DNA of 64,000 nt. It comes from Planctomycetota bacterium. Its GTDB lineage: Bacteria; Planctomycetota; Planctomycetia; Planctomycetales; Planctomycetaceae. A program made the position numbers and the translations under genes. How positions within the stretch are numbered: position 1 is the stretch's first letter; each line of letters opens with the position of its first letter. This document shows, one piece after another, positions 1-64,000 of the stretch. The stretch lies in NCBI GenBank assembly GCA_003388505.1, contig QQVO01000005.1, positions 62,001-126,000 of the forward strand, read 5' to 3'. The notes under the pieces were generated by a model that ran no database searches, was not told where the DNA came from, and saw only the letters and a program-made list of their open reading frames with translations.

Positions 1-1138
1 CCACCTCGCGTCCCAGCGATGGCTGCCACGCCCGGTACACCGCCCCCATTCCACCCTGACCGATGCGGCTGCGCAGCTCATAGTCACCGAGAGTCCGCGC
101 CGACGAATCGTCCTCCACCGCCCTGGTCGATTCCTCCGCCTGGGAGCGGGCCGCCCAGTCGCTCACAGCTTCTTCCGTGACTCCCGACCCGAGCAGATCC
201 GCCAGCAGTTCCCGGTGCTCTCCGACCAGCGACTCCCGTTGGACAGTTTCTCCGGTCGTGTAGCACAGATACTCGGCCCGCGCTCGCCGGCGGCGAGCGT
301 TCAGGAAGTAGCAATGGCCGACGCCGCCGTCGAACAGCATCAATGGGTGCAGCGACGACGCACTGTTGAGCGCGGCGTCTTCCGACCGCACGAGCAGAAC
401 GCGGTCAGGGCTTGGCAGCGACGCCTGCCGTTCCCCCGGCAGAGTGAGCGACTCGAGCCGCCGGGGCGTTTCACCGATCAACGCAAACCGCTCAACAAGC
501 CATTCCCCCGACGATAACCGGCGAACATCCTCGATCGAGATCAGGCGCCGCCCGGCCAGCAGGTCGATCCGTTCCAGAAACTCCATCGCGGCCCCGAGGA
601 ACGACGTCCCCAGTCGATCGTAAAACTCTGCCGACCGCTGCCCGGCGGCGCCGTGCCCGATCTCCGAGTTGCGGTACTGGACCAGTCGGTCGAACAGGTC
701 GGAAAGGCGTACGTTCGTTCCGGCCGAACTGGTTCCCTCCAGCGTTTCCTTCAACATGTTGTTGAGGCCCGAACTCCGCGGGAAATCGCCCAGCGACCGG
801 CCCAGCAACCGCTCCCGCAGAGTCTGAAAGGGGGCGTCTCCCGACTCGGCCAGCACCGGGAGCAACGTCCGGACGAACTCCCACCAGTGTCCCAGAGCGG
901 GACGCGCAAGCGCCTGCAGCCGCTCCCTCACCTTGGCGTCGTTGTCGTTCAGCCCCGCATACTCCGCGACAGCCACAGCGCCCAGCAGCTTGAGCGACGC
1001 CTCCCACAGATAGTAAGCCGCCAGGTGCCGGTCGAGCGGCGTCTTCGCATTGTGCGCCCGACGCGCAAGCTGAGCCAACGGCAGCGGCAACCGCGGCAGA
1101 AGATCTTCGTTGATAAGCGACGCCAGATCCGATCGCAT
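1..1138 (-). CDS. Ser/Thr protein kinase, N-terminal part (runs off left edge)
   Basis: About 379 codons are visible and the gene continues beyond base 1. The last visible residues read LGDYELRSRIGQGGMGAVYR, the glycine-rich ATP loop of a bacterial Hanks-type kinase (residues about 360-365), so the catalytic lobe is mostly outside the window. In front of it lies an unusual region of about 340 residues. It is helical in character and contains RNSEIGH at residues 156-162, which fits the Rx4-6H motif of HEPN domains. I chose the ATG at 1138 because it opens this frame with GAGG a few bases upstream. The kinase call rests on the loop only; the HEPN reading is inference. Substrate and partners are unknown. 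Confidence 0.82.
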   Translation of the reverse strand, partial: MRSDLASLINEDLLPRLPLPLAQLARRAHNAKTPLDRHLAAYYLWEASLKLLGAVAVAEYAGLNDNDAKVRERLQALARPALGHWWEFVRTLLPVLAESGDAPFQTLRERLLGRSLGDFPRSSGLNNMLKETLEGTSSAGTNVRLSDLFDRLVQYRNSEIGHGAAGQRSAEFYDRLGTSFLGAAMEFLERIDLLAGRRLISIEDVRRLSSGEWLVERFALIGETPRRLESLTLPGERQASLPSPDRVLLVRSEDAALNSASSLHPLMLFDGGVGHCYFLNARRRRARAEYLCYTTGETVQRESLVGEHRELLADLLGSGVTEEAVSDWAARSQAEESTRAVEDDSSARTLGDYELRSRIGQGGMGAVYRAWQPSLGREV

Positions 1139-1625
1139 TCCAGCCCTCGAAGTACGACCGCAATATCCGCTGTGGTCCCCCGGCTGAGCAACCGCCAATC
1201 AACATACCACGCCACTCAACCACACCTCAACGACGGCAACCTTGCCTGACCAGCCCGCTCCAGCATTACCCGGCCCCCCAACCCCTCGGCCGTTGACTCT
1301 CCATCTTCACGCCCCCCGCGCAACGCACGCCGATTATGCGCGGGCATGACACGAATCAGAGTTCCAACCAGAATGCTCCCTCACAACTTCACTCTCGACT
1401 CTCAGCTCTCAATTGCCGCACAAACCAAAACAGCGCCTGCCCGCTCTTTTGGTGCGCATCTTTCTTTAAAGAGTTAAAGAGTTGGTCGTTTTTCCGGACA
1501 ATATTGAGGTCAACTCTTTGAAGCGCCCGCCGAAACCCAGACAATTTCGTCCAGCGCGACAACCCGTCGCCTGCCGCACGGCGCAACCGCGCCCCCTCCG
1601 GACCAAAGCGACGATCCTCCCAACT
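1139..1625. other. gap between hisB and the kinase gene
   Basis: I see no convincing gene in this 487-bp stretch, although both neighbours are transcribed leftwards. The octamer AAAGAGTT occurs twice in direct tandem at 1468-1483 and once inverted at 1512-1519, inside an AT-rich patch that stands out from the surroundings. It could be a regulator site, or a terminator or promoter zone between hisB and the kinase. Confidence 0.4.
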
Positions 1626-2213
1626 TCAGAGCGTCCCCTTCGACGACGGCACACCCTCTTGCCGCGGATCGATCGCGACCGCCGCGCGGAGCGCGCGGGC
1701 CGTGGCCTTGAAGAGGCCTTCCGCGATGTGGTGGCTGTTTTCGCCGTGGTGCAACACGAGGTGCAGGTTCATCAGCGCGTTCGCAGCGGCGGCCTGCCAG
1801 AAGACTTCAACGAGCTGCGCGTCGAACTCGCCGATCTTCTCCGTGGGAAACCGGAACTTGTCGACGAACCAGAACCGCCCGCTCAGGTCGACGGCGGATG
1901 TGACGAGCGTCTCCTCCATCGGCAACGTGATGCTGCCGTAACGGACGATCCCCCGCTTCTCCCCCAGCGCTTCCGCCAGCGCCTGCCCCAGACAGATGCC
2001 GACGTCCTCAACCGTGTGATGCTGGTCGACCTCCAGGTCCCCGTCCGCCCGCACCTCAAGATCGAACAACCCATGCTTGGCAAACAGCGTCAGCATGTGG
2101 TCGAAAAATCCGACGCCGGTCTGAATCTCGCTCTTCCCGCCGCCGTCGAGATCGAGCATGAGCGAGATGTCGGTCTCGGCCGTCTTCCGCTGGATTTGTG
2201 CAGTTCTGGGCAT
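1626..2213 (-). CDS. hisB: imidazoleglycerol-phosphate dehydratase
   Basis: This is the sixth step of histidine biosynthesis, dehydrating imidazole glycerol phosphate to imidazole acetol phosphate in the cytoplasm. The 195-residue product has the monofunctional HisB length. It carries the family's metal-binding His/Glu motifs: HHTVEDVGI in the first half and [16 protein letters not shown] near the C-terminus. I start at the ATG giving [11 protein letters not shown], where family similarity begins; a longer in-frame start 14 codons upstream adds nothing recognisable. No other his gene is adjacent, so the pathway is dispersed here. Confidence 0.95.
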
Positions 2214-2457
2214 CAGATTTTCAAACTGGGATTCGGTCGGATCAGCCGGCGACATTCACAACGGCGCCGGACTTGCGAAGAAACCAACCATGTTGTACCT
2301 CGCGAACGGGCGGCATGCCATCCGCGCCATGCTGGCCTACGACTGGCGGCTGAATGAATTCAATCAGTGGAGGTGCGGGCGGTCGATCGAATAGCAGGCA
2401 ACCGGCCGGCCCGGTAGGATGCGGGCGTTTCAGATTCTGGATTCGGGAGAATAGAGC

Positions 2458-4059
2458 ATGCTCGTCGGTTATGTGAGCAACGAACGGTACGTCGCCTTGC
2501 CCGACGTGATGTTCGAATTCCGCGGTCAAGACGGCGTCGTCACAGCGCGATCGACCATTTCGGGCGCGGTCTACGCGGACATCTCTGCCGGGGACTACGG
2601 AGTGGTCCTGGGCCGCGACGGTTACGGTTCGAAGATCGTTTCCCTGACTGCGAACGAAACGGAGCCGCATCATTTTCGTCTGCTTTCGGACGGCTTGCTG
2701 GGATACATGTCGCCCCGGTGTGTGAAGGCCGGGGAAAAGTCGGAATTTCGTGTGCATGCCGTCGAGGAGTACGAACTTGAGTTGTGGCGGTACGGCGAGG
2801 AAAAGGAGTTCATCCGGCGGATCGGCACGTTCGATGAACACGGACCGCGGGCCACCATGCAGATCACGCCCGACGGCGACTACACTCAGACAGGCGTGGA
2901 GTGGAACAAGTTCGGGTATCACAGCAAGGCGCTCAGCCAGTTCGTCGAAGCGCCATCGCGCAGCGGGCTGTACTATCTGCACGCCCGCAACAAGTCGGGA
3001 AAGTTCTTCTCCTTTCCCTGGGTCGTCGCGCCCGCCGCGCCGGAATCGAAGATCGCCGTGCTGGCGTCGGACATCACCTGGAACGCCTACAACAGCTTCG
3101 GCGGCCGCAGCAACTACATCCACGCGGACTGTTTTCCGCCGACCCCCACCGTCAACTCCCGGCTTGAACTGAAGCGGTATACCGAAGAGGAGCACCGCAC
3201 TTACGACACCGACGTCTATCAGCCGCTCTCGCTCGATCGTCCCGATCCGTACAACCACATCGACGAAGATGAAGGGTTGACCGATCCGATCGCCGGGCGG
3301 CAGGGCTGCCATCTGGCCGCGGCTGAGTGGAGGCTGTTGGGCTGGATGGAACGGGAAGGCTTCGACTACGACTTCTACAGCGAGACGCAGTTCCACTTCG
3401 GCGGGGTTCCCCTCGACGAATACAAGGTGCTCATCATCAGCACGCACCCGGAATACTGGTCGAAGACGATGTACGAGACGCTCAAGAGCTGGGTCTTCGA
3501 GCGGGGCGGGCGGCTGATGTATCTCGGGGGCAACGGCCTCAACTGCGAGGTTGAGTTTCTGGACGACCACCGGATCGTCTACCAGAACACAAACTGGAGT
3601 CACTCGGAGCCGCAATACGCGCCGGACGGGGGGGAGTACGAAAGCCGCTTTGACAAGCGGCACGAATCGGAAGCGAACCTGCTGGGGGTCGTGTTCTCAT
3701 TTCCCGGCATCATGACGTCGGCTCCCTACCGCGTGATCGACGCCGACCACTGGTGCTTCGAGGGAACGGGCGTTTCCAACGGCGACACGTTCGGCGAAAA
3801 GAGCCTGCACCTTCGCGTGCCGGGCGGGGCGTCCGGCCACGAAACCGACAAGACGTCGCCGCAGTCTCCGAAGAACGTCCGCATCCTGGCCCGCGGACTC
3901 AACCCCGACGAAGGCGGCGCAGAGATCGTGCACTTCGAGACGCCGTCCGGCGGTGAAGTCTTCTCCGTCGGCTCCATCACGTGGCCGTCATCGATCCTGG
4001 TCGACGATGTCGTGGCAGGGGTCACCGCGAACGTGATCCGCAGGTTCACGAGGGATTGA
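2458..4059 (+). CDS. N,N-dimethylformamidase beta-subunit-like protein
   Basis: The protein has 533 residues. The first 80 or so look like a small beta-sandwich (carboxypeptidase regulatory-like). The rest resembles the large-subunit domain of N,N-dimethylformamidase: ITWNAYNSFGG near residue 205 and the glutaminase-like stretch STHPEYWSKTMYETL followed by FERGGRLMYLGGNG. Family members hydrolyse formamides or related amides using an iron site. I cannot assign metal ligands by eye, and no small DMFase subunit gene is next to it, so the substrate is open. A GGGAGA Shine-Dalgarno sits 8 nt before the ATG. There is no signal peptide, so a cytoplasmic location is likely. Confidence 0.78.
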   Translation: MLVGYVSNERYVALPDVMFEFRGQDGVVTARSTISGAVYADISAGDYGVVLGRDGYGSKIVSLTANETEPHHFRLLSDGLLGYMSPRCVKAGEKSEFRVHAVEEYELELWRYGEEKEFIRRIGTFDEHGPRATMQITPDGDYTQTGVEWNKFGYHSKALSQFVEAPSRSGLYYLHARNKSGKFFSFPWVVAPAAPESKIAVLASDITWNAYNSFGGRSNYIHADCFPPTPTVNSRLELKRYTEEEHRTYDTDVYQPLSLDRPDPYNHIDEDEGLTDPIAGRQGCHLAAAEWRLLGWMEREGFDYDFYSETQFHFGGVPLDEYKVLIISTHPEYWSKTMYETLKSWVFERGGRLMYLGGNGLNCEVEFLDDHRIVYQNTNWSHSEPQYAPDGGEYESRFDKRHESEANLLGVVFSFPGIMTSAPYRVIDADHWCFEGTGVSNGDTFGEKSLHLRVPGGASGHETDKTSPQSPKNVRILARGLNPDEGGAEIVHFETPSGGEVFSVGSITWPSSILVDDVVAGVTANVIRRFTRD

Positions 4060-4091
4060 GCATCAATGGCCAAGTCCGCGTTCGCCGACGT

Positions 4092-5018
4092 TCAAGCGGC
4101 GCGAGAAGTCTGCGTCAGAGACGCAGGGCCGAGAGTGTCCCATCGAGTGTAGTCGTAGTCGAAGTGGTGTTTCAGGAATGCGCGGCAGACTTCGGTGAAG
4201 TAGTTCCGGTCATCCTCTGTGAACCACTCGAACGGGTGCCGGCTGCTCTTGCGGATCACCTTGGCCGGCTTGGCCGTCGTTTCTTTCTTGGCCATGCGCT
4301 CTTTGGTCGAGCGCTCAATGGCCCGCGCGAGCAAGCCTTCTTTTTCCGGCAAGTCGAGGAACGACCAGACCCGTTGAAGTTCGCGCAGCGGGTCGGCCTG
4401 CAGGGCTTCGTAGCAGACCACAAGCGTCTGCTCGGCGGGCAGCCGGCCGATTTCGCGGTGCCAGGCGTTGAGAAAGCGAATGCGATACCACACATCCCAC
4501 CGCACTGGATTTCCGACGAGGCGGTCGTTGCGGAGATAGTCGGCGAAGGTCATGCGGCGCGCGTGGTGCTTCTCGTAGTGCGAAACGAGTGAGGCTCGCA
4601 TGTCGCGCAACAGGATGATGTATTTCGGAAAGCGAAGCAGACGACGCAGCGGCGCGGAGTGGCACAGCGGGCTCGGGATATTGTGGGTCTGGATGATTCG
4701 CGGCACGTGGGAATAGACCGCCGGGTGCTTGCGATTCCCGATGAGGCTGCGATCATCGATGTCGCCCGGTTCGGGGACGTCGTACGCTTCGGCCAGAGCG
4801 ACGGCCAGCATGTGCGTCAGCCAGTGCGTGCCCGACTGCTGCATCGTTGCGATATGGCAATCGACGCCCCGGTCGCGCAGCAACGAAAGCTTGGGCCAGT
4901 CCTGCCGGACGACGCGATACGAGTAACGCAGCCGCGCAGCGAGTCCACCCACGTTCGGAGAGATCAAGGATTCGAGAGAGGAGACAGCCATTCGCAGCGA
5001 CATCGGAGGAGTGGTCAT
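4092..5018 (-). CDS. sulfotransferase family protein (copy 1)
   Basis: The 308-residue protein belongs to the PAPS-dependent sulfotransferase fold. TMQQSGTHWL near residues 58-67 is the 5'-phosphosulfate loop, and LLRDMRASLVSHYEKH near 135-150 is the 3'-phosphate-binding segment. It would transfer sulfate to a hydroxyl or amine acceptor, possibly a carbohydrate or lipid, but the acceptor cannot be told. It is a diverged duplicate of the next gene upstream on the same strand: both share an RNDRLVGNPVRWDVWYRIR-like block and the C-terminal HPFEW motif. The start is uncertain because no good ribosome site precedes the ATG at 5018. Confidence 0.84.
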   Translation of the reverse strand: MTTPPMSLRMAVSSLESLISPNVGGLAARLRYSYRVVRQDWPKLSLLRDRGVDCHIATMQQSGTHWLTHMLAVALAEAYDVPEPGDIDDRSLIGNRKHPAVYSHVPRIIQTHNIPSPLCHSAPLRRLLRFPKYIILLRDMRASLVSHYEKHHARRMTFADYLRNDRLVGNPVRWDVWYRIRFLNAWHREIGRLPAEQTLVVCYEALQADPLRELQRVWSFLDLPEKEGLLARAIERSTKERMAKKETTAKPAKVIRKSSRHPFEWFTEDDRNYFTEVCRAFLKHHFDYDYTRWDTLGPASLTQTSRAA

Positions 5019-5024
5019 TCCCTA

Positions 5025-5046
5025 GCCCGGCCTTCCAAGGCCGGGC
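5025..5046. repeat. 22-bp palindrome between the two sulfotransferase genes
   Basis: Arms GCCCGGCCTT and AAGGCCGGGC pair perfectly around a CC centre. It could form a strong hairpin that ends or processes the upstream sulfotransferase transcript, but no T-run follows. It may also be one of the dispersed palindromes seen elsewhere in the window. Confidence 0.6.
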
Positions 5047-5114
5047 CGCCAGACTCTCGGCCAACGAATCCCACAGTGGTCGTTCTCGTGTTGAAGCGGT
5101 CTCCGACGAACGAA

Positions 5115-5966
5115 TCAGGCCGCTCTGGAATGCGTTTCGTCCGTGATGGACCAGTCGGTGTAGTCGTACCCGAACCAGTTGTGGAGGTGGGCCTGCATTG
5201 TCCGGGTGAAGAACTGCCGGTCGGCTGCGCTGTACCACTCGAACGGATGTCGTTTGGAACTGCGGACGATCTTCAGCGGGGCGTCCGGTTTCTCGTTGCC
5301 CGCCATCCGGTCTTTCGTCGCCGCCTGAACGACTTCCTCGAAGAACGGCGACGGTTGCGGCGGCAGTTCTAGAAAGTCCCAGAGGCGGCGCAGTTCGCGG
5401 GGCGTGTTGGCCTTCAACTGCTCGTAGTGGACGATGAGCATCTGGTGCATCGGCAGGCGGGCCATGTCCCGGTCCCACGCATTGAGCAACCGCATGCGGT
5501 GCCAGATGTCGCGGCGAATCGGGTTCCCGATGATCCGTTCGTTCCGCAGATATTCGGAGAAGGGAATCGCGAACGCCTCAAGGTGTTTCTTTTTCTCGTA
5601 ATGCGAGACCATCGAGTGGCGGATGTCCCGCAGCAGCAGCACGTACTTCGGAAAACGGAGCACCGACCGCAGCGGCCAGGCGTGCACCAGCGGTCCGGGA
5701 ACCTCGTGGGATTGCACGAGCCGCGGGATTTCGGGATGGACGATCGGATCCTGCGGTCGGCCCACGATGCTGCGATCGGCGATGTGCTCCAGGGGGGGCA
5801 CGCCGCAGGCGCGGCAGATCCCGGTCGACAGCATGAAGTTGATCCAGTGGCTGCCCGACTGGTGCATGGTGATGATGTGGCCGTGCACCGCGCGGTGTCT
5901 CGCCTTGAGCAGACGGAACGCCGGGAGATCCTGCCGAAGGAAGCGGTAGAGCTGCCGTAGACCCAC
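5115..5966 (-). CDS. sulfotransferase family protein (copy 2)
   Basis: This 283-residue sulfotransferase is a paralogue of its downstream neighbour. It has TMHQSGSHWINF as the 5'-phosphosulfate loop, LLLRDIRHSMVSHYEKK as the 3'-phosphate segment, and the same NERIIGNPIRRDIWHRMR and HPFEWYS blocks. I chose the GTG at 5966 because AGGAGGAG lies 6-9 nt upstream and the sequence from there (VGLRQLYRFLRQD) aligns with the neighbour. An ATG at 6074 would add 36 residues without similarity. The tandem pair suggests duplication with divergence of acceptor specificity. Confidence 0.84.
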   Translation of the reverse strand: MGLRQLYRFLRQDLPAFRLLKARHRAVHGHIITMHQSGSHWINFMLSTGICRACGVPPLEHIADRSIVGRPQDPIVHPEIPRLVQSHEVPGPLVHAWPLRSVLRFPKYVLLLRDIRHSMVSHYEKKKHLEAFAIPFSEYLRNERIIGNPIRRDIWHRMRLLNAWDRDMARLPMHQMLIVHYEQLKANTPRELRRLWDFLELPPQPSPFFEEVVQAATKDRMAGNEKPDAPLKIVRSSKRHPFEWYSAADRQFFTRTMQAHLHNWFGYDYTDWSITDETHSRAA

Positions 5967-6324
5967 GTTCGACTCTCCTCCTGAGTGGTCCGTCGATTCA
6001 AATTCTCGGGGTTGAGGGGTTCTCACGGGAGCACGAATCCCGCCGGGTTTCGTGCGAATCTGCCGTCCCACCAACCCTCAAAAAAGAGCCCTGACAGGGC
6101 CCTGAGAGAATGCTGATGTGCCGCCGCCGGGCTCTGGGGTCCATCCGGGGCCGAGCGACGACGGGGCGGGATCGTATCGCTGGGGGGATCAGCGGTCAAG
6201 ATGGGTGTTGACGGCTCGCAGATCGGAACTCGTGTGGAATTCTGCTGTTGCGTCAAACAGGAATCGCTGCCACGATACGGATCGTCCGGGCTCTCTTCCC
6301 TGTCCCCCCTTTGGCGCTGCTTCC

Positions 6325-7113
6325 ATGAATCCTGAAGCCTCCGCCGTCACTGCGCTCCTGCTGCTGGCTGCCGGGGCGGCGATCCTGGTCTGGCGCGATA
6401 CGCGGCGGTCGCCGCATGGACTGAAGGTCTGGTTTCTGCACAAGGTGACGCGGTTCTTCACACCGTTCGTATTCCGGCAGCGCATCGTTCCGTCCTATTT
6501 CCCCTCCGAAGGCGGGGGGATCGTGATCGCCAATCACCGCAGTCCGATCGACCCGATGGTCATCTTTTCGCTTGTATCGCTGCAGGAAGGCAGCTCCCGA
6601 ATCCGCCGGGTGGAGTTCCTGACGGCGAGAGAGTATTGCGAGATCGGCGGACCGCTCGGGTTCATTACCCGAAACATGGGCGTCATCCCGGTCGAGAGAA
6701 ACGGACGCGACATGCGTTCAGTGCGCGAGGCCTTGCGGCGCGCCAAGGCGGGCCGGCTCGTGGGGGTCTTTCCCGAAGGCAGAATCAACACCGGCGAAGG
6801 CCTGTTGCCCGCCATCCCGGGGGTCGCCTGGCTGGCCCTGCACGCGAACCTGCCGGTCTATCCGATTTACATCCACGGGGCGCTGCAGCTCAACAGCATG
6901 GTGGCCCCGTTTACGAAGTTCTGCAGGCTGCGGGTGAATCTGGGCGAACCGATCGACCTGTCCTGCTATCAGGGGCGGAAGATCGATCAGGAACTGCTCC
7001 GGGAAGTCACCGACGTGCTGATGAATCGTCTGGCGCAGACGGGAGGGATTACCCTCAAAGATGAGGAACATTCCGCCTTGCATGTCTACGAAGAACGTGC
7101 GCACGCCGGTTGA
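6325..7113 (+). CDS. plsC: 1-acyl-sn-glycerol-3-phosphate acyltransferase-like protein
   Basis: The 262-residue protein has the acyltransferase block I motif NHRSPID (NHX4D) and the FPEGRINTGEG block that binds the phosphate of the acceptor. An N-terminal hydrophobic segment, ASAVTALLLLAAGAAILVW, anchors it in the membrane. It probably acylates lysophosphatidic acid or a related lipid in phospholipid synthesis. I start at MNPEASAV, directly before the anchor; a longer frame upstream is only low-complexity. PlsC-like paralogues of other acceptor specificity are common, so the gene symbol is tentative. Confidence 0.85.
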   Translation: MNPEASAVTALLLLAAGAAILVWRDTRRSPHGLKVWFLHKVTRFFTPFVFRQRIVPSYFPSEGGGIVIANHRSPIDPMVIFSLVSLQEGSSRIRRVEFLTAREYCEIGGPLGFITRNMGVIPVERNGRDMRSVREALRRAKAGRLVGVFPEGRINTGEGLLPAIPGVAWLALHANLPVYPIYIHGALQLNSMVAPFTKFCRLRVNLGEPIDLSCYQGRKIDQELLREVTDVLMNRLAQTGGITLKDEEHSALHVYEERAHAG

Positions 7114-7151
7114 CGGCCTTCAGCACGCGGCGGGAGACAGCTTTGACAGAA

Positions 7152-7322
7152 TCAGCGCGGCGGCAACGGTTCGCGCTGCGGCTCTTCCTGGATCTCGAAC
7201 GGCCCGTCGAGAGAGTCGACCTTGAGCCGGATCTCTTCGCCTTCGATGTCTTCCACAGTGACCAGGTACTCGCCCACTCGGACAGTCTCTCCGATCGAGA
7301 GATCGAGTTGAGTTGCGTTCAC
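7152..7322 (-). CDS. 56-residue CsrA-like small protein
   Basis: A GTG with GGAGG 5 nt upstream opens a 56-codon frame. Its core IGETVRVGEYLVTVEDIEGEEIRLKV follows the CsrA/RsmA pattern (a GE, IG, TV, G and R spacing over five short strands). The C-terminal RNA-contact block of CsrA (HREEI-like) is missing and is replaced by an acidic, proline-rich tail. It may be a diverged post-transcriptional regulator or an unrelated beta-rich peptide. A longer reading of the same frame to 7469 exists but lacks similarity. It ends 38 bp from the convergent plsC-like gene. Confidence 0.45.
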   Translation of the reverse strand: MNATQLDLSIGETVRVGEYLVTVEDIEGEEIRLKVDSLDGPFEIQEEPQREPLPPR

Positions 7323-7656
7323 GAAGTCCTCCGTGCAGCACCCGCCGCGTTGCTCATCGCAGCGGCGGGAATCCCTGGCGGCGACCAATCTTTCTGAGGC
7401 GACGTTCGCGACAGACCTTGATGGGTCGCGGCTATGAACATCAAGCCTTCGATCAACCGTAATCTCCATTCACGGAGCATCGAAAGGCGACGTCGGCGAG
7501 GGACTATAGCAACTCATCTTGAGAGCCACAACAGGATCAATCGCCGCGCAATGAGTCGTTGAGCGGAGCGAAGTGATTGCCGCCGCGTTTTCGTTTGAGC
7601 ACGGCTGCCGATTCTGGGATAACCGCAAGCGTGAGCAACCGAATCGGAGAGCCGCA
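7323..7656. other. gap upstream of manA
   Basis: No gene, terminator or clear promoter can be supported here. The start regions of the minus-strand small protein and of manA both face this stretch, so promoters for both are expected in it. Confidence 0.3.
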
Positions 7657-8625
7657 ATGCAGCCGTTGCAGTTTGAGCCGATCATCAAGCGCGCCCGCTG
7701 GGGCGGGCGGCGGCTGCACAACGTGCTCAACAAGACGCTCGGACCGGAGTCCGATTACGCAGAGAGCTGGGAGATCGCGGATCACGGCGTGGATCAAAGC
7801 CGCGTGACCGACGGGCCGCTGGCTTCACGAACGCTACATGAATTGGTCATGCACGAAAATTCGGCGCTCTTAGGACGGCACGCGGGATTGCAGCAGTTTC
7901 CGCTGCTTGTGAAGCTCCTCGACGCCCGCGATCGCCTGTCGGTGCAGGTTCATCCCGATGATGCGCTGGCGAGGCGATTCGACCCCACGGAGAACGGGAA
8001 GACGGAAGCCTGGGTCGTGATTGACGCCGAACCGGGCAGCAGGCTCTATGTCGGACTTCGGCCGGGAGTCGACGCCGCACAGGTCCGCGCGGCGCTCTCG
8101 GAGAACCGGCTGGAGGAGTGTCTGCATTCCCTGCCGGTTCGTTCCGGCGACGCCGTGTTCGTCCCGGCGGGAACGGTGCACGCCATTGGAGAGGGCATCA
8201 TGCTGGCCGAGGTTCAGCAGTCGAGCGATCTGACGTTTCGGCTGTACGACTGGGGGCGGATGGGAAGCGACGGCCGGCCCCGGCCACTGCATATTGAACA
8301 GGCGATGCAGTGCATCGATTTCCAGCGGGGCCCGACGTGCGTCGTGCAGCCGACAGTGATCTCCGAAGACCCCGGACTGAGCGAGGAACTCGTGCGGTGC
8401 GACCACTTCGTCATCCGCCGACACACCTTGAAGCGCACTTTTTCATTTGCCGACGATGAACGTTTTCACGTGCTGATCGTACTCAACGGCTCAGTTCGGC
8501 TTCGTTCGGGAGATACGGCACTCGACGTTTCCCTCGGCCAGACCGTCCTGCTGCCGGCCGAGCGCGACGAGTGTGTCGTTGAACCGAATGACAGTTGTGT
8601 CCTGCTGGACGCGTTTCTGCCGTAG
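7657..8625 (+). CDS. manA: mannose-6-phosphate isomerase, class I
   Basis: The enzyme interconverts mannose 6-phosphate and fructose 6-phosphate and feeds GDP-mannose and polysaccharide synthesis. The 322-residue product is of the short bacterial class. It has the zinc-site motifs QVHPDD, the KTEAW glutamate and HAIGEG, plus the C-terminal cupin half. The ATG at 7657 has GGAGA 6 nt upstream and starts MQPLQFEPI, as family members do. Upstream in-frame codons to 7573 lack similarity. Confidence 0.92.
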   Translation: MQPLQFEPIIKRARWGGRRLHNVLNKTLGPESDYAESWEIADHGVDQSRVTDGPLASRTLHELVMHENSALLGRHAGLQQFPLLVKLLDARDRLSVQVHPDDALARRFDPTENGKTEAWVVIDAEPGSRLYVGLRPGVDAAQVRAALSENRLEECLHSLPVRSGDAVFVPAGTVHAIGEGIMLAEVQQSSDLTFRLYDWGRMGSDGRPRPLHIEQAMQCIDFQRGPTCVVQPTVISEDPGLSEELVRCDHFVIRRHTLKRTFSFADDERFHVLIVLNGSVRLRSGDTALDVSLGQTVLLPAERDECVVEPNDSCVLLDAFLP

Positions 8626-8875
8626 ATCGCTGTGCAGGACTGTGCTAGTGCTGAGGGGGCAGATTGGCTGGAGCTCGTCATCTCTGGCGAAGTGGCGGGT
8701 CGAGAGTCGAGGGCCAAAGGGCCCAACTTGTTGACGCGTCGTTGGTCAGGTCTCAGGACTCTTGACTCTCAGCCCTCAGCTCATCTTCAGTGATGCATCC
8801 AAGAAACGAGAACGGATCGTTCTCGGGGCCGCACACGGAACTGTAAATCTCGATCACTTGGTGGGGCCGGAGCCG

Positions 8876-9388
8876 ATGATTCTACGACTCTCACAGAAGC
8901 TCAACACGAAGATCAAAGCGGGCAAGCTGACCGACATGCCGCTGGACGAGAATCCGCATGCCGATTGGTCGTGCCACCTGTTCACCGCCGACCGCACGCA
9001 GTACATCCTCCTGAGCAACACGGCGTCTCTGTATTCGTGCGTGATGTTTGGCAAAGGGATCACCAACGACAGCCGGTTCATCGAGCGTGCCCTCAGCACG
9101 ATCCGTGAGTTCCTGGAAGACGACGGACAGGCATTCGTCTACCAGAAGTTCATTGCACCGGCATCGGCGACGGTTAGTTTCGCCAAAGTGCTGAACCGTA
9201 AGGTCACAGGGTCGATGAATGAACTGGTGATGGCGGCGACACATTCACTGGAATCCGGCGAAGTTGCTCCGCACGACGTAGGCTTCGGCCTGAACGATCT
9301 TCTGCTGTCGGCTATTGCGTCAGAGGAGGATCGGGGTTATGGCAGACCGAGAGACGCCTTCAAGCGGTTGTCGATGGAGCAGAAATGA
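8876..9388 (+). CDS. DUF6933-type protein of unknown function
   Basis: The 170-residue protein starts MILRLSQKLNTKIK and contains WSCHLFTADRTQYILLSNT, a pattern I associate with the DUF6933 family. In that family a short barrel precedes a helical tail. No catalytic motif is apparent. I chose the ATG at 8876 because GGAG sits 5 nt upstream and the family resemblance begins there. The gene stands alone, with about 250 bp free on either side. Confidence 0.68.
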   Translation: MILRLSQKLNTKIKAGKLTDMPLDENPHADWSCHLFTADRTQYILLSNTASLYSCVMFGKGITNDSRFIERALSTIREFLEDDGQAFVYQKFIAPASATVSFAKVLNRKVTGSMNELVMAATHSLESGEVAPHDVGFGLNDLLLSAIASEEDRGYGRPRDAFKRLSMEQK

Positions 9389-9650
9389 GCGTACCCGGAT
9401 CATTTTTAGCGAGCGCCAGGTTCACCATAAGTGTTTGTCAAACGTCAGGTTATCGAACAGTTGCCGAAAGCGCCGCGCTTTTGAAACGGATTGCACCCCG
9501 AGGTCACGTCAACGGCGGCGCACACTGGCAGCGTGCGTCTACGAATAATCCGCGCTGGTGTCCCGGCGCAGGTTCGTTCACCTTTCACCGCGGATTGGTT
9601 ATGTTGTCGCCGTGAGGGTGACGGAGGATGGGGGCGACGAAGGGATTGAA

Positions 9651-11990
9651 ATGGCGACGAAATCGCAACGCAAGAAGCAGAAGCGAAAGCAGAAGCAGCG
9701 GAAGAACAGAGCGCAGCAGCGCAGGAGGGTCGCCGAGTCCGGACGCAAGAATCGCAGGGTGGCGGCCGATTCCGCACGGTATCGCCAGCGGCTTGAAAGG
9801 CAGACGCCCGAGGCATGGGAGGGTGAGCCCAGCGTCGACGTTGCCGTCTTTGACGATGCGGTTCTCGAATCGCTCCCGTCGGAACAGGCGAATCAGGTCT
9901 TGGCGGTGCGGGAAGCGCTGCAACTGGCGGGGGAATCGCGAGCAGACGCAGCGCTGGAGCGCGTTGCGGAGATTTCCCGCGGCAGTCCGCTGAGCGAGTG
10001 GCGACTGTTCCTGCGGGGGATGGTTGCGTGGATGGCCGACGAGGGCGAGGCTGCAGAAGAGGCATGGAAGCGACTGGATCCCGAGCGCCGTCCGGGCCGC
10101 ATGGCGGTCGCGCTGATCAATGCCTTGCGGGACGATCTGGAGTCCGTCACGGCGGCGGAGACGAAGGACCAGGCCAGCGATGCCGCCGCGGAGAGCTGGA
10201 AAGACCGTCTGGACCGTCCACTCCTGTATCACGCCAAGCTGCTCCGCCGCGCCCGGTTCGATCGAACCGCGGTGCGGATTGCGGAGGCGGGCGTGCGGCT
10301 GCCTGACGAATCGCGGCACCTCCTGCTGGGACCGCGAAAAATCTCCTGGCTGAAGACCTTCGCGAAAGAGTACCGGCAAACGGAACCCCGACTTGTCGCC
10401 GCGCTGGAACAGGTCGCGCTGGGTCGCGCGTTCGCCCAGGATTACAGCGATCTGTTCAACCAGGCTGTGCGGGCGTTCTCCGGCCCGCGACATGATCGCA
10501 GGAACCTGCTGCTGAGCTTCTTCTACTACGACCGCTTCTCCGAGGACGCTGTGACTGAGTCACTCAGCGAGCGAGCCCTCCGCGAATATCTCGAAACAGA
10601 CCTGCCGCAGAACGAGGAATTGTCCGAACCGTTGCGTCGGGCCATCGCCAGTCAGATTCATCTGAATGAAGCGCTCGCGCTCGTCCGCCCGCGGAGTCCG
10701 GGCTTCGGCATGAACATGATGGAAATCCTGTACGGCAGCAGCGAGGACGCGAAGGCCATCAGGAAGCAATTTCAAGCCGCCGCAAAGGCGTGGCCCGCCA
10801 ACCGCCAGGCGTACCGGGCTCACGTGGACTGGATCGAATCGAAGCTGGAGAACGACCGGCTGAACAAGGCGCAGCGCGAGCCGCTCGTCGAGGAGTTGGC
10901 TCGGGTGATGCGCGATTGGTCCAGGGGGCTGCCGGACGACGCCGAACCGCGGTTGTGGCTGGTCGATCATCTGCTGGAAAACGAAGAGACCGAAGCGGCC
11001 CGCCCGCATGTGGAATGGCTGGCGGCCTCGCGGCAGGAAGACCCCCGCGTGCGGGCCGTGCCGTGGAAGTGGCGCCTGCTGGAGGCGATGCGGTTGTGCC
11101 GCCGCAAGAAGAACATCGACCAAGTTCCTCCGCTGCTGGAAGAAGCCGAAGCACATTGGCCGGCGTGGCTGTCGAAGGCGTGGCTGCCTTATCTTCAGGC
11201 GGCAGTGCTGCTCCGCGGCGGACAGGCCGACGAGTACGAACGGCAACGAGAGCAGACCTGCCGCGCATCGGGCCGCGCGCGGGATTCGCTGGCCGATGCG
11301 TGCCTGATGCTCGGTGCGGCGCAACAGATGCGTGTACCCCACTCCGATCTCAAGCCGCTGCGGGCCCCGGTCGACGCGGCCGTCAAAGGCCTCGACGAGT
11401 TGCCGATCGAAGAACTCCTGCTCGCCGGCGAGTGCTTCTGGGACCTGCATCGCGCACAACTTCTGTATCCGGCGTATCGGATGCACGGCGGGAAGTTGGC
11501 GCGGGAGCTGTGGGACCGGCTGGCGAACAGTCGGGCGTTGGTGGTCGAGCGGATCGACGACCCGCAGATGCACTCGGCGGTGCTGTGGTGTTCGGAGCAT
11601 CGCTTCGGCAGCGGCTCGTACGAACTCAAGTTGCCCAAGTGGTATTCCCGCCTTCCGGTGCGGGAACACCGCATGTTCGTCGCGGCGAAAGTGAACGCCC
11701 TGCTGAAAATGCGCAACGTCTTTGAGATTCGGGAGGAGAGCGACGCGGCGCCGTTTCTGCGCGAGGCGGCGCAGACGGAGCGAGACCCGTTTTACCGGTA
11801 CTGGTTCAACCGCTTGGCGAACGACCTCGAGGATTTCCTGAAGAGCGAATCGCGCGGCGGGTTCGGGTTCGACAGCTTCAGCCGCATGTTCGGCGCCGCC
11901 GATGACGACGACCTCGACTTCGATCCGGACTGCGACTGTCCCCGCTGCCGCGCCGCCCGGCAGGCGCACGAGGCGAAGTCGAAATCGTAA
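9651..11990 (+). CDS. large TPR-like helical repeat protein of the chaperone locus
   Basis: The 779-residue protein begins with a very basic tract (residues 5-45, Lys/Arg/Gln rich). It continues with about 700 residues of alternating helices with TPR-like A/L/W spacing, and ends with a CDCPRCRAARQ motif that may bind a metal. No enzyme motif is visible. It is the first of five plus-strand genes (J-like, GrpE-like, Hsp70, zinc ribbon), so it may be a client-binding or scaffold partner of that Hsp70 system; this is inference from position. The start was chosen at MATKSQRKKQ after an AGGGA. Confidence 0.75.
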   Translation: MATKSQRKKQKRKQKQRKNRAQQRRRVAESGRKNRRVAADSARYRQRLERQTPEAWEGEPSVDVAVFDDAVLESLPSEQANQVLAVREALQLAGESRADAALERVAEISRGSPLSEWRLFLRGMVAWMADEGEAAEEAWKRLDPERRPGRMAVALINALRDDLESVTAAETKDQASDAAAESWKDRLDRPLLYHAKLLRRARFDRTAVRIAEAGVRLPDESRHLLLGPRKISWLKTFAKEYRQTEPRLVAALEQVALGRAFAQDYSDLFNQAVRAFSGPRHDRRNLLLSFFYYDRFSEDAVTESLSERALREYLETDLPQNEELSEPLRRAIASQIHLNEALALVRPRSPGFGMNMMEILYGSSEDAKAIRKQFQAAAKAWPANRQAYRAHVDWIESKLENDRLNKAQREPLVEELARVMRDWSRGLPDDAEPRLWLVDHLLENEETEAARPHVEWLAASRQEDPRVRAVPWKWRLLEAMRLCRRKKNIDQVPPLLEEAEAHWPAWLSKAWLPYLQAAVLLRGGQADEYERQREQTCRASGRARDSLADACLMLGAAQQMRVPHSDLKPLRAPVDAAVKGLDELPIEELLLAGECFWDLHRAQLLYPAYRMHGGKLARELWDRLANSRALVVERIDDPQMHSAVLWCSEHRFGSGSYELKLPKWYSRLPVREHRMFVAAKVNALLKMRNVFEIREESDAAPFLREAAQTERDPFYRYWFNRLANDLEDFLKSESRGGFGFDSFSRMFGAADDDDLDFDPDCDCPRCRAARQAHEAKSKS

Positions 11991-12083
11991 TCCCGGCGCG
12001 GTCCCCTACGGCTTCCCGCGCAACGATCAATCATCGTCCGGCGGCGGTTGCCGCCTATCACAGACAACGGACCACCACCACCC

Positions 12084-12422
12084 ATGACGACCACGAACCA
12101 GTCCGATCCCTTCCAGATCCTCGGCGTCCCGGCGGATGCGGGCGAAGCGGAGATTCGGGCCCGCTACCTGGAACTCGTCAAGAAGTTTCCTCCGGAACGG
12201 GAGCCGGAGAAGTTTCGCGAAGTGCATGCAGCCTACGAAGCGGCACGGGATCCGCTGCTGATCGCCCGGCGGCTGCTTGAACCTCCGGCCGAGGAGCCTC
12301 CGCAGTGGTCGCAGGCAATCGAGGAGCAACGGCAGATTCGTCCCCCGTTGACGCCCGCGTTTCTGCTCAGTCTGGGCAACCGCGCCCCCGAGCATCGCGC
12401 GAGCGTTGACGCCAGCGGTTGA
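12084..12422 (+). CDS. J-domain-like protein lacking the HPD motif
   Basis: The 112-residue protein has DPFQILGVPADAGEAEIRAR (helix I and loop), helix II RYLELVKKF and helix III EKFREVHAAYEAARDP, in the order of a DnaJ J-domain. Where HPD should stand between helices II and III it reads FPP (residues 35-37). Since HPD is needed to stimulate Hsp70 ATPase, this is either a J-like regulator or an adaptor with a different mode of action. The C-terminal 55 residues carry no zinc-finger or substrate domain. It lies between the TPR-like gene and the grpE-like gene. Confidence 0.76.
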   Translation: MTTTNQSDPFQILGVPADAGEAEIRARYLELVKKFPPEREPEKFREVHAAYEAARDPLLIARRLLEPPAEEPPQWSQAIEEQRQIRPPLTPAFLLSLGNRAPEHRASVDASG

Positions 12423-12534
12423 CAGGTCTGCGATCCTCTCCCGAGGATATTGCGCATGGACGGCTGAGCAGAGTGTCCAAGTGGTTTTCTCTAGCCGCCG
12501 GGATTGCCCGGCGCGAACCGTAACAGCCGGCAGC

Positions 12535-13248
12535 ATGATGGAAGAGTCTGCATACAACTTCGCAGCCCCGACGGAATCGCCCGCAGCGGACGATGCGTCC
12601 GCGCCCGAGCCCCCGCCGGAGTTCGGACTGATCGACGTGATCGAAGCCTTCACGGCGATGCGGCACGAGTGGCGCGGTCAGACGAAGGAAAGCCGCGCCC
12701 TGGCTGAGTCGATTCGCGACGCGGCGACGAACATTCAGGATCTCGAAACGAAGCTGCTCGCCCGGATCGAGGAGCGCACCGGCGACGAAGCAGAGCGGCT
12801 GGTCGAAGTGGTCGCCGACGTCGACCACCAGTTGACCCGCGCTCTTGAAGCGGCCGAACAGTCCGACGCCCATCGCCGCCGTCGCAAGCAGGCGGCCGCG
12901 CGGGAGATGGAAGAATTCTTCGCCGGGATGAGCCCGCTCGCCCGCTGGTTCGCGCGGCCGTTGTATACGTTCGTCAGCCAACAGATCGCGGCCGAGCAGA
13001 CCGCCGCGACCAGTCCCGCCGTCGAAGGCTTGAACCTTGTCCTCGCGCGGCTCCGCCGCACCATGCAGGAGCTGCAGATCGAGCGGCTCGATGCGGTGGG
13101 GCGGGCCTTCGACGGGACCACGATGAATGCGATCGGCGCCGTGGAATCACACGACTATCCGTCCGGCCACGTTGCGGAACAGCTCTCGCCCGGCTACTGC
13201 TGGCGGGGACGAGTGCTGCGCTTCGCCGACGTCCGCGTGGCCTCATAG
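12535..13248 (+). CDS. grpE: GrpE-like nucleotide exchange factor
   Basis: The 237-residue protein has a long coiled-coil middle (residues 60-150). Its C-terminal beta wing reads RAFDGTTMNAIG...HVAEQLSPGYCWRGRVLRFADVRVA, matching the GrpE signature (FDP..HEA, V.EVLQ.GY, G.VLRPA.V.V). It should release ADP from the Hsp70 encoded next door. The N-terminus is acidic and Pro/Ala-rich. ATG codons at 12535 and 12538 are adjacent and cannot be told apart. A perfect small hairpin (arms CGCCGGG and CCCGGCG) lies at 12496-12513 just upstream. Confidence 0.78.
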   Translation: MMEESAYNFAAPTESPAADDASAPEPPPEFGLIDVIEAFTAMRHEWRGQTKESRALAESIRDAATNIQDLETKLLARIEERTGDEAERLVEVVADVDHQLTRALEAAEQSDAHRRRRKQAAAREMEEFFAGMSPLARWFARPLYTFVSQQIAAEQTAATSPAVEGLNLVLARLRRTMQELQIERLDAVGRAFDGTTMNAIGAVESHDYPSGHVAEQLSPGYCWRGRVLRFADVRVAS

Positions 13249-13422
13249 CGTCGTTTAGATATCCGTTAACCAAGAAGCCGGAAGGTTTTTCAGTCGCCGC
13301 CTGAACGCGATCCGACGGGGAGCGATCCTCTTCGAGTCGCGGCTCAACGGACGTCCGTACTCCCCGGACGCCCTACACGATTTCCACATCAACGTAACGC
13401 GAACCGAACGAAAGAAACCAGG

Positions 13423-15225
13423 ATGGCCAGCACGGAAGGCGCGATTGTCGGTATCGATCTGGGGACGACCAACAGCGTGGCGGCGGCCGTAGTGGACGGC
13501 CAGCCACAGGTGCTCGACGAAGACGGGGAGCAGATCATGCCGTCCGTGGTCGGGCTGGATCCCGAAGGGAAACTCATCACCGGCGTCGTCGCCCGGAATC
13601 AACTGGCTGCGTTTCCGGATCGCACGGTGGCGTCCATCAAGCGGCGGATGGGGAAGATGGAGCCGGTTTCGCTCGGCGACCAGACATTCACGCCGCCAGA
13701 GATCAGTGCGATGATCCTCCGCCGCCTGCGGGACCGGGCGGCACGGGCATTGGGGCGGCCGGTGAATCGGGCCGTCATCACAGTCCCCGCGTTCTTCGAC
13801 GAGAACCAGCGGCAGGCGACGCTGGAGGCCGGCGAGTTGGCCGGGCTCAAGGTGGAGCGGATCATCAACGAGCCGACCGCCGCCACGCTGGTCTATCACG
13901 CCGGGGAGCACGACCCGAAACGGATCCTGGTGTACGACTTCGGCGGCGGGACGTTCGATGTCTCGATCGTCCGCATGGAAGCCGGCGTGGTCGAAGTCCT
14001 CAGCAGCAAGGGGGACACGCACCTCGGCGGCGACGACCTCGACCTGGCGCTGCTCAACCATACGGCCGAGGCCTTCCAGAAAGAGCACGGCATCGACCTC
14101 CGCGCGCAGCCGCCGACGCGCTATCGCCTGCTGCAGGCCTGCGAGCAGGCGAAACGGCGGCTCTCCGCCGACGTCAGCGTGGAGATCGCCGAAGAGTTCA
14201 TCGCGGAGAAGGACGGGCAGCCGCTCAACCTGACGCAGACCATCACCCGCGAGGAGTTCGAGGAACTGATCGCCCCGCTGGTGGACCGCACGATCGCCAG
14301 CGTCGATGAAGCGCTTCGCGACGCCGGGCTGACGATCCATCAGATCGACGACCTGGTGCTGGTCGGCGGCTCCACGCGCATCCCGCTGGTGCAGCAGCGT
14401 CTCCGCGAGGAGTTTCTCCGCGAGCCGAGCCGCGCGGTCGATCCCGATCTGGCCGTTGCTCTGGGAGCGGCCGTGCAGGCCGCCATGATCGACGGCGAAT
14501 CGGTCGGCCCCGTGCTTGTCGACGTGACCGGCCACACGCTCGGCATCGAAGCTTGTACGGGGATGACGTTTGCCGGCCCGATCCTCCAGTTCTCGCCCGT
14601 CATTCATCGCAACAGCCCGCTGCCGGCGCGGTACGAGCAGTCGTACTCGAAAATGTTTGACGAGCAGGACGGGGCCGACATCCACGTTCTGCAGGGGGAG
14701 CACGCCGAAGTGGAGCGCAACCGCTCCATCGGCAAGTTCCACGTGGAACTTGAGGAAGGGGGCGGCGAGCGGAGCCGGATCGTGGTCCGCTTCGAACTCA
14801 CGCTCGACGGCACGCTGCAAGTGACCGCCATGCAGCCGGCGACCGGTCGCAGCGAGGAAGTGACGATCAACAACGCCCTCAGTCAGTTCCAAGCAGAGGA
14901 GCGGGACCGCGCCGAAGCCCGGCTCGGCGCGATGTTCGATGCATCCGACGAGCTGCTGGAAGACGAGGATCTGCCCTCGCCAAAGCAGTGGAACGAGCCC
15001 GCGCCCCCGCGCAACGCCGCTCACGAAGACGCCGGATCGAAATACGCCTCCGCTGCCGCGCTGCTGGAGAAGGCGCACCGCCTCCAACCCACGGTGACGG
15101 GAGACGACGCCGAGGACTTGCAGTCGCTCTCCGAGAACCTGAGACAGGCGATGGCCGCCGATGATGAGCCGGCCGTCGCCAGCCTCAGCGAGGAGCTGGA
15201 CGACATTTTGTTCTATGTCCAGTGA
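13423..15225 (+). CDS. dnaK: Hsp70 (DnaK) family chaperone
   Basis: The 600-residue protein has the actin-fold ATPase motifs GIDLGTTNSV (phosphate 1), YDFGGGTFDVSI (phosphate 2) and LVGGSTRIP (adenosine), and the NEPTAATLVY block. The linker and substrate-binding beta domain follow (VDVTGHTLGIE...). The helical lid is shorter than in the housekeeping DnaK, and the C-terminus ends without the usual disordered EEVD-like acidic tail. It is therefore probably a specialised paralogue; the housekeeping copy may be elsewhere. The locus supplies its own J-like and GrpE-like partners. Confidence 0.92.
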   Translation: MASTEGAIVGIDLGTTNSVAAAVVDGQPQVLDEDGEQIMPSVVGLDPEGKLITGVVARNQLAAFPDRTVASIKRRMGKMEPVSLGDQTFTPPEISAMILRRLRDRAARALGRPVNRAVITVPAFFDENQRQATLEAGELAGLKVERIINEPTAATLVYHAGEHDPKRILVYDFGGGTFDVSIVRMEAGVVEVLSSKGDTHLGGDDLDLALLNHTAEAFQKEHGIDLRAQPPTRYRLLQACEQAKRRLSADVSVEIAEEFIAEKDGQPLNLTQTITREEFEELIAPLVDRTIASVDEALRDAGLTIHQIDDLVLVGGSTRIPLVQQRLREEFLREPSRAVDPDLAVALGAAVQAAMIDGESVGPVLVDVTGHTLGIEACTGMTFAGPILQFSPVIHRNSPLPARYEQSYSKMFDEQDGADIHVLQGEHAEVERNRSIGKFHVELEEGGGERSRIVVRFELTLDGTLQVTAMQPATGRSEEVTINNALSQFQAEERDRAEARLGAMFDASDELLEDEDLPSPKQWNEPAPPRNAAHEDAGSKYASAAALLEKAHRLQPTVTGDDAEDLQSLSENLRQAMAADDEPAVASLSEELDDILFYVQ

Positions 15226-15433
15226 GTCTGAATTCCGCTGTCCGGTCTGCCGCGCCCGCCAGTCGCTCCGCGACGAATGCCGCCGCTGCGCCGCCGATCT
15301 GCGGCTGGTCGCCCGCGCCCGTCGCCGCGCCGCCTGGCTGAAGGCCCAACTGCACAGGGCCCGCGCCAACGGCGACTCCCATCACGAGCGAACCCTCGCA
15401 ACGGAACTGCACCGCCTCGACCCCAAGGGGTGA
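15215..15433 (+). CDS. small zinc-ribbon protein overlapping the Hsp70 gene
   Basis: The 72-residue frame starts 11 bp before the Hsp70 stop, so translation is probably coupled. Cys9, Cys12, Cys22 and Cys25 (CPVC, then CRRC) make a likely zinc ribbon, followed by a basic amphipathic helix. Function is unknown; position suggests it belongs to the chaperone unit. Confidence 0.62.
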   Translation: MSSESEFRCPVCRARQSLRDECRRCAADLRLVARARRRAAWLKAQLHRARANGDSHHERTLATELHRLDPKG

Positions 15434-15622
15434 TCCCGGCTCAAGGAGGCCGTCGTGATCGCTCTCTCAGGAAGTAACCCCGCTTCCGCCCCGGCGTCAT
15501 GACCCCGCCTGATCGCGGATGCCGACCGTTCCGGGGGCGTCGAATTCAGCGGTGTTTCTGGCTGGTTGAACGAGCGACGCGCGTGTCGTAGAGTTGCTGC
15601 GGTAATTCGGAGGGAGTCGGAG

Positions 15623-17287
15623 ATGGGTTTGCGGAAGAACCAGATACACCAGGGCGACTGCGTCGCGTCATTGAAGCGGGTCGATGAGGGGTCGGTGGAT
15701 CTCGTCTTTGCGGACCCGCCTTTCAACATCGGCTACGAGTACGACGTCTACGACGACTCGCAGGCGGCGGAAGACTATCTCGCCTGGAGCCGGCAATGGA
15801 TTCGGGGCGTCTACCGGGCGCTGAAGCCGAACGGAACATTCTGGCTGGCGATCGGCGACGAGTTCGCGGCGGAACTGAAGATCGAAGCCCAGCAGGCGGG
15901 GTTTCACTGTCGCAGTTGGGTGATCTGGTACTACACCTTCGGCGTGAACTGCGTGAACGGGTTCAGCCGTTCTCATACGCACCTCTTCCACTTCGTGAAG
16001 GACCCGTCCGATTTCACGTTCAACCGTGTCAATCCACAGGTTCGGGTGAAATCGGCGAGAGAACTGGTCTACGGCGACAATCGGGCCAACCCCAACGGCC
16101 GCCTGCCGGACAACACGTGGATCACCCGGCCGCAGGACGCGCCGTTCTTCCTGAGCTTCAACCCCTCGCACGACACCTGGTACTTCGCGCGCGTCGCGGG
16201 AACCTTCAAAGAGCGTGAGGGGTTCCACGGGTGCCAGATGCCGGAGCAACTGCTGGCCCGGATCATTCGCGTCTCCAGTCGCCCGCAGGACCTGGTGCTG
16301 GATCCGTTCGGCGGCAGCGGGACGACCCTGGCCGTCGCGAAGAAGCTGGGACGCCAGTGGATGGGGTTCGAACTGTCCAAGGAGTACGTCAAGTACATTC
16401 AGGAGCGGCTGGACAAGACCAATGCCGGCGATCCCATCGATGGCCCGGATGATCCGATCCAGAGCGCGCCGACCACAGCGACCGGACGCCGCAACAAGCG
16501 TCCCTTCAATGAAGATACGCAGAAGGCGGTTGTCGCCGCCTACAGGCAGGCGGGTCGCGGGTATCCGGCGGACTACATTCTGTGCGACGAGGATCTGAAC
16601 GCGGAGTTCGTTCGCGCCTGTCGCGATCGAGGAATCGGCGGCAGCCCGTTCTTGTGGAATCGCTATCTGTTGCGGATGAGGAAGGCGAACAGACTCCCGC
16701 AGGCGTCGAAGCGACCTCCCCGCGTGACGGCCGAAGAAATGGATCGCTTCGGGTTCGCCAGCGAGGTGGCATGGCGACTGCTGGCGATCGACTACCGCAA
16801 GACGCTGGACGACATTCTGTGCTCGCCCGAGTTTGCCAGGGAATTCGATCGGCTGGCCGCCGAGTTCGGCCCGAAGGACATCCCGGTCTCGTCGTTCGAG
16901 TACCGGCGTGCCGCCTTGTCGATTCGGAAGCGCTCCAAAGCAGCGCGGTCAAAGGCCACGAAAAACTTCAGCCCGTGGATGAGCAGGAACAAGGAATTGC
17001 CTCGCACCAGCATCGATGCTTTGGAACAACTCGAAAAACCGGGCGTCTTTGTCTTGAACGCAGGCGACGTTGGGTTCTACGCCGGCGAAAGCCAGAACAT
17101 GCGGAACAGGGTCGAACAGGCTTTGGACCATGAGCGGTGGCAGGGCCTGGAGCCGGACTCGGTCGCATTCGTCGAGAACGATGGGAGTCTCGCCGCAAAG
17201 TACGCTTTGAAATCAGCCCTTGCGCGGCGTGGGGAATGCCCGCTGTTGAATTGCCGCTTGTTGGTTCACGACTCGGAGCTGCCCTGA
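15623..17287 (+). CDS. DNA methyltransferase (N4/N6, beta order) fused to a GIY-YIG-like domain
   Basis: The protein has 554 residues. Motif IV DPPFNIGYEYD lies at residues 31-41 and the AdoMet-binding FGGSGTT near 229-235. That order (IV before I) defines the beta class of exocyclic amino methyltransferases. The middle (about 270-460) resembles nothing I recognise. Residues 474-500 read GVFVLNAGDVGFYAGESQN and continue with MRNRV, which fits the GIY-YIG nuclease core (Phe for the first Tyr, Tyr486, Arg494/496). Where the catalytic Glu should be I see Lys, while the final Asn of LLN is kept, so cleavage activity is doubtful. No separate restriction gene is adjacent. GGAGGGAG precedes the ATG. 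Confidence 0.85.
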   Translation: MGLRKNQIHQGDCVASLKRVDEGSVDLVFADPPFNIGYEYDVYDDSQAAEDYLAWSRQWIRGVYRALKPNGTFWLAIGDEFAAELKIEAQQAGFHCRSWVIWYYTFGVNCVNGFSRSHTHLFHFVKDPSDFTFNRVNPQVRVKSARELVYGDNRANPNGRLPDNTWITRPQDAPFFLSFNPSHDTWYFARVAGTFKEREGFHGCQMPEQLLARIIRVSSRPQDLVLDPFGGSGTTLAVAKKLGRQWMGFELSKEYVKYIQERLDKTNAGDPIDGPDDPIQSAPTTATGRRNKRPFNEDTQKAVVAAYRQAGRGYPADYILCDEDLNAEFVRACRDRGIGGSPFLWNRYLLRMRKANRLPQASKRPPRVTAEEMDRFGFASEVAWRLLAIDYRKTLDDILCSPEFAREFDRLAAEFGPKDIPVSSFEYRRAALSIRKRSKAARSKATKNFSPWMSRNKELPRTSIDALEQLEKPGVFVLNAGDVGFYAGESQNMRNRVEQALDHERWQGLEPDSVAFVENDGSLAAKYALKSALARRGECPLLNCRLLVHDSELP

Positions 17288-17429
17288 ACTTGCTGTCAGA
17301 GGCGTGGTCCGTCAATTTCCTATTCCTTGTCTCAGCATGGGCTCGTTGAGCGGGTGTATGACATAACGTGTCGTCACCATGTCGGTTAAGGACGGGATTT
17401 CGACTTGAAACGTCACTCGATTTCACGAA

Positions 17430-17447
17430 ACCTACCGATCGTTAGGT
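17430..17447. promoter_or_regulatory. palindromic operator candidate for the TetR regulator
   Basis: ACCTACCGATCGTTAGGT is self-complementary in 16 of 18 positions and has the CCGATCG core often seen in TetR/AcrR-family operators. It lies 52 bp before the start of the fusion oxidoreductase whose operon ends with a TetR-family gene, so autoregulation is likely. Confidence 0.6.
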
Positions 17448-17498
17448 AAGTACCTTGGGTTGTGGGAACGGGGTTCATTCACTCCAGCAGGAATCGAC

Positions 17499-19412
17499 AT
17501 GCGTTCATTTTCAGGAAGACAACTCGTCCTTCTCTCTCTCGTTCTGTTCGGCGGGCCGGCATTGGGTCACGCACGAGCCGGCGAGTCCGAACCACAAACC
17601 GGCAGCCGCATCTCGTTTCCGCTCGTAGATCTGCAGGGCGGGATCCACGAGTTGGAACAGAATGACCGGAATGCAACCCGGGCGTTCGTGTTTCTTTCGA
17701 CGGAATGTCCGGTCTCGAACAGTTATCTTGAGACGCTCAATCGACTGTATTCCGATCTCGACTCGGAGACCGCGGAACTGTTCGGCGTCGTCACAGATGC
17801 CACCGTGACGCGGGCTGCAGCCCGGAAGCACTTCGAGGAGTTCGAGGCGGCTTTTCCTATCCTCTTCGATCCGTCGGCCCTGCTCGCGAGTGTCTTGGAA
17901 CCGACCCACGTGCCGGAGGCGTTCGTGTTGAATACCTCGGACGTCATCGTCTACCGGGGAGCGATCGATGATACGTGGGGCAGTGTCGGCCGGCGGCGAC
18001 CGGACGCATCGAAGCACTTTCTTGCCGATGCGCTGTGGTCAGCCGCCAAGGGTGAACCGGTGGCCGTCGCGCAGACGGAACCGGTGGGGTGCCTCTTCGA
18101 GTCATTCGCCGGCGACGGCGGCGAGGCGTCCGTAACGTACTGCCGCGACATCGCCCCGATCATCTACTCCCGGTGTCTGAACTGTCACCGTGAAGGTCAG
18201 GTCGCTCCCTTCTCGCTCGACACGTATGAGCAGGTCGCAAAGCGGGCCGACTGGATCGCATCGATCACCGAAGACCGCATCATGCCGCCGTGGATTCCCC
18301 ATCCCGGTCATGATCGGTTCGTCGGTGAGCGATGGCTGACGGATCGGGAGTTGTCGCTATTGAAGGAGTGGGCCGATTCGGGCCGCGCCCGCGGTGACGA
18401 GGCCGATCTTCCGCCGCGGCCCGAGTTCATCGAAGGCTGGCGCCTCGGCGAACCCGATCTGGTCGTGAAGATGCCGCGGCCGTTCACCGTGTACGCGAAC
18501 GGCCCCGACCTGTTTCAGAACTTCGTGATTCCGATCGACATTCCCGAGGACCGGATGGTGGCGGCGATCGAGTTTCATCCGGGCAACAAGCGGGTGGTTC
18601 ACCATTGCGTGCTGTTTCTCGACAGCAACGGCGCGGCCCGCAAACTTGACGACGCCACCGAGGAACCGGGCTACTCGAACTTCGGCGGCCCCGGCTTCGC
18701 TCCAACCGGCGCGCTCGGCGGCTGGTCAGTCGGCAATACGCCCCGGCGTCTGCCGGGCGGCATGGGCCGCTACCTCAAGCAGGGCTCCGACCTGGTGATG
18801 CAGATTCATTACCACCCCACCGGCAAGAAGGAGGTCGATCAATCGGAGGTCGGTCTCTACTTCATCGACAAGCCCGTCGCCGAGACTCTGAAGCAACCCG
18901 CGAAGCTGGTCGGCAGCATCTGGATGGCCAACTACGAAATGGATATTCCGGCCGGTGAGAGCGACTACCACCGCAGCACGTCTTACACCCTGCCGAAGGA
19001 CGTCATCATGGTCGGCGTCGTGCCGCACATGCACCTGCTGGGGAAGTCGATGAAGGTGACTGCCACACTGCCGGGCGGTGGCGACGAGCCGGTCGAGAAG
19101 ACGCTGATTGACATCCGCAACTGGAATTACAACTGGCAGGACGAATACTACTACGAACGGCCGTTCAAGCTCCCCGCCGGGACGAAGCTCACCGTCGACG
19201 CGGTGTTCGACAACTCGGCAGAGAATCCGTCGAATCCGAGTTCGCCGCCGAAACGGGTCACCTGGGGCGAGGAGACCGACGACGAGATGCTGTTCTGCTT
19301 CTTCCTGCTCTCTTCGGAGAAGACCGCGGATCTGATCCATGTGATCTACGACAACCTGCAGCATGACAGCCGGCAGCCGCGGGCCGCCCTGGGCAACACG
19401 GAGGGTGACTGA
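17499..19412 (+). CDS. secreted redoxin / cytochrome c / copper monooxygenase-like fusion
   Basis: The 637-residue protein starts with a signal peptide (LVLLSLVLFGGPALGHARA). A thioredoxin-fold redoxin domain follows, with a single Cys in STECPVSN (Cys70). One haem c site, CLNCH, lies at 226-230. The long C-terminal half resembles the peptidylglycine/dopamine monooxygenase double jelly roll. Its candidate copper ligands are HH at 368-369, HYH at 437-439 and HMH at 510-512. Family knowledge suggests periplasmic electron transfer to a copper centre; the substrate is unknown. AGGA precedes the chosen ATG. The tetR gene begins at the next base after its stop codon. Confidence 0.8.
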   Translation: MRSFSGRQLVLLSLVLFGGPALGHARAGESEPQTGSRISFPLVDLQGGIHELEQNDRNATRAFVFLSTECPVSNSYLETLNRLYSDLDSETAELFGVVTDATVTRAAARKHFEEFEAAFPILFDPSALLASVLEPTHVPEAFVLNTSDVIVYRGAIDDTWGSVGRRRPDASKHFLADALWSAAKGEPVAVAQTEPVGCLFESFAGDGGEASVTYCRDIAPIIYSRCLNCHREGQVAPFSLDTYEQVAKRADWIASITEDRIMPPWIPHPGHDRFVGERWLTDRELSLLKEWADSGRARGDEADLPPRPEFIEGWRLGEPDLVVKMPRPFTVYANGPDLFQNFVIPIDIPEDRMVAAIEFHPGNKRVVHHCVLFLDSNGAARKLDDATEEPGYSNFGGPGFAPTGALGGWSVGNTPRRLPGGMGRYLKQGSDLVMQIHYHPTGKKEVDQSEVGLYFIDKPVAETLKQPAKLVGSIWMANYEMDIPAGESDYHRSTSYTLPKDVIMVGVVPHMHLLGKSMKVTATLPGGGDEPVEKTLIDIRNWNYNWQDEYYYERPFKLPAGTKLTVDAVFDNSAENPSNPSSPPKRVTWGEETDDEMLFCFFLLSSEKTADLIHVIYDNLQHDSRQPRAALGNTEGD

Positions 19413-20063
19413 ATGCCTCCAGCGATCAGCGAACCCCCAGTGGCGACGAAGAACGAGACGGAAGAGCGTCTGCTCGACGCCGCGCTCACACTGTTCGCGG
19501 CGAAAGGGTTCGCCGCCACCAGCGTCCGCGAAATCATCGAAGCCGTCGGGGTGACACGGCCGGTGCTCTATTACTACTGCGAGGGCAAACAGGATCTCTT
19601 CGAGCGGGTGGTCCGCTGGAAGCATGACGACGCGTACGAGCAACTGGCCGGTTCACTCACCGCGACCAAGGGCACGACGAACCGGTTGCGGGCCATCATT
19701 CGCGGAACGTTCGCATTTTGCGCAAACGATCCGCGCGTGCCACAGCTCATGTTTCAGACGACGTTCGGCCCGGTCGTCTCGGAACTTTCGGAGTTCCTGC
19801 AGGAGATCGCCGAGCGGCGATTCGCGATCGTCGCCGATGTGATGCGGGAGGGGCTGGCCGCGGGCGAACTTCAGGGCGGCAACGAAACGGCGCTGGCCCT
19901 GCTGTTTTGCAGCCTGATGGATTATCACGCGAACCTGCTGTCGAGGTTCCCCGACCCACAGCGGCGGCTGACTCCCGAACTGGCCGATGCGCTGGTGAAC
20001 GCGTTTCTTAACGGGGTCGCGACGGAACGCGGAGCGACTCCGCAGATCCCGATGTCCTTCTGA
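19413..20063 (+). CDS. TetR/AcrR-family transcriptional regulator
   Basis: The 216-residue repressor-type protein has the N-terminal helix-turn-helix: LLDAALTLFAAKGFAATSVR, then the recognition-helix region ending RPVLYYYCEGKQDLFERV. A ligand-binding helical domain follows. Its start codon abuts the stop of the upstream fusion oxidoreductase, so the two are co-translated. The palindrome before that operon is its likely binding site. The inducer is unknown. Confidence 0.9.
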   Translation: MPPAISEPPVATKNETEERLLDAALTLFAAKGFAATSVREIIEAVGVTRPVLYYYCEGKQDLFERVVRWKHDDAYEQLAGSLTATKGTTNRLRAIIRGTFAFCANDPRVPQLMFQTTFGPVVSELSEFLQEIAERRFAIVADVMREGLAAGELQGGNETALALLFCSLMDYHANLLSRFPDPQRRLTPELADALVNAFLNGVATERGATPQIPMSF

Positions 20064-20266
20064 TTCCCGCCGTCTCTTCGATCGTCTGCGACAGTCAGGA
20101 TTTCTAAAGATCTCGATTGTCGCCCGACAGGAAGCCGCTATAACCTGCGGATAGAGCGATACAGCATTTTTCCCCCATCTGCTCCTCGATCCGTTACCGG
20201 CGAGTTTCCCTACCAGGGGCAGGTGGGTTTTTCGTTGCGCGGTCCTCCACGGGGCCGGCCCGCCTT

Positions 20267-21679
20267 TCACACCAGCTCCGGAATCGGACGGCCGCCCTCC
20301 TGGACGATCGGCATTGGACGACCGCGGGGGTCGATCCAGTGCGTGCCCAGATCGATCCCCAAATGGCGAAACGTCGTCGCGGCGAGGTCCTGCGGACGGA
20401 CTGCACCGCTCTTGATCTCCGCGCCGCGGGCGTCGCTGCTGCCGATCACCTGGCCGTGCGGCATCCCCCCGCCGGCGACGACCATCGACATCACATTCGT
20501 CCAGTGGTGACGCCCCGCCTTCTCGTTGATCACCGGCGTGCGGCCGAATTCGCCCAGCATCATGACGAACGTGTCGTCGAGCAGTCCCCGCTGTTCCAGA
20601 TCGCTGACGAGGGCGTACAGCGCCCGGTCGACGCGCGGCAGCAACGGCTTGAGCCCCTTGTTGATGCCGCCCCAGCGGACGTCGTCGCCGTGGTGATCGA
20701 AGTATCCCCACGCGCCGCTGACGAGCACGAACGTCACGCCCGATTCGACCAACCGCCGGGCGAGCAGAGCCTTTTGTCCCACGCTCTCGGAACCGTACAT
20801 GTCGCGCGTGGCGGGCGTTTCGTCGCTCAGATCGAACGCCTTCTGCACGCGGCCTGAGGTCACCATTTCGTAGGCTTTCTGGCCGAACCGATCAACGCGC
20901 TCCAGAGTCTGGTGCTGGTCGAGATCCCGCCGGAGACGGTCGAACTGGGACCGCAGTTCGTTGCGGCTGCTCAGCCGGTCGATCTCGATGCCCTTCGGCA
21001 GGTCGAGTTTCCCCGCAAGTTCAAGACCCTTGACCGGTTCGTATTCCGAACCCATGTGACCCGCGCCGTAAACGTCCGAACTCCATGACTCGGCGAGTCC
21101 GACGAAGGGGGGCAGATCCGGGTCGTTCGAACCGCGGAACTTGGCGACGACCGATCCCATCGAGGGATATCCACCCCCGTCGCGGCCGTCGTTGGTCCGC
21201 CGGGCGAGCGGGTTGCCGGCCTGCATTGTGATCGGCGTGTGGTTGCTGGCGCTGCAGTCGACGGAACGGATGATCGACAGCTTGTCGGCGATGGAAGCCT
21301 GCAGCGGCAGGTGTTCACTGAAGCGGACGCCCGGCAGTTTTGTCTCGATCGACGAAAACGGACCGCGGACCTCGCCGGGGGCCGCAGGTTTCGGGTCCCA
21401 CATGTCCAACTGGCTCGGTCCACCGGACAGCCAGAACAGGATGACCGACTTTTTGCCGCTCGTACTCCCGTTTGACTCATTGGCGCGCAGCATCGCCGGC
21501 AGCGACAGGCCCCCCAGACCCAGCAAACCGGTCTGCAGAAACCAGCGGCGGGAGTTCCTGCGCAACAGATCGCGACCGGTCGGCACGAGTCCGGCGAGCG
21601 ACTGCTGTGCGTGGTGCGTGTCGTGCAGGGGATGACGGTTGGAGGTCACAGGCATGGAAGGCAAAGGGGGTTGGATCAT
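20267..21679 (-). CDS. DUF1501 (sulfatase-like fold) Tat-exported protein
   Basis: The 470-residue protein has a twin-arginine type leader (RRNSRRWFLQTGLLGLGGLSL). The DUF1501 body includes FWLSGGPSQLDMWDPKP near the start and MLGEFGRTPVINEKAGRHHW in the second half. DUF1501 proteins share the alkaline phosphatase/sulfatase fold, but their enzymatic role is not established. In planctomycetes they usually sit beside a DUF1549/DUF1553 cytochrome gene; none is present here. The exact start is uncertain, with a second ATG eight codons in. Confidence 0.88.
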   Translation of the reverse strand: MIQPPLPSMPVTSNRHPLHDTHHAQQSLAGLVPTGRDLLRRNSRRWFLQTGLLGLGGLSLPAMLRANESNGSTSGKKSVILFWLSGGPSQLDMWDPKPAAPGEVRGPFSSIETKLPGVRFSEHLPLQASIADKLSIIRSVDCSASNHTPITMQAGNPLARRTNDGRDGGGYPSMGSVVAKFRGSNDPDLPPFVGLAESWSSDVYGAGHMGSEYEPVKGLELAGKLDLPKGIEIDRLSSRNELRSQFDRLRRDLDQHQTLERVDRFGQKAYEMVTSGRVQKAFDLSDETPATRDMYGSESVGQKALLARRLVESGVTFVLVSGAWGYFDHHGDDVRWGGINKGLKPLLPRVDRALYALVSDLEQRGLLDDTFVMMLGEFGRTPVINEKAGRHHWTNVMSMVVAGGGMPHGQVIGSSDARGAEIKSGAVRPQDLAATTFRHLGIDLGTHWIDPRGRPMPIVQEGGRPIPELV

Positions 21680-21973
21680 GGGGGAGGGACGGCTGAACTG
21701 AGCCCAAGTCCAGCCAACTTAAAGATATAAGCAAATCTGGATGGATGCAACCGCCAATTCTGATTGACGATCGGACGCCGCCCCATTTCAGCCGAGTATT
21801 TTGCGGAACGTGTTGCGTAGAATTCTGACGGAACTTTTCCCGTCTTTGCAGCGTCGTACACGCTGGTCGGCATTCACGTCTCTTCCCGGCCGCTTTTTTT
21901 CTCACCTCACATGCCATTCAACCCGGTTGTTCGCCGGGAGCGTCTCGTTGTCACTCCAACGCAGTGTGACCGT

Positions 21974-23992
21974 ATGCGCAAGCCAAGCGTCCCTGAAGTA
22001 CGGCAGTTTCTGATTTCTCATGTCGAAAAAATCGGCCTGGGAGTCGTCCTTCTCCTCGTTGCGGCGGCCCTCGCGGGAACCCATTGGAAGCCGTACGAGC
22101 GATCAGCGGACGAGTTGCTGCAGAGCGTGGCGCAGGCGGAGGAACAACTCCAAAGCGCCGCCTGGCCGGATTCCGAACGGGCGCGATTTGAGCTGTCGGC
22201 GGCGCAGCATCCGCGGCGGGCGGTGGATCGGTTGCTCTTCAGCGCGATCCCGGTCTCGCATTACGCGCGGTTGACCCCGATGCGGCGGCATCCGTTGGCC
22301 GCCGAACAGTCGCTGAGCGAAGTCAAACTTCGTCCCGTGGAGGATCTGCAGGTCAAGCAGGGTCGCGTTCTGGTGCGGCTTGCGCCGGAACGTCTGCAAC
22401 GAGATGGATTGAAGCAGTCCGCCGAGGAGAACCAATCGGAGATCCAGCGGCCCGATTCGCTGCTGCGTCGCGAAGACCTCTTCCGCCGCAAGGCCGAACC
22501 GGCGGTGCACACTCCAGTCGCTGCCAGCGAACAAGGCAGCTTGCGCGGCCGGGCCTATCCGTACCTGTCGGTTGTCGGCGTCTTTGACGTCGAGGCGCAG
22601 GTCCGCGACTACATGCCGGCCGTGCGCCGCAACTTCCGCGACTCACGCGAACTGTTCGAGATTCTTGATTTTCAGTTGCAGCGGCAGCATCGCCGCGACC
22701 CGGCGGCGCCCTGGTCCTCCTGGAGTTCCGTCGATATCGACGTCCTCAAGGATCTGATCCGTTCGGCCGATGGAATCGCCCCCGACGTGGTTTCGGCCGA
22801 CGTGACCGACAGCGCCATCACCAGCCCGCTGCCGCCTCGCTGGACCGGCGTGTGGGCGAAGACCGCCACGCATCCGCGGTTGAGTGAATATGTGCTCTCC
22901 CCGCAGGATCTCGAACGGGAGATGGAGTTCTACCGGGCCGTCATCGATCAGAGTCGCCGGTCGCTGGAGGAAGAGCGCAGGAACCGGCGCGGCAAGGGCG
23001 GATTCCACGAGTTCGTCCAGGATCCGCGTTCGGTCCGACGCGATTTCTTCGCCACCGCGGTCGACGCCGCGCCGTCGCCGTCGTCCTGGCTCGCGACCGG
23101 CAACCCCGACGCCGCGAAGAATCGCGAACTCGACCAACTGGTCCGCAGGTTGGCGCGGGAGATCGACCCGGAGAACCGCGATCGCGAACTGGAGGAATGG
23201 ATCAGGCGGCAGGCGCGCGTGCAGGAACATCTGCTGCTGTTCCGTTATCTCGACGTCGACGTCGAACCGGGTGTGACCTACCGTTACCGGGTCCGACTGG
23301 AGGTGCGGAACCCGAACTACCGCAAACCGCTGGCCGCGGCCGGCGGATTGCCCCACGTCGTTCAGGGAGCCACCCGTCTGACGCCCTGGTCGGAGCCGAC
23401 GCCCCCCGCCACGGTCGACGAACTCGTGCACTACTTCGTCACGTCAGTCGAGCCGGCGCGATCGCGACTCTATCCGGAAACACGCATGAACCTGTTTCAA
23501 TACGATCTCGATCTCGGAACGACCGTACAGCACGAGCTTGACGTGATGTTCGGCCGCGCCATCGGCGGCACGGCGACGGCGCGGCAGGTCGATCCGGTCC
23601 GTCAGATCGTCGAGGAAAAGGACTATTCGTTCCGCTCCGACGATGTTCTCGTCGATGCGTTGGAGGATTTCCGGTTTCGCCCGCAGGATCACGCCGGATT
23701 GCGGCTCGGCGGCGGTTCGCGCGGCGACGCCGGCTTGACGCCCTACGCCCTGGTCGTCACCCGTGACGGGAAGCTGAAAACGATCAACGCGGCTTCGCAG
23801 GCCGCGGAACTCGAGCGGCAGACGACCTACCTCGGTTGGCAGAACGCAATGGCAACCGACTACCGGGATCCGGCCCGGAATGATCTGGAACGCAACAGCT
23901 CGGACTACGATGCGATCTACCGCGACATCTTCGATTTGCCGTCGGCTCCGCAACGTTCGAGCAAGGAGAACAACCCGCTGCGCCGGAACTGA
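21974..23992 (+). CDS. membrane-anchored protein of unknown function
   Basis: I do not recognise this 672-residue protein. It has a short cytoplasmic N-terminus, one transmembrane segment (IGLGVVLLLVAAALAGTHW, about residues 20-38), and a large hydrophilic part rich in Arg, Glu and Pro. A fibronectin-like stretch near residue 430 reads DVDVEPGVTYRYRVRLEVRNPNY. It may be an inner-membrane structural or assembly protein. The start MRKPSVPEVRQF was chosen because it places the anchor normally. It faces the opposite-strand FabZ-like gene with only 6 bp between the stops. Confidence 0.72.
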   Translation: MRKPSVPEVRQFLISHVEKIGLGVVLLLVAAALAGTHWKPYERSADELLQSVAQAEEQLQSAAWPDSERARFELSAAQHPRRAVDRLLFSAIPVSHYARLTPMRRHPLAAEQSLSEVKLRPVEDLQVKQGRVLVRLAPERLQRDGLKQSAEENQSEIQRPDSLLRREDLFRRKAEPAVHTPVAASEQGSLRGRAYPYLSVVGVFDVEAQVRDYMPAVRRNFRDSRELFEILDFQLQRQHRRDPAAPWSSWSSVDIDVLKDLIRSADGIAPDVVSADVTDSAITSPLPPRWTGVWAKTATHPRLSEYVLSPQDLEREMEFYRAVIDQSRRSLEEERRNRRGKGGFHEFVQDPRSVRRDFFATAVDAAPSPSSWLATGNPDAAKNRELDQLVRRLAREIDPENRDRELEEWIRRQARVQEHLLLFRYLDVDVEPGVTYRYRVRLEVRNPNYRKPLAAAGGLPHVVQGATRLTPWSEPTPPATVDELVHYFVTSVEPARSRLYPETRMNLFQYDLDLGTTVQHELDVMFGRAIGGTATARQVDPVRQIVEEKDYSFRSDDVLVDALEDFRFRPQDHAGLRLGGGSRGDAGLTPYALVVTRDGKLKTINAASQAAELERQTTYLGWQNAMATDYRDPARNDLERNSSDYDAIYRDIFDLPSAPQRSSKENNPLRRN

Positions 23993-23998
23993 TCGAAT

Positions 23999-24502
23999 TC
24001 AACTCTCCGGGTTTCGATCGCGGCTGATCGGGACGCCGATCATGCGTCCGTGAAAAATCAGTTGGTCGTCGACGAACCCCTGAAAGTCGAACTCGGCCCG
24101 GATGCGGCGCAATCGCGCCGCCCGGGCGCAGATGATCAGCCGGGCGGGTGGATAGACCGGACTGCGAAAGCGCACGCTCTCCATCCCGCCGAATCCCAGG
24201 TAGTCGCCGTCCTTCAAGAGTCCGTACTTTCGTGCGTAGAACGCCGCGAGTTGCGCAGCGGCTTCGCACATCAGCACACCCGGCATCAGCGGAAAGCCCG
24301 GCATGTGGCCCTTGATCCAGAATTCGTCGTCGGTAATGTCCTTGTAGCCGATGACGCCGTGGTTCTCCTCGTCGACCCACACAATGCCGGTGAGTTGCTC
24401 CATCTCGTGCCGCTGCGCGTTCAATTTGCGGATTTCGTCCAGCGTGATGAGCGGCTTCTCGTAGTCGAACTGCTTGTAGTCGAAGAATGCCTGAGGAGCC
24501 AT
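23999..24502 (-). CDS. FabZ-like 3-hydroxyacyl-ACP dehydratase (hotdog fold)
   Basis: The 167-residue protein contains IKGHMPGFPLMPGVLMCEAAAQ, the FabZ/FabA active-site pattern with catalytic His and Glu. GFGGMESVRFRSPVYPPARL forms the second half of the hotdog. It would dehydrate 3-hydroxyacyl-ACP in fatty-acid or polyketide-type synthesis. It is the last of three leftward genes (purC, HAD-like, this one), with 50 bp to its upstream neighbour. I start at MAPQAFFDYKQF, because extra upstream codons overlap the neighbour's end. Confidence 0.85.
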   Translation of the reverse strand: MAPQAFFDYKQFDYEKPLITLDEIRKLNAQRHEMEQLTGIVWVDEENHGVIGYKDITDDEFWIKGHMPGFPLMPGVLMCEAAAQLAAFYARKYGLLKDGDYLGFGGMESVRFRSPVYPPARLIICARAARLRRIRAEFDFQGFVDDQLIFHGRMIGVPISRDRNPES

Positions 24503-24552
24503 GGACCGGGTCACCGCTGGAGTGGAGGAAGCGATTCGGGAGTCGAATCGGC

Positions 24553-25512
24553 TCAGATGCGCAGAATTTGGCTGATTTGACGTAAGTCCGTCAACAGACG
24601 ATCCGGTTTTCTGTCCGGATCCCGCAGCTCGTCCGCGGTCACGCGGCAGCATTCGGCGTCCGTCGCCAACAGGGCGGTCCGGACCCCGAACGACCGAATC
24701 GCCGCGATATCGTCGTCGATCCGGTGGCTGACATACAGGATTTCACCCGGATCGACGCCCCGTTTGGTAAACGCCGCCAGTCCCGTGGCGAACAGCGACG
24801 GCGACGGCTTACAGACGCCCATTTCCGCCGACACCGTCGTACACCCGGGTGAGAGAACTTCAGACAGGGACGTCATCGGCGATTCGCGCTGGAGGTCGCG
24901 AAGAAGCTGCGCCGGCGTGAAGGGCTGCCCGTCGCAGATGACCCCCTGGAGCAGACCCGCCGAGGAAACCTGGGCCAGTACGTCCCGCGCGTGTTCGGCG
25001 GCCGCCGTTCCCTGAAGACTCGCATGGAAAAAATAGGCGACCTTGAGCGCCAGATCGTCCGGATCGCCGTAGAACGACTCCTCGTACTGATATTCGTTCT
25101 TTACCAGTCGGTCGATCCAGCGCCGCCAGATGTGGGGCGAGGAGACTTCCCGCGCGTCGCCCTTTCGCTTGGTCGGCTTCAGCCGGTCTTCTTCGATCAG
25201 CGTGGTGTACTGCTGGAGCAGATACTCCCACGGTTGTCCCGGCTTGCGGCTCATGCTGTACCACATCCGGAATTCTTCGATCGTTTTTTCCAGCGCGATC
25301 TGCATCCGCAATTGCTGCGGATGGATGTGTTGCAGTCGTCCCCCGTCGATCCGCAGCAGCGTCCCGTAGACCTCGTACGCGACGGCGCGGACGCCGGGCA
25401 GCGGTTTCAGGTACGGAGTCGCCTTGAGCGGCCGGGGAGCGGGAGGCTTCGGCCAGATCAGATCCTGCCGCTCATCCAACCAGGTGATGTACTCCGCGAT
25501 CGACTTGGCCAT
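24553..25512 (-). CDS. HAD-like protein with altered nucleophile motif
   Basis: The 319-residue protein has a HAD layout: motif I AYEVYGTLL near residue 46, a lysine motif GVCKPSPSLF, and the motif IV-like region YVSHRIDDDIAAIRSFG. In motif I the usual DxDGT is EVYGT: Glu47 replaces the nucleophilic Asp and Tyr49 the general acid. Phosphatase activity is therefore questionable. About 180 residues between motif I and the lysine form a large helical cap. Its role beside purC and a FabZ-like gene is unknown. Confidence 0.75.
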   Translation of the reverse strand: MAKSIAEYITWLDERQDLIWPKPPAPRPLKATPYLKPLPGVRAVAYEVYGTLLRIDGGRLQHIHPQQLRMQIALEKTIEEFRMWYSMSRKPGQPWEYLLQQYTTLIEEDRLKPTKRKGDAREVSSPHIWRRWIDRLVKNEYQYEESFYGDPDDLALKVAYFFHASLQGTAAAEHARDVLAQVSSAGLLQGVICDGQPFTPAQLLRDLQRESPMTSLSEVLSPGCTTVSAEMGVCKPSPSLFATGLAAFTKRGVDPGEILYVSHRIDDDIAAIRSFGVRTALLATDAECCRVTADELRDPDRKPDRLLTDLRQISQILRI

Positions 25513-25619
25513 CGACTAACCGCAACACGTGGATGCGATCCCTCAGAGCGCGCACTGGGCCGGCGCGTCAGCGCGCGGCCTTCGTGCCCATGCTCCCTGC
25601 GGCCTCCGCACTCCAGGCT

Positions 25620-26504
25620 CTACTTCCACCAGAATGACTGCTGGGACAGCCGTTCGTAAGCGTCAATATACTTCTCGCGGGTTTTCGAGACGACATCGTC
25701 CGGAAGGGCCGGAGGCTCGCTGTTCTTGTCCCAGCCGGACTCCACCAGCCAGTCGCGCACGAACTGCTTGTCGAACGACGGCTGCCCTTGACCGGGTTCA
25801 TACTGGTCTTCCGGCCAGAAGCGGGAACTGTCCGGCGTGAGAACTTCGTCGATCAGAATGATCTCATCTCCGATCCGGCCGAATTCGAACTTGGTGTCGG
25901 CGATGATGATCCCGCGCGTCCGGGCGTACTCCGCGCCCTGGCGATAGATTTCGAGGCTCCGGCGGCGCAGTTCTTCGGCCAGTTCGGGGCCGATGATCTC
26001 GCACATCCGCTCGAACGAAATGTTCTCGTCGTGTCCCGATTCCTCCTTGGTGGCCGGGGTGAAGATCGGTTCGGGCAACTGGCTGCTCTCGTGCAGGCCT
26101 GCAGGCAGCTTGAGACCGCAGACGGTGCCCGATTGACCGTACTCCTTCCAGCCGGACCCGGCGAGGTAGCCCCGCACAACGCATTCGATCGGGATCACGT
26201 CGGTCTTCTTCACGACCATGCTGCGGCCGTCGAGATTCTCCAGGTCGGTCCCTTCCGGCAGCGGCAGATCGGACAAATCCATGCTGAGCAGGTGATGCGG
26301 CGTTTCCAGCCGGTCGAACCAGAATTCGCTGATCTTCGTCAGCACCCGCCCTTTATCCGGGATTCCGGTGGGCAGCACGTAATCGAACGCGCTGATTCGA
26401 TCGGTCGCCACGAATAACAGGCGATCGCCAAAATCGTAGATGTCGCGGACTTTGCCACGGCGAACCGGGACGCCCTGGACGCTGCTCTCTCGTAATGCCG
26501 GCAT
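25620..26504 (-). CDS. purC: phosphoribosylaminoimidazole-succinocarboxamide synthase (SAICAR synthase)
   Basis: This step of purine synthesis joins CAIR and aspartate using ATP. The 294-residue protein has the family blocks [51 protein letters not shown] and [10 protein letters not shown], and has normal length. AAGGAG lies 7 nt before the ATG giving [11 protein letters not shown]; a longer frame to 26690 lacks similarity. Other pur genes are not adjacent. Confidence 0.96.
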
Positions 26505-26735
26505 GTGGTGCTCCTTATGTTGGGAGCGATACTTTAGCAAGTCGAACGGAGAGTGAAAACGAAGGGCCGCTGCCGTTGTGTGATGACGGAATCGTCGCCG
26601 CACGGCGGTTGTTCGGCCTCGGAACCGAGCCCAGCCGACGGCGGGGCGAACTTGCTTGTCGCTTGAACCGCACAGAGACCTGGGGCACACTGTCTGATAC
26701 AGGAAACATCAAGCTGATGAACCGAGGTGGCGTCC

Positions 26736-27476
26736 ATGCGGGCTTTACAGACCGGTCTTTGGAGTCTGGCAATTCTCGTTGCCTGTCCCATCTCTCTTCG
26801 CGCCCAGGCCGATGGCGACGCAGAGGAGGCTGCGGCCGAAGACGAGGTGACGATTACCTCGCGGTGGAAGGTGCTGCACAAGACGGGGCGGCGGGCGCAA
26901 GGTGTCCGTCCGATTGCCCAGTCGGCCCCGATCACTCCGCTCGACGACCTTGAGTTCACCGGTCCGGCGCCGGGCCACCCGTTCGTGCTGGGCAAGTACG
27001 CAGCCGACGGCAAATGGGCGGTCGTCAACGGCGGCATCCAACTCGTCGAAGGGCACAACGCCGCGCTCAAACTGGCGCGAGCCAAAGACTTCGAGTTGGA
27101 AGGAGTCATTGAAATGCAGGATTACGGGGGATGGTTTCTGCTGGTCGGCTGGGACCAGGGACGCGGGTACTCCATCTCCAACGTCACGATGAAGGAAAGC
27201 GGCAGTCCCTGGTTCATCACCGAATATCGGGGAGACACCGCCATCGAAGACGCCCATTACCAGTTGGAGGGGCACGAGTGGCGGAGGGAACAACCGTTCC
27301 GCGTGACTCTTCGCGACGGCGAGCTTGAGTTTCAGGTCGGCAAGGCCAAGGTGCTCGAAGGTCAGAGGCTGGAGAACTACTCGACGGGCGACGTCATCTT
27401 CGGCGTCTACGACACGCGTTACGGCCCGCGGCCGGTGCGGATCACTGCACTGAGAATCCGTGCCCTCGAAGAGTAA
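26736..27476 (+). CDS. secreted protein of unknown function (possible lectin-like or DUF1080-like fold)
   Basis: The 246-residue product has a signal peptide (LWSLAILVACPISLRA) and an acidic spacer. A beta-rich body follows whose LEGVIEMQDYGGWFLLVGWDQGRGYSI and PFRVTLRDGELEFQV segments recall the concanavalin-like 3-keto-disaccharide hydrolase (DUF1080) family. I cannot place catalytic residues. GAGGTGG lies just before the chosen ATG; a GTG three codons upstream is an alternative. Confidence 0.62.
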   Translation: MRALQTGLWSLAILVACPISLRAQADGDAEEAAAEDEVTITSRWKVLHKTGRRAQGVRPIAQSAPITPLDDLEFTGPAPGHPFVLGKYAADGKWAVVNGGIQLVEGHNAALKLARAKDFELEGVIEMQDYGGWFLLVGWDQGRGYSISNVTMKESGSPWFITEYRGDTAIEDAHYQLEGHEWRREQPFRVTLRDGELEFQVGKAKVLEGQRLENYSTGDVIFGVYDTRYGPRPVRITALRIRALEE

Positions 27477-27530
27477 GATGAAGCGATTCGTTTTTCGCAG
27501 CCGTCGTTCCCACTGAGCCTTCAATCCCCC

Positions 27531-28712
27531 GTGCATACCGATCCTCTTCTCGTTCTGCAGAAACTGGTCGCCATTCCCAGCGTCAATCCCATGGGGCGGC
27601 CGCTTTCCGGGCCGGAATACTTCGAAACCCGTATGTCGGAGTATCTCGTTGAGTATTTCAGCGATCTGGGGGTCGAGCATCAGCGGATTGAAGTCGTTCC
27701 GGGACGCTCGAACGTCGTCGCCCGCCTGCCGGGCGCGAACGGCGGTCCGACGGTCCTGCTCGACGCGCATCAGGACACCGTGCCGGTCGACGGAATGACG
27801 ATTCCGCCGTTCGAGCCGTCGGTCGAGAACGGCCGGCTCTACGGGCGCGGGGCGTGCGACGTCAAAGGCGGCATGGCGTCGATGCTGGCGGCATTCGCCA
27901 GGCTGGCGGCGGACGGCGGCGCGCATGCCGCCACGGTCGTCATGTCGTGCACCTGCGATGAGGAATCGACCCAGCTTGGCATCCGCGATCTCGTGCAACT
28001 CTGGCAGGAACCGCAGCCGCGCGTCGACTGGCTTACCAGTGCGCCCGACATGGCGATCATTGCCGAACCGACCGAACTGCACGTCGTCGTCGCCCATCGC
28101 GGCGCCTCGCGCTGGAAGATCCTCACCCCGGGACGCGCCTGTCACAGTTCCGACCCGACCCAGGGCGTGAACGCGATCTACCGCATGGCGAAAGTGCTTG
28201 AGTGCCTGGAGCGGTACGCGTCGGAACTCGGTGACCGTGTGAAGCCGCACCCTCTGTGTGGGCCGGCGACGCTCAGCGTGGGCCGCATTGAAGGGGGCGT
28301 GAGCGTCAACGTCGTTCCCGACGCCTGCACGATCGAAGTCGACCGCCGCTGCATCCCCGGCGAAGACGGCAACGCCGCAATTGAGGCGGTCGGCGAGTAC
28401 CTCAGCGAGCATCTCGACTTCGACTTCGAAATGCTGCCTCCGTGGATCATCGGCGAGACTCTCTCCGACGACGACAACGGACCGCTCGCCGACCGGTTGA
28501 TGTCGGCCATCGAAGAGTTCGCCGGCGATCGACGGAAAATCGGCGTCCCCTACGGCACGCACGCGTCCCGCACCTGCGAGGCGGGCGTTCCGTCGGTGGT
28601 CTTCGGTCCCGGATCGATTGCCCAGGCGCACACGAAAGACGAATGGATCGAAGTCGATCAACTCCAGAAGGCGGCCGACATCTATTATCGCTTCTGCACA
28701 TCGTTCGACTGA
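27531..28712 (+). CDS. M20-family deacylase (acetylornithine deacetylase / succinyl-diaminopimelate desuccinylase type)
   Basis: The 393-residue zinc enzyme starts at a GTG. Metal-site motifs are LDAHQDTVPVDG, LYGRGACDVKGGMASMLAAF and CDEESTQLG, with a late AHTKDEW His. The dimerisation domain lies in the middle. It would hydrolyse an N-acyl amino acid; ArgE and DapE cannot be separated by eye, and no arg or dap gene is adjacent. It follows a secreted protein gene by 54 bp. Confidence 0.88.
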   Translation: MHTDPLLVLQKLVAIPSVNPMGRPLSGPEYFETRMSEYLVEYFSDLGVEHQRIEVVPGRSNVVARLPGANGGPTVLLDAHQDTVPVDGMTIPPFEPSVENGRLYGRGACDVKGGMASMLAAFARLAADGGAHAATVVMSCTCDEESTQLGIRDLVQLWQEPQPRVDWLTSAPDMAIIAEPTELHVVVAHRGASRWKILTPGRACHSSDPTQGVNAIYRMAKVLECLERYASELGDRVKPHPLCGPATLSVGRIEGGVSVNVVPDACTIEVDRRCIPGEDGNAAIEAVGEYLSEHLDFDFEMLPPWIIGETLSDDDNGPLADRLMSAIEEFAGDRRKIGVPYGTHASRTCEAGVPSVVFGPGSIAQAHTKDEWIEVDQLQKAADIYYRFCTSFD

Positions 28713-28721
28713 CCCCCCGTG

Positions 28722-28742
28722 CGACAGGTTTCCAACCTGTCG
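28722..28742. repeat. dispersed palindrome, ACAGGTT family (copy 1)
   Basis: CGACAGGTT and AACCTGTCG flank a TCC centre and pair perfectly. A second copy with one changed base lies at 38170-38190, also between genes. Confidence 0.6.
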
Positions 28743-28770
28743 ACTTCCCGCCAGAATACCCGATCCACAG

Positions 28771-28815
28771 AGCCGCGCCCGTCGCGGAGCGGACCGCTTC
28801 CTGACGGGCGCGGCT
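28771..28815. repeat. 45-bp imperfect palindrome
   Basis: Outer arms AGCCGCGCCCGTC and GACGGGCGCGGCT are perfect over 13 bp, and the interior is partly self-complementary (AGCGG...CCGCT). It can fold into a very stable hairpin between the deacylase and the ClpP-like gene. No T-run follows, so a simple terminator is less likely than a REP-type element. Confidence 0.6.
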
Positions 28816-28873
28816 AGTTGAGGTGTCTGACACCATTCGAGCGTCCACAACTGACGCGAGCGCCTGCAATTCC

Positions 28874-29467
28874 ATGCCCGCACAACGCACAATCCGGTCC
28901 TATCCCGCGCCCGCCGACGCCGGCGCGTCGCGCGACGAACCGCAGCGCGACTGGGAAGTCGTCATCTGCGGCGACCTGACCGACAAACAGCCGGACCTGA
29001 TCGAGCGGCTGGTCTCCGTCCCGCGCCGCAGCCGGGGCACGATCTATTTCGACTCCTGCGGCGGCAGCACCTATACCGGTCTGGCGCTGGCCTCGCTGAT
29101 CCGGCTCCGCGGCCTGCGGGCGATCGCCGTCGTCGCGGGCGAATGTTCGTCAGCCGCGCTGTTTCCGTTCGCCGCGTGCGGGCAGCGGTTCGTCACCGAG
29201 TATTCGACGTTGCTCTTCCATCCAATCCGCTGGCAGAGCGACGAGAACGTCCGCCTCGAAGAGGCGACCGAATGGGCCCGGCATTTCCGCGAGATGGAAC
29301 CGGCCCTCGACCTGCTCCTCTCGCAGATGTTTGACTGTTCGCTCGACCTGCTCAACGAGTGGACCCGCCCCGGCCGGTTCGTCAGCGGAAGGGAACTCGT
29401 CGAAGTCGGCCTGGCCCAAATGCTCAACCTCACCGGCGACGACCTCTGGCAGCAGATGGCGCGGTAG
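28874..29467 (+). CDS. ClpP-like protease-fold protein
   Basis: The 197-residue protein follows the ClpP crotonase-like fold. [14 protein letters not shown] stands for the usual SPGG loop, [14 protein letters not shown] holds the nucleophile serine, and LLFHPIRW holds the histidine. At the expected aspartate position (ERDYFMS in ClpP) it reads TRPGRFVSG, so the triad may be incomplete. No Clp ATPase gene is near. The ATG at 28874 is my choice; a GTG 17 codons upstream also fits and neither has a clear ribosome site. It could be a degraded or specialised protease or a binding protein. Confidence 0.7.
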
Positions 29468-29518
29468 ACATGAAGGTCTTGAAGTGTCGGTTGCTCGCGA
29501 CAAGTATTGATCGCTTGT

Positions 29519-29738
29519 GAACCACAACGACACAAAGGGCCCAAAGTCAGGTTGCGAGGAGAAACGATTCCTCCGTCCGCTCGTGATGCTGACCGACCCC
29601 CACTCATCCCGGTGCTCTTTGTGTCTTTGTGGTTGCCCAACCGATCTGGCAGCACATACGGTGTGATTGTCCAATCGTTGCAAGCGTCGCAACGCTTCCG
29701 TCTCCGTGCCCCCTTCGTGTCTCCGCGGCTCAGTGGTT
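29519..29738. repeat. three degenerate copies of an AACCAC...CACAAAG repeat
   Basis: AACCACAACGACACAAAG begins at 29520. An inverted copy with one difference lies at 29611-29634. A third, more diverged copy in the inverted orientation at 29705-29738 ends 7 bp before the next start codon. Copies 1 and 2 could pair over about 75 bp. Related copies occur near 34.4 kb. Confidence 0.5.
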
Positions 29739-29745
29739 CCCCGTC

Positions 29746-31023
29746 ATGTCCCGTTTCGGTCTTGAACTCCCCACGATTCAGAACTGGAGTTGCCACAACT
29801 GCGGTGGCTGCTGCAAGCAGCACGGGATTTACATTACCGACGAAGAGCATGACCGCATCGAGAAGCAGAACTGGACCGAGCAGGACGGCATCCCCGCCGG
29901 ACAGCCTTTGTTCGTCCGGATGGGCGGTCTGATCGGAAAGCGGTGGTGGCGGCTGGCGCATCAACCGGACGGCAGTTGCGCATTTCTGGATGAGAAAGGG
30001 CTCTGCCGGATTCACGGCAAGTTCGGCGAGGAGGCCAAGCCTCTCGCCTGCCGCATTTACCCGTACGCCTTTCACCCGGCCGGGAAAAAAGTCGTCGTCA
30101 GCCTGCGGTTCAGTTGCCCGTCGGTGGTGAAGAACCTCGGCCGGCCGGTCAAGCAGCAGTCGGCCGATCTGAAGGGAATCGCGCGGCAGATCGTACCGGA
30201 CAACGTCACCGAACTCCCGCCACCGATGGTGTCGCCGGGGACGAACGTGACCTGGCCCGACCTGCAGCGGTTCGTGGCGGCGCTCGACGAGACGCTCGCC
30301 GGCGAAGACCCCGTCGTCATTAAACTCCTGCGGGCGCTTGCCTGGATGAAGCTGGTCGAGCAATCCCGCTTCGACAAGATCGAGGGAGGCCGCCTCACGG
30401 AATACCTGAATCTGATTTGCACCGCCGCCGAGGAAGACGTCCCCACCGACCTGACCGAACTGGCAGACACACTCGGCGAACCGAGCCGCATCGGCGGCGC
30501 ACCGTTCCGCCTGCTCGTCGGCCATTACGCGCGGAAGGACACCTACGCCGACGAGACCGGCCTGGGAGAACGCTGGCGATTGCTGAGAAACGTGCTGCGC
30601 TTCACCCGGGGAACCGGTGAGATTCCGCTCGTCCAGGACTGTTTTGGGCCGGCGACATTCGAGTCACTGCAGGGACCGTTCGGGCCGATCCCGCAGGACG
30701 CTGAGGAGATTTTTACCCGCTACTTCCGCGTCAAAGTCCGCGGCATGCACTTCTGCGGCCGGGCCTACTACGGAATTCCGCTGATCGAAGGGTTCTACAG
30801 TCTCGTCCTGGTCTATCCCGCCGTGCTGTGGCTGGCCCGCTGGCTCGCCACCGGCGACGGCCGGGACTCACTCACCACGGACGATATCGCCCAGGCGCTC
30901 GCGATCGCCGACCATCATCACGGATACTCGCCCGCGTTCGGCACGTGGGGCTTCCGGCGACGCGTCCGCACACTCGCCCAACTGGGCGACATTCCACGCT
31001 TGTGCGTCTATTACAGCCGGTAA
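29746..31023 (+). CDS. YkgJ-type cysteine-cluster (zinc/iron-chelating) protein
   Basis: The 425-residue protein begins MSRFGLELPTIQNWSCHNCGGCCKQHGI. With the later CRIHGKFGEEAKPLACRIYP block, this forms the CxxCxxCC...C...C cluster of the YkgJ family, which is predicted to hold a metal or Fe-S centre. The remaining 300 residues are helical and end with one hydrophobic segment (YSLVLVYPAVLWLARWL). Function is not established for the family. Upstream in-frame codons fall in a repeat, so the ATG at 29746 is preferred. Confidence 0.8.
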   Translation: MSRFGLELPTIQNWSCHNCGGCCKQHGIYITDEEHDRIEKQNWTEQDGIPAGQPLFVRMGGLIGKRWWRLAHQPDGSCAFLDEKGLCRIHGKFGEEAKPLACRIYPYAFHPAGKKVVVSLRFSCPSVVKNLGRPVKQQSADLKGIARQIVPDNVTELPPPMVSPGTNVTWPDLQRFVAALDETLAGEDPVVIKLLRALAWMKLVEQSRFDKIEGGRLTEYLNLICTAAEEDVPTDLTELADTLGEPSRIGGAPFRLLVGHYARKDTYADETGLGERWRLLRNVLRFTRGTGEIPLVQDCFGPATFESLQGPFGPIPQDAEEIFTRYFRVKVRGMHFCGRAYYGIPLIEGFYSLVLVYPAVLWLARWLATGDGRDSLTTDDIAQALAIADHHHGYSPAFGTWGFRRRVRTLAQLGDIPRLCVYYSR

Positions 31024-31056
31024 TTGACAATCGCCGCTGGGAACGACCGGTGCAAG

Positions 31057-31065
31057 TGGTACAAT
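31057..31065 (+). promoter_or_regulatory. extended -10 promoter candidate for the kinase gene
   Basis: TG-G-TACAAT fits an extended -10 element (5 of 6 to TATAAT plus the TG) and lies about 50 bp before the kinase start codon. No -35 box is at the right distance; a TTGACA further upstream is too far away. Confidence 0.4.
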
Positions 31066-31115
31066 TCCGGGCTCCCTGATATTCGCAGACCCCCGCCTTG
31101 GCGGCCCGAACCTAC

Positions 31116-33500
31116 ATGAATTCCACAAACGAAAACGAGCCGCAGGACGCGTCGGGCGCAGAGGAGCGTGCGGCGTGGGTCGGTGATCCCGATCTGGGGG
31201 AGACGGTGGCTGCCGGACCGGAGACGCACGGTTCGCAGAATCGAGGCGCGCAGCCGGACACCGACCAGTGGGTCGGCCAGACACTGGGCAAGTATGAAAT
31301 CGTCCAGATTCTCGGCATGGGGGGCATGGGCGTCGTCTTCAAGGCGCATGATCCGACGATCGACCGGGATGTCGCAATCAAACTGCTGGCGAGCGATCTG
31401 TCCTCCGATGCGACCGCCTTAAACCGGTTTCTCGCTGAGGCTCGCAGCGCCGGAAAGCTGAATCACGCCAATGCGGTGACGATCCATGAGGTCGCCGAAG
31501 CGGAAGGGGCGCACTATCTCGTCATGGAGATCGTCTCCGGCGGCAGCGCTGCGGACCACCTGGAAGAAAAGGGGGCCTATGCGGTTGCCGACGCCACGAA
31601 GATGGTCATTGAGGCCTGCCAGGGTCTGGCCGCGGCGCACCGGGTCGGCCTGATTCACCGCGACGTCAAGCCCGCCAACCTGCTGCTGACCGAGGACGGC
31701 ACGGTCAAGGTCTCTGACTTTGGACTCGCCAAGCAGACCCGCAGTCAGACGCTGCAGATGACGCGCGCCGGGCAGGTCGTCGGCACGCCCTACTACATGA
31801 GTCCTGAGCAGTGCGAGTCGCGAGACGTCGACGCGCGGAGCGATGTCTATTCGCTCGGGGCGACCTACTACAGCCTGCTGACCGGCCGCAGCCCCTACGA
31901 GGACAGCGGCAGCCTGGTGCAGGTGATGTTTGCGCACTGCAATGCCGAACGGCCCGATCCGCGCGAGGTGAACTCGAAGGTTCCCCCGGCCTGCGCGGCG
32001 ATCATCAACCGCGCGATGGCGATCAAACCCGATGATCGCTACCAGTCGATCGACGAGATGCGAACCGATCTCGAAGCGGTGCTCGGCTCGATGTCGGGAG
32101 CCGGTATCACCCTCCCCAGCCAGTCGGGCGTCCGGTTCTCGCCGCTTGCGGGGTCGCAAACGACAAACAGTCCAACCTGGAATCGATCGGCCGTTCACGC
32201 GATCGCGGCGGCGTCGGTGCTGCTGCTGGTAGCAGGGTTCTTTGCGATCCGAAACGGACTGCGGAATGACAACTCGCCGGAGACGACCGGCGAAGATGCG
32301 CCGGCAATCGCCGCACCGCTCGAGGGCGAGCCGATCAAGGTCGGGATTCTGCATTCGCTGTCCGGCACCATGGCCGGCAACGAAACTTCGGTCGCCGACG
32401 CTGCTTTGCTGGCGGTCGAACAGATCAACGAGAACGGAGGGCTGCTGGGACGGCCGGTGGAAGCCGTGGTCGCTGACGGTCGTTCCAATTCTGAGACGTT
32501 CGCCCGCGAAACGCGTCGTCTCATCGAACAGGAGAACGTGTGCACGGTATTCGGTTGCTGGACATCGGCCGACCGCAAAACGGTGGTCCCCATCTTTGAA
32601 GAACTCGACCACCTGCTTGTCTACCCGGTGCAGTACGAGGGGATCGAGGAGTCGCCGAACGTCGTCTATACCGGCGCCGCTCCCAACCAGCAGATCATAC
32701 CGGCCGTCAAATGGGCCTACGCCTTCGACGACCGGCGTCGGTTCTTCCTCGTCGGTTCCGACTACGTGTTTCCGCGCGTGGCGCACGAGATCATCAAGGA
32801 TCAACTCACAGAGCTTGGCGCAGAGCTTGTCGGCGAGGAATTCCTGCCGCTCGGCAGCGATCGGGTCGGTCCGATTGTGGAAGCCATACAGGCCGCGCAG
32901 CCCGATGTGATCCTCAATTCGATCAACGGCGACAGCAACGAAGCGTTTTTCGCAGCGCTCCGGGAGGCCGGGATCACATCCGATACGGTTCCGACGATTT
33001 CGTTCAGCATCGGGGAAGAAGAACTCAAGCGGCTGGACGCCTCCGCAATGGTCGGCGACTACGCCGCCTGGAACTACTTCGAAAGCATCGACTCGCCCGA
33101 GAACGCCGAGTTCGTCGCCGCGCTGCGGGAGAAGTACGGTCCCGGATACCGTGTGAGCGATCCGATGGAGTCCGCCTGGTTCGGCGTCAAACTGTGGGCG
33201 CAGGCGGTTGAGTCGGCTGGGAGTGTTGATCCGTCAGTGATCCGTCACGAAATGCGGAACCAGCGGATGATCTCTCCGGGCGGAGCGGTCCGTATCGATC
33301 CGGCGACGCAACACACGTTCAAGACGCCACGGATCGGCAGAGTGCAAGCCGACGGACAATTTGAGATCGTCTGGACGGCGGCGAAGCCGGAACCACCGCA
33401 ACCCTATCCGGCCTCGCGCAGCACCGCCGACTGGAAGGCGTATCTGCACGACCTGTACACCGGCTGGGGGAACCGGTGGGCGGCGCCACATTACGAATAG
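31116..33500 (+). CDS. transmembrane Ser/Thr kinase fused to a UrtA-like urea-binding domain
   Basis: The protein has 794 residues. The cytoplasmic kinase comes first: LGKYEIVQILGMGGMGVVFK, AIKLL, catalytic HRDVKPAN (His181), DFGLAK and GTPYYMSPEQ, so it looks active. One transmembrane helix follows (about 361-383, AIAAASVLLLVAGFFAI). The outside part from about residue 407 to the end matches the urea ABC transporter binding protein UrtA: VGILHSLSGTMAGNET, TVFGCWTSADRKTV, LVYPVQYEG, YTGAAPNQQIIPAV, FFLVGSDYVFPR and SINGDSN. This is a one-component receptor design; urea or a short amide is the likely ligand. No urt or ure gene is nearby. An SDR gene follows 9 bp downstream. Confidence 0.92.
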   Translation: MNSTNENEPQDASGAEERAAWVGDPDLGETVAAGPETHGSQNRGAQPDTDQWVGQTLGKYEIVQILGMGGMGVVFKAHDPTIDRDVAIKLLASDLSSDATALNRFLAEARSAGKLNHANAVTIHEVAEAEGAHYLVMEIVSGGSAADHLEEKGAYAVADATKMVIEACQGLAAAHRVGLIHRDVKPANLLLTEDGTVKVSDFGLAKQTRSQTLQMTRAGQVVGTPYYMSPEQCESRDVDARSDVYSLGATYYSLLTGRSPYEDSGSLVQVMFAHCNAERPDPREVNSKVPPACAAIINRAMAIKPDDRYQSIDEMRTDLEAVLGSMSGAGITLPSQSGVRFSPLAGSQTTNSPTWNRSAVHAIAAASVLLLVAGFFAIRNGLRNDNSPETTGEDAPAIAAPLEGEPIKVGILHSLSGTMAGNETSVADAALLAVEQINENGGLLGRPVEAVVADGRSNSETFARETRRLIEQENVCTVFGCWTSADRKTVVPIFEELDHLLVYPVQYEGIEESPNVVYTGAAPNQQIIPAVKWAYAFDDRRRFFLVGSDYVFPRVAHEIIKDQLTELGAELVGEEFLPLGSDRVGPIVEAIQAAQPDVILNSINGDSNEAFFAALREAGITSDTVPTISFSIGEEELKRLDASAMVGDYAAWNYFESIDSPENAEFVAALREKYGPGYRVSDPMESAWFGVKLWAQAVESAGSVDPSVIRHEMRNQRMISPGGAVRIDPATQHTFKTPRIGRVQADGQFEIVWTAAKPEPPQPYPASRSTADWKAYLHDLYTGWGNRWAAPHYE

Positions 33501-33509
33501 GGTAAGTCG

Positions 33510-34304
33510 ATGGGCAGACTCGACGGTCGAGTAGTAATCGTCACCGGAAGCACACAGGGCGTCGGCGAGGCGGTCGTGCTGCACGCCGCCAGAGAGGGCG
33601 CCGCCGGAGTGGTCCTTTGCGGCCGCAGTGAAGACAAAGGCCGCGCTGTCGCAAAGCGCATCCACGAACTCGGAAGCACGGCCGAGTTTGTTCAGGCCGA
33701 CCTGTCCGTCCCCGACGACTGCCGGAACATCGCCCGCCGCTGCGAAGAACGATTCGGGCGCGTCGACGGGCTCGTCAACGCCGCCGCCGACACCAACCGC
33801 GGGACAATCGACGACACCACGGTCGAGTTCTGGGATTACCAGTTCGCCGTCAACGTCCGCGCCCCGTTCCTGCTCACCCAGGAATGCGTGCGGATTATGA
33901 AACGGCAGAAGATCGCCGGTTCGATCGTCAACATCCTGTCAGTGGCGGCCTACTGCGGAATGGACATTCTGTGTTCCTACAGCTCCACCAAGGGGGCGCT
34001 CAGCACATTCACGAAAAACACCGCCAACGCCTTGAGACAGCACCGTATTCGCGTGAACGGGATCAATCTTGGCTGGACCGACACGCCCAACGAGCAGGTC
34101 GTGCAACAGAAACAGGGCAGCCCCGACAACTGGCTCGAAACGGCCGAGAAGACGTCCCCCTTCGGCCGGTTGATCAAACCGGACGACGTCGCCCGGCTCT
34201 GCATGTACCTCCTCAGCGACGACTCCGGCATCCTCACCGGATCCAACATCGACTACACCCAACGCGTCATGGGCTTCTTCCCCCCCGAACGCGGGCCGGA
34301 GTAG
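33510..34304 (+). CDS. short-chain dehydrogenase/reductase
   Basis: The 264-residue protein has the Rossmann motif TGSTQGVG, the NAAADTN block in place of NNAG, the catalytic Ser in ILSVAAY and the SYSSTK Tyr/Lys pair, so it should be an NAD(P)-dependent oxidoreductase. Substrate is unknown; sugar and polyol dehydrogenases are the closest feel. It starts 9 bp after the kinase-UrtA stop and is probably co-transcribed, which may link it to that receptor's response. Confidence 0.9.
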   Translation: MGRLDGRVVIVTGSTQGVGEAVVLHAAREGAAGVVLCGRSEDKGRAVAKRIHELGSTAEFVQADLSVPDDCRNIARRCEERFGRVDGLVNAAADTNRGTIDDTTVEFWDYQFAVNVRAPFLLTQECVRIMKRQKIAGSIVNILSVAAYCGMDILCSYSSTKGALSTFTKNTANALRQHRIRVNGINLGWTDTPNEQVVQQKQGSPDNWLETAEKTSPFGRLIKPDDVARLCMYLLSDDSGILTGSNIDYTQRVMGFFPPERGPE

Positions 34305-34410
34305 CGAGAAGGACAGCCACGAAAAACTTAGTAGCACCAGGAAGTGCCAGGGAAGGGGAGCTCCAACGACGCACGACTTCGAGGACTGACCCAGACCGTC
34401 GGCTTCGTGA

Positions 34411-34463
34411 CCTTTGTGTCGTCGTGGTTCACTACCGCTGGGTCTTTTCGTGTTTCTCGTGGC
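34411..34463. repeat. further copies of the AACCAC...CACAAAG repeat
   Basis: On the minus strand AACCACGACGACACAAAG (34411-34429 region) differs at one position from the copy near 29520. A more diverged copy, CTTTTCGTGTTTCTCGTGG, lies at 34444-34462. They occupy the gap between the convergent SDR and esterase genes. Confidence 0.45.
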
Positions 34464-34475
34464 GATCCCTTCCCA

Positions 34476-36446
34476 TTACTCAGTATCGATAATCGTGACC
34501 TTCTCCTCCCCGGCGAGTTGCACCAGATTCGGCAGGTCGTAGACCTCCAGCGCTCCGTGCGCGGTGCCGGTCAGTCGGCCGGCGGGGACCGGTTCGCTGA
34601 CGACCGATGCCCAGTCCTGGGGGGCGTCGCGAATGGTGACCGATGCGAATCGTTCCGGGTTGAGGGCAGCCGCGTGCAGCGCAGTCACGCCGGCCTGGCC
34701 GACGCCGACGAGATGCACGTTGCGCGGGGTCGAGGTCTGGTAGTAGGCCGCGAAGTGCGCCGCCGTGAGTGCGTCCACCGTCTGCAGCCCGACCAGCGGT
34801 TTGCCCAATAGATACGCGAGGAAGTAGGTCTTCCAGTCCCCCAGCAGGTCATCGTTGTCGGTCGCAATTTCTCCCTGTCCGCGAAGATCGACAGAGACCA
34901 CGACATAGCCTTCCTCGACCAACTTCTCGATCTCACCGCCGACTTCGGAGTCGCCCAGTTTTCCGTCCTCGTGCAGGTAGAGATAGGCATCTTCATTGGG
35001 GTCGGGCGGATGGAAGGTCAGTCCGGGGAGCACCGTCGAATCGGTCCGGAGGATCAGCTTGTCGATGTGGTAGCCCTCCCGGTTGACCCGGCCGACGTCT
35101 TCCCATTCAGGCGGTTGCAGTTCGTCGACAGCCGGCACGCCGATCATCGAGCGAATGCGGTCTGCCATTTCTTCGGCTGAGTGTTCGGACCAGAGTCTAT
35201 CGCGCGTGGCGCGCAGCTCCTCTTCATACGCCGCATTCAGGTCGATGACGGACCGTTCACCGGGCAGCGACAGCACCTGTCCCGATTCGGTGCACAGCAG
35301 TTCCTCCGGCTTGCGGACGTCGAGCACAACCGGCTCGACCGGTTCGTCGCGACCGGCCAGCCACCGCTGCATCCAGTGGGCAATCGTCGCCAGGTTCTGC
35401 GGATGCACGCCGTGTCGACCCTCAACCTCGACCAGATCGACCTGCTCCGGTCGGCCCAGTTTCGAGTAGATCCGCTTGGCCTGGCGGTAGTTGTCCCATG
35501 CACCTTCAATGTCGAAGTAATCGCCCGTCGTGGAACTGATCAGCGTCGGACGTGGCGCTCGCATGATCACGTAGTCGGGGTGATCCATCCCGTAGGCGAG
35601 TTGCCCGTAGATGTTCTGCTCCGCGTCCTGGGGGCCGATCGTTTCAATCAGCTTGCGAAACGTGGTCAGGTAGCAGGCCGGCGCTGCGCAGGCGACTCGG
35701 TCATCGAGGGCCATCACGTAGCTGGTCAGCGTGCCCCCGCCGGAACAGCCGGTGAAGCCGATCCGCTCCGCGTCCACTTCGGGCCGGCTCGCAAGGTAGT
35801 CGATCGACCGCATCGCGTCCCACACCCGGTACCGCGCGGTATTGCGGCCGACGAGAATCGATCCGACGCCAACCAGAAAATGCTCGCTCGTGGTTGACGA
35901 ATACAGCGGCTGGCCGTCGTCGTCCAGAAACTGCGACCGCTCACCCTGACCGATCGGATCAAAGCAGAGCGCCGCCATGCCATGCCGGGCCATCATGATG
36001 CCGAACCGCTGGTTGTAGTCGGCCGTCTTGGCGGTCCGGCTGTGTCCGCTCGACACCACGACGCCGGCAAACGGACCTTCGCCGTCGGGCAGGTACAGGT
36101 TGGCCGTCACATGATGCTGCGGCTGACTCTCGTAGATCACTTTCTCGATGCGGTAACCGTCCGCGTCAATCACGCCGACCGTCTCGGCGTTCAGCGGCGT
36201 ACGCTCCGGAAAGCCGCCCAACTGTGCCGTGAAGAACTCCCGCAGATCATTCTGGTAGTCCGTAATTTCCTCCGGCGTCGTCAGTTTTTCATACCGCTCC
36301 CGCCGCTTGTCCAGTGCGGCGTACGCTTCCTGCTGCAACTGCGCGTACGGTGCGGCTTCGGCCCGCGACTCGTCGGTCAGGCAGTTCAAATCCTCCGCCT
36401 GCGACGCAGTACAGGCAGCCAGCATGGTCCAGAGGGCAAGCGACAT
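34476..36446 (-). CDS. secreted two-domain alpha/beta hydrolase (acetyl xylan esterase type)
   Basis: The 656-residue protein has a signal peptide (SLALWTMLAACTASQA). The first hydrolase domain resembles acetyl xylan esterase-like proteins of planctomycetes: GVVVSSGHSRTAK, DPIGQGERSQF and the nucleophile elbow GFTGCSGGGTLTS, with the acid/His in VEGRHGVHPQN. From about residue 400 a second hydrolase-like domain follows (VVVSVDLRGQGE). Its elbow reads GVGQAG, lacking the serine, so it is probably non-catalytic. It may deacetylate polysaccharide outside the cytoplasm; the substrate is inferred only from family. Confidence 0.82.
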   Translation of the reverse strand: MSLALWTMLAACTASQAEDLNCLTDESRAEAAPYAQLQQEAYAALDKRRERYEKLTTPEEITDYQNDLREFFTAQLGGFPERTPLNAETVGVIDADGYRIEKVIYESQPQHHVTANLYLPDGEGPFAGVVVSSGHSRTAKTADYNQRFGIMMARHGMAALCFDPIGQGERSQFLDDDGQPLYSSTTSEHFLVGVGSILVGRNTARYRVWDAMRSIDYLASRPEVDAERIGFTGCSGGGTLTSYVMALDDRVACAAPACYLTTFRKLIETIGPQDAEQNIYGQLAYGMDHPDYVIMRAPRPTLISSTTGDYFDIEGAWDNYRQAKRIYSKLGRPEQVDLVEVEGRHGVHPQNLATIAHWMQRWLAGRDEPVEPVVLDVRKPEELLCTESGQVLSLPGERSVIDLNAAYEEELRATRDRLWSEHSAEEMADRIRSMIGVPAVDELQPPEWEDVGRVNREGYHIDKLILRTDSTVLPGLTFHPPDPNEDAYLYLHEDGKLGDSEVGGEIEKLVEEGYVVVSVDLRGQGEIATDNDDLLGDWKTYFLAYLLGKPLVGLQTVDALTAAHFAAYYQTSTPRNVHLVGVGQAGVTALHAAALNPERFASVTIRDAPQDWASVVSEPVPAGRLTGTAHGALEVYDLPNLVQLAGEEKVTIIDTE

Positions 36447-36697
36447 CAGCAGTGCTCCGATGGTTTGAGTGAGGGCGATCTCACCCGATTATGCGCACGC
36501 GGATGCTGATGAGAAGCGACGAGGCGAACGGCCGGCGTCAGCCGGCTGATGGAAGCCAACGTCATGCGACTGCTGACGAGAATTCACCAAGTCCCGCAAG
36601 CCGCAGACCGCGGGGTTTGCGGACGTGCTCGCATAAGCCATAATTGATGGTTGTGCTCGGATGGCACGACCAGTCCTCACCAACCCGGACCAGAAGA

Positions 36698-38062
36698 ATG
36701 AATCACAGCCCATGCCGCGGCCCGATTTCACGCCGCGGATTCATGCAGATCGGCGGCCTTGCTCTCGGCGGAATCACGCTCCGGGAGGTGATCGCCGGCC
36801 GCGCTGCCGCAGGGGAAACACGCGCCGACACCTCCGTCATCATGCTCTATCAGCACGGTGGGGCGTCGCAACTCGAAACGTACGACCTCAAGCCGAACGC
36901 TCCCACCGAATACCGCAGCATCTACCGGCCGATCGCCACCAACGTGCTCGGCCTGGAGATTTGCGAGAAGTTCCCGTTGCAGGCGAAGATGGCCGACCGG
37001 TTCTCGCTGGTCCGGTCGTTGCATCACGACGTCAACATCCACAGTGACGGCGGCATCGTCGTCCTGACCGGCAAGCGGCCGACGCAACTCGATCCAACCT
37101 CGCAGTCGAAGAGCGAACACCCCGATTTCGGTTCCGTCGCCAGCCAGCGGATCGGATTCGGCGAAGTCGCCATCCCGCCCTACGTCGCCATCCCGCAGAA
37201 ACCGTACATGACGCGTCCCACCTATCTCGGGCTGCACCATTCCGCGTTCGAGACGGGGGATCCGGCGTCGGACGACTACCAGCCGCCGCAGACGAAGCTC
37301 GCGGCAGGCCGGGAAACCAGTTTCCTCAACGATCGCCAGCTGCTGCTCAAACAGTTCGACCGGTTCCGCAGCGATCTCGACGCGACGGGGCAGATGGACG
37401 GGACCGACAAGTTCCGCGATCTCGCCTTCCAGATGCTGACCAGCCCCAGAGTGGCCGAGGCGTTCGAAGTCGACCGGGAGCCGGACGAACTCCGCGAGCG
37501 CTACGGCCGCAACACCTGGGGGCAGGCCTGTCTGCTGGCGCGGCGGCTGGCTGAAGCAGGGACGTCGGTGATCAACATCTACTTCAACACGCCGAAGACC
37601 GGCGAGGAGTTCACCAACTGGGACGACCACATCATGAACGCCGGCCGTCCCGGGCACTTCGGCAAGTACATGGACGTCCGCCTGCCCTACATGGACCAGG
37701 CGCTCTCAACCCTGATTGACGACATCTGGCAGCGCGACTTGCAGCAGCGGATTCTCGTGGTCGTCGTCGGCGAGTTCGGCCGCACACCGCGACTCAGCAA
37801 CAACGCCAACGGCACCGGACGCGACCACTGGCCGCAGGCCTGCTCCGCTCTGCTTTCCGGCGGCAGTCTGAAGATGGGGCAGGTGGTCGGCGCGACCAAC
37901 CGCAAGGCGGAGTATCCCATCGAGCGGCCCTACACCCCGCAGGATCTGCTGGCGACGATCTACCGGCATCTCCGCATCGATCCGGCCGGAACGCTCACCG
38001 ACTACACCGGCCGCCCCGTCCACATCCTCAACACCGGCCACCCGATTCCCGAACTGGTGTAG
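36698..38062 (+). CDS. DUF1501 Tat-exported protein
   Basis: The 454-residue protein begins MNHSPCRGPISRRGFMQIGGLALGGITLRE, with an SRRGFMQ twin-arginine motif. It has the DUF1501 blocks YQHGGASQLETYDLKP, VVVGEFGRTPRLS and GRDHWPQACS. It is only distantly related to the other DUF1501 protein in this window. Its genomic partner gene (DUF1549/DUF1553) is absent; a cytochrome-containing sugar dehydrogenase follows 300 bp downstream. A GCCGGC inverted pair lies at 36531-36546 upstream. Confidence 0.88.
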   Translation: MNHSPCRGPISRRGFMQIGGLALGGITLREVIAGRAAAGETRADTSVIMLYQHGGASQLETYDLKPNAPTEYRSIYRPIATNVLGLEICEKFPLQAKMADRFSLVRSLHHDVNIHSDGGIVVLTGKRPTQLDPTSQSKSEHPDFGSVASQRIGFGEVAIPPYVAIPQKPYMTRPTYLGLHHSAFETGDPASDDYQPPQTKLAAGRETSFLNDRQLLLKQFDRFRSDLDATGQMDGTDKFRDLAFQMLTSPRVAEAFEVDREPDELRERYGRNTWGQACLLARRLAEAGTSVINIYFNTPKTGEEFTNWDDHIMNAGRPGHFGKYMDVRLPYMDQALSTLIDDIWQRDLQQRILVVVVGEFGRTPRLSNNANGTGRDHWPQACSALLSGGSLKMGQVVGATNRKAEYPIERPYTPQDLLATIYRHLRIDPAGTLTDYTGRPVHILNTGHPIPELV

Positions 38063-38077
38063 CTGCGCATTGGGCGT

Positions 38078-38096
38078 CACTGGCGTCCCGCCAGTG
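38078..38096. repeat. dispersed palindrome, CACTGGCG family
   Basis: CACTGGCG and CGCCAGTG flank a TCC centre. It belongs to the same family as the arms of the 121-bp element downstream and the palindrome at 55314-55340. Confidence 0.6.
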
Positions 38097-38169
38097 CGAT
38101 TCCCCTTCCAGCGATCTCACCGCCCAACCGCCGACCCCCACAGCGCACGCCACCGCGAAGCGCACTTGC

Positions 38170-38190
38170 CGACAGGTTGAAAACCTGCCG
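38170..38190. repeat. dispersed palindrome, ACAGGTT family (copy 2)
   Basis: CGACAGGTT and AACCTGCCG flank a GAA centre; one arm base differs from copy 1 at 28722-28742. Confidence 0.55.
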
Positions 38191-38210
38191 TGCGGATGAG
38201 ACGCTAGGCC

Positions 38211-38331
38211 TTCGTCAATGTTGGACTGACGGGTGCCACTGGCTCCGCCAGTGCATCGCAGGACTGACGTCTTCTCTGTTGCGCACTGGCAGAGCCAGTG
38301 GCACCCTACGCAGCAATTCAGGATTGACGAA
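38211..38331. mobile_element. 121-bp nested inverted-repeat (MITE/REP-like) element
   Basis: The outer ends are TTCGTCAAT and ATTGACGAA, perfect inverted repeats. Inside, two 24-bp arms (38231-38254 and 38283-38306) are inverted copies of each other with 23 of 24 matches. Each arm is itself a palindrome around CACTGGC/GCCAGTG. The spacer of 28 bp codes for nothing. The design is that of a non-autonomous, transposase-mobilised palindromic element; no transposase is in the window. Confidence 0.6.
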
Positions 38332-38370
38332 CGACTAAACCAGGTTTTCAAGTACCAGGATCCCCCTTCG

Positions 38371-41361
38371 ATGCGCGCGCTCGCTTCGCTCCCGGTGATC
38401 GCCGTCCTGACCGTTGCGGCTTTCACCGTCCAATCCGACGACAGCAGCCCCTCAAAAGACGAATCCGGCATCGAGGAACGCATCCCGTGGACAACGTCGA
38501 CGATCCGCGGCACACCTGAGCCGCCGGCGCCCTATCGCGTCCAACCCGCCTTTCCGAATCTCACGTTCGAGGAACCGCTGGAAATGGATGCGGCCCCCGG
38601 CAGCGACCGGCTGTTCGTCGCCGAACGGTTCGGACGCATCCTCTCCTTCGAAAACAACCGCGAAGCCGACCAGGCCGATGTCTTGCTCGATCTCGACAAG
38701 ACGATCTACGGCTTCGCCTTCCACCCCGACTTCCAGGAGAACGGCTACGTCTACGTAACCTACGTCCTCGACCCGGCCAAAGAGGAGCCGAAGGGCACGC
38801 GTGTCGTGCGGTTCACAGTCGATGACCCCGCAGCGAATCCGCCGCGCTGTGATCCCGACTCCGAACTGCTGCTGATCGAATGGCCCTCCGGAGGACACAA
38901 CGGCGGATGCCTGCGGTTCGGACCGGACGGCATGCTCTACATCGGGACGGGCGACTCCAGCGGCATTGCCGATCAGTTGCTCACTGGCCAGGATCTGAGC
39001 GACCTTTCGGGGGCCATCTTGCGGATCGACGTTGATCACACCGACGGCGACGCGCCCTATTCGATCCCCGAGGACAACCCGTTCATTGACGTCGAAGGCG
39101 CGCGTCCGGAGAACTGGGCTTACGGCCTGCGACAGCCCTGGAAGCTGCATTTCGATCGGGAGACCGGCGACCTGTGGGTCGGCAACGTGGGCCAGGATCT
39201 CTGGGAGCAGATCTTTCTGATTGAAAAAGGAGGCAATTACGGCTGGAGCGTGATGGAAGGGAGCTATCCGTTCCGGCCCGACCGGCCGCGCGGACCATCG
39301 CCGTTTATCGGTCCGATTGTCGAGCATGACCATGCCGAATTCCGGTCCATCACCGGCGGAGTCGTCTACCACGGCGACCGGCTGCCCGAACTCCGCGGCG
39401 CTTACATCTACGGCGACTACGACACCGGCAAGATCTGGATGTTCCGTTACGACCGCGAAGCGAAACAGGTCACCGAACACCGGGAACTTGTCGATTCCAG
39501 CCTGCGGCTCGTCGGGTTCGCCGAGGACCACGCCGGCGAGTTCTATCTGATCGATCACATGGGTGGCGGAATCCACCGCCTCGTTCCCAACGACGAGCCC
39601 GACCGGTCGGCCGACTTCCCCAGGCTGCTCAGCGAGACCGGCCTCTTCTCCTCGACGGAACAGCACGACCTGCAAGCGGGCGTGATTCCCTTCTCCGTGA
39701 TCGCCCCGCAGTGGTGCGACGGCGCGACGAAGGAACGGTTTTTTGCATTGCCGGGCGATTCACAGATCGAGTTTGAAACGGTCACCTATCCGCAACCGGC
39801 CCCCGGTGCGCCGGACGGTTGGAGATTCCCGGACGGCGCCGTCCTGGCCGAGACGATCTCGATGGAAATGGAAGCCGGCAATCCCAACAGCAGCCGCAGG
39901 CTCGAGACGCGGATTCTGCATTACGAGCAACTCGCCGGCTCGGAGCAGGTGGGCGACCAGTTCTGGCGGGGCTACACCTATGTCTGGAACGACGAACAGA
40001 CCGACGCCGTGCTCGCCGAGGCCGGCGGCGCCGACGTCCCGCTCACCATTGCCGACGAAGCCGCACCGGGCGGCAAGCGGACGCAGACCTGGCGCATTCC
40101 CAGCCGGGCCGAGTGCACGATCTGCCACAACATGGCGGCCAAGTACGTGCTCGGACTGACGACGATCCAGGCCAACACCGACCACGACTACGGGCGCGTC
40201 ACTGCCAACCAGCTCAGCACGTTCAACCACATCAGCCTCTTCACCGAGCCGCTGGCCGAATCTCCGGGCGCCCTCCCCAGTCTGGTCGACTACCGCGATG
40301 ACTCATTGCCGACGGCCGAGCGGGCCCGCGCCTACCTGCACGCCAACTGTTCGCACTGTCACCGCAAGTGGGGCGGCGGGAACACCGAGTTCCAACTGCT
40401 GGCCACGCTCGAACTGGAGGAACTCGGCATCGCCGGCACGCGGCCGGCGCACGGCGGGTTCTTTCTCCCCGACGCCGAAGTGCTCGCCAAAGGCGACCCG
40501 CTGCGGTCGGTGCTGTTCTACCGCATGGCCAAGCTGGGTCCGGGACGGATGCCGCGACTGGGATCGGGCGTCGTCGACGAGGAGGGAACAAGGCTGATCC
40601 AGGAGTGGATCGCAGCGTTGCCGCCCGAGAAACCCGGCGCCGAGGAGCAGTCGCACGAACAAACCGAGGCTCTGCTCGCCGACTTGCGGCATTCCACAGA
40701 CGACGCTGAGCGGCAGGCGCTGATCGCAGATCTGCTCGCGACGACGGTCGGCGGGCTGCAGTTGATGCTCGCCATCGACGACGGCGAACTGTCGGATGCG
40801 GTGCAGCAGCAGGTGATTGCCGCGGCGAGCGACTCGCCGCAGTCTCACGTACGGGAACTCTTCGAGAAGTATCTGCCCGAGGAGGAGCGGCCCAAACGTC
40901 TCGGAAGCGAGATCGACGCCGCGGCGCTGCTGGCTCTCGAAGGAGACGCCGAACGCGGCCGCACGCTGTTCTTCGACACCGAAGGCATTCAGTGCAAGAG
41001 CTGTCACAAGATCACCGGCCAGGGGGCGGACGTCGGTCCGGACCTGTCACAGATTGGCAAGAAATACGATCGCGCCAGAATCCTGGACAACATCCTCCAC
41101 CCGTCCCGGGAGATCGATCCGAAATTCGCCCAGCATCTGGCCGTGATGAACGACGGGCGATTGCATACCGGCATCCTCGTCGAACAGACCGGCGACGTCG
41201 TGGTCCTCAAAGACACGAAGGGTGAATTGATTCGCCTCGATGCGGATGAAATCGACGAACTGGCCAGACAACAACAATCGATGATGCCCGACCTGCTGCT
41301 CAGGGACATGACCGCCGAACAGGTCGCCGACCTTCTGGCGTTTCTCTCGACATTGAAGTAA
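38371..41361 (+). CDS. PQQ-type sugar dehydrogenase with three haem c motifs
   Basis: The 996-residue protein has a signal peptide (LASLPVIAVLTVAAFTVQS). A glucose/sorbosone dehydrogenase-type beta-propeller spans about residues 50-430 (WPSGGHNGGCLRFGPDGMLYIGTGDS, GLRQPWKLHFD, GNVGQDLWEQI). A middle domain carries CTICH (582-586) and CSHCH (660-664). A C-terminal cytochrome domain carries CKSCH (875-879), followed by a planctomycete-type LLDNILHPSREIDP-like block. It should oxidise sugars in the periplasm and pass electrons to its own haems. An AraD1-like gene follows 24 bp on. Confidence 0.88.
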   Translation: MRALASLPVIAVLTVAAFTVQSDDSSPSKDESGIEERIPWTTSTIRGTPEPPAPYRVQPAFPNLTFEEPLEMDAAPGSDRLFVAERFGRILSFENNREADQADVLLDLDKTIYGFAFHPDFQENGYVYVTYVLDPAKEEPKGTRVVRFTVDDPAANPPRCDPDSELLLIEWPSGGHNGGCLRFGPDGMLYIGTGDSSGIADQLLTGQDLSDLSGAILRIDVDHTDGDAPYSIPEDNPFIDVEGARPENWAYGLRQPWKLHFDRETGDLWVGNVGQDLWEQIFLIEKGGNYGWSVMEGSYPFRPDRPRGPSPFIGPIVEHDHAEFRSITGGVVYHGDRLPELRGAYIYGDYDTGKIWMFRYDREAKQVTEHRELVDSSLRLVGFAEDHAGEFYLIDHMGGGIHRLVPNDEPDRSADFPRLLSETGLFSSTEQHDLQAGVIPFSVIAPQWCDGATKERFFALPGDSQIEFETVTYPQPAPGAPDGWRFPDGAVLAETISMEMEAGNPNSSRRLETRILHYEQLAGSEQVGDQFWRGYTYVWNDEQTDAVLAEAGGADVPLTIADEAAPGGKRTQTWRIPSRAECTICHNMAAKYVLGLTTIQANTDHDYGRVTANQLSTFNHISLFTEPLAESPGALPSLVDYRDDSLPTAERARAYLHANCSHCHRKWGGGNTEFQLLATLELEELGIAGTRPAHGGFFLPDAEVLAKGDPLRSVLFYRMAKLGPGRMPRLGSGVVDEEGTRLIQEWIAALPPEKPGAEEQSHEQTEALLADLRHSTDDAERQALIADLLATTVGGLQLMLAIDDGELSDAVQQQVIAAASDSPQSHVRELFEKYLPEEERPKRLGSEIDAAALLALEGDAERGRTLFFDTEGIQCKSCHKITGQGADVGPDLSQIGKKYDRARILDNILHPSREIDPKFAQHLAVMNDGRLHTGILVEQTGDVVVLKDTKGELIRLDADEIDELARQQQSMMPDLLLRDMTAEQVADLLAFLSTLK

Positions 41362-41385
41362 ACGAACCGGTTGGGGTTCTCGCCA

Positions 41386-42426
41386 ATGCAACTCGTCCAA
41401 TTCGTCATTCCTGAAGTGGGACGCCGACTCGGTGTTCTTGAAAGCTCCACCGTCTGCGATGTGACGTCGGCCGACCCGGAACTGACCGGCGTCTACAAGG
41501 CCTTTGGCGTTGCGGAAGGACGCGGCGTTTCCCTGAGTCAACTCATCAGTGAAGCTGTCGACTCTTCGGACGCACAGTCGCGATCATTTCAAGAGCTGTG
41601 GGAAGCCGGCCCCACCGGCGATCGGCCTCATCTGCTCCCCCCGGTCGACCACCCGGACCCGTACCGCATGCTGGTGACCGGCACCGGCCTCACACACACC
41701 GGCAGCATGCAGTCCCGCAATGCGATGCACAGCGCCCCGGCGGAGGACGCCCCGCAGACCGATTCCGCCAGAATGTTCCAGATGGGTATCGACGGCGGCC
41801 GGCCGGCCGCCGGTCAGCGGGGAACAGCGCCCGAATGGTTCTACAAAGGGAACGGCCACATCGTCCGGGGCCACCGCGGAGAACTCGAACTCCCCGCCTA
41901 TGCCCTCGACGGAGGTGAGGAGCCGGAAATCGCCGGCTGCTACGTCATCGATTCTCAGGGAAAGCCCCGACGGCTCGGTTTCGTGCTCGGCAATGAATGG
42001 TCCGACCACGAGTACGAGCGGATCAATTATCTCTATCTGGCCGGCTCGAAACTTCAGACCTGCTCCATCGGTCCGGTGCTCAACTGCTCCGATCCCTTCG
42101 AAGAGATCACGCTGCAATGCACGGTCCGCCGGGGAGACGAATTACTCTATGACAGCGGGCCGCTCAAATCGGGCCAGCAATGGATGTGTCACTCGCTGAC
42201 GAATCTCGAGGACCACCACTTCAAGGTCGGAGCACACCGCCGGCCGGGGGACGTGCATCTGCACTTTTTCGGCACCAGCAAACTGAGCTTCGGCAACCGC
42301 GACTGGAAATATCAGCCGGGCGATGAGATCGCCATCAACGCGCCGGACTTCAGCCCGCCGCTGGTGAACCATGTCGCCGCCGGTCCGGGTGAAGAAGCGC
42401 AGCCCGCTGTCGTGAAGTCGTGTTGA
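41386..42426 (+). CDS. AraD1/GguC-like fumarylacetoacetase-fold protein
   Basis: The 346-residue protein begins MQLVQFVIPEVGRRLGVLE and contains TGTGLTHTGSMQSRNAMH and FVLGNEWSDHEYE, features of the GguC/AraD1 branch of the fumarylacetoacetate hydrolase fold. That branch includes 2-keto-3-deoxy-L-arabonate dehydratase. Coming 24 bp after a sugar dehydrogenase, it suggests a non-phosphorylative sugar-acid route, but the missing enzymes (lactonase, aldonate dehydratase) are not here. The start was chosen at the ATG where similarity begins. Confidence 0.78.
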   Translation: MQLVQFVIPEVGRRLGVLESSTVCDVTSADPELTGVYKAFGVAEGRGVSLSQLISEAVDSSDAQSRSFQELWEAGPTGDRPHLLPPVDHPDPYRMLVTGTGLTHTGSMQSRNAMHSAPAEDAPQTDSARMFQMGIDGGRPAAGQRGTAPEWFYKGNGHIVRGHRGELELPAYALDGGEEPEIAGCYVIDSQGKPRRLGFVLGNEWSDHEYERINYLYLAGSKLQTCSIGPVLNCSDPFEEITLQCTVRRGDELLYDSGPLKSGQQWMCHSLTNLEDHHFKVGAHRRPGDVHLHFFGTSKLSFGNRDWKYQPGDEIAINAPDFSPPLVNHVAAGPGEEAQPAVVKSC

Positions 42427-42451
42427 TCGGCCGTGCGACGTTAGAGACGTT

Positions 42452-42481
42452 AAAGCCCACGGGTTGCAACCCGTGGGCTTT
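42452..42481. terminator. perfect 30-bp palindrome between convergent genes
   Basis: AAAGCCCACGGGTT, GC, AACCCGTGGGCTTT reads the same on both strands. It lies between the stop codons of two convergent genes and has A/T ends on both sides, so it can act as a two-way transcription terminator. Its sequence also resembles dispersed palindromes of this group of bacteria. Confidence 0.6.
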
Positions 42482-42512
42482 GGTGGAATCGTGAATTCGC
42501 CTCTGGCACGGA

Positions 42513-44009
42513 TTAGAACTCCACGCCGTACTTCTCCGTCATGCTGCGACGAATAGCGGCCTGCGAGTCTTCCAGTTCCTTCCAACTGTCGAAGCGAAAC
42601 TCCGATGACTTCGCGTCTTCCTGGCGCTTGATCTGGTTCCTCCTCTGACTGGCTCTTTGATAGGTGCTTTCGTAGTAGCCGCTTCCGTCATAGCCCGAGT
42701 ACGCATAGTCGCCGTAAACCGCCGACTTGCGGACTCCGGCCCGGGTCCCCGATTTTCGTTCGACGTTGCCCATCGAGCGGAACGACTCGGAAACGGTCGC
42801 GCCCCAGTCGAGCAGTTCCGGATCGACGTTCAGAATCGGCAGTTCATCCACCTTCCGGCCGTACCGTTCCATCCACAGGGCATGGTTGTCCCGGGTGTCG
42901 TCGAGCGTCTTCCGCAGATCCTCAATGAGCGCGGCCACCGAACGGTAATAGCGCTGCGAGGTCTGCGCGTAATCGGGGCTGTCCGGCTCGACAGGTTCGA
43001 CGCCCTTCAAGTCGCTGAACGTCGTTGACGGCATCTCCAGCAGACTCGCCACGCGCCGCAACCCGTCGGTCGACAGGTCGCCTTCCAGCACGATCGACTT
43101 GTTCTGCGTCACCCCGCTCCAGGAATCCAGGTCCGGGATATGCGCGTCAAAATTGTCCAGAACCGACAGTACAAGCTCCTTGGCGACCGGCCGGAGCGGC
43201 GCAGCAGACTCATCGAAATCAACCTTCAACTTGCCCGAGATCGCGTGCGAGACGTCAATGGTCATCGTGACTCCCTTGAGACTGCTCACCAGCGGAAGCA
43301 CGCTCTTTGCATCGATGTTCGCACGGCCGAGAATGTCCGAGTTTTCCAGTTGCTCCTGGGCGCGATGCGGCTGGACAACGTCTCCCAGATCGATCGCCAG
43401 CACGACCTGCGTCTTCTCGTCCGCCTGGTCCATGGCGCCGCGCAGATAGGGCGAAAGCTGGACAAGGTTGTTTGATTCGGTGTAGTCGGTCCAGCGGGAA
43501 ACATACTGCCGATTCGCCGGGTGCAGAATGCCGATCATCTGCGGACCGAGGTTCACGAAGTAGGCGTCTCCCGGCGTCCAGGCGACCTGCGTGTCGTTGA
43601 CGGTATCGACGTAGCCCCCTTCGGCCCGGGCGATCGCCGACATCGGAAACGCCTCGGAAAGCTGCGCCGCGGCAAGCTGCCAGTTCGCGGCCAGGTTATT
43701 GCTCGCGTCGAGTTGTGCAGCGACGATCACCATTTCCGCTTCCGGGGGAATCATCACCGGCCGGGAGCCGTAGGCCGCCGATTGCTTGTCCTTCCAGCCT
43801 TCGCTCTCTGCCAGTTCGGTGTTCAGCAGCGCGTCCGCTTGAATCACGGCGATGGCATTTGCGCCGCGGGGGATCTTTTTCAGCAGGTCATCGTCCTGCG
43901 CGGAGGCATTGCCGACCGGCAATGCGACAGCAGCCCACGCCCCCAGCAGCAGAGAGCCAAACGGAATCAAACGATTGCGGCATCCGGAACAAGTCATGGC
44001 AGGTCTCAT
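42513..44009 (-). CDS. secreted protein of unknown function
   Basis: I do not recognise this 498-residue protein. It has a signal peptide (LIPFGSLLLGAWAAVALPVGNASA) and an alternating alpha/beta body. From residue 410 on it has a Tyr/Ser/Gly-rich tail (YGDYAYSGYDGSGYYESTY) that could be flexible or adhesive, then a charged helix. No catalytic motif is seen. It stands alone between convergent and same-strand neighbours. A second in-frame ATG lies four codons in. Confidence 0.68.
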   Translation of the reverse strand: MRPAMTCSGCRNRLIPFGSLLLGAWAAVALPVGNASAQDDDLLKKIPRGANAIAVIQADALLNTELAESEGWKDKQSAAYGSRPVMIPPEAEMVIVAAQLDASNNLAANWQLAAAQLSEAFPMSAIARAEGGYVDTVNDTQVAWTPGDAYFVNLGPQMIGILHPANRQYVSRWTDYTESNNLVQLSPYLRGAMDQADEKTQVVLAIDLGDVVQPHRAQEQLENSDILGRANIDAKSVLPLVSSLKGVTMTIDVSHAISGKLKVDFDESAAPLRPVAKELVLSVLDNFDAHIPDLDSWSGVTQNKSIVLEGDLSTDGLRRVASLLEMPSTTFSDLKGVEPVEPDSPDYAQTSQRYYRSVAALIEDLRKTLDDTRDNHALWMERYGRKVDELPILNVDPELLDWGATVSESFRSMGNVERKSGTRAGVRKSAVYGDYAYSGYDGSGYYESTYQRASQRRNQIKRQEDAKSSEFRFDSWKELEDSQAAIRRSMTEKYGVEF

Positions 44010-44268
44010 CTCAGATCGTTGGTGGTTAGTGAATTCAAACTCTTCGGGTTGGGCGGTGACATCGGAACGCGAACAAGAAATCCGTCATGGGATCGATCCG
44101 CACGGCCGAGCGAGCGTTGCGGGAATCGGGAACCCGCAGGAGGATGGGCATCCGCGCTTCGACGGCAGTGCCAGCGTATAGCATGTTCGACTCGGGCGGC
44201 AGATTCCAGCGTCCCACCCCGGCAATTCAAAGTTCGGTCCGTTCCCGAAAATCGTCGCGAGACGCTAT

Positions 44269-45423
44269 TCACGCACCGGAAAGCTCTCGCAGGGCCGACA
44301 GCGCCGACTTGACATCCTCTTCACATGTGAAAGCCCCCACGCTCAGCCGCACGGTCCCGCCCCGTTCGAGAGTTCCCAGCGCCTCGTGGGCCCTCGGAGC
44401 ACAGTGCAGTCCGGCGCGGACTTCGATTCCGAAGTGCTCGTCCAGCACCGCCGCCGCGTCTTGCGGGTCGAATCCATCGAGAGTCACGCTGACAACGCCG
44501 GTCCGCATCTCGCTTGTCGCCGGGCCGTGCAGGTGGACTCCGGGGATCTCGCGCAACCCCGCAACAAGCTGATCCGTCCGCTCGGTTTCATGCGCGCGCA
44601 GCGACTCAACGCCCCGTTCCTCAATCCAGCCGAGAGCCGCATCGAGACCGACGATTCCGGGCGCGTTGTGATTTCCCGACTCATACTTGTCCGGCAGCGA
44701 CTCCGGCTGCCGGTCGTCCTCACTCTGCGACCCGGTCCCCCCCTGCCGCAGGCTTCGCAGTTCTTTCTCAACTCCCGGCCGGATGTAGACCAGCCCTGTG
44801 CCCAGCGGTCCCAGCGGGCCCTTATGTCCGGAACAGGCCAGCACGTCGACTCCCATCTCCTGCACATCGATCGGGAGATGTCCCGCGGTTTGCGCCGCAT
44901 CCACGAGAAACAAGGCCCCGGCGTCATGGGCGATTCGCGCCGCTTCCTCAATCGGCTGAATCGTTCCGGTGACGTTCGATGCGTGAATCAGCGCCACCAG
45001 TCTCGTGCGCGGAGTGACGGCCCGACGCAGTTCGTCCAGATCGACCAGTCCGCTGCAGTCAGCCGGAATGCAGGAGACCTGAGCGCCCGCCTGTTCCTTG
45101 AGTTCGCGCAGTGGGCGAAGCACCGAGTTGTGCTCCATCACACTGGTGACAACGTGATCTCCCGCAGAGATCAACCCGTGCAGAGCGAGATTGAGTCCGT
45201 CCGTCCCGTTGAACGTGAAGATCACCCGGTCCGCCGACTCGGCGCCCAGCAGCCGCGCGGCCCGCTCACGGCAGCGATCCACGGTCCGCTGCAACTCGGC
45301 GCCGCGCCGCGTCGCCCCTCGTCCGACAGCCACCCCGGAGGAGCGCTGATACTCATCAACCGCACGGTACACCGCGTCAGGCTTCGGCCAACTCGTCGCG
45401 GCATTGTCCAGGTAGATGCGCAT
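44269..45423 (-). CDS. class V aminotransferase, cysteine desulfurase type
   Basis: The 384-residue PLP enzyme begins MRIYLDNAATSWPKP. It has VTSVMEHNSVLRPL, the PLP-contact LVDAAQTAGHLPID, the Schiff-base lysine in ACSGHKGPLGPLGTG and a mobile-loop cysteine in VRAGLHCAPRAHEALGT. It should release sulfur from cysteine for Fe-S or thiolation chemistry. It is not part of an isc or suf operon here but follows the Fe-S protein gene lutB on the same strand. A start three codons upstream is possible. Confidence 0.88.
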   Translation of the reverse strand: MRIYLDNAATSWPKPDAVYRAVDEYQRSSGVAVGRGATRRGAELQRTVDRCRERAARLLGAESADRVIFTFNGTDGLNLALHGLISAGDHVVTSVMEHNSVLRPLRELKEQAGAQVSCIPADCSGLVDLDELRRAVTPRTRLVALIHASNVTGTIQPIEEAARIAHDAGALFLVDAAQTAGHLPIDVQEMGVDVLACSGHKGPLGPLGTGLVYIRPGVEKELRSLRQGGTGSQSEDDRQPESLPDKYESGNHNAPGIVGLDAALGWIEERGVESLRAHETERTDQLVAGLREIPGVHLHGPATSEMRTGVVSVTLDGFDPQDAAAVLDEHFGIEVRAGLHCAPRAHEALGTLERGGTVRLSVGAFTCEEDVKSALSALRELSGA

Positions 45424-45527
45424 CACGTCCAATGACTGTTTATAGCGCTTTGCAAATCAGTGTTGGCGATCTGTCTCGCGGATTCTCGTCCTCGACAGTC
45501 CAAACACCGCTCGACGCGGACACATGG

Positions 45528-45544
45528 TAGAGCAATTTGCTCTA
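45528..45544. repeat. 17-bp palindrome at the lutB stop codon
   Basis: TAGAGCAA and TTGCTCTA flank a single T, and the element covers the stop codon of the leftward lutB gene. It may be a weak terminator or operator before the cysteine desulfurase gene; no T-run follows. Confidence 0.35.
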
Positions 45545-46954
45545 GCCGCGACGCGCAGGGGAGCGCGTCTTCGACTGCTTCGACTGCCGCGCCCGCCACA
45601 ACTCTCGAAAGCTCTTCTTCGGAGCCTCCGGCAGGTCCCGCTGCCGGGTCCAACCGTTCAACCGGTTGTGCGTCACAAACCGCGGCAGCACCCGCAGTGC
45701 AATCCGCAGCACACGTCCTGCGAATGCATAGAGCCCGGGACGTCCCAGCACTCGACGCGCGATCTTCATCGGCCACCGTTTCGACCGCGCCAGCAGACCT
45801 TTCTTCACCAGGTCTCTCCGCCACGAATAGAGCTGCAGATGCAGATCGATCTGAACCGGGCAGACGTCGTCGCACGACCCGCACAGGCTGCAAGCGTACG
45901 GCAGCGACTTGTGCCGGCCGGAATCGTGCGCCGGTCCCAACACGGACCCGATCGGGCCGGGAATCGTGTTGTTGTAGCTGTGACCGCCGCTGCGACGGTA
46001 CACCGGGCAGGTGTTCATGCAGGCGCCGCAGCGAATGCAGTTCAATGAACGGCGGAAGTCGTCGCTGCCCAGAATCTGCGAGCGGCCGTTGTCCACCAGC
46101 ACGATGTGCAGTTCGCACTCGTCGTTGCGCGGACCGTGAAAATGCGAAGAGTATGTCGTAATCGGCTGTCCCGTCGCAGAACGCGCCAGCAGTCGCAGAA
46201 ACACGCCCAGATCGTCCGCTCGCGGAATCAGCTTCTCAATGCCGAGGCACGCGATGTGCAGTTTCGGCAGAGACGTCCCCAGGTCGGCATTCCCTTCATT
46301 CGTGCAAACGACCAGACCGCCGGTCTCCGCGATCGCGAAATTGACGCCCGTAATGCCCGCCTCCGCTTCGAGGAATTCCCGCCGCAGAGTGCGCCGCGCC
46401 GCACCCGCGAGATACTGTGGATCAGTCGCCCCGGCGTCGGTTCCGATCTTCTCGTGAAAGAGCTGACCGATCTCTTCCCGCTTGGTGTGAATCGCCGGCA
46501 TCACAATGTGGCTGGGCGGCTCCTCCCGCAGTTGGACGATCCATTCGCCCAGGTCCGTATCGGTCACCGTAATGCCGTGCCGCTCCAGGTGCGGATTGAG
46601 GTGGCACTCCTCCGTCAGCATCGATTTGCTCTTGACGACGCGACGGACTCCATGCCGTTGCAGCAGCGACAGCACGATCTCGTTATGTTCGGCGCCGTCC
46701 CGCGCCCAGTGAACGGTTGCTCCGTTTCGCTTGGCCGCAGTCTCGAACTGTTCGAGGAGATCGGCCAGGTGGTCCATCGTGTACCGCTTGACCGCCGCCG
46801 CCTGTTCCCGCAGCGCTTCCCACTCCGGGATCGACGCCGCGGCCTTGTCGCGCTTCGCGCGCACGAACCAGAGCGCCTGGTCGTGCCAGTGGGCCCGTTC
46901 TCGATCGGCGATAAAGCGGTCGGCCTCTCGGGGATGAGTCGCGGCGCCGGGCAT
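45542..46954 (-). CDS. lutB: LutB-type iron-sulfur protein with LUD domain
   Basis: The 470-residue protein has a LUD domain (about 60-300, including GVNFAIAETGGLVVCTNEGN). It also has two 4Fe-4S motifs, CIRCGACMNTCPVY and CSLCGSCDDVCPVQ. This is the architecture of LutB in L-lactate oxidation. LutA and LutC genes are not adjacent in the window, so the partners must be elsewhere. The start at 46954 is chosen; ATG 47011 is possible, but a start at 47197 would run through the terminator hairpin at 47050-47087. Confidence 0.87.
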   Translation of the reverse strand: MPGAATHPREADRFIADRERAHWHDQALWFVRAKRDKAAASIPEWEALREQAAAVKRYTMDHLADLLEQFETAAKRNGATVHWARDGAEHNEIVLSLLQRHGVRRVVKSKSMLTEECHLNPHLERHGITVTDTDLGEWIVQLREEPPSHIVMPAIHTKREEIGQLFHEKIGTDAGATDPQYLAGAARRTLRREFLEAEAGITGVNFAIAETGGLVVCTNEGNADLGTSLPKLHIACLGIEKLIPRADDLGVFLRLLARSATGQPITTYSSHFHGPRNDECELHIVLVDNGRSQILGSDDFRRSLNCIRCGACMNTCPVYRRSGGHSYNNTIPGPIGSVLGPAHDSGRHKSLPYACSLCGSCDDVCPVQIDLHLQLYSWRRDLVKKGLLARSKRWPMKIARRVLGRPGLYAFAGRVLRIALRVLPRFVTHNRLNGWTRQRDLPEAPKKSFRELWRARQSKQSKTRSPARRG

Positions 46955-47049
46955 GGGAGAGATCGAAGCGGGAGCGAAGGGGACGAAATCGAAGAAGCCG
47001 ACTTCGATCATATCAACGCCGAAGATGGGATCGCCACCCGCATCAGAGC

Positions 47050-47087
47050 AAAAAAAACGCCCGGCTGCCGAGAGGCGACCGGGCGTT
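47050..47087 (-). terminator. rho-independent terminator of the Cys-rich gene
   Basis: Read on the minus strand, AACGCCCGG and CCGGGCGTT form a 9-bp stem with a 14-nt loop followed directly by a run of T. It lies about 180 bp past the stop of the Cys-rich protein gene and before the lutB start. It therefore ends the Cys-rich transcript and separates the two genes. Confidence 0.75.
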
Positions 47088-47268
47088 CTTCGTTTTCCGA
47101 AACCAGGCTCTCGCAGAGCGAGCGGCCTGGACTCCGCCGCCGAAGCGGGTGAGGAAACCCGGGGAGGGGAAGTCCTCTCCCCGGGAGGCGTCCTCACGTC
47201 TTCGGAGTCGAATCACCCGTGGCGATGCGAATCCGAATCAACCTCGACGGGCGGGCGATTGTCGTCAA

Positions 47269-47868
47269 CTAGTTGCAAGCACCGCAGGGAGCGGCACAGT
47301 TCGGGGCGCACTGCGCCGGGGCACAGCAGCTCGGGGCCGGAGCGCAGCAGTTGGACTTGCTGCAGCAGCCTCGGCTTCCGCCGCCGAAGAGCTTCTTGAA
47401 GCAGCTGAACAGTCCTCCGCCGCTGCCGCAGTGGCTCCTCGCCGGGGCGCAGCACTGGGCCGGCGCCGGGGCGCAGCAGGAGGGAGCACAAGCCGGGCCG
47501 CAAGGAGCGGCACAGCCGGGGTCGCAAGCCGGGCCGCAGGGAGCGGCGCAACCGGGATCGCAGGCCGGGCCGCAAGGAGCGGCACAGGCAGGCTCGCAAG
47601 CCGGGCCGCAAGGGGCGGCACAGCCGGGGTCACACGGAGCGCAGCACGCAGGGGCTTCCGGAGCGCAGCACGCGGGAGCGCAGGCCTGGCCGCAAGGAGC
47701 GGCACAACCGGGGTCACACGGGCAGGCACAGCCGGGATCACAGGGGGCGCAGCAGCTCGGCGCCGGAGCGCAACAGTCACTGCTCTTGTGGTGCCCGAAC
47801 AGACCGGCATCAGCGAAATTCGCGCTGAAGACGATCGCCAGGGCGGCGGCAAGGGTCGTCCACTTCAT
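47269..47868 (-). CDS. secreted Cys/Pro/Ala-rich repeat protein
   Basis: The 199-residue protein has a signal peptide (TTLAAALAIVFSANFADA). The mature part is dominated by CCAP and CDPGCAAPCGPA units, including four 12-residue tandem units at residues 79-126. A short hydrophobic insert (GLFSCFKKLFGGG) comes before the last CCAP cluster. Cysteine density suggests disulfide cross-linking or metal binding outside the cell. Similar CCAP-repeat proteins are known to me as unexplained planctomycete proteins. AAGGAG lies 7 nt before the ATG and a strong terminator follows, suggesting good expression. Confidence 0.8.
   Translation of the reverse strand: MKWTTLAAALAIVFSANFADAGLFGHHKSSDCCAPAPSCCAPCDPGCACPCDPGCAAPCGQACAPACCAPEAPACCAPCDPGCAAPCGPACEPACAAPCGPACDPGCAAPCGPACDPGCAAPCGPACAPSCCAPAPAQCCAPARSHCGSGGGLFSCFKKLFGGGSRGCCSKSNCCAPAPSCCAPAQCAPNCAAPCGACN
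47491..47634. repeat. four 36-bp tandem repeats inside the Cys-rich gene
   Basis: The units code for CDPGCAAPCGPA, CEPACAAPCGPA, CDPGCAAPCGPA and CDPGCAAPCGPA. Near-identity at DNA level points to recent expansion by slippage or unequal recombination. Confidence 0.75.
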
Positions 47869-48229
47869 CTTGAGGTCTCCTTGACTCGTTTCCGGGTTGG
47901 TACGTGAGGAACTTCGCACTCGCTCGTCCGTCCACTCGTGATCGGAACGATGGAAGTCGCTGCTCACTACGACATGGGGTCCACCTGATGATCGATTTCG
48001 ACATCCATGCCTCCGGAATCAGAGAGATTGAGCGAGATTCGCCGCACTCCGCCGCGTCCCGCGATGGACGAACCGGTTGTACCGGTTAATCCGCCTCACC
48101 CCGCAGATCGCGTCCCGCTCCGGTTTGCCCCATCGTTTCGAATCGAATCAAGGCCGGAATCCGAATCGTCCGCACAGCAATCCGCAGCATCCGCTTCAAT
48201 GCGGAGCCGCGATCTGGCAAACTTTGACG
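47869..48229. other. divergent gap between Cys-rich gene and membrane protein gene
   Basis: Both neighbours start from this 361-bp stretch, so it should hold two promoters. I could not identify convincing -35/-10 pairs. No RNA gene or further frame is supported. Confidence 0.3.
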
Positions 48230-49135
48230 ATGAATCCGATCCTCGCGATTCCGGCGACCTTGATGCTGCTCGCCGCTCTGGGCATCGTCGCCCGGTCCGC
48301 TCATCGTTTCGAACACACCACGCTCGTCACCAGTTGGCGCTGGGCGGCCGCGGCTCTCGCCGCCTGCAGCGCCACCTGGATTCTCGACGGCCTCTTCCAG
48401 TCGCTTTCCCCCGAATGGGGACGTCTCCTCTGGCTCGTCAGCGCCATCTTCCTGCTGTGCCCGGCGATCTCCGTTCTCGGCGCGCGTCGCCCCGGAGTGA
48501 GAGTCTGGAACTGGTTCGTTCTGTTTCCACTGGCCGCAGTCCTCGGCTGGCCCGCCCTGACGATCTGGCGGTCCGGCGGAGGGCCGGGCCTGCTCCAGTT
48601 CGAAGGTCCGGCCTTGATCGGCTTTGTGCTCGCGACCGTAATGGGCGTCGGCAACTACCTCGGAACCCGCTACCGCGCCGCCGCACTGCTTGTCGCTCTG
48701 GCGGAGTCATGCTGGCTCCTCACCCTCACGTCGTTCGACCTGGCGCGGGCGGCCGACCCTTGGATGCTGAGACTCGCCGGGGTCGCCGGATTGGCAACAG
48801 CCGTGTTCATCGCAAACAGAGCCGCCGCAAGAGATCCCCGTTTTCCACCGGGTCTCGATCGCCTCTGGTCCGATTTCCGCGATACGTTCGGGATCGTCTG
48901 GGCGCAGCGGGTCCAGGAGCGGATCAACGCCCGCGCCGCTGAACAAGGCTGGCGCGTGCGACTGGACGCTGGCCGAATCGAGTGGGAGCCGGGAGTGTCC
49001 CCGTCGATCAAGCAGGAGGCCGCAGCAGAACTCGAACAGGCCTTGCGGTGGCTGCTGCGGCGATTCGTGGATGAGGCATGGATCGAATCGCGGATCGACG
49101 GGAGAGACTCGAATCCGCATCAACCCGCACCCTAA
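48230..49135 (+). CDS. multi-pass membrane protein of unknown function
   Basis: The 301-residue protein starts MNPILAIPATLMLLAALGIV. The first 200 residues hold roughly seven hydrophobic segments. The last 100 form a soluble, Arg-rich cytoplasmic domain that includes FRDTFGIVWAQRVQERINA. No family motif is recognised. Upstream in-frame codons are hydrophilic and unlike a membrane N-terminus, supporting this start. It converges with the radical SAM gene 11 bp downstream. Confidence 0.7.
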   Translation: MNPILAIPATLMLLAALGIVARSAHRFEHTTLVTSWRWAAAALAACSATWILDGLFQSLSPEWGRLLWLVSAIFLLCPAISVLGARRPGVRVWNWFVLFPLAAVLGWPALTIWRSGGGPGLLQFEGPALIGFVLATVMGVGNYLGTRYRAAALLVALAESCWLLTLTSFDLARAADPWMLRLAGVAGLATAVFIANRAAARDPRFPPGLDRLWSDFRDTFGIVWAQRVQERINARAAEQGWRVRLDAGRIEWEPGVSPSIKQEAAAELEQALRWLLRRFVDEAWIESRIDGRDSNPHQPAP

Positions 49136-49145
49136 ACGGAAACTG

Positions 49146-50990
49146 TCACACTTCGATGATCTCGAGTTCCGTTCGAGGGACTGGCCGGGCCGGCGTATCC
49201 GCCAGTTCATAGTGCACCAGCGACGGATGCACGTGAGCGGGGAAACGGAACCGCACCGGCGGTTGGGGCGCGGCCGTCGATCGCTCGAGCGGTCCGCGTC
49301 GCAGCGTCCTGATCCAGGCCAGTTCACGTGGCAGAGACCGCACCGTCCGCAAACAACCGAGCGAGTGGTGAATCAGCCGGAACGACCACAGGTCGTCGAA
49401 CCGGAAAATATCCCTCAGCAGCCCCAGCGGGTTATAGAAGGCGGCGTATGCGAGCATCATGTTGAGCTGCTTCCGCCACGGCCGCTCGTCGTGCGTCGCG
49501 ATGCAGTGGTTTCCGTCGAAGTGGCGGTCTTCGATCGGCCTGCCGCCGATCCGCTCGAAGACCATCGAATCCTGGTACGGTTGCTCGAACCCTTTGCTGC
49601 CGACGGACGGCGTGAGGAAGGTCACCTGAAAGCTGAACGCGCCGCTCTTGCGCAGGAACCGCGTCTGGTTCAGCAGCCCGTACAAGCTGCCCCGGCTCCA
49701 CAACGGCTGCCCGTCGTGATGCATCATCATCGGCATGGGGCCGATGCCGTGACTGATCATCTCGCGAAAGAGAGATTCCGTTTTCTCGGGGCTTTGCCCC
49801 TTCTTCACGAGTTCGGCCGTCATGTCTTCCACGCCGAACCAGATCAGCCGGAGTCCGGCCTCTCGGGCCAGTGGAAGCAGATCCCTGTTCTTCCAGACGT
49901 CGAATTCCGTCGCTTCCGTCGCCCAGGAAACCGACTCGCTGAGCGGGCGTCCGCGATACTCCGTTTTGGCCAGCGTGGTGAGAATGTCCTCGATCGAATC
50001 GCGATTGTTGAACAGGTTGTCGTCGGTCCCGAAGAACAGATTGATTCGCGTCTGGTCGTGCAGCGAGCGCATGTCGTCCGCCAGCCGCTCCGGGCTCTTG
50101 TGCCGGAACGTAAACTGGTTGTAACCCGGGATCGGACAATACGAGCAGCGAAACTTGCAGCCGTGCGTGGTGACGAGCGAGGCGACCTTGGCCCGGCGTC
50201 CCAATTGCCGCGGCGACATGGCGTTTCTCGCCAACGTCGGCCTGCGATGGGCCGGTTCGAACAGATCCAACGAGCGGGTGACCGACGGAAGTTCATCCAG
50301 ATTCTGAACGAGGCGCTGAATCCCGGTGTGAACAAGTTCGTCAGGCGGGCTGTCTTCGTCGCTGTCGCGATAGACGAGTCCCGGAATCTGCTCCAGCAGT
50401 CCCTCCCGGCGAACCCGCTGGAACGCGTCCCGTAGCGTTTCCCCAGGGCCGCGGTGTTCGGCGAGAAGATCAAGAAGTTCGAGAACGACGAACTCTTCGC
50501 CGGTCACCGCGACGTCAGGTTCCGCGCCTCCGTTTCCGGCCAGATCGAAGAAGTCCCACGGCTGGTAGATCGCCTTGGCGCCGCCCACCAGAATCAGCGG
50601 ACGTTGATCGCCCATCCGGCGCGCATCCCGGACCAACTCGTAAGCCGCCGCGCTGTGGATCTGCATGCTGGAGATCATCAGCAGTTCCGGCGGCTTGCCG
50701 TCGATCCGGGCCTGGCTGGGGCGAATGTTGGGAGACCATTGCTGCAACACCAGCCTGACTTTTTCGAGTCCCGCGCTGCGCAGCGCCGCCCCCATCGACA
50801 ACGGAGCGCCGGGGATCAGCATTTTGTCGAAAAAGACAAACGGCCCGACACGCGTGCGGAAGTCGAAGGCATAAACGAAGAGCGCCGCCGTGTCTTCCAG
50901 CGTGCGACGTTGGCACAGCCCTTGTTCAATCTCGCGGTAGCGACCGGGCGCAACGAACTCGTCGCCTGGCTCTCGGCGCGGCAGTTCCAT
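49146..50990 (-). CDS. B12-binding-domain radical SAM protein
   Basis: The 614-residue enzyme has a cobalamin-binding-like N-terminal domain (PPELLMISSMQIHSAAAYELV, PLILVGGAKAIYQPWDFF) and the radical SAM cluster CKFRCSYCPIPGYN. A TIM-barrel half follows, with FFGTDDNLFNN and LIWFGVEDMTAEL, and then a helical tail. Such proteins do methylations or rearrangements of lipids or natural products. GPMPMMMHHDGQPLW is characteristic, but I cannot name the substrate. GGAG lies 9 nt before the chosen ATG; a TTG nine codons upstream is less likely. Confidence 0.85.
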   Translation of the reverse strand: MELPRREPGDEFVAPGRYREIEQGLCQRRTLEDTAALFVYAFDFRTRVGPFVFFDKMLIPGAPLSMGAALRSAGLEKVRLVLQQWSPNIRPSQARIDGKPPELLMISSMQIHSAAAYELVRDARRMGDQRPLILVGGAKAIYQPWDFFDLAGNGGAEPDVAVTGEEFVVLELLDLLAEHRGPGETLRDAFQRVRREGLLEQIPGLVYRDSDEDSPPDELVHTGIQRLVQNLDELPSVTRSLDLFEPAHRRPTLARNAMSPRQLGRRAKVASLVTTHGCKFRCSYCPIPGYNQFTFRHKSPERLADDMRSLHDQTRINLFFGTDDNLFNNRDSIEDILTTLAKTEYRGRPLSESVSWATEATEFDVWKNRDLLPLAREAGLRLIWFGVEDMTAELVKKGQSPEKTESLFREMISHGIGPMPMMMHHDGQPLWSRGSLYGLLNQTRFLRKSGAFSFQVTFLTPSVGSKGFEQPYQDSMVFERIGGRPIEDRHFDGNHCIATHDERPWRKQLNMMLAYAAFYNPLGLLRDIFRFDDLWSFRLIHHSLGCLRTVRSLPRELAWIRTLRRGPLERSTAAPQPPVRFRFPAHVHPSLVHYELADTPARPVPRTELEIIEV

Positions 50991-51267
50991 CTCGACGGCT
51001 CCGGAAGTGTGACACAATGACGCGCTGCGAAGTGACGCCGCGCAGCATGTCCGGCAGAATCAGAACGGGGAAACCGGACGACATCATGACTGCAAAGTCA
51101 GCCGGCGTCCACCGGACGGCTTGTTCCCAACGGCCCCGATGGGCGCATTGAATTCGATTGCACTGTTCAACGCGGCGCACGCCTGCGCAAGATATGGGTA
51201 ACCTGCATGGCTGGATCAACTGGACGGACAAATCCGGAAATCGGGTTCAGGCCGCGAATTCGGAACA

Positions 51268-51296
51268 TTTCCGGGCCTGCGGGCGTCGAGTATGAT
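51268..51296 (+). promoter_or_regulatory. sigma-70-like promoter candidate
   Basis: TTTCCG and TATGAT are spaced 17 bp apart (the -10 matches 5 of 6; the -35 is weak). They lie 45 bp before the start codon of the giant acidic protein, whose ribosome site GAGGAG is also present. Confidence 0.4.
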
Positions 51297-51340
51297 GGAA
51301 GTGGAGAAAACCCGACGGGCGACGTGAGGAGTGCGCACCG

Positions 51341-54300
51341 ATGTCGACAACGCTGGACCCGAACAAGAAGTCGAAAGGACGCAAGTACGTCGACTTCGAC
51401 GAGTTCATCGACTACCAGGTGAACAAGACGCGCGCCGGGATCAAGTCGGCCGATCTGCTCACGGCCGTCGTGACCGTGGCGCTCGCGTTGTGCGGATATG
51501 TTCTGGCCTTCTCGGTCCTCGACCAATGGGTGATTGAGGGAGGCTTCGGCGCCCTCCCCCGGCTGCTGATGCTGCTCGCAGTGGTCGGGTTCGCTGCGAC
51601 CTGGATCATCTGGAAGGTCGTGCTCCCGTACATGCGGCGGATCACAACCCTTTACGCCGCAAAAGAGATTGAGCACACCCAGCCGGAACTGAAAAGCAGC
51701 CTGCTGACGCTGATGGATCTCAAGCGCGCCGGCCGCAGGATTCCTCCGCACATCACGTCCGCGATGGAGAAACGCGCCGCCGTCAGCCTGTCGCATATGG
51801 ACGTCGATCAGGCGGTCGACCGCCGGCCGCTGATGCGGATGTCGTACGCACTGCTGGCGATTGTGGTGGCGATCTGCCTGTATACGGTGTTCTCGCCGAA
51901 GTCGATTTCGGCCTCGCTGATGCGGGCGCTGTTGCCGCTGTCCGATCGGGCCGTCGCAACCCGCACGCGGATCGATGCGGTCGACCCCGGCGATGCGGAA
52001 GTGCTGGCCCGCTCGCAACTGGACGTCACCGTTGATCTTTCGGGAGAGATTCCCGAGGAAGTCACCCTGCTCTACACGACGGCCGATCACAGCCTCGTCG
52101 ACGAGCCGCTCGCGATGCGCGACACCGGCGAAGGGCTGAACCGGTTTCGCGGCGTGCTGACCGGCCCCAACGGCAAAGGGCTGTTGCAGGACCTGCGCTA
52201 CACCATCGCCGCCGGCGACGCCCGCAGCCGGGAGTACTCCGTCACCGTCACGCAGGCCCCCTACGCCACGGTTGAGGAGATCGTTTACGAGTATCCGGAC
52301 TACATGCAACTCGCTTCCCGGACACAACCGGGAGGGGAGATCGACGCCTGGGAAGGGACTTACGTGACGATCCGGGCGACCGCCAATATGCCGGTCACGT
52401 CCGCAACGGTGCTGCTCTCCGATACCGACGACACCACGCTCAAGGCGGAAGAACTGCCCATGACGCTGGTCGACTCGACGCATCTCGAGGCCCGCTTCCA
52501 GTTGAAGTTTCGCTCGGACGGAACCTATGCCCATTTCTACCGCATTCAGTTGAAGGCCGAAGACGGCCAGACCGACCCCGTGCCGCGGCTCTACAGCGTG
52601 AGCATCCGCCGCGATCTCCCGCCGAAGATTGAGCTGCTGCACCCGACCGGCGACGTCGAGCTGCCGGCCAACGGCGTACTGCCGATCGCCTATCAGGCGT
52701 CCGACCCCGACTTCATGTTGCGCAAGATCGAACAGCGCTTCAGCCGGGACGACGAACCGCTCCCCACCCACACCCGTACTCTCTATGCCGCCCCGCCCGA
52801 ACGATCGCGGATGGACGGCACGGGCCGGATCGACCTCCGCGACTTCAATCTCGCCCCCGGCGACGTGTTGACCTTCTGGCTGACCGCCTGGGACAACATG
52901 GAACCGCTCGGCGCGAAGTCCGGCAATTCGACGTCCACCCCGGCGATCAACATCATCATCGTCGCGCCCCAATCAGACGAAGAGGTCCAACAACAACTCG
53001 AAAACGAACAGGCGCAAGCCGAACAGCGGCTCGACGAAGCCCGCCAGGCCGAACAGCAGCAGGGCGACGCCGAACAGTCCGGCGACCCGTCGGAAGCGGA
53101 TGATTCGAGTGATCCGGCCGACGCCGGTGAGGAGATGACCGAGACGGAACCGTCTGACGCGGCAGGCCAGGACGCATCGTCGGAAACCGGTGGCACAAAC
53201 GAGACGCCGGATGCGGCGACCGAACCGCGCGAAGGAGACCCGCAGGCGTCCGAGACCGGGGAACCGCAGGAAGGCGATCCGCAGGGCGAGGGAGACGACG
53301 CGGCGCAATCGAAGCCGTCCGATTCGGGCGACGACGGGACGGAGGGCGCCAACGCAGGCGAAAAGACCGGAGAGCGTCCCCGCGACGGTGAGGACGGCGC
53401 GACACAGCACGCATCCCGAGACGGCCAGCGGCAATCCTCTCCCCGTGAGCCGGGAGACGAAGCGGCCGACGACGAAGCGCTGCGGAAGCTGTTTGAAGAA
53501 TTCGAAGAGGATATCGAGCGGCAACGTGCAGAGTCGAAAAACGACGGCGACGACTCGCAGCAGGATGAGAACGCCGCCGCATCCGAAACCGGCGACGATG
53601 CGAATCGCTCGGACGATCAATCCGGCGACAGTCCCAACCGAACGGGCGACTCTCCGCAGTCGGAACGCCCGCAACAACGCGGGTCTGATTCTTCAGACGA
53701 GTCGGGAATGAACGAGACGCCCGGAAACGAGACCGGGAGTCCGGACGGAAAAGAGCCGATGACCGATTCGTCGACTACCCCGGACGGTCCCGGAACCAAC
53801 AGCGACCCCCGCCGCAACGATTCGTCCGAGCAGGGGACCGGCGCAAAGAATTCGGAGAGCGACGGCGCCTCCGCGGGCAACAAGCCGGCGGACCAGATGC
53901 AGGACAGTCCGGGCACCGGAGACGACCGCCCATCCGACGGCGACGATCCGGGCGAGCCGAAACCGGGTGACGTGGACGGACCGGGCGAGACGAAACCGGG
54001 GAACGATCCCGGCAGTGAGCCGAAGCCGTCCGACATGCCGGCTGACGGAGAGCCCACCGATGATCCGGCGACCAGGCCGTCCGAAAAACCAACGCCGGGC
54101 GAACCGGGCCGGAAGCCGTCTCAGACCGGCGGCAGCGAGAATCCCGAAGGCGCCGATCCGGCCTCGATGACGGAACCAGGCGACGACTCGGAACCGGGCG
54201 ACCGCGGCAGTTCGCCCGGTGAAGGGGAGAAGTCCGATCGGCCGTCCGCCAAAACCGATGGCCAGCCAAGCGGACCCGATGACTCCGAACCGGGCGAAGG

Positions 54301-55282
54301 ACGCAAAGACGGCCAGCGTTCCGAACAGCCGGCCGGGGGAGAAAAGGGAAGCAGCCAGCAGGCCAGCGAAGGCACCAAGGGCGGTCAAAAGCCCGGACCG
54401 GGAGACGCCACCGAGAAAACGGGTTCGCAGACCGACGCCGAGGGGACCGAAGGGGGCCGCCCCGGCGACAAACCGGGCGAAGGCTCCACGTCCAAGCCGG
54501 GCGGCGAAAAGCCTGGCGGCGAGGGTGAAGGCTCCTCGACTGAAGAGGCTGACGGCGGCGACATGCCGGGCGAGGGCAGCAATTCCGCTGGAGCGAAGCC
54601 GGGCAGCGAGGGGAGTGAAAACAAGTCCGGCGAAGGAAGCGGAGAGAACCCCGGTGAAGGGTCTGACGGAGAAGGCTCAGATGGCGAAGGCAGCGGCGAA
54701 GGGGCCGCAGCGGGTGATTCCAGTTCCGAGAAATCCGGCAACAAACCCTCGCAAGGGAAGGGACCGGGCGACTCCGGCAGCCAACCGGGTGAAGGTCAGG
54801 CGGCCGAGGGGGCAAACACCGGCGCCGGAGGCACCTCCGGAGCGGAGGCGCCCGAGGGCGCAGGCAACGCGCCGGCAGGCGACCTGACTCCCGAAGAGGC
54901 GGACCTGCAAGACAAGCGCCGCGCCACCGAACTGGTGCTGGAGCGTCTGCAGGATGAACTCCAGCGGGGCGAAGTTTCGCCCGAACTGCTGGACGAACTG
55001 GGCTGGACCGAAGACAACCTCCGCAACTTCATGCAGCGGCTGGAAAGCCGTCTCGCCGACACCGGAGACGACGACTCGCCCGAAGCCCGCGCCCGGCGAC
55101 GGCAATTCGAAACGCTGCTCCGCGGCATCGATTTCAATTCACAGAGCACGGCCCGCGAAGCAGGCGACGGCCCCCGGTCGGCCGAAGGAGGCTTCAACGT
55201 CCAGCGCCGCCCCGCCCCGTCCGAATTCCAGGCCGACGAAGAGGCCTTCAAGAAGCGCCTGTCTCGCGAGACGAAGAAGTAG
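51341..55282 (+). CDS. giant membrane-anchored acidic low-complexity protein
   Basis: The 1313-residue protein has three transmembrane segments near the N-terminus (about 40-60, 72-95, 165-185). Beta-rich extracytoplasmic domains follow to about residue 540, then a short Gln/Glu coiled coil. Some 620 residues (about 555-1170) consist almost only of Gly, Glu, Asp, Ser, Pro, Lys and Thr. A conserved helical tail closes it (ELLDELGWTEDNLRNFMQRL). The layout recalls DUF4175-type planctomycete proteins found near MoxR/Bat loci; none is here. The low-complexity part is probably disordered, strongly negative and outside the cell membrane. Its 3' end has a decayed second copy at 57699-57759. Confidence 0.85.
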   Translation: MSTTLDPNKKSKGRKYVDFDEFIDYQVNKTRAGIKSADLLTAVVTVALALCGYVLAFSVLDQWVIEGGFGALPRLLMLLAVVGFAATWIIWKVVLPYMRRITTLYAAKEIEHTQPELKSSLLTLMDLKRAGRRIPPHITSAMEKRAAVSLSHMDVDQAVDRRPLMRMSYALLAIVVAICLYTVFSPKSISASLMRALLPLSDRAVATRTRIDAVDPGDAEVLARSQLDVTVDLSGEIPEEVTLLYTTADHSLVDEPLAMRDTGEGLNRFRGVLTGPNGKGLLQDLRYTIAAGDARSREYSVTVTQAPYATVEEIVYEYPDYMQLASRTQPGGEIDAWEGTYVTIRATANMPVTSATVLLSDTDDTTLKAEELPMTLVDSTHLEARFQLKFRSDGTYAHFYRIQLKAEDGQTDPVPRLYSVSIRRDLPPKIELLHPTGDVELPANGVLPIAYQASDPDFMLRKIEQRFSRDDEPLPTHTRTLYAAPPERSRMDGTGRIDLRDFNLAPGDVLTFWLTAWDNMEPLGAKSGNSTSTPAINIIIVAPQSDEEVQQQLENEQAQAEQRLDEARQAEQQQGDAEQSGDPSEADDSSDPADAGEEMTETEPSDAAGQDASSETGGTNETPDAATEPREGDPQASETGEPQEGDPQGEGDDAAQSKPSDSGDDGTEGANAGEKTGERPRDGEDGATQHASRDGQRQSSPREPGDEAADDEALRKLFEEFEEDIERQRAESKNDGDDSQQDENAAASETGDDANRSDDQSGDSPNRTGDSPQSERPQQRGSDSSDESGMNETPGNETGSPDGKEPMTDSSTTPDGPGTNSDPRRNDSSEQGTGAKNSESDGASAGNKPADQMQDSPGTGDDRPSDGDDPGEPKPGDVDGPGETKPGNDPGSEPKPSDMPADGEPTDDPATRPSEKPTPGEPGRKPSQTGGSENPEGADPASMTEPGDDSEPGDRGSSPGEGEKSDRPSAKTDGQPSGPDDSEPGEGRKDGQRSEQPAGGEKGSSQQASEGTKGGQKPGPGDATEKTGSQTDAEGTEGGRPGDKPGEGSTSKPGGEKPGGEGEGSSTEEADGGDMPGEGSNSAGAKPGSEGSENKSGEGSGENPGEGSDGEGSDGEGSGEGAAAGDSSSEKSGNKPSQGKGPGDSGSQPGEGQAAEGANTGAGGTSGAEAPEGAGNAPAGDLTPEEADLQDKRRATELVLERLQDELQRGEVSPELLDELGWTEDNLRNFMQRLESRLADTGDDDSPEARARRRQFETLLRGIDFNSQSTAREAGDGPRSAEGGFNVQRRPAPSEFQADEEAFKKRLSRETKK
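55210..55270 (+). repeat. 3' tail of the giant gene, duplicated 2.5 kb downstream (copy A)
   Basis: This 61-bp stretch, coding PPRPSEFQADEEAFKKRLSR, aligns without gaps to 57699-57759 with about 52 of 61 identical bases. The two copies are direct repeats that bracket the GC-poor cassette block. Confidence 0.75.
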
Positions 55283-55313
55283 CCACACGGAGCGTGATCT
55301 CCGTTACCGCAAA

Positions 55314-55340
55314 GGGACTGGCGAAACGCCAGTGGTGCCC
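55314..55340. repeat. dispersed palindrome, CACTGGCG family
   Basis: ACTGGCG, AAA, CGCCAGT followed by GGTGCCC matches the arm sequence of the 121-bp element near 38.2 kb in part. It lies just after the giant gene's stop and may help end its transcript. Confidence 0.55.
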
Positions 55341-55499
55341 GGCGCAAGGATTGCTTGGTGAATTCGCGCAGTCCATTCGATGTATTTCCCTTATCTTCCT
55401 GAGGTTCTCTGTCGTTACTGCGGGATGTATTCTCAAGGCAGATTGTCGAGAGATAACCAAGTTCGGCCGCACACCGCACCTGAAGCAGATACCGCTGTC

Positions 55500-55925
55500 A
55501 TGACAATGGTCACGTCGCCAAACTCCCCTCTCAGTTTCGCTCATTTGCGTATCGCACGGCCAACAGATCGCCTGGAAGCGCTGCTTGAGTTTTACTCCAA
55601 AACGCTGACATTCAGCGTCCTTGGTCGTTTCCAGGATCACGACGGATTTGACGGCATCATGCTGGGACACAAGCGTGCCGGCTATCATCTTGAATTTACG
55701 ACGAGGCGCGGTCACGTAGCGGGCCGCGCGCCGAGTCAAGAACACCTACTTGTGTTTTATTTGCCCGATGCGTCAGAATGGCGTGAGACGGTTGAACAAA
55801 TTGAGTCAACCGGTTTGACGCCCGTTCCGTCCTTCAACCCTTATTGGGACAGACATGGAAAAACGTACGAAGATCCCGACGGATATCGGATCGTCATCTA
55901 CAACGGTCAATGGCCCTCGGACTAA
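55500..55925 (+). CDS. VOC-family (glyoxalase/bleomycin-resistance fold) protein
   Basis: The 141-residue protein has the paired beta-alpha-beta-beta-beta units of the VOC fold: FAHLRIARPTDRLEALLEFY starts unit one and PYWDRHGKTYEDPDGYRIVIYN ends unit two. Candidate metal ligands are His near the start (AHLRI), His/Glu in HLEFTT and Glu/Asp near the end. Substrate is unknown. Two ATGs two codons apart are possible starts. Base composition is clearly less GC-rich than the flanking genes, consistent with acquisition. Confidence 0.85.
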   Translation: MTMVTSPNSPLSFAHLRIARPTDRLEALLEFYSKTLTFSVLGRFQDHDGFDGIMLGHKRAGYHLEFTTRRGHVAGRAPSQEHLLVFYLPDASEWRETVEQIESTGLTPVPSFNPYWDRHGKTYEDPDGYRIVIYNGQWPSD

Positions 55926-55994
55926 CTGTCCTTCGATCCTGGAGAAAAGGACTTGCCGTCGGGCCGCTGTCAAGACAACACGCAGGATTTAACC

Positions 55995-56564
55995 ATGACC
56001 ACAACAAGTACCGAAGTTGAGAGCAAGCGCGTAAACGGCATAACCCTTCAGGTGTTGCAGGAAACGGTAAACGCCATCAAAAACGACCCAGAACTTGGCG
56101 CTTGCAAGTTCCGCGCTGCGAACAAATGGGTCGATGCAAACCACAACTGTACCACCGTAACCGGGTTTTACGGCGCCAAACAGGAAATCGACCACAAGCA
56201 AAAGTTTGAACTGCACGCGGACGAGCCCCCGATCCTTGCGGGTCAAGATGACGGCGCAAATCCAGTTGAGCATTTGCTGCATGCCTTGGCGAGCTGCGTC
56301 ACAACGAGCATGGTGGCCCACGCGGCTGTCCGCGGGATCAAGATCGAGGAATTGGAGTCCGAACTTGAAGGCGATATCGACCTTCGGGGGTTCCTCGGAC
56401 TGTCGAGCGACGTGCCCAAGGGCTTCACGAATATTCGTGTAAAGTTCAAGGTGAAAACCGATGAAGGGAACCTTGCGAAACTAAAATCGCTGGCGTCTTT
56501 CTCCCCGGTTTATAATACGCTGAGCAACGGCGTTAGAGTCGATATCGACGTCGAACCTAAGTAG
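55995..56564 (+). CDS. OsmC-family protein
   Basis: The 189-residue protein fits the OsmC/Ohr fold: a beta-rich N-terminus, then DGANPVEHLLHALASCVTTSMVAHAA, which holds the peroxidatic Cys, and a C-terminal half with FSPVYNTLSNGV. OsmC/Ohr usually has a second Cys in a CPV motif; here it reads SPV, as in the YhfA-like subgroup, so classic organic hydroperoxide reductase activity is uncertain. GC content is low, near one half in sampled lines. An attC-like site begins 18 bp after the stop. Confidence 0.88.
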   Translation: MTTTSTEVESKRVNGITLQVLQETVNAIKNDPELGACKFRAANKWVDANHNCTTVTGFYGAKQEIDHKQKFELHADEPPILAGQDDGANPVEHLLHALASCVTTSMVAHAAVRGIKIEELESELEGDIDLRGFLGLSSDVPKGFTNIRVKFKVKTDEGNLAKLKSLASFSPVYNTLSNGVRVDIDVEPK

Positions 56565-56581
56565 AGTTTTGGCAGAAAGCG

Positions 56582-56708
56582 GCCGAACAAAACGGTGAAC
56601 CGGAGCGGCTACGTGTCCGGCGATTCAACGCTTGAACTGTTGGAAAGGATTTCGTTGATTCGGGCGTCTTCCTGTTGGTCCGCCGCCCGGTTACCTTTGG
56701 CGTTATCG
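56582..56708 (+). repeat. attC-like integron recombination site 1
   Basis: The element starts with GCCGAAC (R''-like), a 5-bp spacer and GGTGAACCGG (L''). It ends with CCGGTTACC (L'), a 6-bp spacer and GTTATCG (R'-like, with the GTT core). L'' and L' pair perfectly except for one extra G (56597), the extrahelical base typical of attC. The stem continues as GCGGC/GCCGC with A56604 bulged on the same side. Only AAC/GTT of the R boxes pair, so R' is atypical. Confidence 0.6.
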
Positions 56709-56873
56709 AATCGGTGCTGAAATCCGTCGTGGCCAGGCCGTATCCGGCCGTCGCGTCGTTCGGCGTCCAAAGCGGCAACCAGTGGCCGCAAACACGACGG
56801 ATCGACCTCCTCCTGGGCGCTTGACGACGGACCGATTGCGTCTGAGATGTGAAGCCTGATTACGGTATCGTCT

Positions 56874-57344
56874 ATGGAAACCGTTTACCTGGAAACCACA
56901 TTCATCAGTTATTTGGTCGCTCTCCCCAGTCGAGATGTCATCGTAGCTGCACACCAGCAAATGACTCGCGATTGGTGGGACACTCGCCGCAACCATTTCC
57001 AATGCAGCGTTTCTCAAGTGGTCATCGACGAAGCGTCGGCCGGCGACCCTGACGAAATTCAAAAACGGCTCCAAGTCGTTCAGGAGTTGCCTGTGCTCGA
57101 AGTGACTAAGTCTGCCGAATCGTTGGCGCAAGCCATTATTGCTTCCGGTGTCATTCCCCCGCGCGCCGTGCGCGATGCAGCACACGTCGCCGTTGCCGCC
57201 GTCCATGGCATCGATTACCTCTTGACCTGGAACTGTCGACACTTGGCAAATGCCCAGATCATGCGAAAAATCAAGGAGGTGTGTGACCAGTTATCGGAAC
57301 GCATGCCCGTAATCTGCACTCCGGAAGAATTGATGGGGAATTGA
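56874..57344 (+). CDS. PIN-domain toxin (VapC-like)
   Basis: The 156-residue protein starts METVYLETTFISYLV, where the usual first Asp of VapC is Glu (YLET). Other acidic residues are IDEASAG and PRAVRDAAHVAVAAVHGIDYLLTWN, giving a plausible PIN-domain metal site with Glu, Asp and Asp. Such toxins cleave RNA. The partner antitoxin gene starts 1 bp after the stop, in toxin-first order. The pair is framed by two attC-like sites. Confidence 0.82.
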   Translation: METVYLETTFISYLVALPSRDVIVAAHQQMTRDWWDTRRNHFQCSVSQVVIDEASAGDPDEIQKRLQVVQELPVLEVTKSAESLAQAIIASGVIPPRAVRDAAHVAVAAVHGIDYLLTWNCRHLANAQIMRKIKEVCDQLSERMPVICTPEELMGN

Positions 57345-57345
57345 A

Positions 57346-57537
57346 ATGAAACGGGAAGATCCGATCGTTGCGGAAGTCCGGCGGACACGCGAAGAACTTT
57401 CGGCGCAGTTTGACTTTGACGTGGCGGCAATTTTCTCCGATCTTCGGACCCGTCAGATCAGCGCTGGCGACCGACTGGTACGATTGTCTCGCGATCAAAA
57501 GGCCGAACCAATCGATGAACCGGACCACGCTCGCTGA
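57346..57537 (+). CDS. small antitoxin of the PIN toxin
   Basis: The 63-residue protein MKREDPIVAEVRRTREELSA... is of the short type that commonly follows PIN toxins (DPIV..VR..R......F..D...IF.DLR). Its first half is helical, and the C-terminus is charged and probably wraps the toxin. Its end overlaps the second attC-like site, as often seen in integron cassettes. Confidence 0.75.
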   Translation: MKREDPIVAEVRRTREELSAQFDFDVAAIFSDLRTRQISAGDRLVRLSRDQKAEPIDEPDHAR

Positions 57538-57631
57538 TTCGTTTTTCAGCGTCGTTCGCTGCGGTGATGTTGTTCGGCTCTTCAAGGTCGGCACTGTTGG
57601 CCCGCCCGCTGGGTGATCCCGGTCGTTACGA
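57502..57631 (+). repeat. attC-like integron recombination site 2
   Basis: The left end GCCGAAC, 5-bp spacer and GATGAACCGG matches site 1 (the pattern GGCCGAAC-N-AA-N-CG-N-TGAACCGGA holds in both). The right end is TGGGTGATC, a 6-bp spacer and GTTACGA. L''/L' pairing is weaker (two mismatches, one wobble), but one pair is changed on both sides (G-C in site 1, A-T here). The extra G is in the same place. Confidence 0.5.
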
Positions 57632-57698
57632 CTCGTTCACCTGACCTCGTCCCCAACTGTGTGGCTCGTGTCGCCGGGCGAATGTGCGTGTCTGCTCA

Positions 57699-57759
57699 CC
57701 CCGCCCCGCGCAAATTCCAGGCCGATGATGACGCCTGCAAAAAGCGCCTGTCCCGCGAG
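57699..57759 (+). pseudogene. decayed copy of the giant gene's 3' end (copy B)
   Basis: In the matching frame it reads FQADDDACKKRLSREPSG against FQADEEAFKKRLSRETKK in the intact gene, and then diverges. No start or stop of its own makes sense. It marks a duplication of the giant gene's tail, now separated from the original by the cassette block. Confidence 0.7.
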
Positions 57760-58009
57760 CCGAGCGGCGTCAGCCCGCGGATGCGTCCGTCCAGTCCCGC
57801 CCAAGTCCGCGAACATCCGCCAAACCCGCGTCATCCGCGGTCCATTCCACTCCCCGCTCGCGTCCATCGGCAGATTCCGCCGGTGACTTTAAGGCGACTG
57901 CACCCCGCAACGTTTGCCCAGCCGGACCACGCTGGCAAGACGCTCATCGAATCGGCGTCCGACTGGGAATGCCGCCGAACCGATTTTTCCCCGGTCGCTG
58001 CTCCGGCCG

Positions 58010-60277
58010 ATGAGTGATTCACCGCAATATCATTCTGGGTGCGCGCTGATGATCTCAAATTTCTACCGTCGTTATTCCCGCCCGCTGCTGATCCTGCTGA
58101 TGGTCAGCTTTCCATACCTCTACTGGAAGGCCCACTCGGAGCGGTCGAACAACAACGTCGAAACCTGGTTGCCGGAAGAGACGCAGGTCCGGCAGAATTA
58201 CGAGCAGTTCAAGCAGGACTTCGGCATCGAAGAAGTCGTGCTGCTCGGGCTGCGAACCGGCTCTGCGGATGAAGCCCTTGTTGAAGCGCTCGCAGCCCGG
58301 TTCGAGTCTCTGGACGGCGTCCGCGAATGCCTCACCGCGTCCCGCGTGACGGAGCGGATGCAGGAACTGGGCGTCGAAAAGTCGGAAGCCGAGCGGCGCG
58401 TCACCGGCCTGCTGCGGAGCGACCAGGGCCACCTGACCGGACTCGTGATGCTGATGAGCCAGGAAGGGGCCGCCCAGCGCGGCAAAACGGTGCGGGAAAT
58501 CCGTGAGACGCTCGATTACTGCCTGCTGGAACGTCCCGAGATCGCCCTCACCGGCTCTCCCGTGCTGGTCACCGAACTCGACCGCCTCGGCGCGCCCGAA
58601 TCGACGACCAAGTTCTTCGGCATCTCGCTGATCATCTGCCTGCTGCTGCTCAAGTACGCCATCGGCCACTGGAAGCTCTGTTTCTCGCTGCTGGGAGTCA
58701 CCGTCTGGACCATCTGCTGTACCAAGGCGATGGTCCTCATCTGCGGGGGCGAGATGAACTTCATCATGGGCGCCCTGTCGATCATGGTGATGATCTTCAC
58801 GCTGACGATCGCGATCCATGTCGTCGATTACTACACCGAGGCCCGCGACGCCGGCGCCGCCGATCCGCTGCGGGTCGCGATCCGGGAGTCGATCAAACCG
58901 ACGCTCCTCTCCACGCTGACGACGCTGATCGGCCTCCTCTCACTCAACGTCAGTAACATCCTGCCGGTGAGGCAGTTCGCCTACGCCGCGGCGCTCGGCG
59001 CGGTCATTGCGACGATCGTGGGACTCGGAGTCACCCCCGCGTTGATCAGCATGTGGCCGGACCGCACGTCCTCGAAGGATCGCAAGCTCGTCGACTTCGG
59101 CCGCTGGGGCGACTGGGTCAGCCTCCGCCGATTCAGACTGCTCGGCGGCGCCCTGCTGCTGGTTGTCGGGGCGGGTTTCGGGCTCATGCGCCTCGCGCCG
59201 CACATCAATCCCGTCGACTTCCTGCCCGAAGGCAACCCCGTCGCGGCTGATCTGCGGACCGTCGACGAGCAGTTGACCAGCATCGGCTCCGTCGAAGCGG
59301 TGGTCGACTTCGGCCTCACCGATCGACCCTTCGTCGACCGCATGCTCGAAGTCAAGCGGATCCAGGAAAAGATCGATGCGCACCCGGTGGTGCGTCATTC
59401 GTTCTCGGCGGCCAGCATGTTCCCCGATCAACTGCCAGACGGCCCGCTCGCCGCTGCCCGGCTCTTCGACCGCGCCTCCCGGCTCAGCGGAACGAACAAC
59501 TACATCGCCCAAGACGAACGGCTGTGGCGGATTTCGGTCCGCGTCAGCAGCGGCTGGAAAGCGAATGAAGCCTACGACGCGCTGAAAACGCTCCTCGCCG
59601 ACGAGCCGGTGACCCTGACCGGTGTCTCTCCGCTGATTGCCGACGCCCAGGAAGAGATCTTCACCAGCTACTGGAAGAGCCTCACCGTCGCGCTGACGAC
59701 GATTACACTGGTGATGATCCTCTCACTCCGCTCGCTGACGGCCGGGCTGATCGCCATGACGCCGAACGTCGTGCCGATCTGGCTCGTCTTCGGCGGCGTC
59801 GGATTCATGGGGATGCCGGTCGACATCGGCATGATGATGACCGGCAGCATCGCGCTCGGCATCTCGGTAGACCACACGTTCCACTTCCTGGTCAAGTACC
59901 AGGAAGAATATCGCGCGGGCGCATCGACGACGGACGCCTCGCGGGCCGCCCTGCTCCACACAGGCAAGCCGCTGGTCGAATCGACCATTATCAGCAGTTG
60001 CGCCATGCTGGCCCTCTGCCTGAGCAGCTTCGTCCCGACGGCGCGGTTCGGATGGCTGATGGCTTCGCTGATGATGATTTCGGTGATCGGCGAACTGATC
60101 CTGCTCCCGGCGCTCCTCTCACTCCGGCCGGCCCGCAGGCAAGCCAGGAACTCCGGCGACGACGCTCCCGCGCCCGGCCTCCGGGCCGGAACCCGCTTTG
60201 AACCGGCTCATCACGCGGCCGACGCCCCGCACGCTGCCGGCCGCGAGTCCCACACCCCGCGCCGCCCGCTGGTGTAG
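58010..60277 (+). CDS. RND/MMPL-family transporter
   Basis: The 755-residue protein has one transmembrane helix near the N-terminus, then a periplasmic loop. A cluster of helices follows around FFGISLIICLLLLKYAIGHWKLCFSLLGV and IMGALSIMVMIFTLTIAIHVVDYYTE, and the whole pattern is repeated in the second half (GIMMMTGS-like MMMTGSIALGISVDHTFHFLVKYQEEY). These are the two MMPL-type halves with acidic residues in the membrane for proton coupling. It probably exports lipids or hydrophobic molecules. A start 13 codons downstream (MISNFYRRYS) is equally plausible. Confidence 0.85.
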   Translation: MSDSPQYHSGCALMISNFYRRYSRPLLILLMVSFPYLYWKAHSERSNNNVETWLPEETQVRQNYEQFKQDFGIEEVVLLGLRTGSADEALVEALAARFESLDGVRECLTASRVTERMQELGVEKSEAERRVTGLLRSDQGHLTGLVMLMSQEGAAQRGKTVREIRETLDYCLLERPEIALTGSPVLVTELDRLGAPESTTKFFGISLIICLLLLKYAIGHWKLCFSLLGVTVWTICCTKAMVLICGGEMNFIMGALSIMVMIFTLTIAIHVVDYYTEARDAGAADPLRVAIRESIKPTLLSTLTTLIGLLSLNVSNILPVRQFAYAAALGAVIATIVGLGVTPALISMWPDRTSSKDRKLVDFGRWGDWVSLRRFRLLGGALLLVVGAGFGLMRLAPHINPVDFLPEGNPVAADLRTVDEQLTSIGSVEAVVDFGLTDRPFVDRMLEVKRIQEKIDAHPVVRHSFSAASMFPDQLPDGPLAAARLFDRASRLSGTNNYIAQDERLWRISVRVSSGWKANEAYDALKTLLADEPVTLTGVSPLIADAQEEIFTSYWKSLTVALTTITLVMILSLRSLTAGLIAMTPNVVPIWLVFGGVGFMGMPVDIGMMMTGSIALGISVDHTFHFLVKYQEEYRAGASTTDASRAALLHTGKPLVESTIISSCAMLALCLSSFVPTARFGWLMASLMMISVIGELILLPALLSLRPARRQARNSGDDAPAPGLRAGTRFEPAHHAADAPHAAGRESHTPRRPLV

Positions 60278-60386
60278 CGTTGCGTCTCTTGACGCTTTCG
60301 ACGCGCGAGTCGACGATAGCTGTCGTTGACGACCATCCTCCCTCTCGCGGGTGCGATCCGTGGCGACTGCGCGGCAGATTTACTCG

Positions 60387-60929
60387 ATGCTGGGAAATGA
60401 GACACTCTGGGATGTCGCCCGGCGGTGTCACGCCGCGTTGCGGAATGCGGAGATCCCGTACGCGATCGCGGGCGGCGTGGCGATCTGTTTGCACGGTTAC
60501 CAGCGCAACACCGTCGACCTCGACCTGATCGTGCGGTCGGAAGATGAAGCCGCGATCCGCGAGGCGCTGCTCGAAGCCGGTTTCGAGTGGTCGGATTCGC
60601 ATCGGGAGTTCCGCAGCTCCGATGGAATCCCGGTTCAGTTTCTGATCGCCGGGTCGCGGACCGGCCGGGGGGCCGAAGCAAAATTCGCCGATCCGTCCGC
60701 CGCGAACAGCATCACCGTTCGCGAAGACCTGCCCGTGCTCACGCTCGAACGGCTCATCGAAGCCAAGATTGCCTGCGGGGCAGGCGATCCCCGCCGGACT
60801 CACAAGGACTTCGCGGACGTTGTGGAACTGATCGCCATTCATAATCTCGACAGTTCCTTCGCCCGCCACCTGCACAAGTCCGTCCGCGAAACGTACTGGG
60901 AACTGGTAAAGAACGCCCGCGCGGGCTGA
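60387..60929 (+). CDS. nucleotidyltransferase-fold protein
   Basis: The roughly 180-residue protein contains [28 protein letters not shown], the GG...DxD pattern of the minimal or AbiEii-like nucleotidyltransferase superfamily. [29 protein letters not shown] follows, as in that family. No dedicated partner (HEPN or AbiEi antitoxin) gene is adjacent, so a toxin-antitoxin role is not supported. The start is uncertain: a GTG 12 codons upstream is in frame. Confidence 0.75.
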
Positions 60930-60963
60930 AACATCGACCGCAGGACCGACGGAGACAGTCTGC

Positions 60964-62460
60964 ATGCCGAAATCGATTCTCGCTCTCGATCAGGGGACGA
61001 CCTCCAGCCGCGCCATTGTCTTCGGTCGCGACGGTCGGCCGGTCGCGTCCGCACAGGAGGAATTTCCGCAGATCTATCCTGCGCCGGGGCATGTCGAACA
61101 CGACCCGGAAGCGATCTGGGACACGCAACTGGCAACAGCGCGAGAAGCGATCAAAGCGGCGGGGTCAGAGCCCGGCGACATCGCGGCGATCGGAGTCACC
61201 AATCAGCGGGAGACGGCCGTTCTGTGGGAACGCGACACCGGCCGCCCCGTCGCGAATGCGATCGTCTGGCAAAGCCGGGTCACCTCCCCCATCTGCGACC
61301 GGCTGAAGCAGGACGGGCACGAAGCGACTTTCCGCGAAAAGACAGGTCTGGTCGTCGACGCCTATTTCTCCGGCACCAAGATCAAACACCTGCTCGATAC
61401 GACGTCCGGATTGCGCGAGCGGGCCGAGCGCGGCGAAGTCCTCTTCGGAACGATCGACTCATTCCTGATCTGGCGGCTGACCGGCGGGAAGGTCCACGTC
61501 ACCGACTACAGCAATGCCAGCCGGACGCTGATCTACAACATCCATACGCTCGACTGGGACGACGAACTGCTGGGCATCCTGGACATCCCGCGCGCCATGC
61601 TGCCGGAGGTCCGCGCCTCCAGCGAGGTTTATGGAGAGACCGATCCGTCGCTGCTGGGGGAAGCCGTCCCGATCGCCGGCATCGCGGGAGATCAGCAAGC
61701 GGCCACATTCGGGCAGGCCTGCTTTAGCCCGGGCGACGCGAAGAACACCTACGGCACGGGCTGCTTTCTGCTGATGAATACCGGCGAAGAGCCGGTGACG
61801 TCGAACAACGGCCTGCTCACCACCATCGGCTGGGGACTCAACGGCAAGGTCACCTACTGCCTGGAGGGTGCGATCTTTATCGCGGGGGCCGTCGTCCAGT
61901 GGCTCCGCGACGGGCTGGGCATCATTGACTCTTCGTCCGAAGTGGAAGCACTCGCGTCGGAGGTGGAGTCGACCGACGGCGTCTACCTGGTTCCGGCCTT
62001 CGTCGGACTCGGCGCTCCGTACTGGGACTCCGACGCCCGAGGAACAATCGTCGGACTGACGCGCGGAACCACGAAGGCCCATCTCGCCAGAGCCGCGCTC
62101 GAATCAATGGCGTACCAGACGCGCGACGTGCTCGACGTCATGCAGAAAGAAAGCGGAATCGATCTCGCGATGCTGAAAGTCGACGGAGGCGCGAGCGCGA
62201 ACGACCTCCTGATGCAGTTTCAGTCCGATCTGCTCGGCGTACCGGTGCAGCGGCCGGTCGTGCCTGAGACCACGGCGCTCGGCGCCGCCTACCTTGCGGG
62301 TCTCGCCGTCGGGTACTGGGAAAACCAGTCCGACGTCACCGCGAACTGGGCGCTCGACCGGGAGTTCACCCCGGCTGCGCCGCGCGATGAGACCGATCAG
62401 CTCTACACCGGATGGAAGAACGCCGTCGCCCGTTCGCGGGGTAGTCTCACAGCGGGCTGA
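60964..62460 (+). CDS. glpK: glycerol kinase
   Basis: The 498-residue FGGY kinase begins [20 protein letters not shown]. It has [17 protein letters not shown], the substrate-loop [38 protein letters not shown] and the C-terminal [18 protein letters not shown]. It makes glycerol 3-phosphate from glycerol and ATP. No glpF or glpD is adjacent. It lies 34 bp after the nucleotidyltransferase-like gene, probably by chance. Confidence 0.96.
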
Positions 62461-62468
62461 TTCGAGCC

Positions 62469-63956
62469 CTACTCTTCAAATCCCGCCGGCAGCGGCGGAC
62501 TGCGCTTCCATGCCGCAGCTTCGTCGCTGTCGGGAAGCGCCCACTGCACGCGGACCTGAAACGTGCGGGACGACCCGCCCGGCGCTCCCGGCAGCACCTT
62601 GGCAGCGACTTTGCCCGGCAGCGAGACCGTCTTTCCGATCCCCACGTCGTCGACAACCCAATCCGTATAAACGCCCGATCCCGATACGACGGCGACATGA
62701 AACGTCAGCGGACGGATCGGAGACGCGTTCTTCAGCGACCCCTCCACCAGCAGCCGCCCGGACGCGACGTCGTTGACCGCTTTCATCTTCACTTCAGACA
62801 ACGCCTGCTCTGTCAGACTGATTCCCGGCGGCGGCGAGTCGGGCGCCTTCACCTTCTGACGCTTCAATCCCGATTTCAGAACCCGCGGGAAGTCGGCGGC
62901 CAACTCGCCGACGGTGACGCCGAACGCGTCTTCAAACCGCTCCGTTCGCTCATCGGACGAGAGTTCCTGCAACGGCTCGCGCGCGGCAAGTTCCTGAACG
63001 TACTTCTCGTAGGCGTCGGTGTGCTGCGTCACGAGCATCCAGTGCAGGCACCACGCTTCGATATAAGCCTCCCCGGCGAGGATGTCCCCCCGGAAGGCGT
63101 TGTCATTGGAAACGACGTCCACCCAGGAGACGTCGTCGTTCGGGATGCTTTTGGCCAGCAGCGCGTACAGCGAGTTGATCTTCGCAGGATGCACGTCGAC
63201 GCGGTCGCCGTCGGCTTCGAAACCGGTCGCGATCCCCTCGTCGAACCATGCCGGAATCGGCGCGAAGCGCTGCAGCACGCGGTTGTACATCAACTGGTGA
63301 ATCGCCTCGTGCAGCGGTACCTGAAACGTCCGGCACTCCTCCATCCGGATCGCGAGCCAGTTGGTCGTCTTCGCATAGAAACCGGCGATGTTGCCGGCCG
63401 ACATCCCCACGCCGCCGGTCGTTTCCACCGTGTACTCGTTGAAGTCGGCGTCCGATTCGAAGATCACCAGCACCAGCGGATGCTCCGGTTCCCGCAGCGG
63501 AAAATGGGTGTCCTTGGCGAACCGTTCAAACACACGCTCCACGTTCTGCATAAACCGTCCCGCCTTCTGCAGAAAGCCCCGCACGCGAGACTCCGACCGC
63601 CGATCGAGCGGACCGGCCAGCACCAGGCACACCACGTATGGCTTCTGCTGGTGAGTGCGAACCCGCTCCGCCCCGAACTGCACCTCCAGCACGCCCACCA
63701 TCTCGTCGGCTGATATCGGCTCCGGTCCTTTGGCAGCCTCTCGGTCGATCACGTTGCCTTCAGGCACGAGCACCCATTGCCCGTCGGCCGTCTCCAGGGC
63801 GAACGTCTCCTGGCCGGAGCCCCGCAACCGGGCCTCAACGGTCTGCTCTTCCCCTTCCTGATCGATGTAGGTGAACGTGTCAGCCGCGACCGGCCGGCCG
63901 AACCCGGCAAACAGGAACGCAGCCGTCACGACCAGAGACAAGTTTCGGATCGACAT
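62469..63956 (-). CDS. secreted DUF1570 (gluzincin-like) protein
   Basis: The 495-residue protein has a signal peptide (LSLVVTAAFLFAGFGRPVAA) and a short SHD1-like N-terminal domain (FTYIDQEGEEQTVEARLRG). The DUF1570 domain carries VPLHEAIHQLMYN, an HExxH zinc motif, followed by the FDEGIATGFEAD glutamate. A C-terminal beta domain closes it. It is a likely zinc-dependent peptidase of the periplasm or surface; activity has not been shown for the family to my knowledge. It converges with glpK with 8 bp between. Confidence 0.85.
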   Translation of the reverse strand: MSIRNLSLVVTAAFLFAGFGRPVAADTFTYIDQEGEEQTVEARLRGSGQETFALETADGQWVLVPEGNVIDREAAKGPEPISADEMVGVLEVQFGAERVRTHQQKPYVVCLVLAGPLDRRSESRVRGFLQKAGRFMQNVERVFERFAKDTHFPLREPEHPLVLVIFESDADFNEYTVETTGGVGMSAGNIAGFYAKTTNWLAIRMEECRTFQVPLHEAIHQLMYNRVLQRFAPIPAWFDEGIATGFEADGDRVDVHPAKINSLYALLAKSIPNDDVSWVDVVSNDNAFRGDILAGEAYIEAWCLHWMLVTQHTDAYEKYVQELAAREPLQELSSDERTERFEDAFGVTVGELAADFPRVLKSGLKRQKVKAPDSPPPGISLTEQALSEVKMKAVNDVASGRLLVEGSLKNASPIRPLTFHVAVVSGSGVYTDWVVDDVGIGKTVSLPGKVAAKVLPGAPGGSSRTFQVRVQWALPDSDEAAAWKRSPPLPAGFEE

Positions 63957-64000
63957 GCAAAGCCCTTACGAATCGAGAACTCGACGGGAGAGGCGATGGC

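Follow-up and report, generated by a model that had tools for sequence, protein, structure and literature searches.

The analysed window is a stretch of 64,000 nucleotides from a planctomycete genome (G000:C19:62001-126000; host genome G000, 6.78 Mb, 98.8% complete). On its plus strand lies a single open frame in which a Ser/Thr kinase domain, a membrane helix and a UrtA-type solute-binding domain follow one another. This arrangement had been proposed in an initial annotation of the DNA, and both its coordinates and its content are correct. The one start that would lengthen the frame is an in-frame TTG at 31098. The gene comprises the following features:

31116..33500, plus strand: whole receptor-kinase gene, an open frame of 794 amino acids plus stop; architecture confirmed in another 20 orthologues and paralogues
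31116..31292, plus strand: N-terminal tail, predicted to be cytoplasmic, poorly conserved in alignment A1
31293..32045, plus strand: Ser/Thr kinase domain of PknB type, residues 60-310, with K89, E108, HRD 181-183, N188 and DFG 201-203
32193..32249, plus strand: single predicted transmembrane helix, residues about 360-378, with a Kyte-Doolittle hydropathy peak of 2.37
32334..33419, plus strand: UrtA-type (Peripla_BP_5) outer domain, residues 407-768, from Pfam PF13433, AlphaFold/Foldseek and PDB matches
33420..33497, plus strand: C-terminal tail (R..W..FL..LY..WG..W), from alignment A1

The kinase domain matches Pfam Pkinase (PF00069) at residues 60-310 with an E value of 2.7e-50, and its closest structural relatives are those of PknB (phmmer E 7.8e-56 with 1o6y). 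The VAIK, HRD, DFG and GTPYYMSPEQ motifs are all found. With K89, HRD 181-183 and DFG 201-203 intact, the kinase is apparently active, as had been suggested. The catalytic residues are likewise retained across the related fusions, with exceptions at the DFG motif, which reads DFS or DLG in L031 and L175. The expectation of one membrane helix between the kinase and the outer domain agrees with a lone hydropathy peak at residues 360-378, outside of which no separate stretch of 19 residues exceeds 1.4 on the Kyte-Doolittle scale. A hydrophobic stretch is present at the equivalent position of the other fusions and is weak in L031 and L020. A PASTA kinase identity is ruled out by the lack of any Pfam match to PASTA repeats in the 794-residue protein and by a score of 309 bits with the PASTA-kinase model NF033483 (cut-off of 450). 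Based on its sequence, in which every feature that can be checked is present, the product is a receptor-type Hanks kinase.

The outer domain matches Peripla_BP_5 (PF13433) over the full length of the profile (residues 407-768, 492 bits, E 1e-147). In a search of PDB sequences, the nearest solved relative is 8TG1, a urea-binding protein of Caldicellulosiruptor (E 2.6e-122), followed by the urea-bound UrtA structures 7S6F, 7S6E and 8HIC, with AmiC far weaker. An AlphaFold model of residues 401-794, built on an alignment of 30 sequences, reached a pLDDT of 92.5 and a pTM of 0.91. Its best Foldseek match is again 8TG1 (TM 0.85-0.90, 50% identity), with AmiC behind at 30%, and the top matches of the predicted fold are urea-binding proteins. 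Nine residues near urea were named in a study of Prochlorococcus UrtA, in which mutation of the four hydrogen-bonding positions or of W120 abolished or strongly reduced urea binding (PMC10392092). Relative to this pocket in 8HIC (W120, S122, Y141, Q144, E146, Y190, F192, N246 and S274), all nine positions are identical in the receptor kinase (W482, S484, Y503, Q506, E508, Y550, F552, N604 and S631). The amide receptor AmiC, with a pocket of YSYPEYYVT, shares four of the nine, and an AmiC-type amide pocket is thus not matched. The UrtA blocks FGCWTSADRK, LVYPVQYEG and YTGAAPNQQ, to which the initial annotation had drawn attention, are present and contain urea-pocket residues; the loss of ligand residues that it had named as grounds for abandoning a urea receptor was not observed. 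By these sequence measures, a UrtA-type urea-binding domain is present, yet the product is not a UrtA transport protein, because it scores below the cut-off of the curated UrtA model TIGR03407 (458.3 bits versus 492.75) and has no partner importer.

Across the fusion family, the urea signature is complete in 17 of 21 proteins and altered in L012 (N to V), L018, L031 and L020, which indicates that the fold alone does not enforce a urea pocket. Stand-alone planctomycete relatives carry pockets such as WSYAEYWVG, WSYPEDFTR and LSYSEDHTN. Since the pocket varies freely among such relatives of the same fold, the nine-residue match carries information; outer-domain identity between the query and its nearest fusions is 59-63%. 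A hypergeometric test of pocket conservation over all 21 fusions was not significant (P 0.069), and the same test within the 17 urea-type fusions is circular, as that set was picked by its pocket, and was not relied on. The C-terminal tail is common to the fusions and some of the planctomycete stand-alone relatives, and W773, W784 and W788 are invariant in alignment A1. Clearly altered pockets were observed in the stand-alone UrtA relatives L005, L011, L017, L021 and L013 (genomes G037, G055, G050, G046 and G034, respectively), with a tandem pair in G037. Judged by their pockets, these are likely to be binding proteins for other small molecules.

The kinase-UrtA fusion is genuine. Of 170 genomes from the same family, 18 were verified to carry the same order of kinase, helix and solute-binding domain, as were three genomes from two other families of the class; full-length identity to the query is 34-56% among the first nine fusions aligned. 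That two adjacent genes were joined by an error of annotation or assembly is hardly credible: at least 21 proteins share the same order and an in-frame linker in independent assemblies, including the single-contig genomes G001, G018, G047 and G933, and these in-frame fusions rule out a split gene, which the initial annotation had raised as a possibility in relatives. In a maximum-likelihood tree of 68 solute-binding domains, the 11 that are fused to a Ser/Thr kinase form one clade (support of 95/84; recovered in 92% of bootstrap trees), which stands apart from both transport UrtA and the histidine-kinase fusions. The grouping of the outer domains in one clade suggests that the fusion likely had a single origin, a reading made less certain by the long branches inside the clade. 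The fusion was found in none of the 65 actinobacterial genomes with strong PF13433 matches (395 genomes searched). One candidate, an actinobacterial frame of 892 residues, turned out to be a stand-alone lipoprotein with an upstream read-through. Among the matches listed in a cross-phylum scan of named genomes, there were only stand-alone or histidine-kinase forms, and no full-length match was found in plasmid records. A tandem pair of solute-binding protein-kinase fusions, of about 870 and 811 residues, was seen in G053 (L042:5318-10458), close to a third kinase; the altered pocket WSYREFYTG belongs to the second fusion of the pair. A partial literature search found no publications on the kinase-UrtA architecture. 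The architecture may already be visible in public annotation, under names such as 'bifunctional serine/threonine-protein kinase/ABC transporter substrate-binding protein'.

At the genomic level, the receptor gene stands alone, since no neighbour recurs. A short-chain dehydrogenase/reductase (SDR) gene (33510-34304) begins 9 bp downstream of the stop codon and had been put forward as part of the response. This role is not supported, as none of the fusion loci of eleven relatives carries an SDR or any other conserved neighbour; the eleven loci gave a single neighbour match, a DUF1501-type protein on the margin of one of them. Elsewhere in the host genome, the only other PF13433 protein is a hybrid of 1069 residues on the minus strand (L003:7639-10848, G000:C4), in which a UrtA-type domain is followed by HisKA, HATPase, two receiver domains and Hpt. 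This hybrid keeps all nine urea-pocket residues, and neither a signal peptide nor a helix is seen in it (maximum hydropathy of 1.09). As judged by the two sequences, the cell may therefore read one ligand on both sides of the membrane. A close relative of the hybrid occurs in G331 (L173), UrtA-histidine kinases are also present in cyanobacteria (L077, L078), and G004 (L019) likely encodes another, based on frame length.

The initial annotation had noted that no transporter lies nearby, and this extends to the whole host genome. No stand-alone UrtA was found, the only other UrtA-type protein is the histidine-kinase fusion, and the best match to UrtB reaches 49.5 bits (cut-off of 250.3). For the urease alpha subunit, the host genome gives at most 22.6 bits with the Pfam model and 21.2 bits with the NCBI model (cut-off of 680). 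For urea carboxylase, the biotin-carboxylase part matched alone, with 584 bits of the 1304 needed. Regulation of a local urea importer or of urease is rejected for this genome, and a simple nutrient role is doubtful. Urease is also absent from all ten fusion genomes tested, the host and nine others. A real urease is found in 6 of 60 related genomes, all six with a stand-alone (or permuted) UrtA-type protein; the genome groups differ in part by family, so this contrast is descriptive. G009, a member of the host's own family, offers a counterpart, as it has a complete urtABCDE-urease cluster but lacks the kinase fusion. From translation alone, UrtC and UrtD appear to be fused in one frame of 780 residues in this cluster (L044:2965-11215), and the two small urease subunits in another. 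G009 also encodes a circularly permuted UrtA in one frame (L044:1410-2858), in which a signal peptide with a lipobox is followed by the C-terminal segment (profile positions of about 270-361) and then by the N-terminal segment (1-273). This protein has the full urea pocket and scores 540.8 bits, above the UrtA cut-off. Such permuted forms recur across four or more genera of the family, with L190/G945, L191/G946, L193/G841 and L195/G885 read directly and that of G886 judged by its match pattern; this recurrence makes an assembly error unlikely. Treponema MglB-2 is a known permuted solute-binding protein (PMC4990184), and no report of a permuted UrtA was found in the literature.

Judged by its sequence, the protein is probably a receptor kinase in one piece, with urea outside the cell, or a very close analogue, as the signal to which it responds. 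In the proposed mechanism, the periplasmic UrtA-type Venus-flytrap domain would bind the ligand in a pocket of the ABC-importer type, and closure of the flytrap would be transmitted through the single helix, most likely by a changed pairing of two receptor copies. The altered pairing would shift trans-autophosphorylation and the activity of the predicted cytoplasmic PknB-type kinase, in whichever direction, and with it presumably the phosphorylation of downstream targets. The pairing step is borrowed by analogy from the single-pass PASTA kinases of bacteria, for which activation by ligand-induced dimerisation of the ectodomain-bearing kinase is established (reviewed in PMC6213207). Urea is more likely to be an environmental signal than a nutrient cue, because the host has no recognisable urea import or breakdown.

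Several results count against a urea receptor, namely the TIGR03407 score below the cut-off, the absence of a conserved neighbour or target and the lack of urease, urea carboxylase and UrtB, which removes the usual physiological reason to sense urea. The same receptor mechanism could instead serve another urea-like or amide compound, such as formamide, acetamide, methylurea or a ureide breakdown product, an alternative that we regard as rather unlikely. It would fit a genome in which no urea-using enzyme was found, and also the closeness of the UrtA and AmiC folds (AmiC structures are Foldseek hits 7-10) and the pocket changes in L012, L018, L020 and L031. Matches to FmdA_AmdA, the formamidase/acetamidase family, occur at three loci in the host and also in G001, G023 and G030, which keeps short amides as candidate ligands. 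However, these matches are absent from G002, G047, G192 and G247, all fusion genomes with an intact urea pocket, and the pocket of the receptor kinase agrees with urea-bound UrtA at nine of nine positions, against four for AmiC.

A further alternative, which appears improbable, would leave the outer domain structural or ligand-binding without control of the kinase. The kinase would then be constitutive or controlled from the cytoplasm, and the pocket would reflect ancestry or scavenging. The lack of a conserved operon or partner is in keeping with such an uncoupled domain. The pocket, however, stays intact in 17 of the 21 fusions while being lost in other relatives, the linker and helix are retained in the fusions (the helix weakly in L031 and L020), and the host genome holds no partner importer for a membrane-tethered binding protein. 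A receptor for urea or a very close analogue is thus the preferred reading. An extension of it, offered tentatively, is that urea is a signal read outside by the transmembrane Ser/Thr kinase and inside by the soluble histidine-kinase hybrid, in a host with no known route for taking up or hydrolysing urea, and that pocket changes have retuned other fusions to other small molecules.

The stimuli of most bacterial Ser/Thr kinases are unidentified, and finding them is an outstanding question (PMC6069109). In the present case, relatives of the sensor domain have a ligand that is understood in atomic detail. A test of ligand-dependent phosphorylation could therefore be set up without delay, and pocket mutants and naturally occurring pocket variants would provide its controls. 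If the proposed role is correct, it is puzzling that bacteria that lack urease should monitor urea.

The closest known systems share some features with the protein and differ in others. Ser/Thr kinases that span the membrane once and carry periplasmic accessory domains of various kinds are common in the Planctomycetota; the main text of a 2024 survey, which counted 105 accessory domains, names TPR, WD40, DUF1080 and others, and makes no mention of a urea or solute-binding domain (PMC11032199). With UrtA of the urea importer UrtABCDE (TIGR03407; 8HIC, 7S6E, 7S6F and 8TG1), the receptor kinase shares the full-length domain (44-51% identity), the predicted fold and the nine pocket residues. It differs in lacking a secretion signal and importer genes, in being tethered by a helix to a kinase and in its lower score (458 bits versus 492.75). 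AmiC of Pseudomonas (1PEA, 1QO0) has a related Peripla_BP domain that is likewise regulatory instead of transport-related, but it is cytoplasmic, acts on AmiR and has a pocket that is unlike at five of the nine positions. The L003 hybrid shares the UrtA-type domain, the same nine pocket residues and fusion to a signalling kinase, whereas it is soluble, has a HisKA-HATPase-REC-REC-Hpt output and occupies a separate branch of the tree. The PASTA Hanks kinases PknB, StkP and PrkC similarly consist of a cytoplasmic PknB-like kinase, one helix and an extracytoplasmic sensor; their sensor is a set of peptidoglycan-binding PASTA repeats, and here it is a Venus-flytrap solute-binding domain. Finally, the activity of the Ser/Thr kinase in the GlnH-GlnX-PknG system of Actinobacteria is set by a solute-binding protein on the other side of the membrane, with a separate membrane protein as the link (PMC6069109), and the same logic is proposed here by analogy. 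That route uses three proteins, with an aspartate/glutamate-binding protein and a soluble kinase, and the receptor described here would be its one-chain counterpart, with sensor, helix and kinase in one polypeptide.
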